Assembly: GCA_019055375.1 (NCBI GenBank)
Contig: JAHQIW010007200.1
Location: forward strand, 248,001 to 312,000
From: Parelaphostrongylus tenuis
Taxonomy: Eukaryota > Nematoda > Chromadorea > Rhabditida > Metastrongylidae
Length of the DNA stretch: 64,000 nucleotides
Reading direction: 5' to 3'
Of the stretch, positions 1 through 64,000 are shown one piece after another (positions within the stretch are counted from its first letter, which is position 1; every line of letters starts with the position of its first letter). The notes below the pieces were generated by a model. That model was given only the letters and a program-made list of their open reading frames with translations, was not told where the DNA came from and ran no database searches. Position numbers and translations under genes: made by a program.

Positions 1-1250
1 CTCAGCGATATAACCCAACTCGCGCCAACCAACTTGTTGTCTTTCCGAGGTCGACAAATAGCATCAGAGCTTACTGCAAAGTCAAATCCGCAAACAGATA
101 CGATGAAGGCTTCTGCTAAGAAACTCATCCGATTTAACGGAGTAATCTGAGCCAGATTTCCAAGGAGAATTGAATTTACGCGCACACAGCGACATTCATG
201 AAGAGGAACTCTTTGAAGTGCACAGAAATTTAGTTTTCTGCATGACGACTGTAAAAAAGGAATCGAGTGGTCGAAGTGATGGCATACGTGCAATTGTCAT
301 ATCAGTTGACAAAATGGATACTACTCGTACTGAAGTTCATTATTTTAGTTTTGCATTTTTATCAAGCAAGCGTTATCTTGTCAAAAAGTTAAATAAGCCT
401 GATAGAAAATCACTGTAGATGCGTTGGATATCTCGAGAATTGGTCGAACGCTGAAGTGATTTAGATCAACTGGTATTCGTCGTGATTTTAAATTTCTAGG
501 CGATATTGGCCATTATAATGTAGTTCGCCACTGGTTCTATGTACATACCTCTTTCAAAAAAAAATTGACGAACACTCCAGTACACTGAAGATTTTCTGTC
601 ACAAAACCGAGTGCCTTCCAATAGCAACTATTTTTTTTTCTACTGCATTTCCCACTAATTAATTGCCTACTATGTAATATGTACTATGTATGTAATATAC
701 ATGCTTCATTCGAAAAAGATCTAACTAACTTCTCTAAGTTTGGAATTTGATCATATCTAGAAAATTTCGCTACAAGTTCTAAAGACTACTGACCAAGATA
801 CGTCTCCAGCATTGGTCTGGCTGACCCTACCAAGACCACGTGCACTTCATTAGTGCACGCATATTTATAGACGTTTTCGGCTGGACAGAGTATTTCACTA
901 ACTGATTGCAGCCATCCAATAGCTTCGGTAGTACCAATTTTATACTAAGCTTGAAGCATGGCAAAGCTTTTACAATACGCTGCACCTTTCTTAGACAGTA
1001 ATTTCAACTTTACAACGGCTTTGTCAGCACTTAGATAGCAAAGTTCACTCACTAACTCTCAAAGCTCTCATTTTTGAGTGGTCAAACTATATTGTTGGTA
1101 TAAGAACATGTTGTCAGCTCTTAGTCAGCATTTATATTCGCAATGTAATCAGGTTAAAGAAAAAATTCTTAACATCCGCTAAAAATTCAAAGTTTATGCA
1201 TAAATCCATATAAAAACTTCAATAATTACTTTTCTAAAAAAGGCCATGAT
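1..1250. other. No recognisable gene
   Basis: AT-rich intergenic sequence. An 82-codon ORF at 170-418 (+) has no domain I recognise and no convincing splice or initiation context. Nothing else can be supported here. Confidence 0.5.
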
Positions 1251-1253
1251 TAT

Positions 1254-1700
1254 TCACGATCTTCTGTTAACGATCTGTGAGCTTTCGGATCTGCTCAAAA
1301 TCGCTATTCCTTGGAGCTTTTCAAAAAACTCCTGACACACTTCCTCAGCTTGATGAAATGTCTCGAATCGTCGTCCACGCAGGAAATGTTCCGTTGAGCG
1401 CAAAAGACCATAATCGGACGGCGCAGCATCTGGACTGTAGGCTGGGTGCGGCAAGATCTCTACCCTCCAACATATCAAACTTCTCCTTAGCCATCTTTGC
1501 TGTGTAAGATTTAATATTGTCTTGCTTAAACAGCGCGCTTTCTACAAATCAGTGTCGGGTACCTTTTTGTTGACGCTACAACAAGGGCTATTTTTGGGAG
1601 TTTCTTATGAAAATACTCCTTAGATATTTCCATGAATTCACAAGACCGATACTGTGTGAATGAAAATAAAAATTAAATTTTTCGCAGGTGTTGAGGAACT
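1254..1700 (-). mobile_element. mariner transposase C-terminal remnant
   Basis: Reading the minus strand, the C-terminal catalytic half of a mariner (DD34D) transposase is recognisable. It has a stretch like the LxxDNARPHxA block (here FKQDNIKSYTAKMAKEKFD), then in another frame EILPHPAYSPDAAPSDYGLL, HFLRGRRFETF and an EEVCQEFF segment. The switch of frame between the first and second block shows a frameshift, so the copy is dead. The upstream part to about 1700 resembles the flank of the copy at 11.9 kb, so the remnant extends past the open frame. No terminal inverted repeats were identified. Confidence 0.85.
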
Positions 1701-2155
1701 TTTTTTCCAGCCTACCATAATAGTGTTGGTCGAAAATACAGATTCGAAAATGTACAGTTGCTAAAAGAAACATACATGTAAGTAATTTTTCATGTATATG
1801 GAGAAGGCGTAGAAAGGAAATGCGTATCAATGTTTAAAGTACCTCCTTTTCATTGACCCATTTAGTTACATCCTGATGGTGTTACAAACCTTGTATTTTA
1901 TTTAAATAGTAATCAGCAGCTCACATAAGCATCAATCATTAACAAAGTCGTAGTCAAAGTCAAATCAGCATCGATCGGTAAGAAAGTCACATCGACAGTA
2001 CTGTTCAGAGTATGGAATGATCGGATATATAGATATATTAACACCCATTAAACGATAGAACGAAGTCTTATAAAATTTTATAGAGCCCATCTCCTAGGGT
2101 AGATTATTAATCATAAAATTGATGCGAATTATCAATGGACGGACGTCGTATGCAC
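1700..2155. other. No recognisable gene
   Basis: AT-rich spacer between the mariner remnant and the first family A repeat cluster. I see nothing I can name. Confidence 0.4.
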
Positions 2156-2159
2156 TGTG

Positions 2160-2700
2160 GAAAATTATATCAGGCAAAAAATTCATTACTTTCGTTTCTG
2201 GTGTTTCTTGAGATCTCACTCAAATTTCTAAATGCCGCATAGTAACTCTTGAGCCATGCTTGAGGTGTGTTATAGGCATATATACAGTGTGATATACGTG
2301 TTTTGACCTTTCACTTTCGTCAGTTGCATGGTAGCTGTTCGTTCAGTCAGTTTCTGGGGGATCTAGCTCTAGATGGAGCCGGCAGCGAACGTTCTACACG
2401 CGCCGTTAAGTGATAAAATCACCAAACGGGTAGTGTTGTACAATCAAATGCTCTTTGGTGGTAATTGCGAGTTATCATATCTTCCGTAACGAGTGTTTCT
2501 TAAGACCTCTCTCGAATTACATATGCCTTATAGTAGAACGTTCGCCGTCGACCCCTCTATGTGAATGTTAGATCACCGAGGAGCTGACTAAACGAAAAGA
2601 CGCCATGCTACTGACGAGGTTAGAGGGCCGAAACACGTGTTTGTCTGTATCAGTGCTCATAACAGACCATATGCATGGCTCAAAAATAACTTTAAGGCGT
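2160..2700. repeat. Family A repeat, degenerate inverted units
   Basis: Diverged copies of the roughly 302-nt family A unit. A minus-oriented copy carries a decayed ribozyme-like core around 2300-2335 and a unit-to-unit junction near 2440-2500. A plus-oriented copy has CTGACGA around 2610 followed by GAAACACGTGT. Cores and stems have mismatches, so these are old copies. Confidence 0.65.
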
Positions 2701-2945
2701 AAAAAATCATAACTTTCGTTTCGAGTGTTTCCTTAAGACTACAGCTCAAATTTCAATATGCCTGGTAATCATTTTTGACCCACGCATGTCAGTGGTCTGT
2801 CAAAGACCATAATAGTGTTTTCTCAAGTCAACCCTCTTTGACGAACCACTGACATGCGTGGCTTAAAATTTATTACCAGGCATAGTGAAATTTGAGCTGT
2901 GGTCTTAAGAAAGCACTTGAAACGAAAGTTATGATATATTGAATA
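2700..2945. repeat. Family A palindrome (inverted tails)
   Basis: Two inverted copies of the family A tail meet near 2815-2835. The left arm begins with CATAACTTTCGTTTCGAGTG and the right arm ends with the complement of that sequence. Both arms contain the ACGCATGTCAGTGGTCTG block. The result is an imperfect inverted repeat of roughly 240 bp. Confidence 0.8.
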
Positions 2946-3215
2946 CACTAGCCACGAGTAATCGTGTGTACAACACTCTGCGTTCGGTGCTAATTTCACT
3001 GGACATAGAATGTAAAATGTTCGTCGTCGCTAACTTTTAGTGTGGGGACTGGAGCACCCACACAGGATTGACAAAAGACGAGAAAGGGTGACTGCCCGAC
3101 TGACGAGGTCGCAATATCGAACACGTAGTATATCGGGCTCTTTAAGTCAGCCCTCTTTGACAGACCACTGACATGCGTGGCTCAAAAATGATCACTAAGC
3201 GTAGAAATTCATTTT
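2905..3215 (+). repeat. Family A unit, plus orientation
   Basis: This unit follows directly on the tail of the palindrome through the recurrent tail-to-head junction (about 2905-2965). It contains the CACTGGACATAG and CGTCGCTAAC blocks shared with other copies and a ribozyme region at 3094-3138. Stem I is intact (GCCCGA/TCGGGC), but stem II and the base after GAA are altered. Confidence 0.8.
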
Positions 3216-3219
3216 TCTC

Positions 3220-3965
3220 TTGTTTCCAATCACTGTAATGGCTTTTGGGCATTACATTTATTAGGAGGATATCGACACCGAAAGCTAATTACCTTTCATT
3301 CTTTGCGCAATCAATTACAAGTCACAGGATACTAAAATCAGTATGATTATATAATGATTGAGTGCTTTTCTTCACACACCAAAGTGTTGCATGAGCCAAA
3401 ATTGTGAATTCATAGAAAACAGGCATAGATAAATTCAGAAAAGCATAAGAATTTTTTCAAAATAAAGATCAAAACCTCATCATACTAAGAAAGTCGAACG
3501 CGGTCTCCGAATTTCGCTGTGACCATGGTCTCGAAAGCATTGATTAAGCAGTTTTCAACACATTTACTTCCTTGTTTGACTGCTTTGGGATCACTACTAT
3601 AGTGTATTTCAAGAAAATACTTCCTTTTAATCTTTCGTTTGCATTCCAGCTGCACTGGAGGTTTTCAATTATAAAACCAATTATTCCCCGTAGTAGTTTG
3701 TTTTATATTGCTTCCCACGTTGATTGAATGTCAAGTACATCATATCCATTTGTCGCGTTAAAAATGACGCAGCTTTTTCAAATTTCCAATTATTAATCAT
3801 AATTAGAGTCAAGGCACTACTCACATATATGCCAAACTGCTAACAACATGGGCGTTTTATCAAGATTATGTTGAAAGCCATTTTATTTCCGGATCGGTTG
3901 ATGAGCATTTCATGCGGTGGGAACTCTTCTAAGAACCGATGATGCGAATATTCTAATTATGGTAA
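3220..3965. other. No recognisable gene
   Basis: AT-rich intergenic sequence with frequent stops in all frames and no repeat that I could match elsewhere in the window. Confidence 0.4.
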
Positions 3966-3966
3966 G

Positions 3967-4240
3967 GGCAGCGCAGTGGCATTGGTTCACATACAGCTAC
4001 ATACAGGATCGAGCAATGGTCCGACTCGGCGTCTGCGTCTCACCAGGTCTTCCACACCTTCGAGGTCGGTAAGTTGACACCAGATTTGGCTGAGGGAATA
4101 GTTAGAAGCAGTGACTTCCTATCTTGGAGTATCACTAAAGTCATTTATTGGGCAAATATAAATCAAATCACCTTACAACTTCTCGATGATGTGAATGCAT
4201 GAAGCACGTCCTAGGGATTGGTAAACGCCTTATGCTTTAC
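3967..4240 (+). mobile_element. SINE family C copy
   Basis: This stretch begins with a tRNA-type internal promoter block (GCAGCGCAGTGG) and contains a GAGGTCGGTAAGTTGACACC segment. It ends with a GAATGCATGAAGCACGTCC..GGGATTGG segment. The same order of blocks is found at 12597-12890, inside a chemoreceptor intron, which supports one SINE family with a tRNA-like head. Confidence 0.6.
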
Positions 4241-4860
4241 GCTTTAGGCTTGGAACACACTCTGAATTCTGTGTGGGTATCAAAGTATTCATAGTGCTCT
4301 GATTCTTTCACGACCATCCACCAATTTCGGTTCGCTAATTGTTCGTTCTTAAATACGTCCTATTCAAAATATTGAGCATTCACACCAATGTAAGATCACG
4401 CTGTTCATCTTTCGACAACGGCCGAAAGAAAAAATTTTGTATCAAAAGCTAATGGCAAAAAAATGAACTATTGAATCAAACTATTAGTGTTTGCAAGTAA
4501 TAAAAATGTAAAAAATGAAGTAGAAATGTTCAGGATTACCGAACAGAAGAGTATTGCATTTCACTATGATTGATTGTTAAGTTATTTCACAAGTTTCGTC
4601 AACATTAAGAAAATCCTGAAAAATGTTGACATGATGATTTGGTTCGCTCTTTCTACCTCGAACACGCCGCTTTCCATCTACTCACATGTTCACTGAAAAG
4701 TTGACAGCGTGCGGATTTTTTCTTGCTGTTCAATTTTTGAATCTATCGCCATGATATCATGACTTTGCATTGCAAAAAATTACTTGCCCCATTAGTCCAC
4801 AAATTACAGAGCAAAAAAAATTTTCCCCATATGTCGGTATTCTATTGCGATCAAATTGAA
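4240..4860. other. No recognisable gene
   Basis: Intergenic, AT-rich. I see no coding or repeat signal that can be supported. Confidence 0.4.
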
Positions 4861-4869
4861 CTCAAAGGC

Positions 4870-5590
4870 AGCACGCGTAAGCGATTGAAAATATTTGTGA
4901 GTCATAGGGCCTGAAAGTCTTAACCATCACAAAGTGCAACGTCGGTTTGAAAAATTTGGCCCGGACGAGTTACTGAGATAACGAAGGGCGCTTACGTTCT
5001 ATGCATGCGCAAGCATGACGGTACGAAAACTTGAAGAAGAGCTCAAAGTAAAGCTTCAGCTGTTTTGTAGCCGATAGAAAAATTGGAAGCTGAGGAAAAG
5101 CTGCATGAATCATGGTAGACTGTGAAATCGGCGTTCACAACCATTCTCTTCTTGACCGTAACGTGACTGATCAGAACTGGATTCTTCAAAACAACTAAAC
5201 GATGGGCTAAATGGCTGGGCTGCGGCAAAGCTGTGCAGGGTTGGCAAAAGCCGGAGGTGCACCAAAAAATGGGCATGCAGACCGCTTAGTGTTTGCTGTT
5301 GATTAAATATATCGGAAATTCTAAATCTTGGGGGATCGATCACATCAGAAAGGTGGGCCCAGGATGTCGACAAAAAGTATATCGGTTATGTCAAAGGATG
5401 TGCTTCACATTGGTCAGGAGAGAGAGACCAATCCTTCTTCACGAACGTGCAGACACACATAGAACAAGCAATGCTGTCAAGATTAAACAGGCTGTGCTAC
5501 GAAACTGTAACACATTCTCGATACAAACCTGACTCGACAAATACTCTCTCAACCATCTCGACAAATTTCTGTGCAAGAGTGCCTAGCCTC
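4870..5590 (+). mobile_element. mariner (SETMAR-like) transposase remnant
   Basis: Several frames together spell a decayed mariner transposase in order. An N-terminal stretch near 4920-4975 (HHKVQRRFEKFGPDELL) resembles the QRWFxKFxxGDxSLED region. LLDRNVTDQNWILQNN near 5145-5205 matches the catalytic block normally reading DRIVTGDEKWILYDN; its aspartate-glutamate pair is lost. RPILLHERADTHRTSNAVKI near 5426-5485 matches ILLHDNARPHT. A final stretch resembles HLDKFL. Many stops and frameshifts separate the pieces, so it is a fossil. Confidence 0.75.
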
Positions 5591-6075
5591 GTACTCTGAT
5601 GACTTTGAACGATATCCACTATGAGTAAGTGGTAGATAAAATGATCATGTACAACATCTTAGTGAAATTTGTGGGACTCGTATCGTTCAGATGCAACAGC
5701 GCTGTGGAGATAAGCAATGATAATCCTAACCAGTAGCGTGCTCCAATAATACTCTCTTGTACAATGTTAAAATTGAAGTAAGTCTGTTATTTGAGAAACT
5801 TTCCAATGAGAAAAATGTAGTCGGCATTTTTTTTCCATCTCTTATGAAGTATGGGTCTATGGCATCCAGCATCTGGTTTTGCTGTGCAATCTCGAGACCA
5901 AAAACCAAGCAATTTTTCATTTTGAAAGCCTGCTATCGTATATTCACCAGCGCATTACGTCTTGATTAAAAGGCAAATTACGTGACCTTTTGTGCTCGGA
6001 TGCTCAAACGCCTAATATCAGTTTCAAATATCACTGCAGAACTCCCCCACTTATTAGAGCTTCCTTCGGCACCAT
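5590..6075. other. No recognisable gene
   Basis: Spacer containing short overlapping ORFs on both strands (5726-5969) without recognisable domains. Nothing can be supported. Confidence 0.35.
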
Positions 6076-6173
6076 TAAAATTTATCTGTGAACATACAGT
6101 GTGACACGCTAATTCTTATAATCATGATTTGAGCCGACATGTCATGTGTTCTGTTACAGGGCAAACTCATAGA

Positions 6174-6217
6174 GCCCGATACACGTGTTTCGACCTTAAC
6201 AGTCTCATCAGTCGGGC
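6174..6217 (-). ncRNA. Hammerhead ribozyme candidate, family A
   Basis: Read on the minus strand, the order is GCCCGA (stem I), CUGAUGA, a 13-nt hairpin GACUGUUAAGGUC (stem II), GAA, ACACGUGU, A, then UCGGGC (stem I). Every invariant hammerhead core base is present, and stem I is a perfect six-pair helix. Stem III can be two pairs (AC/GU) closed by a four-base loop, or an eight-pair palindromic helix between two molecules. Cleavage would follow the GUA triplet. This is the best-preserved copy in the window. Confidence 0.72.
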
Positions 6218-6595
6218 GGTACCCTTCGTCTTTTGCCAGTCCTCTCGGGGCGCTCAGTCCCTTATACTCAGTGTAGGCGACGACAAACATTTCACACCGT
6301 TCAATAAATTATATTGCCACTGAATAGGCAGTGTTGTACACTCATTGCTCTTAGTTGGTATCGTTAGTATGACATGCCTTTCGTTTCGAGGGCTTTCTTG
6401 AGACCACATTCAGATTTCAAGATATCTCTTAATCATTATACCAGCTAACGATACCAGCCAAGAGTAATCGAGTGTCCAGCACTGCCCATTTATTGATAAT
6501 TTCACTTGATGGGCGGCGTAAAATGTGCGATGCCGCCTATTCACAGTACAGAGAACTGAGCGTCCCAAAAGGATTGGCTAAAGACGAAGAGTACT

Positions 6596-6639
6596 GCTCG
6601 ACTGATGAGACCGTCAAGGTCGAAACACGCGTATCGGAC
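6596..6639 (+). ncRNA. Hammerhead ribozyme candidate, family A
   Basis: CUGAUGA is intact. Stem II GACC/GGUC is perfect with a five-base GUCAA loop, followed by GAA, ACACGCGU and the GUA cleavage triplet. Stem I (GCUCGA with UCGGAC) keeps three inner pairs plus weaker outer contacts. It diverges from the copy at 6174-6217, which lies on the opposite strand. Confidence 0.65.
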
Positions 6640-6744
6640 TTTATGAGTCAGCCTATTTAATAGACTACATGACATGTTGGCTCGAATAATTATCATGAGA
6701 CATGTTGGAATTTGAGCGTGGTCTTAAGAAAGCACGGGGACGAA

Positions 6745-7435
6745 AATTCGTCCTTCTCAAAATGACTTAACCTCAAGTGGTCTCACGATCTAATGTGCAT
6801 GTAAATGAGGGTAGGTAAAGAAGCTCCTACAAATTTGCTTCTCTACATATCCTTTTCAAATGTGATTTTCCCCTTTAGTAGCTCATTTGTTATGATTTCT
6901 AGGTTCCTTCGGCTGCTTATCTAACGGGCGCTACACTGGTGTAGTTCGTAAGAAGCTTTTCTCTATACCTAACTATTCGCACTTAACCCTCGAGGTGGAT
7001 TTCTTGACGAACATCACAGACGGAAAAATTCTGCCTCAAAATGTTTACTACAGTGCAGAATAATTCACAAGATTGACTATCCCAAGCTAGACGTATATCA
7101 GTAGTTCTCAGTTTCGTCTTTGTAAAGCAGAAATTGGCTGGTATATTATACTATTCATTTACTATATACTATATACTTATTATACTATTCACTGGCATTT
7201 CGGTGGCTTCGTCCACATTAGAGGCTGAATATGTCAGGTTGTCTACAACCCAATTAGGTAAACATCATCGCTCCAATAAAATCGTCAAACACAGATTTCG
7301 AGTGAATCAAGCAGAGATCAACTGTCATCAGTCTCACAATATGATGGCTTTCCCAAGAATTCTAATTTTTTTTTACCAAAAAGGAGGTTTAATCGTCAGT
7401 AATTAAGCAAGTATGGCACAAGAGCTTCAATTAGG
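6745..7435. other. No recognisable gene
   Basis: AT-rich. A 90-codon ORF at 7134-7406 has a hydrophobic start but no domain I recognise, and codon use looks like background. It is not called as a gene. Confidence 0.35.
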
Positions 7436-7439
7436 CTGC

Positions 7440-8012
7440 ATTTATCTATGTCTGCTAATTTGAGCCACGCATGTCATGTGGTCTGTTAAGATGGGCTGAC
7501 TTATAGAGCCCGATACACGTGTTTCGACCTTGCGGTTGCGTCAGTCGAGCAGTCATCCTTTCTGGTCTTTTACCAACCCTGTGTGGGTGCCTCAGTCCCC
7601 ACACTAAGAGTTAGCGACAACCAACATTTTGCACTGTAAGTCCAGTGAGGTTATTGAAAGTTGAGCTGTGGTTTAACAAAACACTCGAAACGATAGATAT
7701 GATATATAAAATATAATAGGCAAAAGCAATCGAATGTGCAACACCGTCTGTTCAGTGATTATTTAACCGAACTTACACTGTAAAATGTTCGTCGACGCTA
7801 ACTCTTAGTGTGGGGCTCAGGTATCCACAAAGGATTGGCAAAGGACTAGTAAGGGTAAGTACCGACTAACGAGATCGCAAGGTCCAAACACGTGTATTGG
7901 GCTGTATAAGCCAGCACATCTTAACAGACCACATGACATGCGTGGTTCAAAAATGATCATGAGGCATATTGACATTTTAGCTGTGGTCTGAAGAAAACAC
8001 TCGAAACGATAC
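7440..8012. repeat. Family A cluster, divergent units
   Basis: A minus unit (7440-7650) has the ACGCATGTCATGTGGTCTG tail outermost, then a short plus-oriented tail (7660-7700). A unit junction follows at 7675-7730, and then a plus unit to about 8010. The plus core near 7884 reads CTAACGA and CAA in place of CUGANGA and GAA, so that ribozyme is dead. Confidence 0.8.
7508..7550 (-). ncRNA. Hammerhead-like core, family A, damaged
   Basis: On the minus strand the order is GCUCGA, CUGACGC, AACCGCAAGGUC, GAA, ACACGUGUA, UCGGGC. The last base of the CUGANGA box is C instead of A, and the first pair of stem II is lost. The ribozyme is probably inactive but clearly homologous to the intact copies. 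Confidence 0.5.
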
Positions 8013-8460
8013 ATATGTATTTATTTAGTTGAAACTTGCAAAGCCAGTTACATAACAAATTAATCGCAAAAATTTATACTGCACACCGCGATACAATACA
8101 CTTTATCGATAGTTAAGAAAGCTTTTCGTCATTAGTGCGCTTCGACAAGTCAAACTTCTATAGAATTGTAGAAAAAGCTCTGTTCTATTGCATTATGGTT
8201 TTCAAATTAATCACTCATTCTTCGATATTAGCACTGTTCATCATTGTAAACATACCTCTAATAGTGTACCAATTTTATGTGCTCTACTGATTTTTTATTC
8301 ACGCTCCTTTTCTGTGATATGATTATCAATGATCTATACAAAGTTTCCTTTCAAAAAAACCAAAGAAGCACGAGTGCGTCTCACACATTGTGACTCCAAT
8401 CCACCCAGCTGTAATGAAAAGTAAGGTTCTTAAATAAAAGTACTCGTTATATTCGATTGT
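8012..8460. other. No recognisable gene
   Basis: Intergenic AT-rich spacer with no feature I can support. Confidence 0.35.
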
Positions 8461-8700
8461 TTCTGAGACCTCGCTCAAATTTTATACGCGGGTAAAGTGA
8501 AATTTTACGTTACACGCTGTGAAGCATGTTCGTCGGCGACTCCTTTTATGTAAGAGGGCTCTCTTCCGAAAGGGATTGGCTCAGGGGAAAGGCCCTGTGC
8601 AGTGACGAGGGTGCAAGGGTGAAACACGTAAATTACACTGGATAAGTGTCGTAACAGACCTCATAAAAGGCTTAAAATATGCTGTTAAGGTAACGTTCAT
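8460..8700 (+). repeat. Family A solo copy, degenerate
   Basis: The sequence keeps the order of family A blocks (GTTCGTCGGCGAC, GGGATTGGCTCAGG, GTGACGAGG, GTGAAACACGTA). The core first base and stem I are lost. It is an old copy without a usable ribozyme. Confidence 0.55.
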
Positions 8701-8962
8701 TCTACTGAAGGTACGACTACATAAAATCTTCCAATATCAATTCTCTTCATAGCGAGAAAGTTTGTTTGGCATCAAAACTTCGCTACATAATTCACTGTGA
8801 AATCCAGACTTCATCTTTTTTTCGCATCTAAAACGTAGTATGAAGGTTGTTTTATCAAGCTTTGTATCAACTGAGATTTTCCAAGCTGGCGAATGACAAG
8901 AGTATGGACAAAGAAAAGAAGTGAAAAATGAATGTTTTATTTTATGAGAATTAACAAGATGT

Positions 8963-9330
8963 TCATTCTATAAATATATAGTTTTCCTTTTGAAACATTG
9001 GAGGTTCTATGGACACATGAGTGTTCTTTATACCGACAAAATTAGAGGAGTTTTTGTGATAGATATCATTTAGCAGTGAAAATGTCTCTTTCGAGAATAA
9101 ATTCCCGAAATGACTTGGTGAGAGAACGATGGCACATATATGTGCCACTTGGGACTCAGTTGTTTCGTAGAAACAGCGCGCCCTTTGCGACGAATCAATG
9201 TCATTTACTTTTCCTCTAACGCATCGTTGCCGTAGGAGTTGTGAATATTCCTGAGATATTCCTATGAATTTACAATAACCGATACTGCATGAAACATACA
9301 TAAAACTTGTATTTTTCGTGGGATGAGGAA
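8963..9330 (-). mobile_element. Possible mariner-related remnant
   Basis: The minus strand near 9190-9330 resembles the flanks and first coding block of the mariner copies at 1.5 and 11.95 kb. It shares CCGATACTG, a short ATTCCTATGAATTTAC segment and a KVNDIDSSQRARCF peptide, comparable to KVPDTDL and KVHRTCLLKARF in the other copies. The remaining open frame down to 8963 has no recognised motif. Homology is judged by eye only. Confidence 0.35.
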
Positions 9331-10140
9331 CTTTATCCTTAACTTAGTAATTTTATTGTCAGAAGTGCGTTGTAGTCCATGTGAACTCTGCGCGCTTGGT
9401 TTACACTTCTACACCTCTATGAAAAACCCCCTAAGAAATTGGTGGGTACGTAAAAAGTTGTGTTTCTTGATTTGCTGGATTGGAATCAAGGGCTTGGTGA
9501 ATTTTTTTCTGTTGAAGCATAAAGGTATTTGGATGACTGCGTTCTAGACAACTTGATCTTTCCAGGCTTTGGGGTAGACGATTGTTGAAACGCCAGATAT
9601 CAAAAAAGCTACAGCAACAGACTTCGTGCTTGTCTCACGAAGAAAAAGCCGAGAAAAACCGATAGTAACTATGGGCCAAATCGGAAAGCAAAGCATAAGC
9701 AAGATATGTTTTTATATCTCCTTAACGATGGACGATTAAGTTAATCCGCGGCACGCTTCTTATGAAAGTTTAACCTAAACAATTGTCTTCTGACCTCCAC
9801 GAATGTCGAAATCACCTCAAAGAAGATTATTTTGATGCATCTTTCCACCGAAACATCAAGAAGACGAAAACTGTCCACCTCACTCTCGTATCCCTGATGA
9901 ATTCTTGCTTTCAAGCTGTTTCAACCTAAAACGTTCTCAGAAATTCGATCCCTGTGGTCTGCTAGCTCGTCTTTCAGATTTTTTATGATATGATTGCAGC
10001 GATCGATTAGGCTTCTAAATCGTATCCTAGGAAATTTTGAACTCTCCTATAAAAGTTCCCGTCGAGATTGTTGCATCTCACCGCCTCTGCGAAAATCTTC
10101 GAATAAAGAATTTGTTTACAATTCATAAAATATTCTATTT
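9330..10140. other. Upstream region of chemoreceptor 1
   Basis: AT-rich, with no coding signal I can support. It ends in a strong acceptor TTCTATTTCAG at 10133-10143, nine bases before the chemoreceptor ATG. That is the usual position of a spliced-leader acceptor in nematodes. Confidence 0.4.
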
Positions 10141-10143
10141 CAG
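10133..10143 (+). promoter_or_regulatory. Probable spliced-leader acceptor
   Basis: A polypyrimidine run ending TTTCAG sits nine bases upstream of the start codon at 10153 with no upstream exon needed. Nematode mRNAs are often trans-spliced at such sites. The inference is from position and consensus only. Confidence 0.45.
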
Positions 10144-10152
10144 AAAAACATC

Positions 10153-13100
10153 ATGAGCAAATACGACTATCCGTTTCACAATATTTTCTTCGTCTTCTAC
10201 ATAGTCTTGGGCTCGACTCTCTTGTTATTGAATTTGCAGATGATGATAGTAAGAAAATGCGGTTACCCTTACTTTCACTTTTTACAGAATAGCTGCATCG
10301 AATAATTACAGCAATTTATTTAGCGTTTGTTTCTAAAATGCAAGGAAACTTTCAAAATTATTTCTACGGATTAGTTGCGACTTTACACATTGTAACTATA
10401 TTCTGTAGGTTATTCGACGATCCAGATCCTTATGGATTCTTTCTGCCTATCGTCTCATCTTTTTCGGCAGCGCTGCTGATTCTGTGAATTGTGGGACTCA
10501 AGTGGCTACCGTGGCTCTCACTCTCCGCACTCCTTTCATTCATCCAACGATAAATTTGGTGGGTGTCGACGGTTTTACACCATCCTGAGCTTTTGACAAG
10601 TTTTCACTACGCTTTTGTAGAACAAAGTGCACAATTTAAATTTTTCCTCTTTATTTCCTTTCTTGTCACTATACCTAATCGCATAAGGCAAGCTTCAGTG
10701 AAACGACGGTTTGACTGGCTTTTTAGTGTGAAAATTTGCCTATCGCCTAATAGCCGGCACCAATTCTGCTAGTTGTTGATAAATCTGCATGCAGCATATT
10801 ACATTTTCATCGCTGAGCACTCGTTTCGAAGAAAACGATGAAAAATTGAAAAAAAATGCTTTGTAATAGGTTTTCGCACAAGATTTCTTCTTTCTAATAG
10901 AGTTCATTTATTTTCTAGTTTTTTCTAATAGAGCTCTTTCTAGTAGAGCTTCTCTCTAATAGAGCCCGTTCAGCTGATGGGAGCACTTTTTCAAGCATCC
11001 TACGCCATCGAATATCCATCAATCCTCATTCTCTCTGTGAATCGGCTTGTCGCAGTGGTTTTTCCAAAGAAGATGGATCTAATTTTTGACAGGAAGAAAA
11101 CGACGGTACGAGAATTCAAAGACCGCGGTGTTCTATCTGCTTCATCTATTCAATTTGTCAACAGTTACATTGAAACGATCCTAGATGACTTGAGTTTTAT
11201 ACAGATAACCTTGATTTTGTGCTACCTCTTTGGTGCTTTAAATGGCGCTATTTGTCTTTCTGGAGAAGTTCAGTCACTGTGGGACCCATCTGTTCCAACA
11301 TTCTATTTCACGAGTGAGTCTGACGCTATTACTGATAAAAAAAGGTTTGCCACATGAATGGCGTGAAAACTTTATTCTAAAAATACTTCATTGTTAATCT
11401 ACAGGACAATAGTTCTCTATTTTTCTTCTCATGAACTCAGTGTCAACCAATCTATTAGCTTGTTGGGTTTTGTGGCTAGTAGGTCTAGATATTTGGTGGA
11501 CAGACGTGAAGCTCAAGCAGTCATTCTATAATGTTGAGTTACTAGGTTAAAGAAAAAGTTTCTGAACACAAAACAAAGAATTCAAAAATTAATGTTTATA
11601 CTTCTGCTATCGACTGCTTTTTTACAGACCCGCTCAAAATGATTTAATCTGATAAGGATATGACTTATTTTGAGCCATAGGTCTAGTGCTATATAGGCGC
11701 CTATTTCGTCCTATTGGGACTCATCAGTAGCACCCTCCCTCGGTTCCGTCGATCCCTTGAGGTTAAATAATCCTCTAAAGGAATCGGCGCCGAGTAAAAA
11801 CTAATCACCCAAAGTCGGATGATGGTCTTACCTGACTTTGTGGTGACCGGCAGTCGAGCTTACGGCTTTTAAAATGAACTATACTAATGTTTATTCCAAG
11901 CAAAATCAGTTATTGTAAATTCAAGAGAATATCTCAAATATTTCCATGAGAAACTCCCACGGCAACGCTACTTATAGCGTTGAAGGAAAAGCACCCGACA
12001 CTGATTCGTCGAATGTGCGTTGTTGCAGCAAGACAATACCAAACCTTGCACCACAAGAAGACTAAGAAGAAGTTGATGAAATGGAGAGAGTCGAAATCTT
12101 GTAGCAGCCAGCTCGCAGTCCAAATGTTTGCACCGCCCGGTTATGGTTCTTTTCGCTCAATAGAACATTTCTTACGTGGATGCCGATTCGAAACATTTGA
12201 TTGAAATGAAGAGGCATGTCAGGAGCTTCTCAATTCAAAGTCCAAAGAATGGCAACATCGAGCAGATTCGGAAGCTTGCAGATCATTGGCAGAAGATCGT
12301 GTATAATGATGGTTCATATTTTGAATAATAATTACTGTTGTTTTCAACTAAATTCATGCATGATTTCTGAATTTTTAGCAGATGCTGTGCTACTTTTCTA
12401 AATCTTTTATTACAGATGATACATCTCATGCGGTCTTCATACGCTCCATGGACTTCTGGTTAGGTGAATTCGTGTGTATTTCAAGTTTCATCATCTATCT
12501 TATCGTCGTCGTCTTTCTACTATGCAACGTAAGTCATTGTTATCTGAACGTTTTACTACTTTTAGCCCATAAGGCAGACTTTCTATGAACACCTGTATGT
12601 GGCGCAGTGGTTGAAGGTGATCCGTGTACACGTCGTTGATCACTCGATGTGCGATCGTTATTATATCGCGCTTAAGGTTCATCAACCCTGTATCCCTCCG
12701 ATGTCGGTAAATAGGTACCAGAGTTTTTTCTAAACATAGCAGTAACGACTCGATCTATTGGTAGGTCACCGCAAGTCATAGTAAAGGCCACGCGCATGAA
12801 TTCAATCACCTCAAGCAAAGCAGAAATTTAAAGGCGAATGCATGGCGCATCCCTGTGGGACTGATCGATCCTGAGAGGTTCATCATTTATTCTTTGACTT
12901 GATTTGCTGACGCGAGGCTGGAAATAAAGTAGTGGTAGTAATAGCGATAGGAATTCGATGGCTGACGTTTCGCTTTCTTCACAACATAGACGTACATTAT
13001 ATAAGACTCGGCAAACCAGATTCGGAATAAAGTCGTCGAAATGTCGGCAATCCAATTCTTATTATTATTATTATTGTTAACAACCTGGCGTCGGTCATGA

Positions 13101-13565
13101 AAGTTAAGTCTTTGGACTTACACATTTCTAATCAATCCTTACTCTATAACACTCGCTGAAATCGGCAATGTCTACGGGAAAGACATGCTTTCAAGAACCT
13201 GTTTATTTCAGCGTCAACTAATCAGTTCTGTCCGCGTCGAATTCCCTCTTTTGTTTCATTCTGTTCAAATATTGACGTTCTCGGGAATCTTGCTTTATTT
13301 ATGGTCTTTTCCGCCTTCAAATTCCGCACACTACAATCACATCATCAATTCACTTGTCGTCTTTCGTTTTGGCGCAACACCCATCTCATTATTAATTACA
13401 AACAGGTACAGTGTAAAGCAATGCAGTTCAGCGTTTTATTGCTTTGTTTGAATTTTTCTTTATAGTCGTCTAAATTATATTTGTTCTACCTATTTTAGAG
13501 GGGCCTATGATCACAGATCGCGAACAAAGGTTTGCGCCTTGACACAGCCCCCATATAACCTTTAA
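10153..13565 (+). CDS. Nematode 7TM chemoreceptor, intact, seven exons
   Basis: Exons: 10153-10248, 10409-10558, 10974-11105, 11205-11313, 12416-12528, 13212-13405, 13466-13565. They sum to 894 nt with no internal stop, giving a 297-residue protein. All junctions use GT and AG, with good donors such as GTAAGAA and acceptors TTCTGTAG and TATTTCAG. The protein starts MSKYDYPFHNIFFVFYIVLG, a short outside end running into the first membrane segment. Later come YRLIFFGSAAD, the TM3-end motif SVNRLVAVVFP, EFVCISSFIIYLIVVVFLLC (TM5), FSGILLYLW (TM6) and FRFGATPISLLITN (TM7). The SxNRLVAVxFP motif and size place it among Srg-superfamily-type serpentine receptors of sensory neurons; the subfamily (Srg, Srv, Sru, Srx) is unresolved. 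Introns 4 and 5 carry mariner, SINE and Penelope-derived debris, yet the frame is clean. Confidence 0.82.
11880..12345 (+). mobile_element. mariner remnant in chemoreceptor intron 4
   Basis: The plus strand gives KAPDTDSSNVRCCSKTIPN, then FAPPGYGSFRSIEHFLRGCR with FETF, which corresponds to the LPHPPYSPDLAPSDYHLF..HFLRGRRFETF region. A shifted frame continues with IEQIRKLADHWQKIVYNDGS and a stop. The frame changes at least twice. It lies wholly between exons 4 and 5 and is in sense orientation with the host gene. Confidence 0.8.
12597..12895 (+). mobile_element. SINE family C copy in chemoreceptor intron 5
   Basis: A perfect tRNA A-box-like block TGGCGCAGTGG starts the element. It continues with GATGTCGGTAAATAGGTACC and ends with GGCGAATGCATGGCGCATCC, GGACTGATCGATCC. 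The same blocks occur in the same order at 3967-4240, with partial copies at 22280-22350 and 59830-59960. It is a non-autonomous element with a pol III-type head. Confidence 0.65.
12905..13050 (-). mobile_element. Penelope-type terminal repeat fragment
   Basis: The plus-strand sequence TGCTGACGCGAGG..GGCTGACGTTTCG is shared with the 15.6-15.97 kb palindrome. It includes an eroded hammerhead-like core at 12960-12982 on the minus strand (GUGAAGA, short stem II, GAAACGUC, AGCC). The first core base is changed and stem I is lost. It lies in intron 5 of the chemoreceptor gene. Confidence 0.5.
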
Positions 13566-13569
13566 TCTA

Positions 13570-13822
13570 CCGATCAAACGAAATTCACTTTCTCTTCTGT
13601 ACTGCTTGGAACTAACAATAACATTTTCTTGAAGTCATTCTGGCGATGGATGACCGTAATCTAAATCAGGAGAATGTAGAATTATCAGGAAAGTACCGAA
13701 ATAATCTCTTGTGCTGTGGGAAACAGTAATCAAAGAACAACAAAGTCGATTACGGAGAAAGAGCAACTTTGAAGAAGAGTGGAATATTGAACTGTGTTTC
13801 ACGCTATGCACGTGTTACCCAC
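13570..13822. other. No recognisable gene
   Basis: Region just downstream of the chemoreceptor stop. I could not pick a poly(A) signal with confidence. Confidence 0.3.
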
Positions 13823-13825
13823 TGA

Positions 13826-13895
13826 GCCTTGGTGGTGCAGTGATAGCATGCTCTTCCGAAAGGATGAAATGGGTTCGATACCTATCCGAGAGTTT
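13826..13895 (+). mobile_element. tRNA-derived SINE head
   Basis: A tRNA-like segment with a TGGTGCAGTGATAGCATGC A-box region and a T-arm ATGGG/CCTAT around TTCGATA (B-box GGTTCGATACC). The acceptor stem does not close and the anticodon arm is short. It is therefore read as a SINE head or tRNA pseudogene, not a tRNA gene. Confidence 0.5.
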
Positions 13896-13899
13896 TGCG

Positions 13900-14635
13900 C
13901 ACTAATCAGTACTGTATATAGTTTTGACATCAGAGCACTGCGAGATAAGCGGTTAAATAAAATTTCTTCAACGAAAAATTTTTTGGCAAAGAGCGCAGAT
14001 GAACACTGAAGAAATCTAGGACAGAAAAAGCAGAAGTGGAAGCAGCACGAAGGGAAAGACTGAAAAAAAAACACAAAGAAGACATTGTAGCAAATTTCTA
14101 TTGTGGAGAATTTATACCACGTTTTGTGAAACATTTTGTACCCTGCAAAAATGTAATTCACAATATGAGATTTGCACACATAATGGATGAACCAAGAAGA
14201 AATTTACGTACTTCGGTATCCTACCAGCGACCGTTAAGCATTATTTGCAGTGTCTCCTCTTTCATTTCTTGATCACTTGTCGATCATGAGACGACGAGGA
14301 TGAGGATGCTTCAACAGTGTAATAAGAAAACCAAATATTAAGGATATGAGATATAGGCAAATCTGGAGCTATGTAAGAATATCGCAAGCCGGAAAGTCAT
14401 GCATCAAGAAGACGGACTAAGAGCAATTTAAAATTCTAAGGATGCTCGGAAACACAGGGTGAAGTCAGTGCTAGCCAAAACCGCTGGAGAATCCATGGGC
14501 GGTGGTGATACGTAGATCGCTGAAATAGAGCATGTAGACATAACATTATAGAGACATAAGGAGTATGCTATAACGACACTACCCATTGTGTAGAAAGTGT
14601 TTTTCATGATGTTACTTTACTTCAGTGTATACTAT
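13900..14635. other. No recognisable gene
   Basis: Overlapping ORFs at 13799-14179 (-) and 14036-14272 (+) have no recognised domains and are lysine- or phenylalanine-rich as expected from AT-rich DNA. Not called as genes. Confidence 0.35.
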
Positions 14636-14639
14636 AAGT

Positions 14640-15545
14640 GATTTTGTCCATTCAGAACATATCGCCGGCAATTTTTGCGTGCAACAATCAGCTATTGGGC
14701 GGAACAACTACGGTGAAATCGCATACGACCACTCAAATGAAAAGCTTCAGAGTTTTTCGACAAAGGATCTGAGGGTACTGCTCTATTATAGCGGCGCCAC
14801 CTGAGGGGTTCGGTGAAAAACGTTTTTTTTTTTGCTTTTGCAAAACGTTTCTGTAGTTTATCGGTAGCTCAAATCAAGTGAATTTCAATGGCATGTTTGA
14901 CTTCTCTAATAGACATTTTTGGCGCTGTATCAGTCATAATAAGATTTTCTTTCTCGTTTGAAGATTTCTCATTGGGTAAAAGCTTTGTTGTAATGAACTC
15001 TTGATCATTAGATAGAGAAAATCTTTCCAATCATAATTCTGTATTGGCTTTCGAAAAGGACTCCTTCGAGCTTCGTAACGACAGAAAGAATATTGAGTTT
15101 CAAACCCAGGCCTTTCAAGCCCACTCTTCTTGTGCGAATTTCGGAGCTCTAAAAAGTGCTTTCTATATAGCAAACACCTTTTCTTAATCAAAAAAATTTG
15201 CGCTATCTAATGGTTGAAATTTTATTATAGGAAAACTTTGATCAGTCGAGAAATCTTTGAATGTGAAACAAAATCTCATTTTGACTGAAACAGCGTTAAA
15301 TTCATGCAATATGATAAATGAAGTATGCCTTCATAATTTGCGTCATATAAGATGTCAGATAATCGACATTCGTCAGATAACAGCAAAGAATACGCTTTTA
15401 CCGAAGGCCTCAAGTGGCGCCGCCGTAATAGAACAGTATCGATTTGAGTTCATTTCTGAAAAATTGCATTCAGATGCACCATTGCTCATGAGCATGTTAT
15501 GCATATTGTTTGAGATAAAATTATTTTGATAAGTACGAAGAACAA
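14640..15545. mobile_element. Inverted-repeat DNA element D
   Basis: Two arms of about 47 bp, 14776-14822 and 15391-15438, are inverted copies sharing the CTATTA..CGGCGCCACxTGAGG core. They enclose about 570 bp without an ORF. The outer left flank (CATTCAGAACATATCG) and the right end (GCATGTTATGCATA) both recur together at 44.0-44.2 kb in a shorter element. This suggests a non-autonomous DNA transposon with outer ends near 14650 and 15530. Confidence 0.5.
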
Positions 15546-15674
15546 ACTCATGTAATCGAAACAATTCAAAGTTCAAGTTTCTATAAACTTCGGCATAATT
15601 GATTGATATTTGAAAATCAAGAAAACTTATCTTGATTAGCTGACGCGAGGTTGGTAAACTAGTCGTAGCAATTC

Positions 15675-15709
15675 GGCTGACGTTTCGGCTACCCTCCTAC
15701 TTCAGAGCC
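15675..15709 (-). ncRNA. Minimal hammerhead-like motif, Penelope type
   Basis: On the minus strand: GGCU, CUGAAGU, a stem II region ending GCC, GAAACGUC, AGCC. Stem I GGCU/AGCC is perfect and GAAACGUC is intact. The last base of the CUGANGA box is U, and stem II is weak. It is a damaged member of the family. Confidence 0.45.
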
Positions 15710-15872
15710 TGGGCGCATGTAGAATTAGTCTTTTGATTGATTCGGAGGATCTACTTATATGCTGCCTAGGTCAGGTTATCAGCATTTCTTCGTTAAATCT
15801 TTTAAGCTGACCTAAGCAGCATATGAATAAGATCCTCTGAATATTTAAATAGACTAATACTACATACGCCTA

Positions 15873-15907
15873 GGCTCTAAAGAAGGCGGGTTGCCGAAGC
15901 GTCAGCC
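15873..15907 (+). ncRNA. Minimal hammerhead-like motif, Penelope type
   Basis: GGCU, CUAAAGA, hairpin with GGC/GCC, GAAGCGUC, AGCC. Stem I is intact, but the G of CUGANGA is A and the base after GAA is changed. It is the inverted partner of the motif at 15675-15709. Confidence 0.42.
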
Positions 15908-15974
15908 GAACTGCTACGACTAGTTTACCAACTTCGCGTCAGCCAATCAAGATAAAATTTCTCGATTTTCATGT

Positions 15975-16880
15975 AATTGAATAGGTTTAGGTTTAGTGCT
16001 TTGGCTTCTGTCCTTTATCTACAATGTCCACTCACACAAGTGTTATCATTGATATGTAGCTAAATCAATTGGAATGTAGTGCATAAGGCTACTGCACACA
16101 TTTTATCAATCAAAAGCCACATCTGCTGCCGAGTTTCATCAGTGTGCAATAACCTTCTTTCTGTTCATCATTCACTCTGATTTTGAGTACAGTCATTGTT
16201 TACATTACACACCAACGAACGTGATGCATTCAAAAGAAGCGTCTTAAAACTCTGCTGCTTGAAGTTTTCAGCATTTTTTCAAGGAGAATTCCACCCCTTT
16301 CCATTGCTCACTCTCCAACGATTTCTTCTACAAAACAAAATACATAATTGTAAACTGAATGCAATATTTTTAGAGTGCATTCCGTAAAGATCGTTCGTTT
16401 GTGATCAATCCGCCGCTATGTGTTAAGATTGTATGGACGCGTGCTGAAAAAGCTTTGTGCAGCATTTTCACGGCAAATTCAATCCTATTCGGAGACGTGG
16501 CTTATTTTGACACATGTGCGTATGAAAGGTGGTATTCCTAAATGTGACATCGACGAGTCTTTTCGGAAATCGGAGTTTCATTCGTAATCTTATTTTCGCG
16601 CGCATTCCAGTAAGTGTTTTTTCGCGTGCTATCAAATATCACTGCAAGTCTTATTTTGAATAATTCTCGCTTCGTGTGAGCGCAACCGAGATAGCTTATG
16701 CTCTCAACAGATTTTGATGGTTAGAAAATCATACGTCAAATCAGCAATGTAAACACATTTGCTTTAGATTATACTTTGCATACTAAATTATTATAGGTTG
16801 GAAAGACAGTTTCCATCGCTTGTTAAAACAATCAGAATTTATGCTTATCTTCAGACAACAAACAACAACAACAACTATTC
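15975..16880. other. No recognisable gene
   Basis: AT-rich. A 63-codon ORF at 16196-16387 (+) has no recognisable features. A CAACAACAACAAC simple run lies near 16860. Confidence 0.35.
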
Positions 16881-16886
16881 TTCAAA

Positions 16887-17291
16887 TTACAGGCCTTCAT
16901 CATTCACCATTTTTTGCCATCGGTCCACTAGCTTTCGGATCTGATCGAAGTACCACTCTTTCGCCTCTGAATCAAATTCTTGAGATATTTCTTCAACTTC
17001 ATCGAAAGATTCAACGGCGACCTTCCAAAAAGTGTTACATTGATCGGAAAAGGCCGCAGTCAGATGGAACATCGTCCGGACTATAGAGTGGATGCGGTAG
17101 AATCTCAACTCCGTCCAATTCCTCAAACTTTTGCCTTGGTCTTTTTGGCCGTGTGTGGTTTTGCGTTGTCTTACTGAAACAAAGCGCGCTTTCAACAAGC
17201 AAGTTCTGTGTACTTTCCTGAGACAATTCCATTCTGCAGCAGATATAGATAAATTATATATCAATAGATGCGCAAGAAGTGAACCTTTCAA
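16887..17291 (-). mobile_element. mariner transposase C-terminal remnant
   Basis: The minus strand contains, across two frames, VEILPHPLYSPDDVPSDCGL (second catalytic aspartate region) and, further on, VEEISQEFDSEAKEWYFDQI, RKLVDRWQKMVNDEG and a stop. The latter is the typical mariner C-terminus. The upstream KVHRTCLLKARF block is shared with the copies at 1.5 and 11.95 kb. The frame shift between blocks shows it is dead. Confidence 0.85.
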
Positions 17292-17294
17292 ATG

Positions 17295-17870
17295 ATGTAA
17301 AAATCACACACAATTCATGCGAAAAAAACGATATTCCCATCCAAACAATGAAATGTTTTCCAACCTTATAGTTTAAATAGATAAAATTTTTTGCAAACGT
17401 TCCGAAACATCAACGAGACGTGATGGAACCGGACAGGTGTTAACTAACGTGCAAGTTGCCACCTTTTCAGAAAGTTCGATGTGGTGAATATTACCGCAAA
17501 GATGAGAGATTGTTACGAGCGTTTGCTGCTCACAACATTGAAATTGAAACTTCCAGTTGAGCAAATACTACTTAAGGCCGACAACTTATAGAAGAGTTCT
17601 GTATATGCAATTCGAGTGCTTTGAGGCATTGAAAGAACTGCAGATGACTAAAAAGCTTGACGAATGAATGACGAACAAATGGATGGCAGTCAAAGGCATC
17701 ACTTTTTGGTATTATAGGAATTTTTCCGTGAAACCAGAACGACCCATTTCGCGACCGTACTGTGATATGCAACAAGAACTGCCTCCTCTAATGCAGTCGA
17801 AGATGACCGACCCAGTATGAGGTTGGAAAGGAAGTTCTCGGGCACTTCAGTAAGCATGAGAGAATTACCA
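17295..17870. other. No recognisable gene
   Basis: Spacer with short ORFs on the minus strand (17373-17775) lacking recognised domains. Confidence 0.35.
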
Positions 17871-17874
17871 AGCA

Positions 17875-18085
17875 TATCATGGGACTCTTAGTATAGAGGA
17901 CTGAGCGCCCCAAGAGGATCGGCTAAAGACGAAGGGTAACGCCTGACTGACGAGACTGTCAAGGTTGAAACACGTGCATCGAGCTCTATAAGTCAGCCCA
18001 TTTTACAAATCACATGACATGTTGGCTCGAATAGTAATTGCGAGATATGTTGAAATTTGAGAGTAGTCTTAAGAAAATAGTCGAA
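17875..18085 (+). repeat. Family A copy, 5' truncated
   Basis: It starts near GAGGACTGAGCGCCCC and runs through the ribozyme region to the tail GAGTAGTCTTAAGAAAATAG. The front part of the unit is missing. Confidence 0.75.
17941..17984 (+). ncRNA. Hammerhead ribozyme candidate, family A
   Basis: CUGACGA and GAA are intact. Stem II GACUGUCAAGGUU keeps pairs with a G-U wobble at its base. Stem III sequence is ACACGUGC. Stem I GCCUGA/UCGAGC has one mismatch and a wobble. The cleavage triplet would be GCA instead of GUA, so activity is doubtful. Confidence 0.5.
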
Positions 18086-18119
18086 ACTAAAAGTAATCTT
18101 TTTTATTTCACTTTTTTAC

Positions 18120-18440
18120 AAGCCTCGCCATGTCCAACAATACAACCGATGTTCATGTTTTATTGCGTCATTATTGGAGAAAAAATCTTTCAAGCAAAGT
18201 CGAAGGTTTGGTTGTGCTTCGACCAGATCAGAAACTCGAACCGGACCGAAGGAAAAAAGTCGTAGAACGTTATAAATTTGCTACTTTTTACAGGTACCTC
18301 AAACTTTCCTTCCATCCTATCATTTGGATAGCGATTAAGCAGCTTCGCAGAAATTTCCAAATGGAATGTACATTAGCAGAAGATCATAGTGATTGTTTAG
18401 TGATTTTCTCAAAAGCGGCTTTCTGTAGTGGCTAGCCGAA
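18120..18440 (+). other. Unrecognised ORF
   Basis: A 101-codon frame (18130-18435) begins MSNNTTDVHVLLRHYWRKNL, which faintly resembles the N-terminal helix-turn-helix start of some mariner transposases. The rest does not fit, and a splice-like TTTTTACAG occurs inside the frame near 18293. Function unknown; it may be chance. Confidence 0.2.
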
Positions 18441-19110
18441 TACAGATTGCTTGCCTTCTCTTTTGCCAGGCGGGAGATTTCTACTTTTTTACAGACCAAA
18501 CCTCAAACTTGAATATTTTGACCTCTTTATAGATGATACATCTCCACTTTAACCATTAAAGGACGATGTGTACCCGCTTAGGTGCACGATTGCTTGACGG
18601 CCTTTATCGCTGCAGAGAAGTTTTCTCTTATAGATCTGCTAATCATTCAAAACTAAAATCTCTGCGATTCCAAAGACCTGTTTAGCTTTAGAAAACATCT
18701 TTTTATCTCGTTGTAACAACGGATACAACAATATTCTTCGCGTTCAAATTTCTTCATTTACCGACTGAGGCTGCTGTACGGTTCTTCATTAAAGCTTCAC
18801 TACTATTTAGATACCGGAAATCTGAAGAATTCTGATGATAAAGTTGGTTTTTAAAAGGTTGCCTCATAACGCTATAAAAGTGGAAAGAAGTTCATGTTTA
18901 ACGCCTGAAATGTTCAACAGCTGCCTGGACGTCATAGGTGATTTATTCGTAATTATAGATGGAATTTATACGTCAAAGGTATCTCATCGCTGCAAAAAAG
19001 ATGGAATATCATAAGTGAATTCCCTACGAAGGTTTTTTGATAAAAAGAGTGACTACTTCTCAAAAAATCCTCTACTGTTTTGCGGTAACACTACATCCCT
19101 GAAAAAAATC
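18440..19110. other. No recognisable gene
   Basis: AT-rich intergenic sequence. Nothing can be supported. Confidence 0.35.
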
Positions 19111-19116
19111 GAACAT

Positions 19117-20182
19117 TCAGTCTTTGTTATGCATTTCTATTGCTTGTCTTGCACGAACGTAGCGTGAGAGCTTATCTCTTATATCTAAACACCTCTGATA
19201 GATTTCTATGTGGAGGTAGTTGTAGTATATAGCTGGAGTAAGTGCACGAAAAGCCGCGTTCATCACTACGATGTATCTTTTAGGCCCATATTTCTGACCA
19301 CTAATTTGCATAACGCCGATGTTCCAAGCCTACTACTCAAAATATCTGTTCAACAACTCATAAAATCAACTACTAACAGCAAAAAATTATCCGACAAATT
19401 AGTACCGGTCAACAGTTCACTTTTATTGCCTGAAAAACCACGCAATTTGCAACCAACAATTGGCACACTCTAGTAAGTCAAATCATCGTCACCTAGTCAG
19501 TATACATCATGATAGTTTGAAATATACTATAGAATTCTTAATCCGTAGGCTTAGAACGTTTGCGACCACATTTTGCACGGGTGAAATTGAAAAGTTACAA
19601 ACACAGGAAATTCTTACATAGACCACACCTTTTGTGTACTCGCTTAGTTTTTTGTAGAGCACTTGCGAAATTTTCTTTCTCTGCTGTATTTTGGTAACAT
19701 TCAGTGCACGATCACGCTCTTCTGTTGTCGCCAAAACTGGGTTTGTTGTCTGCTGAAGAGCCATCTCTAATGGTAGGCAGCTGTCACACACCTCATCTTG
19801 AAGTGGGCAAACGTTATGTTCCTCAAACGCTCTTTGAAGACCGCCCAAACGTTTAGCATGCATAGATCAGTGATCAGACAGAAGAATAGGCGATCGTACC
19901 TAAACTATGAGATTGCATATTGCTAAATAAAAAAGCAACGAGACACACTTAGCGTTTGTTTGCTCACCTAATGTCTGAGCAGTGCGCAACTATCTGGTCG
20001 GTGGAGTCGACGTCGCCCTTTCTTTTGTTAGAACTCACATTCGCCTCAAAGTTCCCATCGCTGTATCTATCGAGGAGCCATACACTGAGGTGATGAGTGT
20101 CAATTTTTTTGCCCATGAATCTAAGCAACGTTACGCCGTTTTTATTCTGCAAACTGATGCTCCTGTGTATTTTCTGCTTCAT
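19117..20182 (-). CDS. Possible small multi-exon gene, unrecognised
   Basis: Three open stretches on the minus strand could be exons. The first (start codon at 20182, reading toward 19967) ends CACTGCTCAGACATTAG followed by GTGAGCAAAC, a fair donor. The second (about 19865 to 19618) encodes a charged, helical stretch with PLEMALQQTTNPVLATTEER and ends before a strong GTAAGAATTT donor. A strong GGTTTTTCAG acceptor follows near 19425. A further open frame lies at 19311-19117. The first two look more protein-like than the neighbouring ORFs. I do not recognise the protein, and the joins are guesses. Confidence 0.25.
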
Positions 20183-20204
20183 GAACTCCCCTAAAATGAA
20201 AGAT

Positions 20205-20475
20205 ATTATACATTAGATATACTAGCCAAGAGTAATCGAGTGTACAACATTCTGTGTCCGGTGATAATTTCACTGGACATAGAGTGAAAATGTTCGTCGA
20301 CGCTAACTCTTAGTTTGGGGACTGGAGCACCCACACAGGGTTGGCAAAAGACGAGAAAGGGTAACTGCCGACTGACGAGACCGCAAGGTCGAAACACGTG
20401 TATCGGGCTCTATAAGTCAGCTCATCTTAACAGACCATATGACATACGCGGCTCAAAAATGATTTTGTGGCATAT
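20205..20475 (+). repeat. Family A solo unit
   Basis: A near full-length unit: CTAGCCAAGAGTAATCGAGT, CACTGGACATAG, GTTCGTCGACGCTAAC, the ribozyme, then CAGACCATATGACATACG with the tail cut off near 20475. It is one of the least diverged copies. Confidence 0.85.
20367..20408 (+). ncRNA. Hammerhead ribozyme candidate, family A
   Basis: CUGACGA, a perfect four-pair stem II GACC/GGUC closed by a GCAA tetraloop, GAA, ACACGUGU, A, UCGGGC. All core residues are intact. Stem I has lost one C on its 5' side (GCCGA), leaving four pairs. The GUA cleavage triplet is kept. Confidence 0.65.
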
Positions 20476-20479
20476 TCCA

Positions 20480-21550
20480 GCACAATTTTTCATACAACAT
20501 ATACGGTTAGCAAACTCACTACCTTATGCAGTAAGTTGGTCTCTCGCATATAGAGTCATAACAATTTTCCACAATAATACAGACGTAGTATTTCCAAAAT
20601 TTGATCTGCAGACATTATCAATGAGTTCAAAATGCCTACACTTTTAAACAATACAGAATTGCATTATAGAAAAAACATTTGATACATCCATTTCTTACAA
20701 TATCACTGGCCAATGCTGCAAAAGTGAATCCACTATATTATTGAGCTTGATGCAATTGCCGATCCAACGATTTCTTCGAACATTACGCTTCGCTGGCTTA
20801 GGAAGAACATGTGTGTTTACCTGAACTAAATAGAAGTTGGCATGTTAACACAATGACTGAACGGGGAATATGTATTCCTTACTGGTTCTTCTAGATCTCG
20901 ATTGTCTCTCCACCTTTGGAATTCTTCCACTATCCATTAGTACTCAATCTTCTCACGTACGCCAACTCTGAATATCAGAAATAAACCTATAACTGATATA
21001 TACTTAGCTATGGTGAGTGTTATCGATGAACTAGTATCGAATACAACATGCATTATCACTTTTGTTGTAAATTACTCATTGCTTTCAATTTTTGTTCACT
21101 ATGATGTATAAAAACTATGGTAGATCAAAAGTAGAGTTTTCTTCTTTTTGTTATGCCCTCCATACAGTCCAATACAGTTGATTGATTGTCAAATTTAGCA
21201 AATATTCACAATAAATCAGCGTTTTTCTCTTAACAAGATGCATATATCTAAACCAAAATTACATGAGCGAAAAGTGGAAGTCCTTTTCTATCGAAGTAAT
21301 GCAAAAGTTCCGAAAATATCCTCAAAACGGCAAAAAAAGCCTTAATCAAATAGCGAAAATCGCTTAACTTGCTCTGTGCGCATTGATTTGTATCGCCGAC
21401 CCTTAAGGGTTAACAAGGCAAAGTATCAGCACGCGTACATAGAAGTTAAGTCAATATAGACTATCAGAAATTAGAAAATAAGAGATCAACATTTACGTGA
21501 GCAGTGAGGAGCAAGTTTCTGAATTATGTATATCAAAAGTACTAGTAGCA
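20480..21550. other. No recognisable gene
   Basis: AT-rich intergenic sequence with many stops and no repeat matches I could see. Confidence 0.35.
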
Positions 21551-21555
21551 TGTAG

Positions 21556-21601
21556 AGGAGAGCCCCTGCTTTAGCAGAAGAGAGCCCCTGCTTTAGCAGA
21601 A
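21556..21601 (+). repeat. Short tandem duplication
   Basis: A 22-bp unit, AGAGCCCCTGCTTTAGCAGA followed by AG, occurs twice in direct succession, then diverges. CTGCTTTAGCAG inside the unit is itself a small hairpin. Confidence 0.85.
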
Positions 21602-21859
21602 GAGATGAGATAAGAGCCATTTTGTCGGGCATAAGCAAATGAACAGAAGGACGCTATGCTAATTTCAAAAAGGTTACGGCTACGCGAGTCAGTAAGTGTG
21701 TTCTCATAAGTTTTAGCACTGATGAAATGAAGACCAGATATAACAACCAGAAGTTATCAAAATTATGAACCAAGACTATTCAAGTTTGACTGAAAATCAA
21801 CCTGAACACGAATCTGCTATCGTTCAGGCAGCAATCAGTGCAGCGCCTATACAACTCGT

Positions 21860-22190
21860 CATCCTTAAGTTCAAAAAAAAAGCTTTTGGTCCTCGCCGCA
21901 TGACCAATGTCTCAAAATTCTTCCTGCTCAGGAAGTGCTACAGCGACCGAAAGAGGTGATTGTCAAACGGCGACAAGTCAGGACTTTGTGGCTGATGATT
22001 CAACAACTCCCACCCCAATTCAGTAAACTTCCTCTTTGGCAGTGTGGCGACGTGCAGTCTTGCGTTGTCCCAAAGTAAAACGAGACGTTACAGGGCCCGA
22101 CTGTAACGATGCAGGTGCGTAGCACTTGGTGTTGATCGTCTCACAAAGTGAGAGCAGGTCTCAGTGAGTATCAGCCTGATCTCTGGCTTG
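21860..22190 (-). mobile_element. mariner transposase remnant
   Basis: The minus strand reads LLWDNARLHVATLPKRKFTE, then LGWELLNHQPQSPDLSPFDN, HLFRSL and HFLSRKNFETL. These are the two central mariner blocks with the second and third acidic positions. An ETINTKCY-like stretch upstream fits the region before the first block. A stop after HLFRSL and missing N-terminal part show it is inactive. Confidence 0.85.
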
Positions 22191-22274
22191 CCTGGATGGA
22201 TAAGCAGCACTGACTCGGTACAGCGGGAAGCCACCGCGAATCATTGTAGAGGTCAGTTATGCATTCGAAAACCT

Positions 22275-22355
22275 CAGGCGAAGTTGCAAATTTAGGGCGA
22301 ATGCATGGAGCATCCCTCAGGGATTGGTCGGCACCGAGAGCTCTATTTTTGCCCT
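22275..22355 (+). mobile_element. SINE family C tail fragment
   Basis: GGGCGAATGCATGGAGCATC with CCTCAGGGATTGGTCGGCACC matches the end of the SINE at 12597-12895. The tRNA-like head is absent. Confidence 0.5.
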
Positions 22356-23070
22356 TTTATTGAAATGGTGTTTATTGCTCTAATAACAGAATTCATGAGA
22401 AGACCTACTACTAAGTAGAATAAAATTGTGTATAGAATTAATACATGAAAATAATCAAGATTCATGCGCAGCAGAATCACCGAAATGATTGAGCGGCTTG
22501 ATAGCTCTTGTAATATAGAGTGCAAGAATTAGCGATGGCTGCGGGATTGATCAAGCAATAACACATTGCGAACCTCATTGATATTTTGCCGGAAACATCA
22601 CGCGGTCTCGTGTTGGCAACGGCTGTTACGTTGAATTATCGCTGTGTATAATTATGATCAGAATTAGTTTAACTGTGTACATGTCTTTATGTTCTCTGGA
22701 GAGGGGTGCTTATTCTCTATAAAAGAGCGGCGAAACTGCTAATTTTGTTATAAGCGGTGCTTCCTTTACCGACTCGATGCCACAACACTTCTCTGCATCG
22801 CGATGAAGGCCGGCTGCAGACCAGTGGCTCGTCTATGTACGTCTTCACAGGCTATCACCTGCAGAATGACCACAGAAGAGTCACGCCAGCAACACTGCCA
22901 TTCGCCTGTAGACGACGAGTGATATTAGGCTTCACCTTTTGCTATGCCTCAATTATTATACTCCAAAATATTGTCAACTAAGCCACAGTTCTCTTTACCA
23001 AACATGGAAGTTAATACTCCTCATTTAGCCTCTATGCGCAGCCGCTCACACAACTCTCTCGAATTTCCGC
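22355..23070. other. No recognisable gene
   Basis: Intergenic. Short ORFs at 22343-22525 (-) and 22757-22981 (+) have no recognised features. Confidence 0.35.
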
Positions 23071-23230
23071 AGATGTTTAGATCATACAAATTTATCAAGG
23101 TAAATAAGTTGAAAGGCAGTAAAATAATAAGTAAATAAGGTGAGCCAGCACTCTCGCTCACCTTATTTACTTATTATTTCACTGCCTTTCAACTTATTTA
23201 CTTCGATAAATTTGTATGATCTAAACATCT
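23071..23230. repeat. Near-perfect 160-bp foldback
   Basis: Two arms of 74 bp, starting AGATGTTTAGATCATACAAA and ending with the complement of that sequence, pair with about three mismatches around a 12-nt centre. The arms are AT-rich. The high identity implies recent origin or ongoing correction. Confidence 0.92.
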
Positions 23231-23231
23231 A

Positions 23232-24190
23232 TCGTGCTCAGTTCTTAACTACACTCACAACCATCGCGCGTTTTCTTGCGCTCTCTATAAATATTTTTCA
23301 AAAACCGTCAATGTTACCCAGTTTATTTCCATATGATTATGAAACGCTTAAATCCAATCACATTCCTGCACATGTTTGTGAATTGAATTCTATTCTGCTA
23401 AACACGGTGCAAACCAAATGCATATTTTTCATACATCGATCGCCCGCTGCACATTTCAGGTAGTCAGCATAAGAGCTCAATGCAATAGAAATAAAAGATT
23501 TTGTCACGTATCATGACTACCATTCACGAATAAAATTGCTGTCATCACTGAGTTATTCCCTTTTCAAAACTGATTCTCAGATCGCTATTGCTGTGACATT
23601 TATATACCGGATATGCCCTCGATGATTGCAGTTTTGATTTTCAACAAATGAAATAAGTATGCAGTAGTTTTCTCAGTATATGTATGCAAATGCATTTTTC
23701 TTAGATATTTTTGCATTAAAGGCGACAAGGGACTATTCTAATCATCCTTTGGACAGGAATTTTTTTAAAGAATTACGAGTCAGCGAAGGGTTAAATCTCT
23801 GGCTAGAGCCGTAAAGCGCCCGTTCATCGAAAAATCTTTTATAACACTGTAAAATCCAAAATAGAACTATGTTTCACACGACCACGAGTCTTTCTGCCCT
23901 ATCTCGCTCATAACTGCTGGACAAAATTCCCTCCTAAGACTGCTAGTGCTCTTTCGATAGCAGAACTCTCAAGGAACTTGAAAGTCTGTTTAATGTTTGA
24001 AAAAGCTCTTTTGATAGCGGTATAGGAGAAAGAACAGATTCGTGTTTTGTACCTCGCCGGACAGAGCTTTTTCTTCAGACTTTCAGTAATCATTTGATAT
24101 TTTAAGTTTCAATGATGCCAACGTCGTGCTTATTTCCTCAAAAGACCGTTTCACTGCAGTGTAACAGGGAAAATCAGACCAAGTTTTCAC
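23232..24190. other. No recognisable gene
   Basis: AT-rich spacer. Chance ORFs only. Confidence 0.35.
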
Positions 24191-24194
24191 CTAA

Positions 24195-24400
24195 TCGGTA
24201 GCTTGTTTAAAGGCTAGCCTACGGGCAGAAGGATCGGGGCGACCGATCGAGGATCTGACATGTCAGAATGTGGGGTGCAGGTTGTTACTCAATTTGAAAT
24301 TTTCTTCGTCTCATGAGGCGGTCGGCATTGACTGCCGGAGAGAATTGGGGTGAGGGAGGGGTGGAGCTCGGCTCTACACGTTGCGTGATCAACATCGCAC
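24195..24400 (+). mobile_element. SINE family B copy left of H1
   Basis: It begins GGCTAGCCTACGGGCAGA, a tRNA A-box-like start, and continues with a GTGGGGTGCAGGTTGTTA segment. It ends in a GC-rich stretch, ACTGCCGGAGAG..GGGAGGGGTGGA. An inverted copy is at 26440-26625, on the other side of the H1 gene. Confidence 0.6.
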
Positions 24401-25180
24401 CCATTCTGCCACAGTTCCTCTTTTACTGATTTCATAACATGCATTTTTGCATGCAACATAAAATTGCAATTTTTCACAGAGCTATTCCGAAAAGTATCCG
24501 CTCGCCAGTAATTTGATGCCCAGTGAAAGATCAGTCACCGTCATGTGCAGATGCGGACTGCAAACGAAACCAAACACTCTATTTATTCAAGAAGATGTCA
24601 GCTTAATTCTGATAGAAAGCTAAACTCTTGCAGTACGTCTCCTGAAAAGTAGTTCAAAGTGGAACATGCCACGATTTTGAGCCTAATCCTAAAACTTTTG
24701 CAAAAACTGAACTTTCTGTTCGTGTACTCTGTCAACTATTTCTGTTGGAATATCTTCCTGGAAAATGTCACAGGCAACTGATTTTCAATGTGATTCTATG
24801 TTAAATTACTTTCTTTTATAAATACTGCGGCTGTTCCTTTGTTTCATCACCTAAAAATAGGAATTTTCTCCACCGAATTGGCAATACCTGACGCCGAGAG
24901 TCCGACACAGTGTACATAAACCAGCCTCAATTGGTCTTACAGAGCAGTGTAAATATCGAAGTTTCGTGATCTCGTAGACAAATATGCTTTCCATACATAT
25001 CCAAAGTTTTACGATGGCTTATGCGTTGGATCGATCGCTATAGTACTTTTTCTAAGCGACACTCAACACGGTGCCTGGCCTTTTAGGTCCGCGACAAGGG
25101 CGACGCGTTTGGGGGCGCAAAACTGGGAAATCGCCACCGAGCTTAGCCACCAATTTGTTGTCAACGGCGCCGTGGATCGT
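24400..25180. other. Upstream region of H1
   Basis: No gene is seen. GC content rises from about 25050, with GC-rich blocks close to the H1 start. No TATA box could be chosen with confidence. Confidence 0.35.
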
Positions 25181-25181
25181 C

Positions 25182-25887
25182 ATGTCTTCTACTATGGCAA
25201 GCGCCGCTACCGCCACGACTGCTGCTGAAACTACTTCTCCTAAAACCGGCAAAGGCTCCGAAGCCGAAAGCAGAAAAGAAGTTTCCATCTCATCCTACCT
25301 ACTCGGCCATGATCCTTAAGGCGGTTGCCGAGTTGAAGGGTAGGAACGGATCGTCTAAAGCTGCTATCCTGAAATACCTGATGGCACACTACAAGCTAGG
25401 AGATAATACCAACAAGGTAATTATACTTTGGTCTTCAACATTTGTTTTTCTGTTTCGATTCTGAAGTACGATTTGTTGCAGATCGAAACTCAGCTCCGCA
25501 TGGCCCACAAGAAGGCTGTGATGAAAGGCGGTGAAGGGGATCGGGGCATCCGGAAGCTTCAGGCTCGGTGGGAAAAAGTTCGAGTCTTTCACTAAAAAGG
25601 TAAGTGTCTTTGGATGATTTATTCTGAGGTATGCTTGGCTTGAGCAGTATAAACAACGTCGCGCCGTTTAGGACATGAGCAAGAAATCGGCTGTCAGGGA
25701 GCACAAGTCTCCCAGCAAGGCCGCATCGGAGAAGCCCAAAGCGGAAAAGAAGACGAAGAGCCCGAAGAAGGCTAAAGTTCCGAAAGCGAAGGCTGCCAAA
25801 ACGAGGCCTGCTAGCAAGACCGCCAAACCGAAAAAGGCCAAGAACTCGAAGACCTCGAGCTCCAAGGCGAAGAAGGCCGTGGCTTAG
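25182..25887 (+). CDS. Linker histone H1, three exons, two frame breaks
   Basis: Exons 25182-25416, 25482-25599 and 25672-25887, with GTAATT and GTAAGT donors and TTGCAG and TTTAG acceptors. Domains in order: an alanine/threonine-rich start, the globular winged-helix domain with HPTYSAMILKAVAELKGRNG then SSKAAILKYLMAHYKLGDNT, a second-exon GIGASGSFRLGGKKFESF, and a lysine/alanine/proline tail ending KAKKAVA. Exons 1 and 2 each carry a net one-base excess: near CCTAAAACCGG in exon 1, and near AAAGGCGGTGAAG in exon 2. The start peptide and the globular domain are therefore in different frames. Exon 3 is intact. Both breaks touch short base runs, so assembly error is as likely as a pseudogene. 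The protein binds linker DNA at the nucleosome entry/exit site. Confidence 0.8.
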
Positions 25888-25951
25888 ATTTAGTGCCTTG
25901 TCGCTTTTCGAAGATCTCTTGTATATAAATAAATCTTGTATACTTCTGAAG

Positions 25952-25957
25952 AATAAA
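25952..25957 (+). terminator. H1 poly(A) signal
   Basis: AATAAA lies 65 bases after the H1 stop codon, the expected position. This indicates a polyadenylated mRNA, not the stem-loop type of replication-dependent histones. Confidence 0.6.
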
Positions 25958-25959
25958 TT

Positions 25960-26438
25960 TATACTCGTGTAGTTTTTTGTGCTGGCATTGCTTGGTAGAG
26001 CTACACAATGTCGTGGCCAATGAGTCGTTTATTTGTGGTCCCAGGTACAGCTGAGTGGAAAGTTACACATTGGCCCTGAACCACTGACCTGGCTGGGGTT
26101 TCGCGCCGTAGCCTGCGACACCATACCGAACTTCAGCTTGTGGTTTGTGAACTGAGAACTGGTGTGGTTATGCGTTCATCCTTTGAGTAGCGGTCGACAT
26201 CGGGTTTGGTTTAAAAGTAGTGGCGGTTTGTGCGATGTCGAAGATTGCCGTTTGATTTTGGAGTGTATTTTCAACTAGACGTGGTTATGTTGAACATGAT
26301 TCCAAAGTGTATTTCTTGGTTTTGTTGCTAATGACGTATCACTTGCTTCTTCACTAACATTAAGGTGGAAAGGAAGTTTTGGGTGCACTTGTGAAAGATT
26401 GGAAATTTATGCGTGAATTCAGAGAGAAACAATGCTGA
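25960..26438. other. No recognisable gene
   Basis: Spacer between the H1 poly(A) signal and the inverted SINE. Nothing can be supported. Confidence 0.35.
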
Positions 26439-26439
26439 C

Positions 26440-26625
26440 TATTTTTACGGGGCAAGTGGAGCCGTGATCCACCCCTCCCCTCCGCCTCCCTCAGCTCTCT
26501 CCGGCAGTCAGTAGCAACACCCTATGGAACGAGAAGAATTTCAGTTGGATAACAAGTTACACCCCATATGTGTAATTCGTCAGGTCATCGATCTATCGCT
26601 CTGCCCATAGGCTAGCCGGTGAAGA
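26440..26625 (-). mobile_element. SINE family B copy right of H1
   Basis: On the minus strand it starts CCGGCTAGCCTATGGGCAGA, continues GGGGTGTAACTTGTTATCC and ends in the GC-rich CTGCCGGAGAG..GGAGGGGTGGATC block. This is the same order as at 24195-24400 but inverted. Confidence 0.6.
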
Positions 26626-26639
26626 AGCGCTGAATGTGT

Positions 26640-27335
26640 GAACTCTATCTATCTAAGTGAACCAAGAGAAGCATTCTCAACAACCACCAACGCTTCGGTA
26701 ATCAAAAAGCTAAGCTGCTATGCACTCTAATATCTTAACAGAACAGTTACAGCTTCAAGAATGGCATTGAAGAAAATCATCAAGGAACAATGCTTGAGTC
26801 ACTTCATAGCCACTCTTCTTCCCTCATATAAAAGGAAAGATCACGGATTTCCAGGACCACTGGTTCTTCTTTCCAGAGTCAAACATGTTTTTTCGTCGTT
26901 GAGCAATCAAACAGCACCTGGTTCGAAGAGGATAGGACTAGAACACATGGAGAATCATTGGCCAGTTTCTCATAAGCACTCTGCCTCTGCTCTTACATGC
27001 TTCCTGTCAAGGTGTACTACTCCTGCAGCCAATGAAAAGCAAGTAAGGCCGTGTTATTGCTTGGAACAGGAAGCCTTTACATCATTAGTGAGCATTCGCA
27101 ATCATTTCTCTGTTCGCCGTCTAGAACTGTGCATTCAAGTTGTTCCTCACTGTATGAAGAGGAGACAGGACGAAGGAAGCGATAAGAACAAGCACAATTT
27201 GTAAAGAAATCTTCAGCTCCATAGATTGTATTCACGCAGTAGGCAAAACTCATTGAAGTCTTGCAGGCGTACAAAAGACCGCACTATATCTCATCCATCG
27301 ATTTTCAGGAGGCTTTTGACTATATTTAAGGCTTT
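26640..27335 (+). mobile_element. RTE-type LINE reverse transcriptase fragment
   Basis: In pieces, the plus strand gives TVTASRMALKKIIKEQ and SNQTAPGSKRIGLEHM. These match the RTE segments normally reading TVTASRKAMEKII and TAPGPDRIRPEHL. Later frames give IDCIHAV, LIEVLQAYKRP and SIDFQEAFD, matching the FIDLKKAFDSVE region. Frames change several times, so it is dead. The 5' endonuclease is missing, with the left end abutting the SINE at 26440-26625. Coding similarity stops near 27335, where Penelope-type sequence begins. Confidence 0.8.
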
Positions 27336-27344
27336 ACGAGGTTC

Positions 27345-28240
27345 GTATCTTTTCCCAGTCGATTGCTCTTCTTTCTGGTCGATGGGTTTTCGAGGTTTGC
27401 TTGTGGCTAACGTTTTGGCGAATACGCCTTCTTAAGAGCCTGAGCGTATTATTCGTTGAAGCTTTATTTATATGACTATATACTGTGAGAGAAAGAAAAT
27501 TGAAATCTACGGTGTTGATAAGCGATAACTGATTCAGGGAATACCACTCACCTTACAATCTAGTCCAGGGACTACCTATGTTGGTTAGCGCCAGGGTGAC
27601 GTATGAGCCCGCCCCCCATGTCACTAGGTCCAAATTATGGATAGGTGCCATCTGAGACCCATGCTAGAAAATCAATTTGAGATAAGATGCCATGTGGTTG
27701 GTTATGTTAAGGCACTCTCCGTTTTTGTTCATTTTTTGGGTTTCTGGAATTTATCCAGGAAGCTTCAAGGGTCCTTCGCGCCAATGTTTTTTGGTTCGTG
27801 CGCCAGGATTTTGACTACTACCTCGAAGTCGTCATCGTTGTGTCTTTTTTATCCTGTGTGTACCTAGAGGTTTACATAGGTCTATATTTGCTTTTCCGTC
27901 TAGGTGTTCATTAATGAGGATGTGGAGTGGTCTGTCTGTTTTCGCCGATATATTCGTCACCACATGTATTACAAGAGATAAGGTATATTGTACCTACGCT
28001 CATGCAATCGCCGTCTCTACCGTTGGGACAAATAACGCAGTCCCTTGTAATACATAGACGGTCATACAAGCGGTTTCGAGCTAAGTGACGTCGCAGTGTT
28101 TTAGGAGGATTTTCTGCAGTTCTTACAGAATCTTCTAGACCACCTGTTTTTCAGACACTTTCTAAAAGCGGTACTGACTTCGTCTGTTATGGAAGGTAGT
28201 ATAAGAGGTACCTTACTGATTAGGTGTGGCGCCCTGTCGT
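27345..28240 (-). mobile_element. Penelope-like element, GIY-YIG end and terminal repeat
   Basis: On the minus strand from about 28230 the frame reads PLILPSITDEVSTAFRKCLK, then RNRLYDRLCITRDCVICPNG and GTIYLISCNTCGDEYIGE. A shifted frame continues with DRPLHILINEHLDGKAN, PLGTHR and VVVKILAHEPK. This is the C-terminal cysteine-containing linker and GIY-YIG endonuclease domain of Penelope-like elements, with GTIYL..YIG, the arginine and the EH pair visible. One extra A in a run at 27939-27942 breaks the frame after YIGE. Further down lies a terminal-repeat segment with a hammerhead-like motif. The reverse transcriptase part is absent. Confidence 0.85.
27405..27440 (-). ncRNA. Minimal hammerhead-like motif, Penelope type
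   Basis: On the minus strand: GGCU, CUUAAGA, A, GGCG/CGCC with a UAUU loop, AAAACGUU, AGCC. Stem I and stem II are perfect, but the G of CUGANGA is U and GAA is AAA. It lies where a terminal-repeat ribozyme is expected, downstream of the GIY-YIG frame. Confidence 0.45.
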
Positions 28241-28254
28241 TCCCATTGTAAGGC

Positions 28255-29410
28255 TTTTCGCTCCTTCAAAGGTTTATATTATTAACATTCCGAGATTTCA
28301 AGAAAGTCAGTCTTTTGAGCTTTTGAATCAGTTGAGAAGAAGCAGTTATAGAGATACTGAACAGCCAAGAAGCCGTCACGAAGTAAATAAAGGTTCTTGC
28401 GGATTTTGAACACTTCGCAATCAGACTATCACCATCTGACATCAACAGTGATATTACTATCGACAAAAGAAGAGGAGAACGGCAAAACGAAGAGACCTTG
28501 TTGAAATATTCCATATCATCCTCCAGATGGTCATGTGCACTTAAAATGAGTCAATATGAAAATAAAAAACTACGGTCGACGGTTGCACCATCTTCCTATG
28601 GCCGGTAACATTGTTCTTGTAGCAACAAACTTTAATCGTACAGAATGAATGTTGATGATCTTGATAACGTTTATGAAAAATTGACCCCGACTAAACTCTG
28701 TGGAAATAATATTTGTGAGGAAGGAACTGCTCCTAAATGTCTCATACACGCTCAATGGAATGAGTATCTTTAACAGTGTCAGTTATCTGAGTTTCAAGCC
28801 AATATAATGAACGACATAGCTCCACAGTTGAGCAGGAAAAAACGAGCGGCTGAGTTAGCTTCAAAAGCATCGGGGATCCAGTGAAGAGGAAAAACGTCAT
28901 GGGACTCCGCGCTCATCTTTTCGACTGAACGGGTGACTCTAGCCAGCGTATGCGCCAGAAATATGGTAGCAACATGGAAAGGATAAAAAAATCACTTGGT
29001 TTTATCAATACTCCTACCAAAACATAAAAGTTAGGGGCATCTCTTTCATGAGATTCAAAGTCAGCGTTAACGACTTAGAATTAATGATGCCGTTTTAATA
29101 CGCGGCTGTCAGAATTAAAATGGACCGGACATGCAATGCGTTTTGGCGACAATTTATTGTTGAAACTCATCACCGAGTGGATTTCCCGAAATGTCAGACA
29201 TCACAATAAGACCACCAACCCAATAGCCCGATTTATTCTCAAAACTCTAGAAAAAAAGTTATAGGATTCGGAGAATTCATACAGGGAGGAAAATCCACTG
29301 TGTTACTCTTGCCCGGATAGGAGGAAATCAGAATTCTATTGGTGCCTATTCAAATCACTTTACTACCAATGGAGTAACAGTTGATGGTGGTCAACTACTC
29401 ACAATCTAAT
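28255..29410 (+). mobile_element. RTE-type LINE, C-terminal half
   Basis: The order of conserved pieces is that of an RTE. SDINSDITIDKRRGERQNE corresponds to the region normally reading INxxRGVRQGDT. YGRRLHHLPMAGNIVLVA is the catalytic box with MAGN where active elements have FADD. SYTLNGMSIFNSVSYL follows, then APQLSRKKRAA, LKWTGHAMRFGDN and finally a GRKIHCVTLARIGG stretch. The end at about 29410 has a short GTTGATGGTGGTCAAC tail. Many stops are present. It is probably the other half of the fragment at 26640-27335. Confidence 0.8.
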
Positions 29411-29544
29411 GGAAAAATCAGTTCAAATGTCTACTTGTTGTGTGGAGCACTTTACTTCGTATGGTTGCAAAGCAATGGATTGCGTTAGATTTTCAGTGAA
29501 TATATATGAGAGATATCAATTGATTAATTAGACATTGCATGATT

Positions 29545-29660
29545 GGGTGCTGTGGCCGAGTGGATGTGAAGCTCGTCGTGGTGCACATAGGGTCAAACTC
29601 CACACCCTTCATTCCTCCTCTACCCCCACCACCACTTATCAACACTCAACAACAAACACT
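29545..29660 (+). mobile_element. tRNA(Ser/Leu)-like SINE copy
   Basis: GCTGTGGCCGAGTGGATGTG contains a perfect A-box (TGGCCGAGTGG) and is followed by a B-box-like GGGTCAAACTCC. A C-rich CTCCTCTACCCCCACC stretch comes next. Related inverted copies are at 41395-41480 and 61735-61815. Confidence 0.6.
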
Positions 29661-29809
29661 ATGGGACACCACAGCCAAACCATCGAGATTGCAAGGACAT
29701 GCGCTCAACCAGTATTCAACGACGTTCAACAAGAAGACGAAAAACTATTGAATGCTCGAAGTAATGGGGTCCGTACAGTAAAAAAAGCATTCCGCAGATG
29801 GATTATATA

Positions 29810-32475
29810 GTGCTTGAGGTAAAGTGCAAGATATGGTATGATAAATCAATTATGAGCTATGAGAAACGTTGGTCATCAATCTTGAAGATGTGCCAACCTC
29901 GCTGAAGCTTCATTCTTTGAGGACTGCAGATAATTAGATCTCACAATTGACACACAATAATCGTTATTTGAGATAGATTTTCTCTCTCAATTCAGGAAAC
30001 ACTTTAGTAATTTGTAACCCGATGGTGACGATTTTCCGTGCACGCTAACATAAGCATATATAAGTCTTGCGCGCGAAAAAAAACGCCCAAAAGTGAAACG
30101 TAATCTCTTTTCAATCATAAAGCACACTTTGAAAACCTTCACAAAAACGAAATTAGCATTGAAATTGTCGAGATTCGTGGCATCAGCTGAGTAATAGTCT
30201 ATTCTAATATAGACCATTAGCAGACTCCAGCCGTCCAGTAGAAGCACTCCGAGTGTCAAGCATTTATATTCCTTCGCCATACTAAAAATGCACTGAAAAA
30301 GCCTTTTGAGAAATGGAGAACAATGATGAGATTATCGAGACTTACGCTTCGAATAACTACTGAACTTCCAGTAAAAAAGCTCTATGAAGCGGAGAAACCG
30401 TTGAAATAAGGATATTTTGCAAGAGAATTTTTATCTACGCCGAAATTTAGTGAAAGCAGAATTTTTTCGCTTTCTTTTGTTCAGTCGAGTTGGGGAAATG
30501 TTCCACAGTAAAAACATATGACACTGCTTGACAAAACGTACGCCAATAACATACCCAAAGGCCTCTCCGTGGCCATGTACGCCATGCATACTCACTGTTT
30601 CCAAAATTAAACAATACCAAAAACTAGCAAAACATGCCTTATTCCTGGCTCTTCCACAAGTGCATGACGTTGAGAGGATAAAAGCGACCTATATTTTGCT
30701 ACAATGAATTGAATATCCTGACGCTTGAATTATCTGTTCACTAACAATGCAGTAGAGTTATGATGCACTAACAAATACAGTGTGGGTAATCAGATGGAAG
30801 GATAGTAGATAGTAGCACTACCTATCGTAGTCCTCCCATTCCTAATAATCTCCAATGAAATCGCGATTTAGCAGCTTTTTTATCAATAAATTTGCAACAG
30901 AACTCAACAGTTTTAGTAAAAAATAAAGAGTTTATCCCTAATTATGGCTGAAGTTCATCGCTGATTTAGATATTTTTGATAATGTGTTTTGGCCAGATTC
31001 CTCTCTGTTCGTTTAGTATATTTTTTGTCGTCATTTAGATCATCATCGTCAGTTTCGTCTTCACATTGTAGCAAGCAAATCATAGCCTGATCAGATTCAG
31101 TCTATTCATCCCCATTTTCGCCTCGGGATAAGTGATTTTTGAAGCTAATTTTAACCTTTCTATCTCCTATATGTAAATAAATTGATTTGTTTTTCATTTC
31201 ACGCGATTAGTCATCAGATCTTACTGTGCGAATCCCAGCACTTCTAGCACTTGATTCACTTTTTTACATTTATCTTTAACAAATGATTTCGAACTGTTGC
31301 TTAAAGAGCTGAACTCTCACATGACTTTCGTAGAATGCTGGTTGAAACGACTCTTTCCACAATATTACAAATTTCAGAACTAAAACGCTCCAAGGCGATC
31401 TGTAGATTCTTAGTATGAGAGTGTTGAGAGAAGGGTCAGCCTACGAACATGCTACTCGATAACTGACCATTTGGCCACCACTCCTCCTTTACAAACGGGG
31501 TACAACATAAGATGATCATTTACGACAGTAATTATCACATGTGCGAAAATCATGTATGAAGAAGAAGGACTAATTCAACTATTACTTTAATTTATTTTAT
31601 TCCATACCACTCAATCTTTCCAATCTGTGGCTCCTCACATTCCGCATTGGATACGTCATTTCGTACCTATCACCACAAAGTTCTTCTTAAGTTTCTTGAG
31701 TTCTTTCGACTGCTATTAGCAGATTACATCTTCTGCATGAGTTTTGTAGAACATCGGTCGAGACAATTCTTCTCGCATTCTTGGAGGCAGTCAAGCTAAA
31801 GCGCTTTCTTATGCGCTTGTCGATTATCTGGGATAACGTTATGAAAGGGTTTCAAACCGGCATATTGATACTTTCTGAGGACCACATCAATAATCATGAA
31901 GTCCTTCTTTACCCTGTACCCGCACTTCGGTATAACAAACAAAATGCAGAATAAAATTTATTAATCAAAGCTGTAATTATCACATATGTGGCAAATCCTT
32001 GGTAAATTGGGTCTGCGTAGGTCAGTATGCGGTGCACTCCATAGCGGAAATTATGTTAGCATAGGTTAACACCAACTGCAGAACTCTTTCGCCACCAGTG
32101 GGTTGACTGTGGGTTTCAGAAGTGTGCGAATAGCGCCACAGTGCATTGTCGTATTCTTTGTCGTATTCGGCAGAGCTCTTCGAAATGAGTGTGAGCAATA
32201 GCGCAGTACTACCACCGCTTGGTTTCCAAGAAGAATTGTCATGAACTTCAATTAACCTTTCATCATCTTGATGCAAAATTTGTGTTAAACTTCCTTTCAA
32301 GTTCAAATTTCGTAGCATTCCGTCCTACCACTGACAAGCTAGACAGGTTCCAAGAAACAATGATTCCAAAGAGCAATGATTGTCAGAGAACACTGCAGCA
32401 CTGTTGCGCCGTGAATTAAAAAAATTTACCATAACGTTCTTACAATAACACGAGAAAAATTGAAGATCAACCAAG
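29810..32475. other. Long stretch without recognisable gene
   Basis: AT-rich sequence. The longest ORFs (29987-30280 and 32022-32318, both minus) have no recognised domains or splice context. No repeat from elsewhere in the window was matched here. Confidence 0.4.
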
Positions 32476-32479
32476 GCTC

Positions 32480-32745
32480 TTTTTATTTAGCCGCTTCTAG
32501 CGGTGGTTTGATGTTACAAATATTTACCCATTGATGTAGATTGATGTGCAAAACTTTCGCGTCAGGCGGGACTAGAACCCGCTCCTCACTCTTTCCGGGA
32601 ATGCGTGCTCTATCCGTTACACTACTGACGCCCATTTTGCACATCGCTCTTTCTACGTTACAGCGCATCTATCTGTCAGCCGTCAGCAGTCAACGGCTTG
32701 GTCCGGGTTGTCGGTTTCGACATTGAACCGAGCCACGCTGACAGA
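32480..32745 (-). mobile_element. SINE family E copy, full-length
   Basis: On the minus strand the element opens with a CTGTCAGC..GACGGCTGACAG region, then GCGCTGTAACGTAGAAAGAG. A tRNA-like body follows at 32559-32631. The end holds a hairpin CCGCTAGAAGCGG and a TAAATAAAAAG tail. The tRNA-like body has a perfect seven-pair acceptor stem (GCGTCAG/CTGACGC), a perfect GCGGG/CCCGC T-stem, and an anticodon arm whose loop is CCGGAAA. Confidence 0.75.
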
Positions 32746-32784
32746 TTTGGATATAAAGATCAAACAAAATTCTTTTTATTTATT

Positions 32785-32935
32785 TACAGTAGTGTAACGG
32801 ATAGAGCACGCATTCCCGGGAATAGTGAGGTGTGGGTTCTAGTCCCGCCTGATGCGAAAGTTTTGCACAACACTCTACATCATTAGGTATATATTTGTAA
32901 CATCATACCACCGCTAGAAGCGGCTAAATAAAAAG
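32785..32935 (+). mobile_element. SINE family E copy, 5' truncated
   Basis: It starts at the tRNA-like body (CAGTAGTGTAACGGATAGAG) and runs through the T-arm GTGGGTTCTAGTCCCGC to the CCGCTAGAAGCGG hairpin and a TAAATAAAAAG tail. It is inverted relative to the copy at 32480-32745. Confidence 0.75.
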
Positions 32936-32964
32936 AATCTTGTTTGATCTTCAATACCCAATAT

Positions 32965-33215
32965 CTGTCAGCTTGACGGTTCAATGTCAGACCGACTACC
33001 CGGACTAGGCCGTTAACGGCTGGCGGCTGACAGATAGATGCGCTGTAACGTAGAAAGAGTGATGTGCAAAATGGGAGTCAGTAGTGTAACGCATAGAGCA
33101 CGCATTCCCGGAAAGAGTGGGGTGCGGGTTCTAGTCCCGCCTGACGCGAAAGTTTGGCACATAACTCTACATCAGTGAGTATATTCGAAGCATCATAGTT
33201 AAATAAAAAGAATTT
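32965..33215 (+). mobile_element. SINE family E copy, nearly full-length
   Basis: It has the CTGTCAGC..GGCGGCTGACAG head, GCGCTGTAACGTAGAAAGAG, a tRNA-like body at about 33075-33147, and a tail TTAAATAAAAAG without the CCGCTAG hairpin. Together with the two preceding copies it forms an inverted SINE array. Confidence 0.75.
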
Positions 33216-33439
33216 CATTTGCACTGCTTTGACTGCACCTCCATCGCTTGATGCAATACCAGGAACCCTGGGTCTGGACATCGGCTGCGGTAGAGTAAGC
33301 CATGGCAACAGGCAAAGTGAAGCCGGAGACGGTGAAGGTCCTAATGCTCACTGTAGCAAATTCTTGAAAGTTCCATTTTTTGACACCTTTGTGACGTTTT
33401 CATTGATAATTGTATGTGTTCATCTAATTATTAATTTCA

Positions 33440-33905
33440 GCTCCAGCGTGCCTATTGTATGATCTGCGTATGTATATGCGCCATTATTGAGAGAAAAGGT
33501 TTGCCGATTCTCAAAGTCATCGATAAGATTAATGAGGGTGAAGGTGCTGGTACGACGACAAAATCGACTATGGGCAGATGGTTTGAGCGATCGAAGGAAG
33601 GCTATTTTAATCTCGAGGACACGCCATGTTTCAACCAGCTTTCTATTTGAATGAAAGTGACTTGGAAGCCTTTCTGGATACTGAGCACTCTGTTTACAGT
33701 TCAGACGTTGCTCTATCCGGGCCTATTTCAATCAGTTCAACATTTTTTCAGATAGCCGTGGATTTGGGTCATTATATAAGTTGAAGAAGTATGTCAAGAG
33801 TTTTGCAATTCAAAGGAGCCTGAATAGTACCTCGAGCAGATCTGGAATATTACAAAATGATGGCAGAATGTAGGAAACCATACTGGTCTATACTTTGGTG
33901 AGTAG
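33440..33905 (+). mobile_element. Internally deleted mariner
   Basis: The first part encodes the N-terminal DNA-binding region: INEGEGAGTTTKSTMGRWFE, RSKEGYFNLEDTP, then in another frame ESDLEAFLDTEHSVYSSDVA. At about 33775 this joins directly to the C-terminal end, VEEVCQEFCNSKEPE, YLEQIW, LYFG. The entire catalytic middle is missing. The element is about 0.47 kb, a typical internal-deletion derivative. Confidence 0.8.
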
Positions 33906-34004
33906 TTGTTGTTGCTTTTGTCGTTATTTTATGCATAAAAGGAAACTTTCAAAGACTTCTCAAAGCTTTTTGCGCAATCCTAGATACTAATCGAATGATT
34001 ATGC

Positions 34005-34445
34005 ATATGCCAGATAATCACTTTTTGAGCCACGCATGTGATCCGTTATATAGGATTGACTTATAGATCCCGATAGACGTGTTTCGACATTGACAGTCTC
34101 ATAAGTCAGGCGGTATCTTTTCGTCTTTTGTCAATCCTCTCGGGTTGCTCAGTCCCCTAGACCAAAAGTAGGCGACGACGAACTATTTACACTACTTATC
34201 AAGTGAAATTATCACTGAATAGACAGTGTTGTACACTCGATTACTCTTGGCTGATATCTTTAATATGTCATAGCTTTAATATGTCACGACCGACTGAGAC
34301 TGTCAAGGTCGAAATACGGGTATCGGGCTCAATAAGCCAACCCTATATAACAGACCGCACGCGTGGCTCAAAAAGTGATTATCTGGCATATTGAAATTTG
34401 AGCGTGGTCTTAAGAAAACACTCGAAACGAAAGGTATGCATATAT
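34005..34445. repeat. Family A cluster, divergent units
   Basis: A minus unit (about 34015-34260) and a plus partial unit (about 34285-34440) are arranged outward as in the other clusters. The minus core reads CUUAUGA and the plus core has lost two bases of CUGANGA, so both ribozymes are damaged. Confidence 0.75.
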
Positions 34446-34499
34446 ATAGCTTACGGAAAAGACTCTGGAAGCGAGCAAGCATCACACGTTCAGTTTATG

Positions 34500-34745
34500 A
34501 CATAACAGATGATATTCATATAACATTCATGGCACGGCAAATAACTTTGCAACATTTAACATAACATAACATAGCATAATATATATAACCTTATTACAGA
34601 TTTAGCATATACCATATTGTATATTACATATTGGATATGCCATAAAACGTATATGACATAAAACATGCTATCATATAACATATAGTCTTCTGGATATATT
34701 ATACAACATATAACATAAACGACATACAACGTATAACACGCCTGA
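34500..34745. repeat. ACATA-rich low-complexity tract
   Basis: Repeated variants of ATAACATA, CATAAAAC and ATATGACATA over about 240 bp. AT-rich simple sequence; no gene. Confidence 0.7.
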
Positions 34746-34749
34746 TTTC

Positions 34750-35290
34750 AACCCTAATACTATCGTTTTGTGAACGGCTCTGCAATGGATTCTGTTGGTG
34801 TACGCATGAATAGTTTTGCTCATAGTATTCCAATTATTTACAAATACAATTTTTATCCTTGTGATGCCATCAAATGAAATCACTTTGCCTCCAACCAGGC
34901 ATCTTCAGCGTTTCCAGAACAAAGAAAGTCATGCATACACAACGCATCAAATACGAGTCCTTATCTTAACGAAAGAGTTCATGCGGATTTCGCTTGTTTT
35001 TCTAAAAGTTTAACTCGAGTGTGAAAGACAACAGTTTGTGTGTTCTTCAGAAATAATGATCTCATCACCTTTCTCCAATTCTTTTTACAACGAGTTTTTC
35101 ATGTCTGGCCAATTCACTATGCATACTTTTGAGTGTTGTTCTAGAAAATTCTCCTTCATAGCATTAAAAGTAACATTTTTATAGTCTTTTGATCCACTGT
35201 TGCTTGGATACTTCAATAAAACATTCAATATATGAAGTCTTCGAGAATGTTCTTGGCCTTCTTCTTGAGGTTGTCACGTTAGATTCCGTT
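34750..35290. other. No recognisable gene
   Basis: AT-rich spacer. Overlapping ORFs at 34671-35013 have no recognised features. Confidence 0.35.
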
Positions 35291-35293
35291 TGT

Positions 35294-35334
35294 GGCTTAC
35301 GGGCGGTTTCGGCTGCATAGCCATCATCAGAGCC
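35294..35334 (-). ncRNA. Hammerhead ribozyme candidate, Penelope type
   Basis: Minus strand: GGCU, CUGAUGA, one extra base, GGCU/AGCC with an AUGC loop, GAA, AC, CGCCC loop, GU, A, AGCC. CUGAUGA and GAA are intact, and stems I and II are perfect four-pair helices. Stem III has two pairs with a five-base loop, and the cleavage triplet is GUA. One unpaired base sits between CUGAUGA and stem II, a deviation shared by all copies of this type. No Penelope coding remnant was seen beside it. Confidence 0.6.
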
Positions 35335-35344
35335 GCTTCCTCTC

Positions 35345-36845
35345 ATGATAGAGGTAAGGAGTTGGAGAACAGTAGCTCTAGCCGAGAAAAATCATGACTG
35401 CCAGCATATTTACAGTCGATGCCTTGAGGTTGGTACGAACGATTTTCATACTTTTTCTATTAATTTGAGCGATATGTCAGTTTATTTCGCGCCATATCAC
35501 ATTATGAGGTATCCATCGACACCTTCCTATGTTTCCTCCGTCTAGTTTAGCATGAATGATATCGTGGAGAACTCATCAAGCATGTTTTTCCAGAACGGTT
35601 TTATTTTTATATAAGAAGACCGCGTTTTGATTTCAGACTAAATTAAGCAAAAACTCTTCAATATACAGTCTGAAGTTGTAGAAGCCAAATCTTCTCTCAA
35701 AAGCAACCCTCTTCTGAAATTTTGCTACGAAAAGCGGCTACACATTCTGAAATCTTTTTAGCTCCTCAATCTAGCAGTCATAATGCAAAAGCAAACAAGT
35801 CAACGAACTTTGAGGATTAACGTTTTTTTCGTGGTAGCTACGTTTCATCACATAGCAAAGACAAATGGCGCTCAGCATAATTGCAATGTGGCCTCATTGC
35901 AAGCAAACTGACGCATAGATTAGTGCCATTGAAAATCATTCTTCATGATTAGTGATTACGGTGGGTAGCTCTAAACGCTGCAGTAGCAACGGTGAAATAT
36001 CACGCGCAATTCTTAGCTCGACCCCGGATGGAAACCACCAATGCTGCCGACATTTTGAGCTTCACAGACTGCTACCAGTTTTTCGTTTGGAGTGCATGTT
36101 GGATGCTTGTGCTGATGATTTAGGAACGATCCAATAAAGTTATTCAAATTAAAATTTCAACGAGAACCAGCTCAATTCGTGCTCAGCAGCATTCACGACG
36201 AGGAAATAATACAACTACAGTCGAGCCCATGCAGTTGCAAACAATAAAATGGCAGGTGTAAAAAAAAGAAACTAATGTGAAAGAAGCGCAGGGGTCCGCC
36301 CAATATGTGTTGCCGCTTCACGCAAACAACGATATATGTGAATTGAAAATTATATTCCATCTTCAGTTTTTTACTGAATAATTTTTGTCTTCTGTCAACG
36401 TCAGTAGGTCCAATGATCGGACTGTGTAAAGCTCATTAGCACTTGGTAAATTTGACATTGCTCTAAGAAAAGGATACATTGACCGTCGCGCTCTCTGGTG
36501 CTGGTTCAGCCTATCACAGCTTCCTTAATTTCGGTGAGAATGACGACTTAAAATACGTCCAGCTAGTTGGTAAGGAAATGCACTAGAAACGTTGTGATTG
36601 TGGTTCCCATTGCACATCAGAGTAAAAAAAAAAGTGAAAAAAGTCATCAGAGTGAAATCGCTACATTTAAACGATTACGCGCGGTAACAGATAGCACAAC
36701 CGATGACGTAAAGGTTAACCAGCTGTACGACAAAACTGCCACATCCACCACACATGTAGACCTTTCGCCTACCTTCTATCACTTTTTCTAACATCTTCAC
36801 AATTTGTCTATCCGAAGTTGATTTTCGGGCAACTTGGAAAAGAAT
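35345..36845. other. No recognisable gene
   Basis: AT-rich. ORFs at 35345-35545, 35952-36137 and 36567-36791 (all plus) have no recognised motifs. Confidence 0.35.
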
Positions 36846-36849
36846 AAGT

Positions 36850-36960
36850 CGAGAATGAATCCCACCTGAAGCAAATATTTTTGCACACCACTCTACATTA
36901 TTGGGTTTGTTGTAACATCACACCACTGCATTAGGCGGTCAAATAAAATGAACTCTAGTT
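36850..36960 (+). mobile_element. SINE family E tail fragment
   Basis: It keeps CCCACCTGAAGCAAATATTT, the CACTCTACAT..GTAACATCACACCAC block and a GGTCAAATAAAAT tail. These match the ends of the family E copies at 32.5-33.2 kb. The tRNA-like head is missing. Confidence 0.55.
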
Positions 36961-37639
36961 AAATAAGTCCTTCATTGTTGAAAATAAAAATAATATCTGA
37001 ATTGATTGATAAAGTTGTATCTGAGACGAAATGCACCATTTAGAAAATTAGAAAAGGACTAGTATACCTGATGCTAACACGCAAGACCCGCTCTAACATT
37101 CACTTACATACGTACCATTAACAGAAACTGTTGTTGAAGAAGCTTACTTTGGAATGACGATTGTTTTAGAGCACCTCTACTAAAGGAAATGCTGTTCACA
37201 GGAAATTCTATTGAGGATATTAAAAGCTGGAGACTTATGCCACGTATCTACTCATCGCTAGCAAATTATGCATAAGTTTAAACACTGAAGTTTTCTGACC
37301 AGGGTCAATACCAAGCAACTGAACAGCATGATCATCGCTGCATTTTAACTAAATTTCTCAAACTTATTTTATCAGATATTATGCATTGACAAATGCGTTG
37401 TAATATTTTTTATATCAAATGTGGTCAGAGAGTAACCTTCTTGTTGAGGATCGAAGTGTTTTTTTCCTGCCATTTTCAAATGTTATCAGTGCGATTATCG
37501 TATTAAGACTATTTATCTCTCTCAACTCATGAATGTATAGTATACATATCATTGTTTGATTATTGCATTACTTGAAAACTTGAACGGTACGTATTCGCAA
37601 ATTATGCGGATTCAAGCACTTGAAATTGAGCTGGTTTAG

Positions 37640-37985
37640 TTTTGTTTTAAATTTGTTTTTTGTTTTTTCTTTTTGTTTTTTTTTTGTTTGGTTTTATTTT
37701 ACTCCCTGAAGTCCCGAGGTAGGGCTAACGAAAGCTCTTCAGGTTGTCACCACATTAGATAAGTTGCCGGCCCTTGTGAATAAGAGGGTGACAACCACTT
37801 TACGGCAAGTAGCTATCAAGGCGGCGATCATTCCTGGCACGGTTTACTCTAGATGGGCTTAGCGAGTGAGATCGCCGAACTCCTTATCGGCTTGGGTGGC
37901 CCTCCTGGGTATTGAGCACCTCGCTGCACTTCGCAGTACGTCATCCAGGAACACCTCCCAGCCACGATGGGGCAGTTAACTGTTT
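37640..37985. repeat. T-rich run followed by GC-rich block
   Basis: A GTTTTTT-type run (37640-37695) leads into about 285 bp that is clearly richer in GC than its surroundings (starting CCCTGAAGTCCCGAGGTAGG). A short part, AAGTTGxCxGCCCTTGTG, recurs at about 55410-55430. This suggests a dispersed repeat with a poly-T end. Identity unknown. Confidence 0.45.
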
Positions 37986-39180
37986 AGGAGGATTGTAGCA
38001 TTGTGCATACTATACAGCAAACAATTTTTTTCAGAGCTTTGTGTTCTATATTAATTCTCGAATTACGCTTCGGTGCCAGATAGTCTGTTATAATATACGA
38101 AACGATATGGCACGACGGTTCCTCTTGATTAAAAAAATCGTTCGAAATTTGATTCCTCAGTATAACATATCTAGAGCTGTTAAGCTGCTTTTTGGATTAC
38201 TTTGCAGATAAATGGTATATGAAATGCTGTTAGCGCATATGTTCAGAGTTGATGTTACTAATCAACTTTGACGCACATTCTTTCCGAGTGTGTTTTTTTT
38301 TGGCCCTAGAGAGCTCATTTGCTATGTTTTCTTTATTGCATGGCTAAATTATTAGGTGTAATTCTTGCTCCATGTGTAGTCATAAAAAGGTTCTTTTAAA
38401 CAATCAGTAGTTCACACAAAGGTAGTTAGTTAGTAGTCAATAGTCATTGGAGACGAATTTCTTTACTCAAACAATATATGGCAAAATTAAGTCACAAATG
38501 ATCACCATGGAGATTAGGCTAGCATGTATTTGCGACAGAAAATTTGCTCAAAGAATTTGCAGAATTGATTGATTTCTAAATGAGGAGTGCGTAGCGTAAT
38601 ATTTACTTTTCGCGCTAGGCTCACTGAGCTCTCAATTCGTGGAATCAGTCGGCTAGCATCGGATTTGTCTGAGAGGATAAAGCATCAAAATTCACGGTTC
38701 TCGAATGAAATCATAGCGCATCCTTCATGGAATGACCAAAGTCCTGAGGTTTATCCTCTATCTTCTAATTGCCAACCTGTGAAGAATACGACGCTTCCTG
38801 ACGCAGTTTTTCGGCTAGAGTAAAAATATTGCTGCCACTTGAAATCTTGAAAATTCATTTCCTCGAGTTTTTTGGAGCTCTCGAAAATTTCTAATAACAC
38901 TAGTGAATGTTATGCTATTTTTAACCACTGCAATGGGATTTGAAATCTTTGCCACAGATATTCTGCTGTCATGCAACCACTGAGATGCTGAGGTACTTGG
39001 AAAACTCAAAGCCTGACTAGCCTCTTTGCTATTAAGAATCTATCAAGAAAAGACAGGCAGTAAAAATTTCAAAACTTGTGCTTTCTTTTGTTTGTTTCTA
39101 AGAAAGGCAAGTGTTAACGTTCCTTTTAAGAATTTTCCAATTTTGATCCGTATAAAGTCAAGTAAAACACTCTGTTCTGG
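37985..39180. other. No recognisable gene
   Basis: AT-rich region upstream of the chemoreceptor pseudogene. The ORF at 38587-38823 (+) has no recognised motif. Confidence 0.35.
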
Positions 39181-39188
39181 GAAACATT

Positions 39189-40917
39189 ATGAGTGAGTAC
39201 GACTATCGGTTTTACAACCATTTTTTCATATTCTACATTTCCCTAGGCACTCACTCTTGCTGCTGCAATCGCAGATAATGCTGGTGAAAATTTCATTTCT
39301 CAATATTTTCAAAGAATTACGTTGAAGAATTACACCTCCGTAATTTGTAGAGCTGAAAGAAACGTGAAACTACTTATACAACTTCTTTACAAAGCTATGC
39401 TTACTACGACTGCAGGTGATTCGAGATCCAAATATTTATGGATTCGTTCTGCCTATGGCCTCATCTTCTGTGACTCCAATGCTGATGCTTTGAGTTGTGG
39501 AACTGCGGTTGCTGTCGTAATTATCACTCTTCACACTCCTGTCATTCATCCAACGATTAGCGTCTAGCATCTAGGGTTAGCATCTACGTTTGTATGTCGT
39601 TCTGAATTCCTAAGAAGTTAACGAAATCAAAATTTTTGAGAGAAATTACCGCTCGCTGGAATTTTCTAGCTGTGAAAGGTTAACTTAGGGTATTATGGTG
39701 CGCCTGACAGACTTTCCTGTGTAAAGCGTTGTACCTCGCTCCCTAGCCAACTGCGATATTTGATTCTTGCTAGAATTTTCCTTTATCATCTGCAAATTTC
39801 AGTTTTCATCGCTACGAATTGACTGGCAAGCACAGGAACAAAAAATACAGATGAGTTTCAAATAAACTTCATTACACAGTTTTTTAATCAGATTGGTTTG
39901 ATTACTGGGGGCACTTTTTCAAGCATATTATGCCGTGGAATATCCAACAATCCTTATCCTATTCATTAATCGACTCATTGCAGTGATTTTTGCAAAGGAA
40001 ATGGGTTTAATGCTTGACGAAAAGAAAACTACGGAGCGAAAAATCAAGAACCTTTGTTTAACTAGTTTAATTCCCTTAGATCATTTAGTATCTTTCAACG
40101 AAGCATTGTTTTTGAAATATTATTTCATTAAGATAACTTTGATTTGGTGCTCCTGTTTCGTGTTCCAGATGGCGTTATTTATCTCTGTGGAGATATTCAG
40201 CTGTAATTTGGTACGAACGTTCCAAGATTCGCTTTCAAATGTCAGTTTGATTAACTGTTATACATCATGGTTAGACTCGTAACTAGCTAGATTTTATTCT
40301 TCAAAACATTTAAAAGTAATTTCTAATGGAGCCATGTACATTCTTTTATGCCCTATTTAGATGGCGTGTTGAATGCAAGAAATCTTATCTTCTGTGAATT
40401 CTATCTGGCATCTCACGGCCCACTCCGTCGGATTTGAATAGCTGACATAAACGATTCAGTGACTCGCTCTTAGGATGTACTAAATAATTTGTGATGCCTA
40501 ACCTCTTACAGGTGAAACGTTCTTTGCCGGCCTCCCAAGCTTTATAGACTTCTCCTTGAGTGAATTCGTGTGTATTTCAAGTTTCATCAGCTACTCCATC
40601 ATCGTCCTTTCTACTATGCAACGTATGATGTTTTATTTTCGGCTATTTTTCTTACCATTTCTCATCCTACAATATTCGTGACATAGGCGATGTTTGTAAC
40701 AGATTTGCTTTGATCGTGTATGGTTCACCGACAACGCACTAAAGTTCTCCGAGTGGAACTCACACTTATACTTCACTCCTTCAAGATACTGATGTTTTCG
40801 ACAGTCCTGCTTTATCTTTGGTCTCATATGTCTGACTCTGCACACTACAGTCACATCATTCATTCTCTCTTCGCTTCAAATCTGGTGCAACACCTGTTTC
40901 TTTGTTGATAACAAATG
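39189..40917 (+). pseudogene. 7TM chemoreceptor pseudogene (paralogue)
   Basis: It aligns exon by exon with the gene at 10.15-13.57 kb: about 39189-39283, 39416-39566, 39905-40033, 40133-40240, 40512-40622 and 40729-40917. Lesions are visible in most exons. One base is missing in exon 1 after ISLG, and one is missing early in exon 2 (CGAGATCC for CGACGATCC). The exon 3 donor GT is GA, the exon 5 end has an extra base, the exon 6 acceptor CAG is CAC, and one base is missing before the TM7 region. Conserved pieces remain, such as ALFQAYYAVEYPTILIL, SEFVCISSFISYS and VELTLILHSFKILMFS. It is clearly homologous and clearly dead. Confidence 0.85.
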
Positions 40918-40919
40918 GG

Positions 40920-41390
40920 TACAATGTGCAAATCATAGATGAACACAGTTAAACAGCGATTAACAATTATGTGTATGGATATGATAGCAAAACGATGATC
41001 GTGAGCTTACTATATGATGATTCAGCCACGCTGATCTTCAAACCACCTTGACACTGAGTACGATAGGGTTACGGCGCTAAGCCCGTCTCATCGCACGCGT
41101 GAACAACAGTTCATTGTGCCAAGTGCTTGATGATGCCCCATCGGGGAGAAGGTTGTTGACTTGCTCCTTTCGTACGAGGCTCCACAGCGGTTTCTTTGTT
41201 TTCAGTACAACATGCGCCATAACATTAACGCACCATATCATACCATTTCTTTAGCACTAAACCCAGTACTTTTCTAGCAATCAATTCGTTTTTCGCCTTC
41301 TTTTGAACGGCGTAGAATACTAGTTGAGCGAGTCTTCTTACAATCTCAAGGATAGCCCTGCTGTGGGGTTCCATAAAGTGCTGTTACTAA
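40920..41390. other. Spacer with GC-rich patch
   Basis: A GC-richer patch at about 41035-41220 (around GGCGCTAAGCCCGTCTC) contrasts with its surroundings, but I could not match it to anything in the window. Confidence 0.3.
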
Positions 41391-41394
41391 GTGC

Positions 41395-41480
41395 TGGAGA
41401 GAGGCGGGGGTGGAGTCGGCCCCACCGAGCATCACAACCACTCGACCACGGCACCTCCTACCTCCCCCCACCCTATCACA
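41395..41480 (-). mobile_element. tRNA(Ser/Leu)-like SINE copy
   Basis: Minus strand: GGTGCCGTGGTCGAGTGGTT contains an A-box TGGTCGAGTGG, followed by a GACTCCACCCCCGCC end. It is related to 29545-29660 and shares the GGAGAGAGG..GGGGTGGA GC-rich block with family B. Confidence 0.55.
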
Positions 41481-41639
41481 GCATATCACATATAGTAATA
41501 CCGTGACACAAGCAACGCAATTTGCACCATGCATTCAACATTCTGTTTCGTATCAGAGAATAGTGTTTTTTGATAGTAAAGCGTTTTTTCTGGTTTTTTT
41601 TTGTAACAAATGCGCATAAGAAGAACCTTTAATGTCAAT

Positions 41640-41869
41640 CGATACCAAAAGTCGGCTATGAAGCTTCGTGGTACGTGATCGAGCCAGAAAATTTCCCCGT
41701 GGACAGCATTACCAACCACTCGGCACTACGGGCTGCCCTCCGAGCGCTACCGCCGGACGGGGCTAAATCCGTGGCAGTGTCTTTCGAAAATATTAATACA
41801 ACGTTAGTGGTTTCCTTTGCGGACGACAAATATTTTCTGTTGACGATCATGGCTACGATGAGACGCTAG
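41640..41869 (+). other. GC-richer ORF, unrecognised
   Basis: A frame open from about 41639 to a stop at 41869 encodes VIEPENFPVDSITNHSALRA, then ALPPDGAKSVAVSFEN and VVSFADDKYFLL. It is GC-richer than its neighbours and looks protein-like. It has no initiator ATG and no clear splice sites, and the minus strand is open as well. It could be an exon or part of a mobile element. Function unknown. Confidence 0.25.
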
Positions 41870-42750
41870 CGACGCGTTCGAAAGCTTACGTAGTAGGTTT
41901 CTGAAAAATTAGACATTTCTTTCCAGGAAATGGGGTTTCATTGTCACCAGATGTTCAGTCATGATAGAACAAGCTTCAACAAAGTGATTTTTTGTTGAAA
42001 CAACGCTTGTGCTTCGTCCGTGTTGCATTGAGGAAAAAAGCCACATCTTTGTAAAGAGGCTATTTTTTTGAACTTCCACTGCCAATTTCTATGCTGTTTT
42101 ACTTATATTTATCCACATTTCAAACACATCTATTATTTATATCTTCTGTCAACATGGAATAGTTTTTGTTTTAGCGTAAATCAACAAATAGTCGTGTAAC
42201 AAGTCACGTTATCAGATCCCATTTTTGAAATTAGATATTATGACAAGAATCTTTTACCTTTATATCTGTTATTGCATATAGTACACAAAATTCATCACAA
42301 TGATTCAATAATGGAAAACATGATGTTTGTCAGACATGGTGGTGCTCGTTGCATGCGATCTCACTTTATCGATAACTTTCAATAGTTTTTTGATTACTGG
42401 TGTACTTCAAAAAATTGGGAACTCCACTGGATTATATGAAAAAAAAACTTTGTTCTATCGTCCTATAAGCGCTACCTTTTACTTTGACATCGGATATGGT
42501 GCACCGATTTTTCCCTCCACGAGTTGATTTCCATCGAATGTCAGCACCGTCCTTTTCTGCACCTCGTCCACTTGCCATTTTACAGATGAGTTCAAGAGGA
42601 CCATCTTTAGCCAATTACAGCTTCCCATCAGTGCATCGGTCCTCACAGTCAGTCATCCGTCTACGATGCAACTCACCCTTGACTAGTACAATTCTGTGTA
42701 ATTTAATTTCTGTGTCGCATCTAGCAGTACAAGCTTTCTGCTGATAGTGA
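41870..42750. other. No recognisable gene
   Basis: Overlapping ORFs at 42432-42614 (-) and 42484-42744 (+) occupy a somewhat GC-richer patch but show no recognised domain. Confidence 0.3.
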
Positions 42751-42819
42751 CTTAGACGCTCGCGTGCAAGGAGGCTCGGCTAATGACGGTGCAGTGGATG
42801 CCCAGTTGAAAATGGTGCC

Positions 42820-42895
42820 GCACAAAATTCTTCCCTTGCCTACCCCTCCCTTTCCCTCTTCTCCCCCTCTCCCTCCGCCTCTCAAAAAGACAGTG
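42820..42895. repeat. Pyrimidine-rich tract
   Basis: About 60 bases of nearly pure C/T (TTCCCTTGCCTACCCCTCCC and on). It ends near a TCTCAAAAAGACAGTGACAG stretch that faintly resembles the family B SINE end. It may be the eroded end of such a SINE. Confidence 0.45.
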
Positions 42896-43515
42896 ACAGG
42901 TCTTCAAAGTGATCTGGTGCAACAAGCCAGCCATTTCTACAGACTGTTCATGAGGGATGATTGAGAAATGATTTTGGAGGAGATAAATATCAATGGACAT
43001 CAGAAAAACGACGAGTGTGAAAACACAATGATTGGCAAGATGAAAAAAGTCCTTGGCTTGAGCGTTCAGATGAGTGAAGAGCAACTGAGCGAAGTATAAA
43101 GATTATTGTAGCAGTTAGCCTTGCTTCCATAACATCAGTTTGAAACTGGGTATTATGGCAAGAGATAGATTGTGAAGGTCATAAATTGCTTGCATTAGAA
43201 GCTAAGTGAGTGGTGAGTTGCACCAAACACCTTAAACAATGATGCGCCCTCTGTCAACACTCTTCAAAGGACTTGCACGGATTTATGTTTCAAGAAAAAT
43301 GTATGCTGACGAGTTGATGTTGCAATCTAAATGCGCCAGTACATTCCTTGTTAGTGGAACATATATGGAAAAAAGCTGTTAGCCGTGATGAATGAGGGTA
43401 CACCTAGGAGACGATAACTCGCAGGCGCTGGCACGAATGCCTTAGACTTGCGGAAGTCTAACAGATCCTGTTGTGACGAGCCTAATGGAGAACTGCTAAA
43501 TGAAAAAAAGACTCA
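42895..43515. other. No recognisable gene
   Basis: Intergenic spacer. Nothing can be supported. Confidence 0.3.
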
Positions 43516-43520
43516 TTTGA

Positions 43521-43556
43521 GGCTGACGTTTCGGCAAATACGCCTCCTTCAGAAAG
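43521..43556 (-). ncRNA. Minimal hammerhead-like motif, Penelope type
   Basis: Minus strand: CUGAAGG, A, GGCG/UGCC with a UAUU loop, GAAACGUC, AGCC. The last base of CUGANGA is G, and the 5' half of stem I is lost. No adjacent Penelope coding sequence was recognised. Confidence 0.42.
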
Positions 43557-43559
43557 ACT

Positions 43560-44000
43560 TATCTTCACGGACAACTGGTGCGCTAGTGTTCCACTAGCCG
43601 AGACTGTATTGCAAACGGAGATTAACTTGACGGGACTTGCAAGAAGAGGGCAAAGCTTTGCCAGAAGAACTCATTCGAGAGAATCTGCGCAGGCATAAGT
43701 GGAAAGCGATACAGAGTCGGACTGGCTCGATGGCGCTCAAGTGGACGGATAAGATAGAAATCAGAATGGTTTTGGCGGCGTACGAATTTGCCATAGATCC
43801 ACGGACGAGAAATTCAGATATCAAAAAATTATATTTGGACAACCCTTAATGAATCTACTGCGCTATGTCCATAAAGTCAAGCTCAAACAATTCAACATTG
43901 ACGAGTCCGGCAAGTACGAATTTGTTACATCGATACTCTCTATAGTAAAGAGAGTGTGTGCTATAGTGTTGTTTTGCTTTTACGAAGGTCTTAGGTAATT
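43560..44000. other. No recognisable gene
   Basis: Two ORFs in opposite strands at 43594-43849 overlap almost completely. Neither has a recognised domain. Confidence 0.3.
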
Positions 44001-44002
44001 TT

Positions 44003-44235
44003 TCTCATTCAGAACATATCGTCGGCAATATTTCGAGTGTCAACAGGTGCTGCCGGGTTGTAGAGCCGCAGTGAAGCCGCAGATGAACATTCAAGTGAAG
44101 TAGTCAAAGTTTCTCAACAGTTTTCCTAAATTTATTTTTATTGCACTGCGATCGGATTTCTGATTGTCGTTGTGCATGTTATGCATACTGTTAACAATAA
44201 AGCAAATTTGATAATTATAACAAGATTAGTAGATT
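44003..44235. mobile_element. Element D, internal-deletion derivative
   Basis: The left part (CATTCAGAACATATCGTCGG) matches the left flank of the element at 14640-15545, and the right part (GCATGTTATGCATACTG) matches its right end. The inverted-repeat core and middle are missing, leaving about 230 bp. Confidence 0.5.
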
Positions 44236-44695
44236 TCAGCTTCTGCATCATCCGTGAGCGGGCGGTTTGTTTCCTCTCCTACATCTGCTTTTGATTTCGG
44301 TCTAACACCATATCCGAATTAGCTAATAGGAAGTTCTGCCGAGGATCCGTAGCCGAAAACCATCATGAAAACGGCATCATGAAGACCTGGAGAAGCAGTT
44401 AAAAGGTTACATCAGGAAACCAAGGATTATCATAAGCACGATGAGCAATATATCATTGGAATATGTGCTAGGGTCCGCTAGTGAAGACGGGCCATCTAAG
44501 TATCTAAGCAAATATAGCAAACAAACCTACGTAGTTGTATCCTTAAGTCCTATATTAATTTCAACGCAACGGCGGAGCAATTGCATGAAGAACGCTAAGA
44601 GTGCAGCGCGTTACAATCACATTGTGGCATTTTCTGATAAAAAAATAGATTTGTGCGGACCTCAGCTCATCTTACATTCGTTTCGGCTTCTCGCG
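44235..44695. other. No recognisable gene
   Basis: Spacer beyond the 3' end of the RTE copy. Nothing can be supported. Confidence 0.3.
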
Positions 44696-44699
44696 ATTG

Positions 44700-46490
44700 T
44701 CGTCCATGGCGGTGATTTCAGTCGAGCTGGCCGCTGGCACGAGTTTCATACCGTGATCTGTAGTGTATCGGCAGGTGCGAATACAACGGGTCCCAATATA
44801 GATATGAATACAGCTGTATAATTCTTCTGGTGAATACGTCCGCCCAACGTTTAGGTGGTCGTCCTTGGGGACGGGTGTATTCTCGTGGCGTCCACTCTAC
44901 AGTTCGTTTCGTCCATCTGTCGTCTGATCTTCTACCTATATGATTAGCCCATCTGTGCTTCGCTATGTGAATTCGTCTGGATCACGATGATGAAATAAAT
45001 CTCTAAGAGCTGAGCTGCGCAGGCCGGCTGCGTGTTGTGAGTGCCGCATAATTTCTCGAAGACATCATTCAAGCACTCTGTAAGTCGTTCGCAGTAGTCT
45101 TGACGTGGTCGAAATGTCAGCTCACGTCTCCTCTGCATATCAGAACAGGACTGTTGAATCGAAAAGGTTAGCGCGTATTCGGGGTCCGTTATTGGGTCGA
45201 TGGCTTCTTACACAGACCCGAAAGTGACCCTCGCTGCTTTTCTTCTGCTGTCGAGTTCCTCCTTCGTATTGTTCTCCATATTCAGTGAACGACCAAGGTA
45301 CACGTATGAGGAGGTCTCCGTAATCAAAGATCCATCCAGTCTGATATGTTCACACTGCACCATTAATTTTGTATGAACTGCGTCTTCATGAGATTTATGC
45401 GTAGTTCGATCTTCTTCCCCGCTTCGTTGACTTCTTGAGCATCGTCTCTGCTTCAGTAGTGCTATTCGAGAATAAGGCAATGTCATCCGCAAAACGAAGG
45501 TTTGATAGAAATTTTCATCGATGCGTATGCCCTTCTCGTCCCAATCAGGTGACTTCATTATCCACTGCAATGCGGCGGTGATCAGCTTTGGCGATATCGT
45601 ACCACCTGTCGAACCTTTTTTAATTGGCTATGATAAGAGTCGATGAATGGGCCGTATTTTCGTGGCACTATTCCGATAGCAGTCTGATGAAGTTCTTATG
45701 TAGGGCAAATCGACTCTTGATCGACAAGCACTGGTAGGATTGCGTTTGTGTCGACGCTATCAAATGTTCTTTCATAGTCGATGAAGTTAAGATTAAGGGC
45801 AGTGTGGTATTCCGAGAGCACTTCGACCTCGACAAGGTGTGGAAATGGTTCCACGCAACAGAATGCCCGTCGGAATCCTGTTGCCCACTGGTTGTATCTC
45901 ATCCAAGCTACAGAAGGATGATCTTCCCAAAAGGTTGTAAAGTATGCTTAACAAGCAGATTGGATGATAGTTGCGAGGAATCCTTCAGTCATCCCTTTTG
46001 TGGATGATGACTGTGCGCGAACGTCCTCCACTGGTCTGAAATTTTTTCCTTTCGATAGTAAGATGTTATATATGCCGAATGAAGCACGTGTAAATTGTGG
46101 CCTTCTGCTCGAAGCAAATCGGAAGAGATATTATCAGGACCCAGAGCCGTGTCTTTTTCCATGCTTTCTATCGCGACTGGAACATCAGAGGACGGAATTC
46201 CAGACGGTTTTTTACGGAGGTCCGAGAGGGGGATGGTGGAACGGAAAAGGTTGATGCAGAATTTTTCCGTTATCAATTCCATATAATGGCGCAAAGTTTT
46301 CGGGATCCCATCTTCGTTCATCAACACTGACAGCGGAACACTGTAATCACACAGATTCCGATGGCACTTCTTCAGACTAAATCTTTCATGTGCTGTTTCT
46401 AACAGTCTCTCCTGTCGGTACCAATATAGATCCTCCTGCAAAGCTGATTTCTCTCTCATTTCTGGCCTAAAAACTTTCTAGCAGTGTTTA
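44700..46490 (-). mobile_element. RTE-type LINE, 5' truncated, inactive
   Basis: On the minus strand, in order: ERFSLKKCHRNLCDYSVPLS, LRHYMELITEKFCINLFRST, SMEKDTALGPDNISSDLLRA and EKISDQWRTF. The next frames give GFRRAFCC, NLNFIDYERTFDSVDTNAIL, LQWIMKS-like MQWIMKSPDWDEKGIRIDEN, TSSYVYLGRSLNMENNTKEE and finally RSDDRWTKRTVEWTPRE and GRPPKRWADVF. This is the reverse transcriptase and C-terminal domain of an RTE-family LINE. Several frame changes separate the blocks, and the catalytic FADD box is not intact. The endonuclease end is absent. It is a different lineage from the copy at 26.6-29.4 kb. Confidence 0.85.
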
Positions 46491-47825
46491 AGAGCGCTCA
46501 GTCTTTCATCAGATATTCACATAAGTATCCTGTTTACCTACACAGCCATCGTTGATTTCTATCAATTATTTTTAGTCACGTATATGAAAAAGACTCAAAT
46601 ACTTCTACATTACGGAACCTCCACTAGTGGGAAAAGTTACAATTGTCCTAGGTAAATTCGTAAGTACCGAGTCATTCATTGTTTCGGTAGACCAAAGTTT
46701 ACGTACAGTTAAGTGTACATTTTGCTCTACCCTGACAACCGAATGCTAACACGTGGATAGTATCCTGAATTGACTGCTGTATCGCGTGTGCAAAGCATGT
46801 GGTCGCACATTTTCTACAAGAGGCAACGATGTTTTAGTTGACAAAAGTGTACAGTTTTTGTGTATACATGCTATTGTGAGAAGCTATTAGAATTTCTACG
46901 CGAGAAGGTTGAACTTTTGAGGCTATTGTAAAAATGTAGTCGTAAAAATTGTGAGAAGTATGTACAAACAATTATATTGAGTACAAGATCTTGAACATAG
47001 GAAATGAGAAATTTTCACTATCTACACAGACGAGAAGTGTTCAAAGAATCTGTCGTCACCCCTATCCCATTGTTTGATGGTCACGGAAGGTGTAGAAGTC
47101 TTGTAATGACCAGATGCAAGAAACCAATGGGCTTAAACGTACTCTTCATCAATGGTTGAGGGTTGTTTGAAAATAAAGAAGTATCTATCACTCTCAAAAT
47201 AATGATGAGTGCTCAAAGAAGGTCTCATCTCACAAAAGTACTCCTCAAGCTCTAAGCCCAATAATTTATTAGCCTCGGCAATCTTAACAATCATTCCTCG
47301 TTGTTTCTTTATGGTAACAAAGTTTTGTAACAAAATTTATTCTGACAGATGACGGTTAGGTAAATTGACCTTTCCAAGTGTCTAAGATGATCAGGTTAGC
47401 AACAGTCAGCAAAACACCTCTATTACTCATAGAGAAAAAAGCTATCAAACCTAGATTCCCAACAAAACAATTTTCACACTTCCAGTTCTTTTATGACTCG
47501 TTCATTTGATTATCTAGGTCGAAACCGTCCGCACAAAAATCACTTAGACTGCGATTGTACCTCCCCATTAGAGTAAGAGTTTTATTCACTTTGCCATATC
47601 GCATGTGATTATTGCGAAGCACTTTTGAAATTGTTGAAAGCCGGCTTAATGATGTCTAGTTACACCAAAAAACCATTAGCTCCACATAAATTCTTTCAAA
47701 AGTCGCAGATTGTAGAGAATATGTTTTCAATTTACAGTTTTGCAATATCGTCGAAGAGAATGTGAAAATGGCAATGGAACTGTTTAGCTTTACCAAGATT
47801 GTCTCTTGTTTCACTTATATAACGA
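46490..47825. other. No recognisable gene
   Basis: AT-rich. A 66-codon ORF at 47133-47333 (-) has no recognised features. Confidence 0.35.
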
Positions 47826-47829
47826 TAGT

Positions 47830-48670
47830 GAAGCTTTCGCTTCAAGTGTTTTTTTTTAAGACCACGCTTAAATTTCAATACGCCAGATAATCATTTTTTG
47901 AGCCACGCATGTGGTCTGTTATCGGTATAGGTAGTGCTGACATAGAGCCCAATACACGCGTTTCGACCTTGACGGTCTCATCAGTCGGGCGGCTACTTTT
48001 CGCTTTTAGCCAGTCCTCTTCGGGCTCTCAGTCTCCTACACTAAGAGTAGACGGCGACGAATACTCTATACTGTAAGTCAAGTGCAATTATCACTGAACA
48101 AACAGCGCTGTACACTCGATTGCTATTGATTAGCATCGTTGATATATCTTTCCTTTCGCTTCGAGTGTTTTCTTAAGACAACGCTCAAATTCAATATGCC
48201 AGATAATCATTTTTTGAGCCACTCATGTGGCTTGTTATACAGGCTAAAGACGAAAGGGTACCACCCGACCGATGAGAATGTCAAGATCGAAGCACTTGTA
48301 TTGGGTTCTATAACTCAGCTCATTTATATGACAGACCACATACATGGCTCAAAAAATGATTATCTGGCATATTGAAGTTTGAGCGTAGTTAAAAAAAAAC
48401 AGAAACGGAAGGTGTAATATACCAACGATACCAGCCAAGAGCAATCGACTGCACAACACTGTGTGTTCAGTGATAATATCACTTTACTTGCGGTGTAAAA
48501 TGTTCTGCTAGTGTGTAAACTGGAGCACTCCACAGAGGATTGGCAATAGACGAGAAAGGGTACCACCCGACTAATGAGACAGTCAAGGTCGAAACACATG
48601 TATCGGGCTATATAAGTCAACCCTATATAATAGACAAGTGCGTGGCTCAGAAAATGACTATCTGGTAGTG
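47830..48670. repeat. Family A cluster with a head-to-tail pair
   Basis: A minus unit (47830-48130) continues through a junction (48105-48160) into a tail. It is followed by two plus units in direct tandem (about 48240-48415 and 48420-48665) joined by the same tail-to-head junction (48385-48440). The CUGANGA positions of the two plus units are 48269 and 48571, a period of 302 nt. Both plus cores carry one substitution (CCGAUGA, CUAAUGA). Confidence 0.88.
47947..47990 (-). ncRNA. Hammerhead ribozyme candidate, family A
   Basis: Minus strand: GCCCGA, CUGAUGA, stem II GACC/GGUC with a GUCAA loop, GAA, ACGCGUGU, A, UUGGGC. All core bases are present. Stem I is six pairs including one G-U. Stem III can form with AC/GU and a four-base loop. 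The GUA cleavage triplet is kept. Confidence 0.7.
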
Positions 48671-49345
48671 AAGTTTTTTTAGCGGTTTTAGGAAAAGTTA
48701 AAATGGTAGATCAAACGAGTGAGCTGGGTGACTTGAATACATTAGCTGTGGGATCGAGCAAATTAGGCCACGGAGGTCTCATCCCATTCCATGAATCTAT
48801 AGCGTTTCGTGACGATTGAAATGCTTTGCAGTCTTTTCCCCATTACTACCTATTTTGTGTTAACTTTCGAGCAATCATGAAAACAGCCTTTTATTACTTC
48901 AAGACATTTTGGTGCTCTGTTCACAATCTTTTCTAGACTAATCTATGATCGCCGTATCATGTAAACTTCACTGCATTGTGGAAGCTCAGATTATACAACT
49001 TTAATGCAGCAGCCACCCACATGAAACGGACAAATCTTTTCTTTTGATAACTCTTGTTCTTGATATGGAGCCTCATTGTGAAAGAAAGTGAAAAATGAGG
49101 TTAAAAGTCTAGGAAACTAATATATTAGCATGGTATTCTGAAATTGTTGGTGAGAACATTTTTTACTGATGAGTTTTGCTTCAAAGTCCCACGGTTGACT
49201 ATCTATCAGCTTAGGCATAGCTTAAATAATGAGTAATTCCTTATGCTACACCGTTCCAAGGTATTATTGATATAATTTGTTGATTATTACTGAAGCAATA
49301 CAGCAATGCAGTTAGTACTGCAGCATGAATATTACATTAATCGTG
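48670..49345. other. No recognisable gene
   Basis: AT-rich spacer. Nothing can be supported. Confidence 0.35.
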
Positions 49346-49347
49346 GT

Positions 49348-49382
49348 GGCTAACGTTTCGGCGGATCGCCTTCTTCAGAGAA
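49348..49382 (-). ncRNA. Minimal hammerhead-like motif, Penelope type
   Basis: Minus strand: CUGAAGA intact, A, GGCG/CGCC with an AUC loop, GAAACGUU, AGCC. The 5' half of stem I is degraded. It lies downstream of the Penelope C-terminal fragment at 49620-49800, as expected for a terminal repeat. Confidence 0.5.
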
Positions 49383-49619
49383 TGGAAAGATCACATTGAT
49401 CCACAGTCCAACAAGCGAAGACCTCCATAACCTCAGTGAAAAACATATAAAATGAATTTTGGATCGAATAGTAAAGGCCTCTTTTTGAAGCAGTCACCGT
49501 TTCAATGTTTTAAGTCTGTCAATTATTCATTGAAGATCAGCCGCTTAGGGTCAGTGCATCAATAGGTTGTGCCTAACTCAGGCCTGGAAGATCAGCCTGA
49601 GGTATGATGTAAAGTGATG

Positions 49620-49800
49620 TGTGATTACAAAACACTCCTTGTTTTCGTTCATTTTCGGACCTTTGCTATGTAACCAAAAGGATCCTAAAATTTTACGCAC
49701 AGATGTTTTGATTTCTGTGCGAGGATCGTGAATTTGACGCCAACATTACTCCTAGATGTTTTTGGCCCCTATGCGTGCCTAGGGCGGTTTTTGCTTTATA
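49620..49800 (-). mobile_element. Penelope-like element, C-terminal fragment
   Basis: Minus-strand frames read ALGTHRGQKHLG, GVKFTILAQKSKH and then RKILGSFWLHSKGPKMNENK. These correspond to PLGTHR, VVVKILAHEPK and the R(K/R)TLEA(F/S)W..(N/K)PKMN stretch of the copy at 27.35-28.24 kb. Only the region beyond the GIY-YIG core is kept. Confidence 0.65.
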
Positions 49801-51412
49801 ATGAAATTGAACTTAAATTACTTTGATTTACATAACCACTTTTATTTGAGGCACTCACTAAAATCGAAGTCTACAACAAAAACTGTATTAACTATATAAG
49901 AATGCTGAGTACCTGTTCATGTTTATTACGGCTGATTTGAAGTGGACTGACATAATTAGAAAAACAGCACAATTTGATTGGATGGTGATGATTTTGAAGT
50001 TAAACTAATTAATATGTATCATCTCATTGTGACTATTTCATAGACCTCACATATAGGATTTTGAAAATAAGCATTGGAGTTTGATGCCAGCTATAAACGA
50101 CGAATGAATGTTAGAGTAAATGATAAATGCAAAAAGATTGAAGTTGGAAATGATTTAGCAATGCATGAGATCTCGCGCTGCATGGTTTACGCAGCATATT
50201 TGAAAATGCTAAAAAGAGGAGGTTTTTCATTCAACATGATAGGCACTTCAATTCGAATTCAAATTCAAACGACGAATTCAAACGCTTGCAGATAGGAAGA
50301 GATGTTCCACATTCCACATTGTATCGGTCGCCGTTCTAATTCCGCCTCTCAGTGATCAACAACACTTCTACCTCTTTGGAGTGGAAAAATTCGTTATCGA
50401 CTTGCATGCGTGAATAACGACGATGATTTATTGTTTTGGCAAGGAACCACAAGGCACCTCGTATTCTGAACATACTCTCACTCACCATTGCATATAGATA
50501 TCTAGTGCTTGGCACCTTTCCCCGGATCATCGTCGAACCCGCTATCCTTTTAATGAACAATCAAAATGCTTCAAAAAAATGCTCATTTCTTCATACTATC
50601 AATTAATGATATGATGTCTGTTACAAGTATATCCTGAGCTTGGTGGATGTTTTCACTGTGATCGGTGGATCTCGATTTTGACGACGAATTAAAAAAAGTA
50701 ATCTTGTCTCAATGTAGTACTGAGTGATATGAATGCTAAAATAGCATGAAATACCATAACCTTCTATAGAAGTACGAAACTACGCTATAAGTGCATTAGA
50801 TAAATGACGACACTCAAAGTTGCTGAACTTTAGAAGGAGAAGGGCAAGTACATCCGACGCGCATGCTTCGAACGCTTCATCGATGAGGGAATATGTTCGC
50901 AAACTTGCACTTTCGAGCTGTTCAGCCCCCCAGAAATCTTCTTCTCTAGGTTTCCTTCGTCGATAAAGATGAGAACGACCAAAAATTAGGACTAATCGCT
51001 CTTGTAGGAATATTATCGACTACTAAAAATTGTAAAGACATGGAAGGTATCGTATTCTGTCCTTCAACATTGTTCGATAATTAACAGTCCTATTCATAGC
51101 CCTAGCAGCACTTGCCAGTATTGTTGAGGCTCTTTTTCAAACAATTTCAAGTGTTGACCTCAGAAAGGACCACCAACAACAGAGTCATTTTACGTTCTCA
51201 CCGTTGTTTGAATGCTTTACGTACATGGGCATAATAACATGAAATCTATGGAAATCAGCAAGAAAAAGCGTGCACTGCAAGCTGACAATATAGAGCAGCT
51301 AAGATTCCATTGTATGACGTTACACACGTAAACATACACATTGCCAAAAATTGTTCTGTTCCAACACGACTTGAGTTGCGCTGACGTCAATTCTCTGCTG
51401 GACTTATACCTT
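49800..51412. other. No recognisable gene
   Basis: AT-rich. ORFs at 50074-50295 (+) and 50336-50560 (-) lack recognised domains. Confidence 0.35.
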
Positions 51413-51458
51413 AAATATAAATATATATATATATATATTATATATATATATATATACA
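51413..51458. repeat. TA microsatellite
   Basis: An almost pure (TA)n run of about 40 bases with one central interruption. Confidence 0.95.
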
Positions 51459-51459
51459 T

Positions 51460-54255
51460 GAGTACGGTACTGACCTGTCTGCGAAATCCTGTTTGTTCTC
51501 ATTCTCGTCCTTTATTCGGTGTTCTGCCAAACCTGTTTTCGAAGGACTAGAGTGAAGGGCGTTCACAGGCGTCAGACAGGAAGTGGTTAGGGTGGTAGAT
51601 GTCGATGTCATGCATTTCGCTTTACGAACAACGGTTCAGTCTTGCTGGTTCTTCGTCGGTTTGAAAACCTTGCATTTTGACATATAACGTTTGAAGGGTG
51701 GAGTCATTATGTTGATAAAATTTGCGGGAGACTCTACAAGTCTTATAGTGCTTGACCAGGAGCTGTGCTATTTTTCGCAGGTGAAATTTTTTTTGCAAGT
51801 GGTGCTTTTTCCATCGAATTAAACTGGCTGTCATAACGATCATCTATACCACAACACTGATCAGCTACCATTAACCCGGGTCAACGTGACTACGAAGAAC
51901 GCGAAGAAGCTGAATTGCTAGCCGATCAAACGTAACTTTTATATTTCCCGTGTTGGCACAATTCTAAATCGCCAACGACAAGTTGAAGCGGCGATCTATG
52001 CGACTATCCTGTCTTTGATGCAACAATAATTGCTCAACTTTTCTCGATCTCTCATGATTTTTCTTTCATGACTGTTTCGAGACACTCACTGTATATGTAG
52101 CAAGCCTTTCTGCAAACTGTCCAGCAGTATGGCATATAACTCATCATAAAGAATCTGTCAATCCAACTCGTAGTAATAGAGGTTCATTGGCCAACTCTCC
52201 CATCTGAGGATCAAGTTCACCACGATAAAACTCTAGTTTTAAGCCATAATGTACATTCATCAACACTTTCTCGGCACGAAACGCCAGTGTTCCAAGGCCT
52301 TGTGCTGTATATCGAGACCAAATTTGAACCTGCAGAAGCTAGTTAATGATATTTACGTCGTGACCCTTAAATACATAACGATTGGCATTTGTCAAAATAG
52401 AGTTTATATGACCTGAAATTGTGCGAGGCGGAAATGATGAATTGGTATTTGCAGCGAGTTTGATAGCAGACGAAAAAAAGGCTATCACCGTAACGCATTT
52501 GAAATGAATTTTCACTTGAAGCATTTATTTCCGGAAAATCAAACAGACACCCAGTAAAGGATGTTATTCTTCATGGATAGATTGCTCCGACTAAGGCACA
52601 TCTTGTGAGGGAGTGAGACTCGTCATAAACGTCGTAAAAAATTCTTTCCACGTACCCGTATCAAGTCTTAATATTTTCTTAACCTATTTGCGTACAAGTT
52701 CAGGTAGTGATAAAAATGCTTACAAAGGAAAAGACAAAGCGACACTGCAATATTGTATCCTTAAGAACACCACATCTAGTTTGCGTATGTAGAGCAAATT
52801 GTCGAAAAATTCACTACGAGTAAAAAAAAGGTGATGGAGGCCTTGTTGAGGAGAATTGCTGTACACCTCGAACGGCAGATATCAGAAATATTTTTCTACG
52901 TGCATCACAATTAGGTGTGTAACGTAAAACACTGACTGTATCCCAAATTATGAGCCGAGTAAATGGTGAATGAAGAAGTAGCGCCTACTAAAAAGCGAAA
53001 CAAAGTGCGGCTCCTGATTATGTAAGAGCATTATTTGTATAAACGACAATTGTGGATGAAAAGACCTATTTATGGAGAAAGCACAAACGCGAGCTCATTC
53101 AAGTGTTTGAGTAAGCTGTTTTCCGTATTTATCAAAGCTGCTTTATTGTCAACAATACATGAAATCAACAATATCAATTACAAATCCGATCGCAAAAAAT
53201 GAAAATAAGTTCTAAAAGTATTTACAAGGTTAATGGAAAACTATTTGCTGTTTTCCCCATGCTTGTAATGCGCCATTTGATTTTAGAATATGTTCTTGAA
53301 CAAATTTTTACGTTAAGCATCATTTTGCGGCGCATTTTTCGCTTTACCTTTAATTGCTAATGGCATACTACTTTTATTTTCCATTTATTTATTTCAGACT
53401 ATGGAAAGGTCTGCGAAAGTGATTGAGGTTCTAGATCGTGACTTGAAAATGATCGTAAAGCTGAAGAGCAAGTCGTAACATTAACAACGCATCTGGCTTA
53501 GGAACTGCCAACGAACGCACTACACTGTGGTCATTTCAGAAGTTTTGTATGAAGCCCATTTTAACGCTGTATATACGGCATTCGCTCTGGTACCCACGTC
53601 ATCAGAACCTATGGCAGAAGCAATCATCTAAGTCAATCCTATTGACTAAGCGAAATGTTGCAGAAGAGCTCAGCATTGACCAATTAAAAATTCTAGCCAT
53701 TGCAAATAAATTGCAAAAGTGATTACGGTTCTAGCCATGCATGTGATATTCTAATGTTCGTCCGTGGTTTCACTGTGGTGGTCCGACCCAACAGCAGCTT
53801 TTGACACGCAATATATTGCTGGCGATATGTTCTGAATGAATAAACCACTTGAAATCTACATTGAAGTAAAGTTTTAATATACAGAGCATTCTCAACACTA
53901 TAGAGAGTGCTGGTGTAACAAAATCATTTTTTCTATACCGTTGTGCACGCCTTTTTTTACATGTGCATTCCACTTGTGCCCACGAATTCTGCAAGTCTTT
54001 GGTTGGCAACGGAGTGACCACAATTTTAGACACTGCGCCTTTACATTTTTCATTGTTTTTAGTTCCACTTTTTGATTAAACGATCTCCTAGTTTGAAATA
54101 CTTCAAAAACCTCTAAACTACCTATATCACATATTTCGCATATTTCGTCTTTGTGATGCACTTTTGAAGACTCGTTGTTATCATCATCGCATAACCAATA
54201 TACGATTTAGAAAGGTAGTAGCAACACTGCAAACTTCGTAAAGCAAACCGCTCAG
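51460..54255. other. Long stretch without recognisable gene
   Basis: AT-rich throughout. Two overlapping minus-strand ORFs at 53770-54161 are cysteine- and lysine-rich but match nothing I know. No shared repeat was recognised. Confidence 0.35.
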
Positions 54256-54445
54256 TCATGGAACCACGTAACCATGTCTTTTTTGAAGACTGGTTGCTAA
54301 ATAGAAAAACTCGACTTCAGAAGGGAGTTGAACTAGCGTTTCACCCTTCTCGGGAAGGCGTGCTACCACCACACCACTAAAACAGCCTTTTTGACACCGC
54401 TCTATCTTTGATATATTGCTATCATAACTATGACCACGACCTGCT
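54256..54445 (-). mobile_element. tRNA-derived SINE, family E-related
   Basis: Minus strand: a GCTCTAT..GCAGGTCGTGG-type head comparable to family E. A tRNA-like AGTGGTGTGGTGGTAGCACG and CTTCCCGAGAAGGG arm follow, then a B-box-like AGTTCAACTCCC and a GTCGAGTTTTTCTAT end. Confidence 0.5.
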
Positions 54446-54708
54446 GCTAACAGGCTTGGCTGAGTGGTTCTAATCCGTTTGGTAGCACAGAATTTCAAGC
54501 CCATACCCTACGCTCAACAAGAAGTTTTCATAGAAAGCGGTAAAACTTATTCAGAAACATGACTTTAAAACTAATGCTGTAAGTAGCCGAATTTCCCAAA
54601 AAACCTTTTCATGACTAGTACTCGAAATTTCTAGTATTTACTGCTTTTTTTTCGCAGTGTTAATATGTATCATTTATATCTAAGAGAACTGAGTGGTGAT
54701 CAAAAACA

Positions 54709-54788
54709 CGGCCTCAGCCGGTAATCGAGCCGGCGTTTCATCCTATCCAGATTGGATGGGGCGCAGGTTCGATTCCCGCCCGAGGCCG
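54709..54788 (+). mobile_element. tRNA-like sequence, SINE head or tRNA pseudogene
   Basis: A seven-pair acceptor stem (CGGCCTC/GAGGCCG), a possible five-pair D-arm (GCCGG/CCGGC), a consensus B-box GGTTCGATTCC and a T-stem with one mismatch. The anticodon arm CATCC/GGATG encloses a ten-base loop, which a functional tRNA would not have. The downstream TATTTTTGCTCAC resembles the end of the SINE at 55.7 kb. Confidence 0.55.
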
Positions 54789-54789
54789 T

Positions 54790-55655
54790 ATTTTTGCTCA
54801 CCTTTTTATAACATTGAAGAATTAAAAATGAAATTGAGCTTTCACTGGGAGTAGGAAAAACACATCAACACGTAAAGGGAATCCTCAAGTGTCACAGTCT
54901 GGTGTTTAATTCGAAATTTCTTCTAAAGCAGAGAAACAAAACTCATCAAATAGACCTCACTTAGGCGCCATCGATCGATGCTAGCGCCGATCCATCCCTA
55001 GCCCCTCACCCAACACCCGCGAATTGGCCAAAGAACACTTGATTGCACACGTGAATCAATATTATTATCAAAGTTGTGTTGCAGAGAAATGGTCATTCTA
55101 GGAGATGAGCACAGCGGTTGAATTGGTAGATTCTACGTCATCAAATGATTACTTATAGGGCAGAGAAATAGCTCTGTATTGTGAGATGCAAGCACGTGTG
55201 AAACATAACTATATTTCAAAATTCTCAGCGTTATAAAAGAATTTTGTCAAAAAACTAACCACGTAGAGCGCCAGCTTGTGATTCGAGCTTTGGATTTATT
55301 ACTAACAATCATTATGAAAACTTGTTGCCCAGCGTAGAGTATTGGCTTGAATATTTGTGCTACCAGCGGAAAACTGCCGGCCGGATACTAATATATCGCA
55401 TTAAAATAAATTAAGTTGGCAGCCCTTGTGCTTACATAATTGACAAGATATCCAGTAGGGCAAAGCACTAAGAAAGACCTCTAAAATCATTAAAAAAGCA
55501 GTAATAAGCAGTAGAACCTAAGAAAACATGAAAATTATATTAGCACTATGGCTGTCACCTTGACTGGGCTTAGTGCGACGTGCGCATACCCGCTAGACTT
55601 TTTACAGATTGGTGGCTGATACCTGCAATAGGAGCATATTGAGGGAAGATTGTGG
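54790..55655. other. No recognisable gene
   Basis: Spacer between SINE copies. The AAGTTGGCAGCCCTTGTG segment near 55410-55430 matches part of the GC-rich block at 37.7 kb. Confidence 0.35.
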
Positions 55656-55657
55656 CA

Positions 55658-55745
55658 AAGCGGTGGTCTAGATGGTGTAATGACACCGGTATGGCTGTAA
55701 CGCGGGTTCAACTCCCGTCTGAGGTTGAGTTTTTGCTATCACTCA
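55658..55745 (+). mobile_element. tRNA-derived SINE head
   Basis: GGTCTAGATGGTGTAATGAC with a perfect T-arm GCGGG TTCAACT CCCGT and B-box GGGTTCAACTCC, then a GAGTTTTTGCTATCACTC end like that at 54.79 kb. The acceptor stem is not paired. Confidence 0.55.
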
Positions 55746-55749
55746 ATTC

Positions 55750-56360
55750 TCTTAGGTGTATTCAAAACAACACATCACTGCGAAAAAAGGCAGCAAGTAC
55801 GTAACAAGTTTTGGGAATCGCATAAACACAAAGACATTTTTTCTCCTTTTTGCTCGCTCTTTCATGATGTGTACAGCCTTCGTGGTCCCAGACTACGAAT
55901 GTGCACGGTGTAAAAAGTCTTCTTATATGGTGCAATACGCATTCTTTTGTGCGTAAAATCTGCATCGCCTCTGAAGACGTTGATGTCTTATTTTGCATTT
56001 TTCACTCTCTCTTTTCGTGCTGTTTCCATTTATGTCTTTTGCGTCATACATTTTTCTCTGTCCTTCAACTTCCTTCTTAATGAGCTCCTTCGTTCATGAC
56101 ACTATAGGGTGTCGCACATTCATTAGTGGTCTATGTAATGAATTCTTTCAGTGCTGTCTTAATTTTTTCGTGTTCTCCTATACGAAGAAACGCTCTTTCA
56201 TCTTTGCATGATAGGTGGTGATGAAGTTCTTACAAAACTTTCGCAGCGCTCTCAAGAACTATGAATCGTGTAAATTCTGGTCACTTAGGAGACCATTGGT
56301 CAAATGGGAACTTTTCTAAGGTCTACACGTTTCTTCGTGATTTGTGAATATGGACCATCA
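55750..56360. other. Region downstream of chemoreceptor 3
   Basis: Mutually overlapping ORFs on both strands (55725-56211) have no recognised domains. Confidence 0.3.
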
Positions 56361-56365
56361 AAAAA

Positions 56366-58945
56366 TTAATATGGATAAATATAAAATATAAGCATTTCAT
56401 AAGATATTACGGAACCACTGCAATTAGAAATGTTGAAAAGCATCGTGCTGTAATGTACCTGTTTGTAATTAATAGTGAAATAGGTGTTGCACCAAATCGG
56501 AAAACAATGAAAGAATTGAAAATGTGATTGTAGTGTACAGAATCAGAAATCGGATGAAACCATAAATAGAGCGTTATTCCCGATATCGCTAGTACTTGAA
56601 AGGAGTGAAGCATAAGCGGAAGTTCAATGCGAGTAGAAGTGATCAGTTTTTGCTGAAAGACATATCTCAGTAAATGCATACAATTTCACATATATTGCTT
56701 TTTGAAGCATTATTGTGGAGCGAATTTTGTGAAAGAGTAGTATCGTCATACATTAGATATTAAAAAGGCAATGATGATGAGGTAGATGATGAAGCTTGTG
56801 ATGCACACAATTTCGCCGAAGTATAAGTCCACAGTGCGCATAAACGTGGCAATAAAGGATGATTCGTCTGAAGAAATTAGAACGTTATTCATTTATAGCT
56901 TTGAGTGTTTTCTATCGAGTTTTGCTGACTAATCAATATCATATTACGGATAACTAAAAAAGATTAGCTTGCATTTAGTGCATCAGGAAATTGAAATAGA
57001 ACTGACGCCATAGAAGTAAGTTAGACTGTTTCAAAAATTGACATTTCAAGCTTCCTATGTGGCCAGTCATACTTTAGTAATAATCCTATCTAATTGAACT
57101 CACTGGTATAGTAGAATGTTGGAACGCACGGGTTCCACTTCATTTGAATCTCGCCAGACAAGCAAATAGCTCCATTTAGAATTCCAAAGAGGCAGCACAA
57201 GACTAGAGCTATCTGCATGAAGATATTATGTCAGAATCGTTCCACTGTGGTTATCGCAAAACTGAAAGAAACAAAGTATCTACGTGGTATTAATTTTCGC
57301 ACCGCGGTTTTCTTTCTATCGAATAACAAATCCATTTTTGTTGGGAAAATCACTGCGACAAGCCGATTGAGAGACAGCACGAGAATTGTTGGACATTCGG
57401 CAGCGTAGGATGCTTGGAAAAGTGCACCCAGGAACTAAATTAATTATATTAGAAGGAGGGAATTCTAAAAAAAGTCGAATATGAAAACTGTTTCACATTT
57501 TGCGCTCCCTTCTGCTCATCAGGCGTTCCTCAGCATTATCAAATGTTGATACATAGAGCAGTTTTGACTACAGGCAGATTCTGCGATTTACAATTATTAA
57601 GGAACGAACAACTTTTAGCATATGGGAATCACTCATCGAGCATCTCGCCAAAGTCGGCCTTTCAGTGTTACATTATACTCCAATGAAAAACATAGATAAG
57701 AATCCGAGCTGTGAGTGAACCTTTCTTCAACTATGAGACTGAGAACTTTGTCAGGACTTCAAAATGACGTACAACCATAGACACTCACCATATCTGCCGT
57801 TGGATGAATGACAGAAGTGCGAAAAGTGGCAGCCACGGTAGCCACTTGAACCCCACAATTCACAGCATCAGCAGCAGTGCCAAAGAATATGACTCGATAG
57901 GCCGAATGAATCCACAGAGACTTTCGTCGCCAAATAATCTGCGAATTATAGGATTTATAACGTAAAGTACGACAAAGATTAACAGCTAATAATGTTAAAA
58001 AGTACTCGGTACTTCTCCTTCGTCCATAGTCATTTTCAGCACCTTGGTAGGACGCATTTCATGCTTTTTTAGAGGTTCGACATTAACCTAATAGCTCAAA
58101 TCTCATGAATTTCACCGTGTACTTTTTTTCTAAAAAAGACTTTTTTGCACTTTAGCAACATAATGAATCTATGTTCCACACTCAGGTAATTTCTGCTGGG
58201 CACAGCTTTTCTTCTATAGTTCCAAGACCTGTTTGATAGCACAAATCTCGACGATTTCAATAATATGCCTGGTCTTCGAAAGGAGTTCTCAGTTCGTTGT
58301 CGAAGTCAAAAGAAGCTCGGGTTCTGCAGTCCGCGCGCATTTCCTGTCAGCTAGAGTGTGTGTGAGGTTCTGAAAGCGCGATAGCTTGGCACCATTGATG
58401 GAAATATCATCCACGTGCCGGCACAAAGAATGCCAGCCATGTGTAATTTGCTGCATTGTAATTTCCAGTGCTACAGTGCAGCAATAAAAACTTTAGGAGA
58501 ATCAATCAAAGCTTTGACGGTGAGATTTGAGCTATCGAATGATTACTAAGGGAAAACTTTATCCAGCAAAAGTATTGAGTATGAAACAAAATTCATTTTC
58601 ATTGTCGCAGCGTAGTCAGCCGATCATTTAGACATCGCTGAAATTCTCGAGAATTAAGCTGTTAAACGATTACTGATGCTCTGGAAAACGCAAAAAAGGC
58701 GCTTCTCCGAGGGATTGAAAATGTATGCAAGTAGGCGAAAAGAACCAATTGTTTTTGAACTCTGTAAAGAAGTAGAGGATACTATTGTACTAATGTAACG
58801 ATAGGAAGGTAACACAAATGAAATAAATTATCAATATGTATATTCTTACCAGCACCATCTGCAAATTCAACACCAAGAGAGTACAACCCAAAATTATATA
58901 GAAGATGAAGAACTGATCGTGAAACAAATAACCGCAATTATTCAT
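56366..58945 (-). CDS. Nematode 7TM chemoreceptor, intact, seven exons
   Basis: Exons (minus strand): 58945-58850, 57938-57789, 57434-57303, 57212-57104, 56867-56752, 56652-56459, 56417-56366. Total 849 nt, encoding 282 residues with no internal stop. All introns are GT-AG. It begins MNNCGYLFHDQFFIFYIILG, then AYRVIFFGTAADAVNCGVQV, LSLNRLVAVIFP at the end of TM3, CLFGILNGAICLSGEI, GEIVCITSFIIYLIIIAFLI (TM5), ISGITLYLWFHPISDS (TM6) and FRFGATPISLLITN (TM7). The first six exons match the 10.15 kb gene one for one; exon 5 is one codon longer. The C-terminal tail is short, and its 41-nt last intron is the least certain join. Family: Srg-superfamily-like serpentine receptor. Confidence 0.8.
58480..58740 (+). 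repeat. Element D-related repeat in chemoreceptor intron 1
   Basis: The segment with GGAAAACTTTATCCAGCAAA, GAAACAAAATTCATTTTxAxT and GCGCTTCTCCGAGG resembles 15200-15420 inside element D (AGGAAAACTTTGATCAG, GAAACAAAATCTCATTTTGA). Similarity was judged by eye. Confidence 0.35.
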
Positions 58946-58949
58946 GCTG

Positions 58950-59825
58950 ATCCCTCAAATAAAATATCATTGAAACCGCTGTGAAGAAGTCCAGAACACT
59001 TGGAGGAGCGTGTTTTAAATCTTCCTAATATGACATAGGGGTTCGAAATTGGAAGTCTATCGAATTCAATCAAAAGTAAGACATACTGAAAAAAAATTTT
59101 ATGTTCTTATACTTTTAGGGTTTCGCTGAAAAACACGCACACAGTGACCACCACGATGGCCACAGTTCAAATTTTCGTAGACTACCTGGAAAATTTCGAG
59201 AATCACTATTGCCCTGACAAGCAGAAAGAGGATTTATTGAATGGCCACCAGTACGGGCAGAAGCTGGTGGAAGGAGAAATGCATATACTGAGCAGAGGCA
59301 ACAGTCATATCCAAAAGTCACGGACGGGATGGTGGTGGACCTTTGAGGCAGATTTAGAAACAAATTCGATACCCCTAGAGGAGAAGCCTGACAAAATATA
59401 ATCTCTTTCATTCTACCATCGTGATGTTAACGAAATGAGCACCTATGCAAAAACGCTGCTCTAAAAGGATGAACTTGAACAAGACGATTACAGTGATTGA
59501 AATATCACCGAAAACTCTAAGGCATCACCTAGTTCATAGCTGCCCGTAACAATAAATTCCATTTACCTTCAAAATTAAAGGAGATGATTACTTATGTTCG
59601 GATACAGTTTATCTTATTGCTTTCAGAGCATGAGAAAAAAATGCATTTGTAAAACGGACAGACCACTCCGCTGTCGTATGGAAAAAGGCCTAGTTGATAA
59701 ACTCAGAGTTGAATCGAATGAAGTTGATCGGCGTTAATTACTCTCTGAGCGATATGAAACTCATTTTACTTCATCAAGCATTGCTATAGCTATTGAATGC
59801 ATATAAAGCCTTTACAATTTTCGTG
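58950..59825. other. No recognisable gene
   Basis: The ORF at 59144-59401 (+) encodes MTTTMATVQIFVDYLENFEN and a WWWTFEAD stretch without a recognised domain, with an equally long ORF opposite it. It is not called as a gene. Confidence 0.3.
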
Positions 59826-59829
59826 GTGG

Positions 59830-59970
59830 CCTATCATTAATCAAGTCATGCTACCCTAGCAGACAAGTCTGGTATCAATCTGCCGACCTCAAAGGGATGA
59901 AAACATCCTATATAGGGGCCTGCAGAGCGGGATCAAATCATCATCAGTATGTTTGTCGCAATTCACCCCT
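59830..59970 (-). mobile_element. SINE family C fragment
   Basis: The TCTGGTATCAATCTGCCGAC, CTCAAAGGGATGAAAA segment corresponds to the complement of the CCAGA..GTCGGTAA blocks in the copies at 4.0 and 12.7 kb. Confidence 0.4.
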
Positions 59971-60129
59971 AATTGCTGGGCCCACGTGAGACAATTTAAA
60001 GATTTTTCACACAAAAAACTGCAAAGTAATTGAAATCAAATTTCTGCATTGTCAGTTTTCGTTTTGAATTCGATCTTTCCATAAGTTCTGGCACTAAAGC
60101 TATGCCAAATTCATTTATCAAAAGTGATT

Positions 60130-60540
60130 GAAGTTGCTTAGCAACACTATTCGAAGTGTACGCCATCAGCCTGAACACATTTCTGCCATCTCAAACAAAA
60201 AAACCAATACCACGGCCATAGAACTCGCCCATCCTTAAATTTAAAGAAAGTTGTCAATCCTCAAGGGAAAGTGATTGATGAAAGAGGTGATAGCCAGACG
60301 ACGACAAGTCAGGGCTCTACAGTGGATCATCCAGTAACTCCCAGCTCAGTTCAGTCAGCATACTTTCTGTCGATTTGGTGACATGCATCATTGTGTTGTT
60401 TTGAAGCAGGATGGATCGCGGAGACGTCGAAGCGGCAGAGCCCGATTGCAGCAGTCCAGCTAGATACGGTAGCGCTTGACTTTGATGTTTCTTCAGGTAC
60501 TAGCAAGTCACAAAAATCGACATGGTCCGGTCTCAAATGA
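60130..60540 (-). mobile_element. mariner transposase C-terminal remnant
   Basis: Minus-strand frames give KQHNDACHQIDRKYAD, then LSWELLDDPL, HLF-like pieces and finally LRWQKCVQADGVHFE with a stop. This is the usual mariner C-terminus ending in a RWQKCVxxxGxYF motif. Frame shifts and stops make it inactive. It is related to the copy at 21.9 kb. Confidence 0.75.
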
Positions 60541-61465
60541 TGAGCTTAACCTCTAACGCAAATCAATTTGAACACAGAGTTACAGTCATTCATTGGCTTG
60601 ATGACAGCCATTGATTTGGACGGTTGGCTCTTAAAAACAAAAGTTCAGTTTTCGTCGACGGAAAATGGAGCACGAAGATAACAGCGCAGCAGTTTTTAAG
60701 CAATGTATTTGTGTTTAAATATCACAATTCTGGTCAACAATTTTGGAGCTTATTGTACTGGTGCTATTACGAGAAGAGCTAATATTCTAGCTACGATCAC
60801 AAGAAAGTGAAACGATTATCTAGACTTAGACGCTGTGATAATAGGGTTTAAAATGGTTTCTGTTTGAAGGAGTGCTTCTTGATGACAGATCACATCTGAT
60901 TGCACAATATATAAAAACATAAGGATAAAGCGCAAGGGGGAAAATGCTAAGGAAGCGGCGCACAAGATTAATTGAGTTTCGAGCAAGCTTCATCTTATAG
61001 CAACTACAGAAAAGTTGTATAAAGAGGTATTCGCAAGAAAGTGTAATCGCACCATAGCATGATCATGCAAATCATCTTTACAAAAATTGAACAAAAATCA
61101 AAACGACACGAACTTTGCAATTTTACTACATCATAACGCCCCGTTTTATGTTGTAAAACAGATCAACAACGTTGTAAATGGTTTCATTTTAAAAACGTTG
61201 TAAAAGTTAAGGTGGAAGGTTTAGAAGGTATCACCCCACCCGCCTTACTCTCTCGACATTGCACCCTCACATTACCGACTGAAATCAAATTCAAGCTGTA
61301 AATTAGCAAATTATAGTACAAATGGCATTTTTGGGTGTACAAATCGTCATCTTGGATTTCCTACAGAACATCACATAAAAATACTTAGTATATGTTAAAC
61401 ATATAAAAAATTTCTTTACTATCACTACAGTAAAAAAACTTATTTTCACTTACAATATATCTACA
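60540..61465. other. No recognisable gene
   Basis: AT-rich spacer. Nothing can be supported. Confidence 0.35.
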
Positions 61466-61469
61466 TCTA

Positions 61470-61560
61470 TATATCTATACATGCTTATATATATTACTCT
61501 CGTATATATATATATATATATATATATGAGTATATATGAGTATATGAGTATAAACATGAG

Positions 61561-61600
<40 letters not shown>
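61470..61600. repeat. TA and TATGAG microsatellite
   Basis: Two (TA)n runs (about 61503-61528 and 61564-61600) are joined by a TATATGAGTATATGAGTA repeat. Simple sequence that explains the odd tyrosine/isoleucine ORFs here. Confidence 0.95.
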
Positions 61601-61729
61601 TGTTATATGTGCACGTATAAGCGCAGTTATGAAGAACATAGAAAACATGGCTGTCTTTAAACACTGTCTGAACACATATCCTTGCCATTTTGTGGATAGT
61701 CAGGCCGGGTCCTTCCGTATTGAATCCGT

Positions 61730-61815
61730 TTTTTTTTTTAACAGAGCGTAATTGGGCTGTTGAGGAATCAAACCCACTACGAGTGGCGTCGAGCATCACT
61801 GCCCACTTGGCCATC
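61730..61815 (-). mobile_element. tRNA(Ser/Leu)-like SINE copy
   Basis: Minus strand: GGCCGATGGCCAAGTGGGCA with an A-box TGGCCAAGTGG, then a B-box-like GGGTTTGATTCC, and a poly-A stretch (poly-T on the plus strand at 61730-61740). The stems do not close as a tRNA. Confidence 0.6.
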
Positions 61816-61869
61816 GGCCTCTGATTTCTAAGCATGTACTCATCAAAGATATACAACGACATAGGAACA

Positions 61870-64000
61870 GCGGACTGTTAATGTGAAGAAGAGAACAAAG
61901 AAATCACAATAGAATTTTGAATTGCTAGTAGGGCTTTACTCTCGATAATCATTCGTTCCTACCTGTTTACAAGAATATTAGATAATTAAATACGCCGCGT
62001 GATCATGTCACAATATTATAGTGAGATATAGCTGACGTTATATAGTGAACTGGTAATGAGTTTTAAAAGTTAACGAGGTTTGTTGGCTTAATGATAAGCG
62101 CGTTCAATAAAGAATAGTGCAACATTTACAGTTCAACACCTTCTTGATAATTTCAAAGGTAAAAGATGGAGTTATTTGATAAAAGAGATTACTGCCCATT
62201 CAACAACATCATAAGCAATTTTTTTCGGCAACAGATCACAGAATGACGGTCACAAAATCAAGTCTAAGAATGCAATATATTTGAAGCAAGAAAGGACTCT
62301 TTTGTTAAGATGGCCATAGCATCCTTCGTATGTGAAGACGCGTTTAGATACCTTGAAACGAATGCAAGAAGGAAGCGTAAGCAAATGAAAGCTTTGCAAG
62401 AAACTTTACCACACTGCTATCGGAGCTTTGTCATGTAAATGTAATTTTTCACTGATACCTTTCTGTTCCTATACAAATAGAGTTTCACAAGGTGACAACA
62501 ATTCCTCTAAGTCTTCCTTGATGAGTAAATCCCTGTCATGTCGTTGTTTTCTTTAGCACGTCAAAATTTCAAAAAGTACCGGTGAAGCAGACACGGTGCA
62601 ATGAACTCAACAAAAAAGGAGCCAGAACGTATTACAAGTTTAAATGGAGATCTAAGTGATGTTAAACCTATTTTATCAAAGATAAACTAATCGACACAAA
62701 TCACCAACTGATTGAGGAAACCATCTCATGCGTGTACTTTTAAGCAAAACGGAGAAGAACTTAATAGAGCATTAACTAAGTAGATGAGCAAAAGCATGAT
62801 AGGCAACATTCAGGTTTTTCGAAGAAGCAAAGCACAAGGGAATGTAATCGAAGCTCTGCGCTCACCTTTCCGACACCACAATTTTACCAGCACAATGTTA
62901 TGGGGGAAGAGATCTTTCAGCTGATATTTGAACAGATTCTAAAGTTTGCTCACCCTCACAACACCCGTGAACAATGTCTTGTATATTTCACTGATTAGAT
63001 GCATATCAAATAATACTGATGGAAATGCATTTGCCTGCGGGATACATGAATCACACAACGGCAGCGAAACATAGACGGACTTGTCATTGTGATACGATGA
63101 GAATTAGAAGATAGATGAAGAAGGTAGTACAGTATTGTAGGAAATATGGTCACAATATTATGAACACAGTAAAATGTTGCCAATGAAGAAAACAATCTGC
63201 TTCATGTTATAACTCTTCATGTGTCAAATGTATATATCATCGACAGAAAATTCTATCACAAAAGACCGGAGCTAGTAAGCTGTTGCCGATTCATCAAGCT
63301 TTAATATGCGTACTGTCACCTTATTAATTGATTACTATAAAGTGTAGCCTCACTAATCTCTAAGATCTCGATATGAGTATACATCATGCAGCGCAGGCTA
63401 TTTGTCATTATGATACTTATGACATGATAACACTACGTAATTAACCATTATATTACTCCTGAAGAAGAAGTAGAAATTATATTGATGTGAGTGAAGTTTT
63501 GTTGGCACTTAGAAAATCTTATTGAGATCCTTTAGTTCTCATCTTCGTCCTCTCTGTGCCCTCTACTCATGCCGCTTGTATTTTGTAGTTGAGTGCCCAG
63601 ATCCTGCAGAGAAAGCTATTTTCTTCGTAGTCATCAAATACATTTATGAATTTGTACACGTGCATTAGATCAATATATAATGTATACTCATATGTATGCT
63701 CATGAAGGTAAATCAGGGCGAAGTTTAATTTGAAATACCAAGGTTAACATGCCCATTTTCAGTGTGAAAGGCTTTCAAGGCTTCGAAATGTTGTTTTCAA
63801 TGTTTATGGTATTATTGTCCTTTCATGTAATTCTTGATTGGATTTCTTTGTTTTCGCTCATACAAGCTCTTTTTTATTTGACATAAGAAAGAGTTCTCTT
63901 ATTTGAGTAGAGAATGTGAATTCACTTGACTGCTGGGCAAATGAACAAAGTCGGGCTTTGTGATGTTTGTATTTCTTTATCAGTGTCTTTATAACTGCTT
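61870..64000. other. No recognisable gene
   Basis: AT-rich to the end of the window. The ORF at 62995-63195 (-) has no recognised features, and no repeat from elsewhere was matched. Confidence 0.35.

Follow-up and report, generated by a model that had tools for sequence, protein, structure and literature searches.

The locus at about 47825-48705 of the window (the whole 64-kb stretch of nematode DNA analysed here) consists of two arms of a repeat, family A, arranged head-to-head. From left to right it reads full unit a and a tail, both pointing left, followed by partial unit f and full unit c, both pointing right. Profile matches delimit the left arm (47825-48245, minus strand), made up of unit a and the tail part of a partial upstream unit, and the right arm (48242-48705, plus strand), in which f is followed head-to-tail by c with a period of 302. 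The original prediction for this DNA had placed two plus-strand units exactly 302 nt apart, and this spacing was borne out (48268 and 48570). It had also described the copies as holding all hammerhead parts, which is true of family A copies but not of the tandem pair itself, since f carries only a remnant (48261-48305, plus strand; CCGATGA and GAAG), as does c (48563-48609, plus strand; CTAATGA). Core changes of this type normally abolish hammerhead cleavage. The sole intact hammerhead at the locus is that of the minus-strand unit a (47947-47990), a type I hammerhead that matches the full descriptor defined below and scores 28.9 bits against Rfam RF00163, below the gathering score of 34. Head-to-head inversion, at this locus and in the family, was absent from the earlier account, and its emphasis on head-to-tail units cut to monomers did not hold up, since most units form inverted pairs, arranged head-to-head, that have ends of the Penelope type and putative target duplications. 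The f-c tandem pair is an exception among family A layouts, and the Penelope-type inverted layout is the more telling one. About 0.5-0.7 kb from the locus lies the remnant of a Penelope-like element (PLE) end with a minimal hammerhead-like motif (49189-49373, minus strand), and a second remnant of this motif is found at 15882-15906 (plus strand); both are motif matches with at most 4 substitutions.

Elsewhere in the window, cluster L1 (2183-3200) holds inverted units with inner fragments, placed by profile matches, while head-to-head pairs form clusters L2 (units b and d, 6115-6735), L3 (units i and g, 7448-8014) and L6 (units h and k, 34006-34445). Unit j stands alone with a tail (L4, 17884-18091, plus strand) and unit e alone without one (L5, 20182-20475, plus strand); unit q, at 8502-8670 (plus strand), is weak and diverged. 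The units have a period of 302 and a GC content of 0.42-0.46, and in the six that were read the longest stop-free stretch is 61-94 aa. No RT/GIY-YIG ORF was present in these six units, nor was any detected by motif search in the 64-kb window.

The dispersed copies of about 300 nt share the parts of a type I hammerhead: stem I (GCCCGA/UCGGGC), CUGA(U/C)GA, a GACC/GGUC hairpin, GAA, ACACGUGU and a GUA site. A full type I descriptor, comprising three stems, the core and an NUH site with stem I open, matched five places in the window (6602+, 20372+, 47984-, 6211- and 11727-), whereas 200 dinucleotide shuffles gave no match. Additionally, an exact 32-nt ribozyme pattern gave 93 matches in the 481.5-Mb genome (5105 contigs), as against 0 for the reversed control. 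These counts rule out a chance origin of the motif, and the claim of a hammerhead repeat family with the listed parts is upheld. Besides unit a, intact cores matching the full descriptor are found in units b (6173-6219, minus strand), d (6596-6639, plus strand; 27.7 bits) and e (20366-20408, plus strand; 28.1 bits), b being absent from the Rfam matches. In the covariance-model check proposed in the original prediction, Hammerhead_1 (RF00163) matched at four places with 27.7-29.5 bits, all below its gathering score, and no Rfam match in the window attained a gathering score. The highest-scoring match (29.5 bits) is a divergent relative, m (11686-11733, minus strand), which fits the full descriptor and whose stem letters differ from those of family A yet still pair. 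Relative m gave four non-self matches, all to family A units in register and all weak (E 0.025-0.28); a family A profile searched against m gave no match.

Across 12 related copies, 89.3% of cells are paired in the three-stem structure, a level matched by 0 of 500 shuffles, and four pairs are changed on both sides, compared with a shuffle mean of 1.4 (15 of 500 shuffles get there); sliding the partners by one column also yields four double-changed pairs, the same count as the true structure, and the number of further pair types in these copies is within the shuffle range (192/500). Given 10 copies and no knowledge of the hammerhead, RNAalifold recovered both stem I and stem II, together with an outer helix that is predicted to leave an internal loop within stem I. 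Minimum-energy folds of five single copies did not single out the hammerhead. To judge from its letters, the family A RNA motif looks able to cut itself.

Random substitution in the core across copies, which the original prediction had named as evidence against it, was not seen; the core holds the best-conserved columns of the unit. In 15 window units the 12 core columns have a mean conservation of 0.927, compared with 0.799 outside the ribozyme, and rank first among 236 slid positions. The same holds for 43 units that had not been selected by their ribozyme (those of the window, the PLE loci and partner arms, with L033 left out), where the core scores 0.905 against 0.757 and ranks first among 219 slid positions. 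All 12 core letters are kept in 10 of the 38 core-spanning units. Since the copies are related, these counts do not represent independent events. From the fact that the core columns are the best conserved, we infer that the source copies retained a working core.

Several other features of the window were noted. Three tRNA-like (Ser) copies at 32459-33197 lie in an inverted and tandem layout that resembles that of family A; a loose motif search found no hammerhead in them, and they are perhaps another non-autonomous element. A hammerhead-like stretch of a different sequence family, CTGATGATGGCTATGCAGCCGAAACCGCCCGTAAGCC, is present at 35330 (minus strand). At 23106-23195 lies a near-perfect palindrome (hairpin), apparently a small fold-back repeat, to which a microRNA family gave a weak match on each strand. 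Broken ORFs at 45211-46477 (minus strand) resemble a reverse transcriptase, which we take to be of the RTE-type LINE kind; they have no Pfam match, and the longer ORF (45989-46477) is also without a protein homologue. Finally, one window fragment resembles a nematode Srx receptor, with a score below the curated cut-off. The window corresponds to C4878:248001-312000 of a genome that has 65 matches to the cuticle-collagen N-terminus family, a marker of nematodes, as against none in 14 control genomes, which are apparently prokaryotic and therefore form a weak control. We regard the host as a nematode.

Genome-wide, a DNA search with one unit produced 5163 candidates, 40 of which were scored; with the query excluded, the full-length relatives are 78-82% identical. 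Thirty of the 39 best scored relatives end at query position 282-296 and nine at 244-263, some contigs being apparent duplicates. Because of the number of candidates and the divergence of the scored full-length relatives, family A is both large and old, its genome-wide numbers resting on the one exact pattern and the one search with 40 scored candidates. Among the 93 exact matches no same-strand pair about 302 nt apart was seen, and two pairs within 1 kb (contigs C366 and C543) are inverted. As to tandem copies, joins of a partial to a full unit are common, and two whole tandem hammerheads occur in 1 of 65 runs. The exact pattern had no match in viral contigs. A lone prokaryote-genome match, L001, was considered as a relative and rejected as an unrelated type III hammerhead pair. 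Its two type III hammerhead-like stretches, 1.6 kb apart at 1970-2025 and 3567-3621 (both minus strand), score 42.7 and 44.3 bits (gathering score 48.5), and the contig is filed as a bacterial MAG; neither is related to family A.

Head-to-head is the prevailing layout, both in the window and at the genome loci retrieved, with the minus-strand unit on the left, the plus-strand unit on the right and the 3' ends outermost. Single units and tandem joins also exist, and inner junctions are scattered. Two 3' ends recur, one near CTGGCATA and one about 45 nt beyond it at CGAAACGAAAGG, the difference constituting a tail of about 45 nt. We assembled 26 inverted elements, 21 from ribozyme-matched loci and five from the window, with hand-set ends. 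The former came from L002-L031, the first 30 of the 93 matches in contig order and thus all selected by the exact ribozyme; L014 and L017, which duplicate L013 and L016, were dropped before counting, and single-armed or one-ended cases (L007, L012, L015, L018, L020, L023, L027 and L028, and in the window L4, L5 and the unit at 8502) were left out. The tail is present on exactly one outer end in 21 of the 26 (permutation p 0.002), on neither in four and on both in one. In a list of 29 tail-less ends, 22 fall at 245-262.

The longest word common to both ends is at least 8 bp in 9 of the 26 elements (null 2.8%; range 8-12 bp) and at least 9 bp in 7 of 26 (null 0.8%), the null being drawn from flanks of different elements; the other 17 have less than 8 bp in common. 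Two examples from the window are the 9-bp direct repeats of cluster L1 (AAATTCATT, at 2179-2187 and 3205-3213) and cluster L6 (TATGCATAT, at 34000-34008 and 34435-34443), each coinciding with the ends or lying only a few bases from them. We read such words as target duplications, apparently present in part of the elements. Inverted repeats flanked at some ends by direct repeats of 8-12 bp might also be expected of a fold-back or MITE-type DNA transposon in whose long inverted ends a hammerhead-like motif had arisen by coincidence. However, in 21 of 26 elements the tail sets one outer end apart from the other, the length of the direct repeat varies, inner junctions are scattered, and single units and tandem joins occur, so that we give this explanation hardly any credence.

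A layout of this kind is also found in the resident PLEs. A GIY-YIG search of the genome returned 1723 candidates, and all 150 that were scored match; the two long PLE ORFs scanned (893 and 902 aa) both hold RVT_1 and GIY-YIG. When the PLE ORF loci were opened, their pLTRs were found to carry another, minimal hammerhead-like motif, unlike the hammerhead of family A, which we take to be the minimal PLE hammerhead. Minimal PLE hammerhead motifs are mentioned in the available text of PMC7761336. Among the 40 PLE loci examined, the two-ended copies, defined as those with the anchor motif on both strands, number seven (two of the loci, L059 and L060, overlap), and all seven carry exactly one tail. 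In six of them 12-13 bp are common to both ends, whereas the largest value in 42 mismatched pairings is 10; the seventh shares 9 bp, within the mismatched-pairing range. Since the one-tail rule, the layout and the end duplications agree, family A appears to integrate in the same way as the resident PLEs.

This agreement raises the question of whether family A is no separate family at all but consists of solo pLTR pairs left by an autonomous PLE family, the copies with an ORF having gone unseen. Their ends, tails and duplications are indeed of the pLTR type, solo pLTRs are described for Adineta vaga in the available text of PMC3846280, and the PLE loci examined are 40 of the 1723 candidates. 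However, the pLTRs of the opened loci carry the different, minimal hammerhead. Moreover, the PLE tail forms the start of the PLE ORF, whereas in tandem family A the tail passes straight into the next unit, and in copy d the frame from the ATG in CTGATGA ends after 13 codons. We regard solo pLTRs as an improbable, if respectable, source of the family.

A common 3' end of family A and the PLEs looked convincing by eye and was rejected after a significance test: over nine PLE stretches the likeness had z values of -0.6 to 2.7, and 3.5-64% of random window stretches scored as well as the PLE 3' ends. A family A unit is present in 11 of the 40 PLE loci, which may reflect plain abundance, since the window alone has 7 clusters in 64 kb. 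At L069 (about 5091-5515, plus strand) the start of a family A unit is no more than a few tens of bases away from the end of the PLE tail, an adjacency that might reflect either template switching, which would make it a chimera, or insertion there by chance. Yet another hammerhead-like repeat family was noticed at L067 (7496, minus strand) and in L069 near the PLE 5' side, the two loci being 82% identical to each other over 290 nt.

We examined where copied runs stop, using a periodic profile that placed 65 runs from matches of at least 60 bits. The 5' boundary of a unit is crossed by 29 runs, of which 27 stop within the 115 nt that lie between this boundary and the predicted upstream ribozyme cut. 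Two go past the cut, one (L031) by 4 positions and the other being the f-c arm, alone among the 65 runs in containing the complete hammerhead of an upstream unit in tandem. Had runs gone on stopping as often as in the preceding 115 nt, 16.8 passes of the cut would be expected (P about 1e-8 under a simple model). Since the profile tracks runs across units and the upstream hammerhead is the best-conserved part, longer runs should have shown. The 12 tail runs and 17 tail-less runs share a stopping place (p 0.52) despite their differing lengths, which indicates that runs are limited by position and not by length, and the predicted cut coincides with that position. A similar, if small, picture emerged from the PLEs: among five copies with placeable 5' ends, four begin inside an interval running from 11 nt ahead of the PLE's own cut to 42 nt beyond it, and the fifth starts 213 nt before this cut. 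The other five of the ten sites are 3' copies extending to the limit of the reference, and are uninformative on 5' ends. These few cases are in line with the family A pattern.

How the ribozyme enters into this can be read in more than one way. Transcription might start, or the RT pause, close to the cut without the ribozyme taking any part in integration; either would also account for where the runs end. The run ends are dispersed over the 115 nt downstream of the cut with no pile-up on it, and PMC11167929 reports in vitro insertion by the anole PLE even with its HHR mutated; both observations would suit such an account. It fits less well with a limit that lies at the predicted cut and is common to tail and tail-less runs, with PLE copies behaving alike at their own cut in four of five cases, or with a ribozyme core that is the best-conserved part of the unit, and we consider it unlikely, though the least so of the alternatives. 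Another reading is that of a classical metazoan retrozyme, in which tandem transcripts are cut to monomers and circularised and the circle serves as template. The size, GC content, type I motif and non-coding nature of the unit accord with it, head-to-tail joins of partial and full units occur, and circles of this sort are reported for other animals in the available text of PMC7229834. Against this, no long arrays were seen, two whole hammerheads coincide in only the one run, and on a circle, copying that has already read through the cut would have no reason to end on meeting it again. A circular template thus seems distinctly improbable, and a pure head-to-tail retrozyme array was rejected, most units being arranged otherwise. 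We infer from the run ends that the template was linear rather than circular.

The results presented above suggest a model in which family A would be a non-coding, non-autonomous type I hammerhead retroelement mobilised in trans by the resident PLEs, and on the available sequences we consider this probable. The computed support consists of the motif and its conservation, the layout, the two recurrent 3' ends, the partial target duplications and the same layout in PLEs. The retrozyme-like character claimed by the original prediction is retained as regards the hammerhead, mobility, unit size, GC content and lack of a long ORF, but its emphasis on tandems and monomers is not; family A may be retrozyme-like and yet copied by Penelope machinery, perhaps from ribozyme-trimmed RNA. 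In such a scheme, an RNA of two or more joined units would first be made. The PLE RT/GIY-YIG protein would then nick the two strands of the target at points some 8-12 bp from each other, and a copy would be primed from each nicked 3' end, the starts being the end of the tail of about 45 nt and the tail-less site near CTGGCATA; double nicking and two start sites are proposed because of the element ends and target duplications. The two copies would grow inward, often be cut short, and be joined head-to-head by a presumed joining step. The more specific proposal that family A is to PLEs as SINEs are to LINEs, with the PLE protein copying a linear RNA that has a hammerhead-made 5' end, by two-strand priming from two start sites, is offered tentatively, as a possibility to which we lend slightly less than even weight. 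If it is true, the hammerheads of these repeats, and perhaps those of PLEs, would gain a concrete job, and the RNA circle would be a by-product, not the template.

Family A bears on which enzyme spreads animal hammerhead repeats and on what their ribozyme does. Its closest counterparts in description are of several kinds. In the newt satellite and the schistosome repeats, as in family A, a repeat of about 300 nt carries a type I hammerhead whose stem III is palindromic and very short. The newt satellite unit is given as about 330 bp in PMC7229834. These repeats come from other phyla and their likeness is one of description, whereas the family A layout is inverted. The metazoan non-LTR retrozymes (Cervera and de la Pena 2020, PMC7229834) resemble family A, in the text available, in having a type I hammerhead, a non-coding unit of about 170-400 nt, low GC, many copies, head-to-tail joins and co-resident PLEs. 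They differ in that family A consists mostly of inverted head-to-head pairs with one tail, with no long tandem arrays seen, and in that its host is a nematode; the phyla named in that paper are others, and its available text does not contain 'nematod'. A search of open-licence literature, with subscription papers mostly outside it, found no report of nematode hammerhead repeats.

The PLEs and their pLTRs share with family A head-to-head repeats, a single tail, duplications of about 8-12 bp and a repeat-borne hammerhead, according to the available text of PMC3846280 and PMC11167929, but family A has no RT/GIY-YIG ORF, a different hammerhead and a 3' sequence that is not significantly similar. 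In the parts available, PMC3846280 describes Penelope elements of Adineta vaga with head-to-head inverted pLTRs, on one of which a 31-bp tail may sit, and target duplications of 8-10 bp or none. According to PMC11167929, both strands of the target are cut and extended by the anole PLE, which initiates reverse transcription at two neighbouring internal sites; its authors connect these two sites to the tail. Family A and the PLEs have left readable and concordant integration scars within one and the same genome, and copied runs come to an end close to the predicted cut. The existing in vitro PLE reaction (as described in the available part of PMC11167929) makes both the agreement of the scars and the stop at the cut testable. 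The available text of PMC7229834 had already named PLEs as a strong candidate for spreading retrozymes, on the grounds of their type I hammerheads, their tandem occurrence and their co-existence in the animals analysed.
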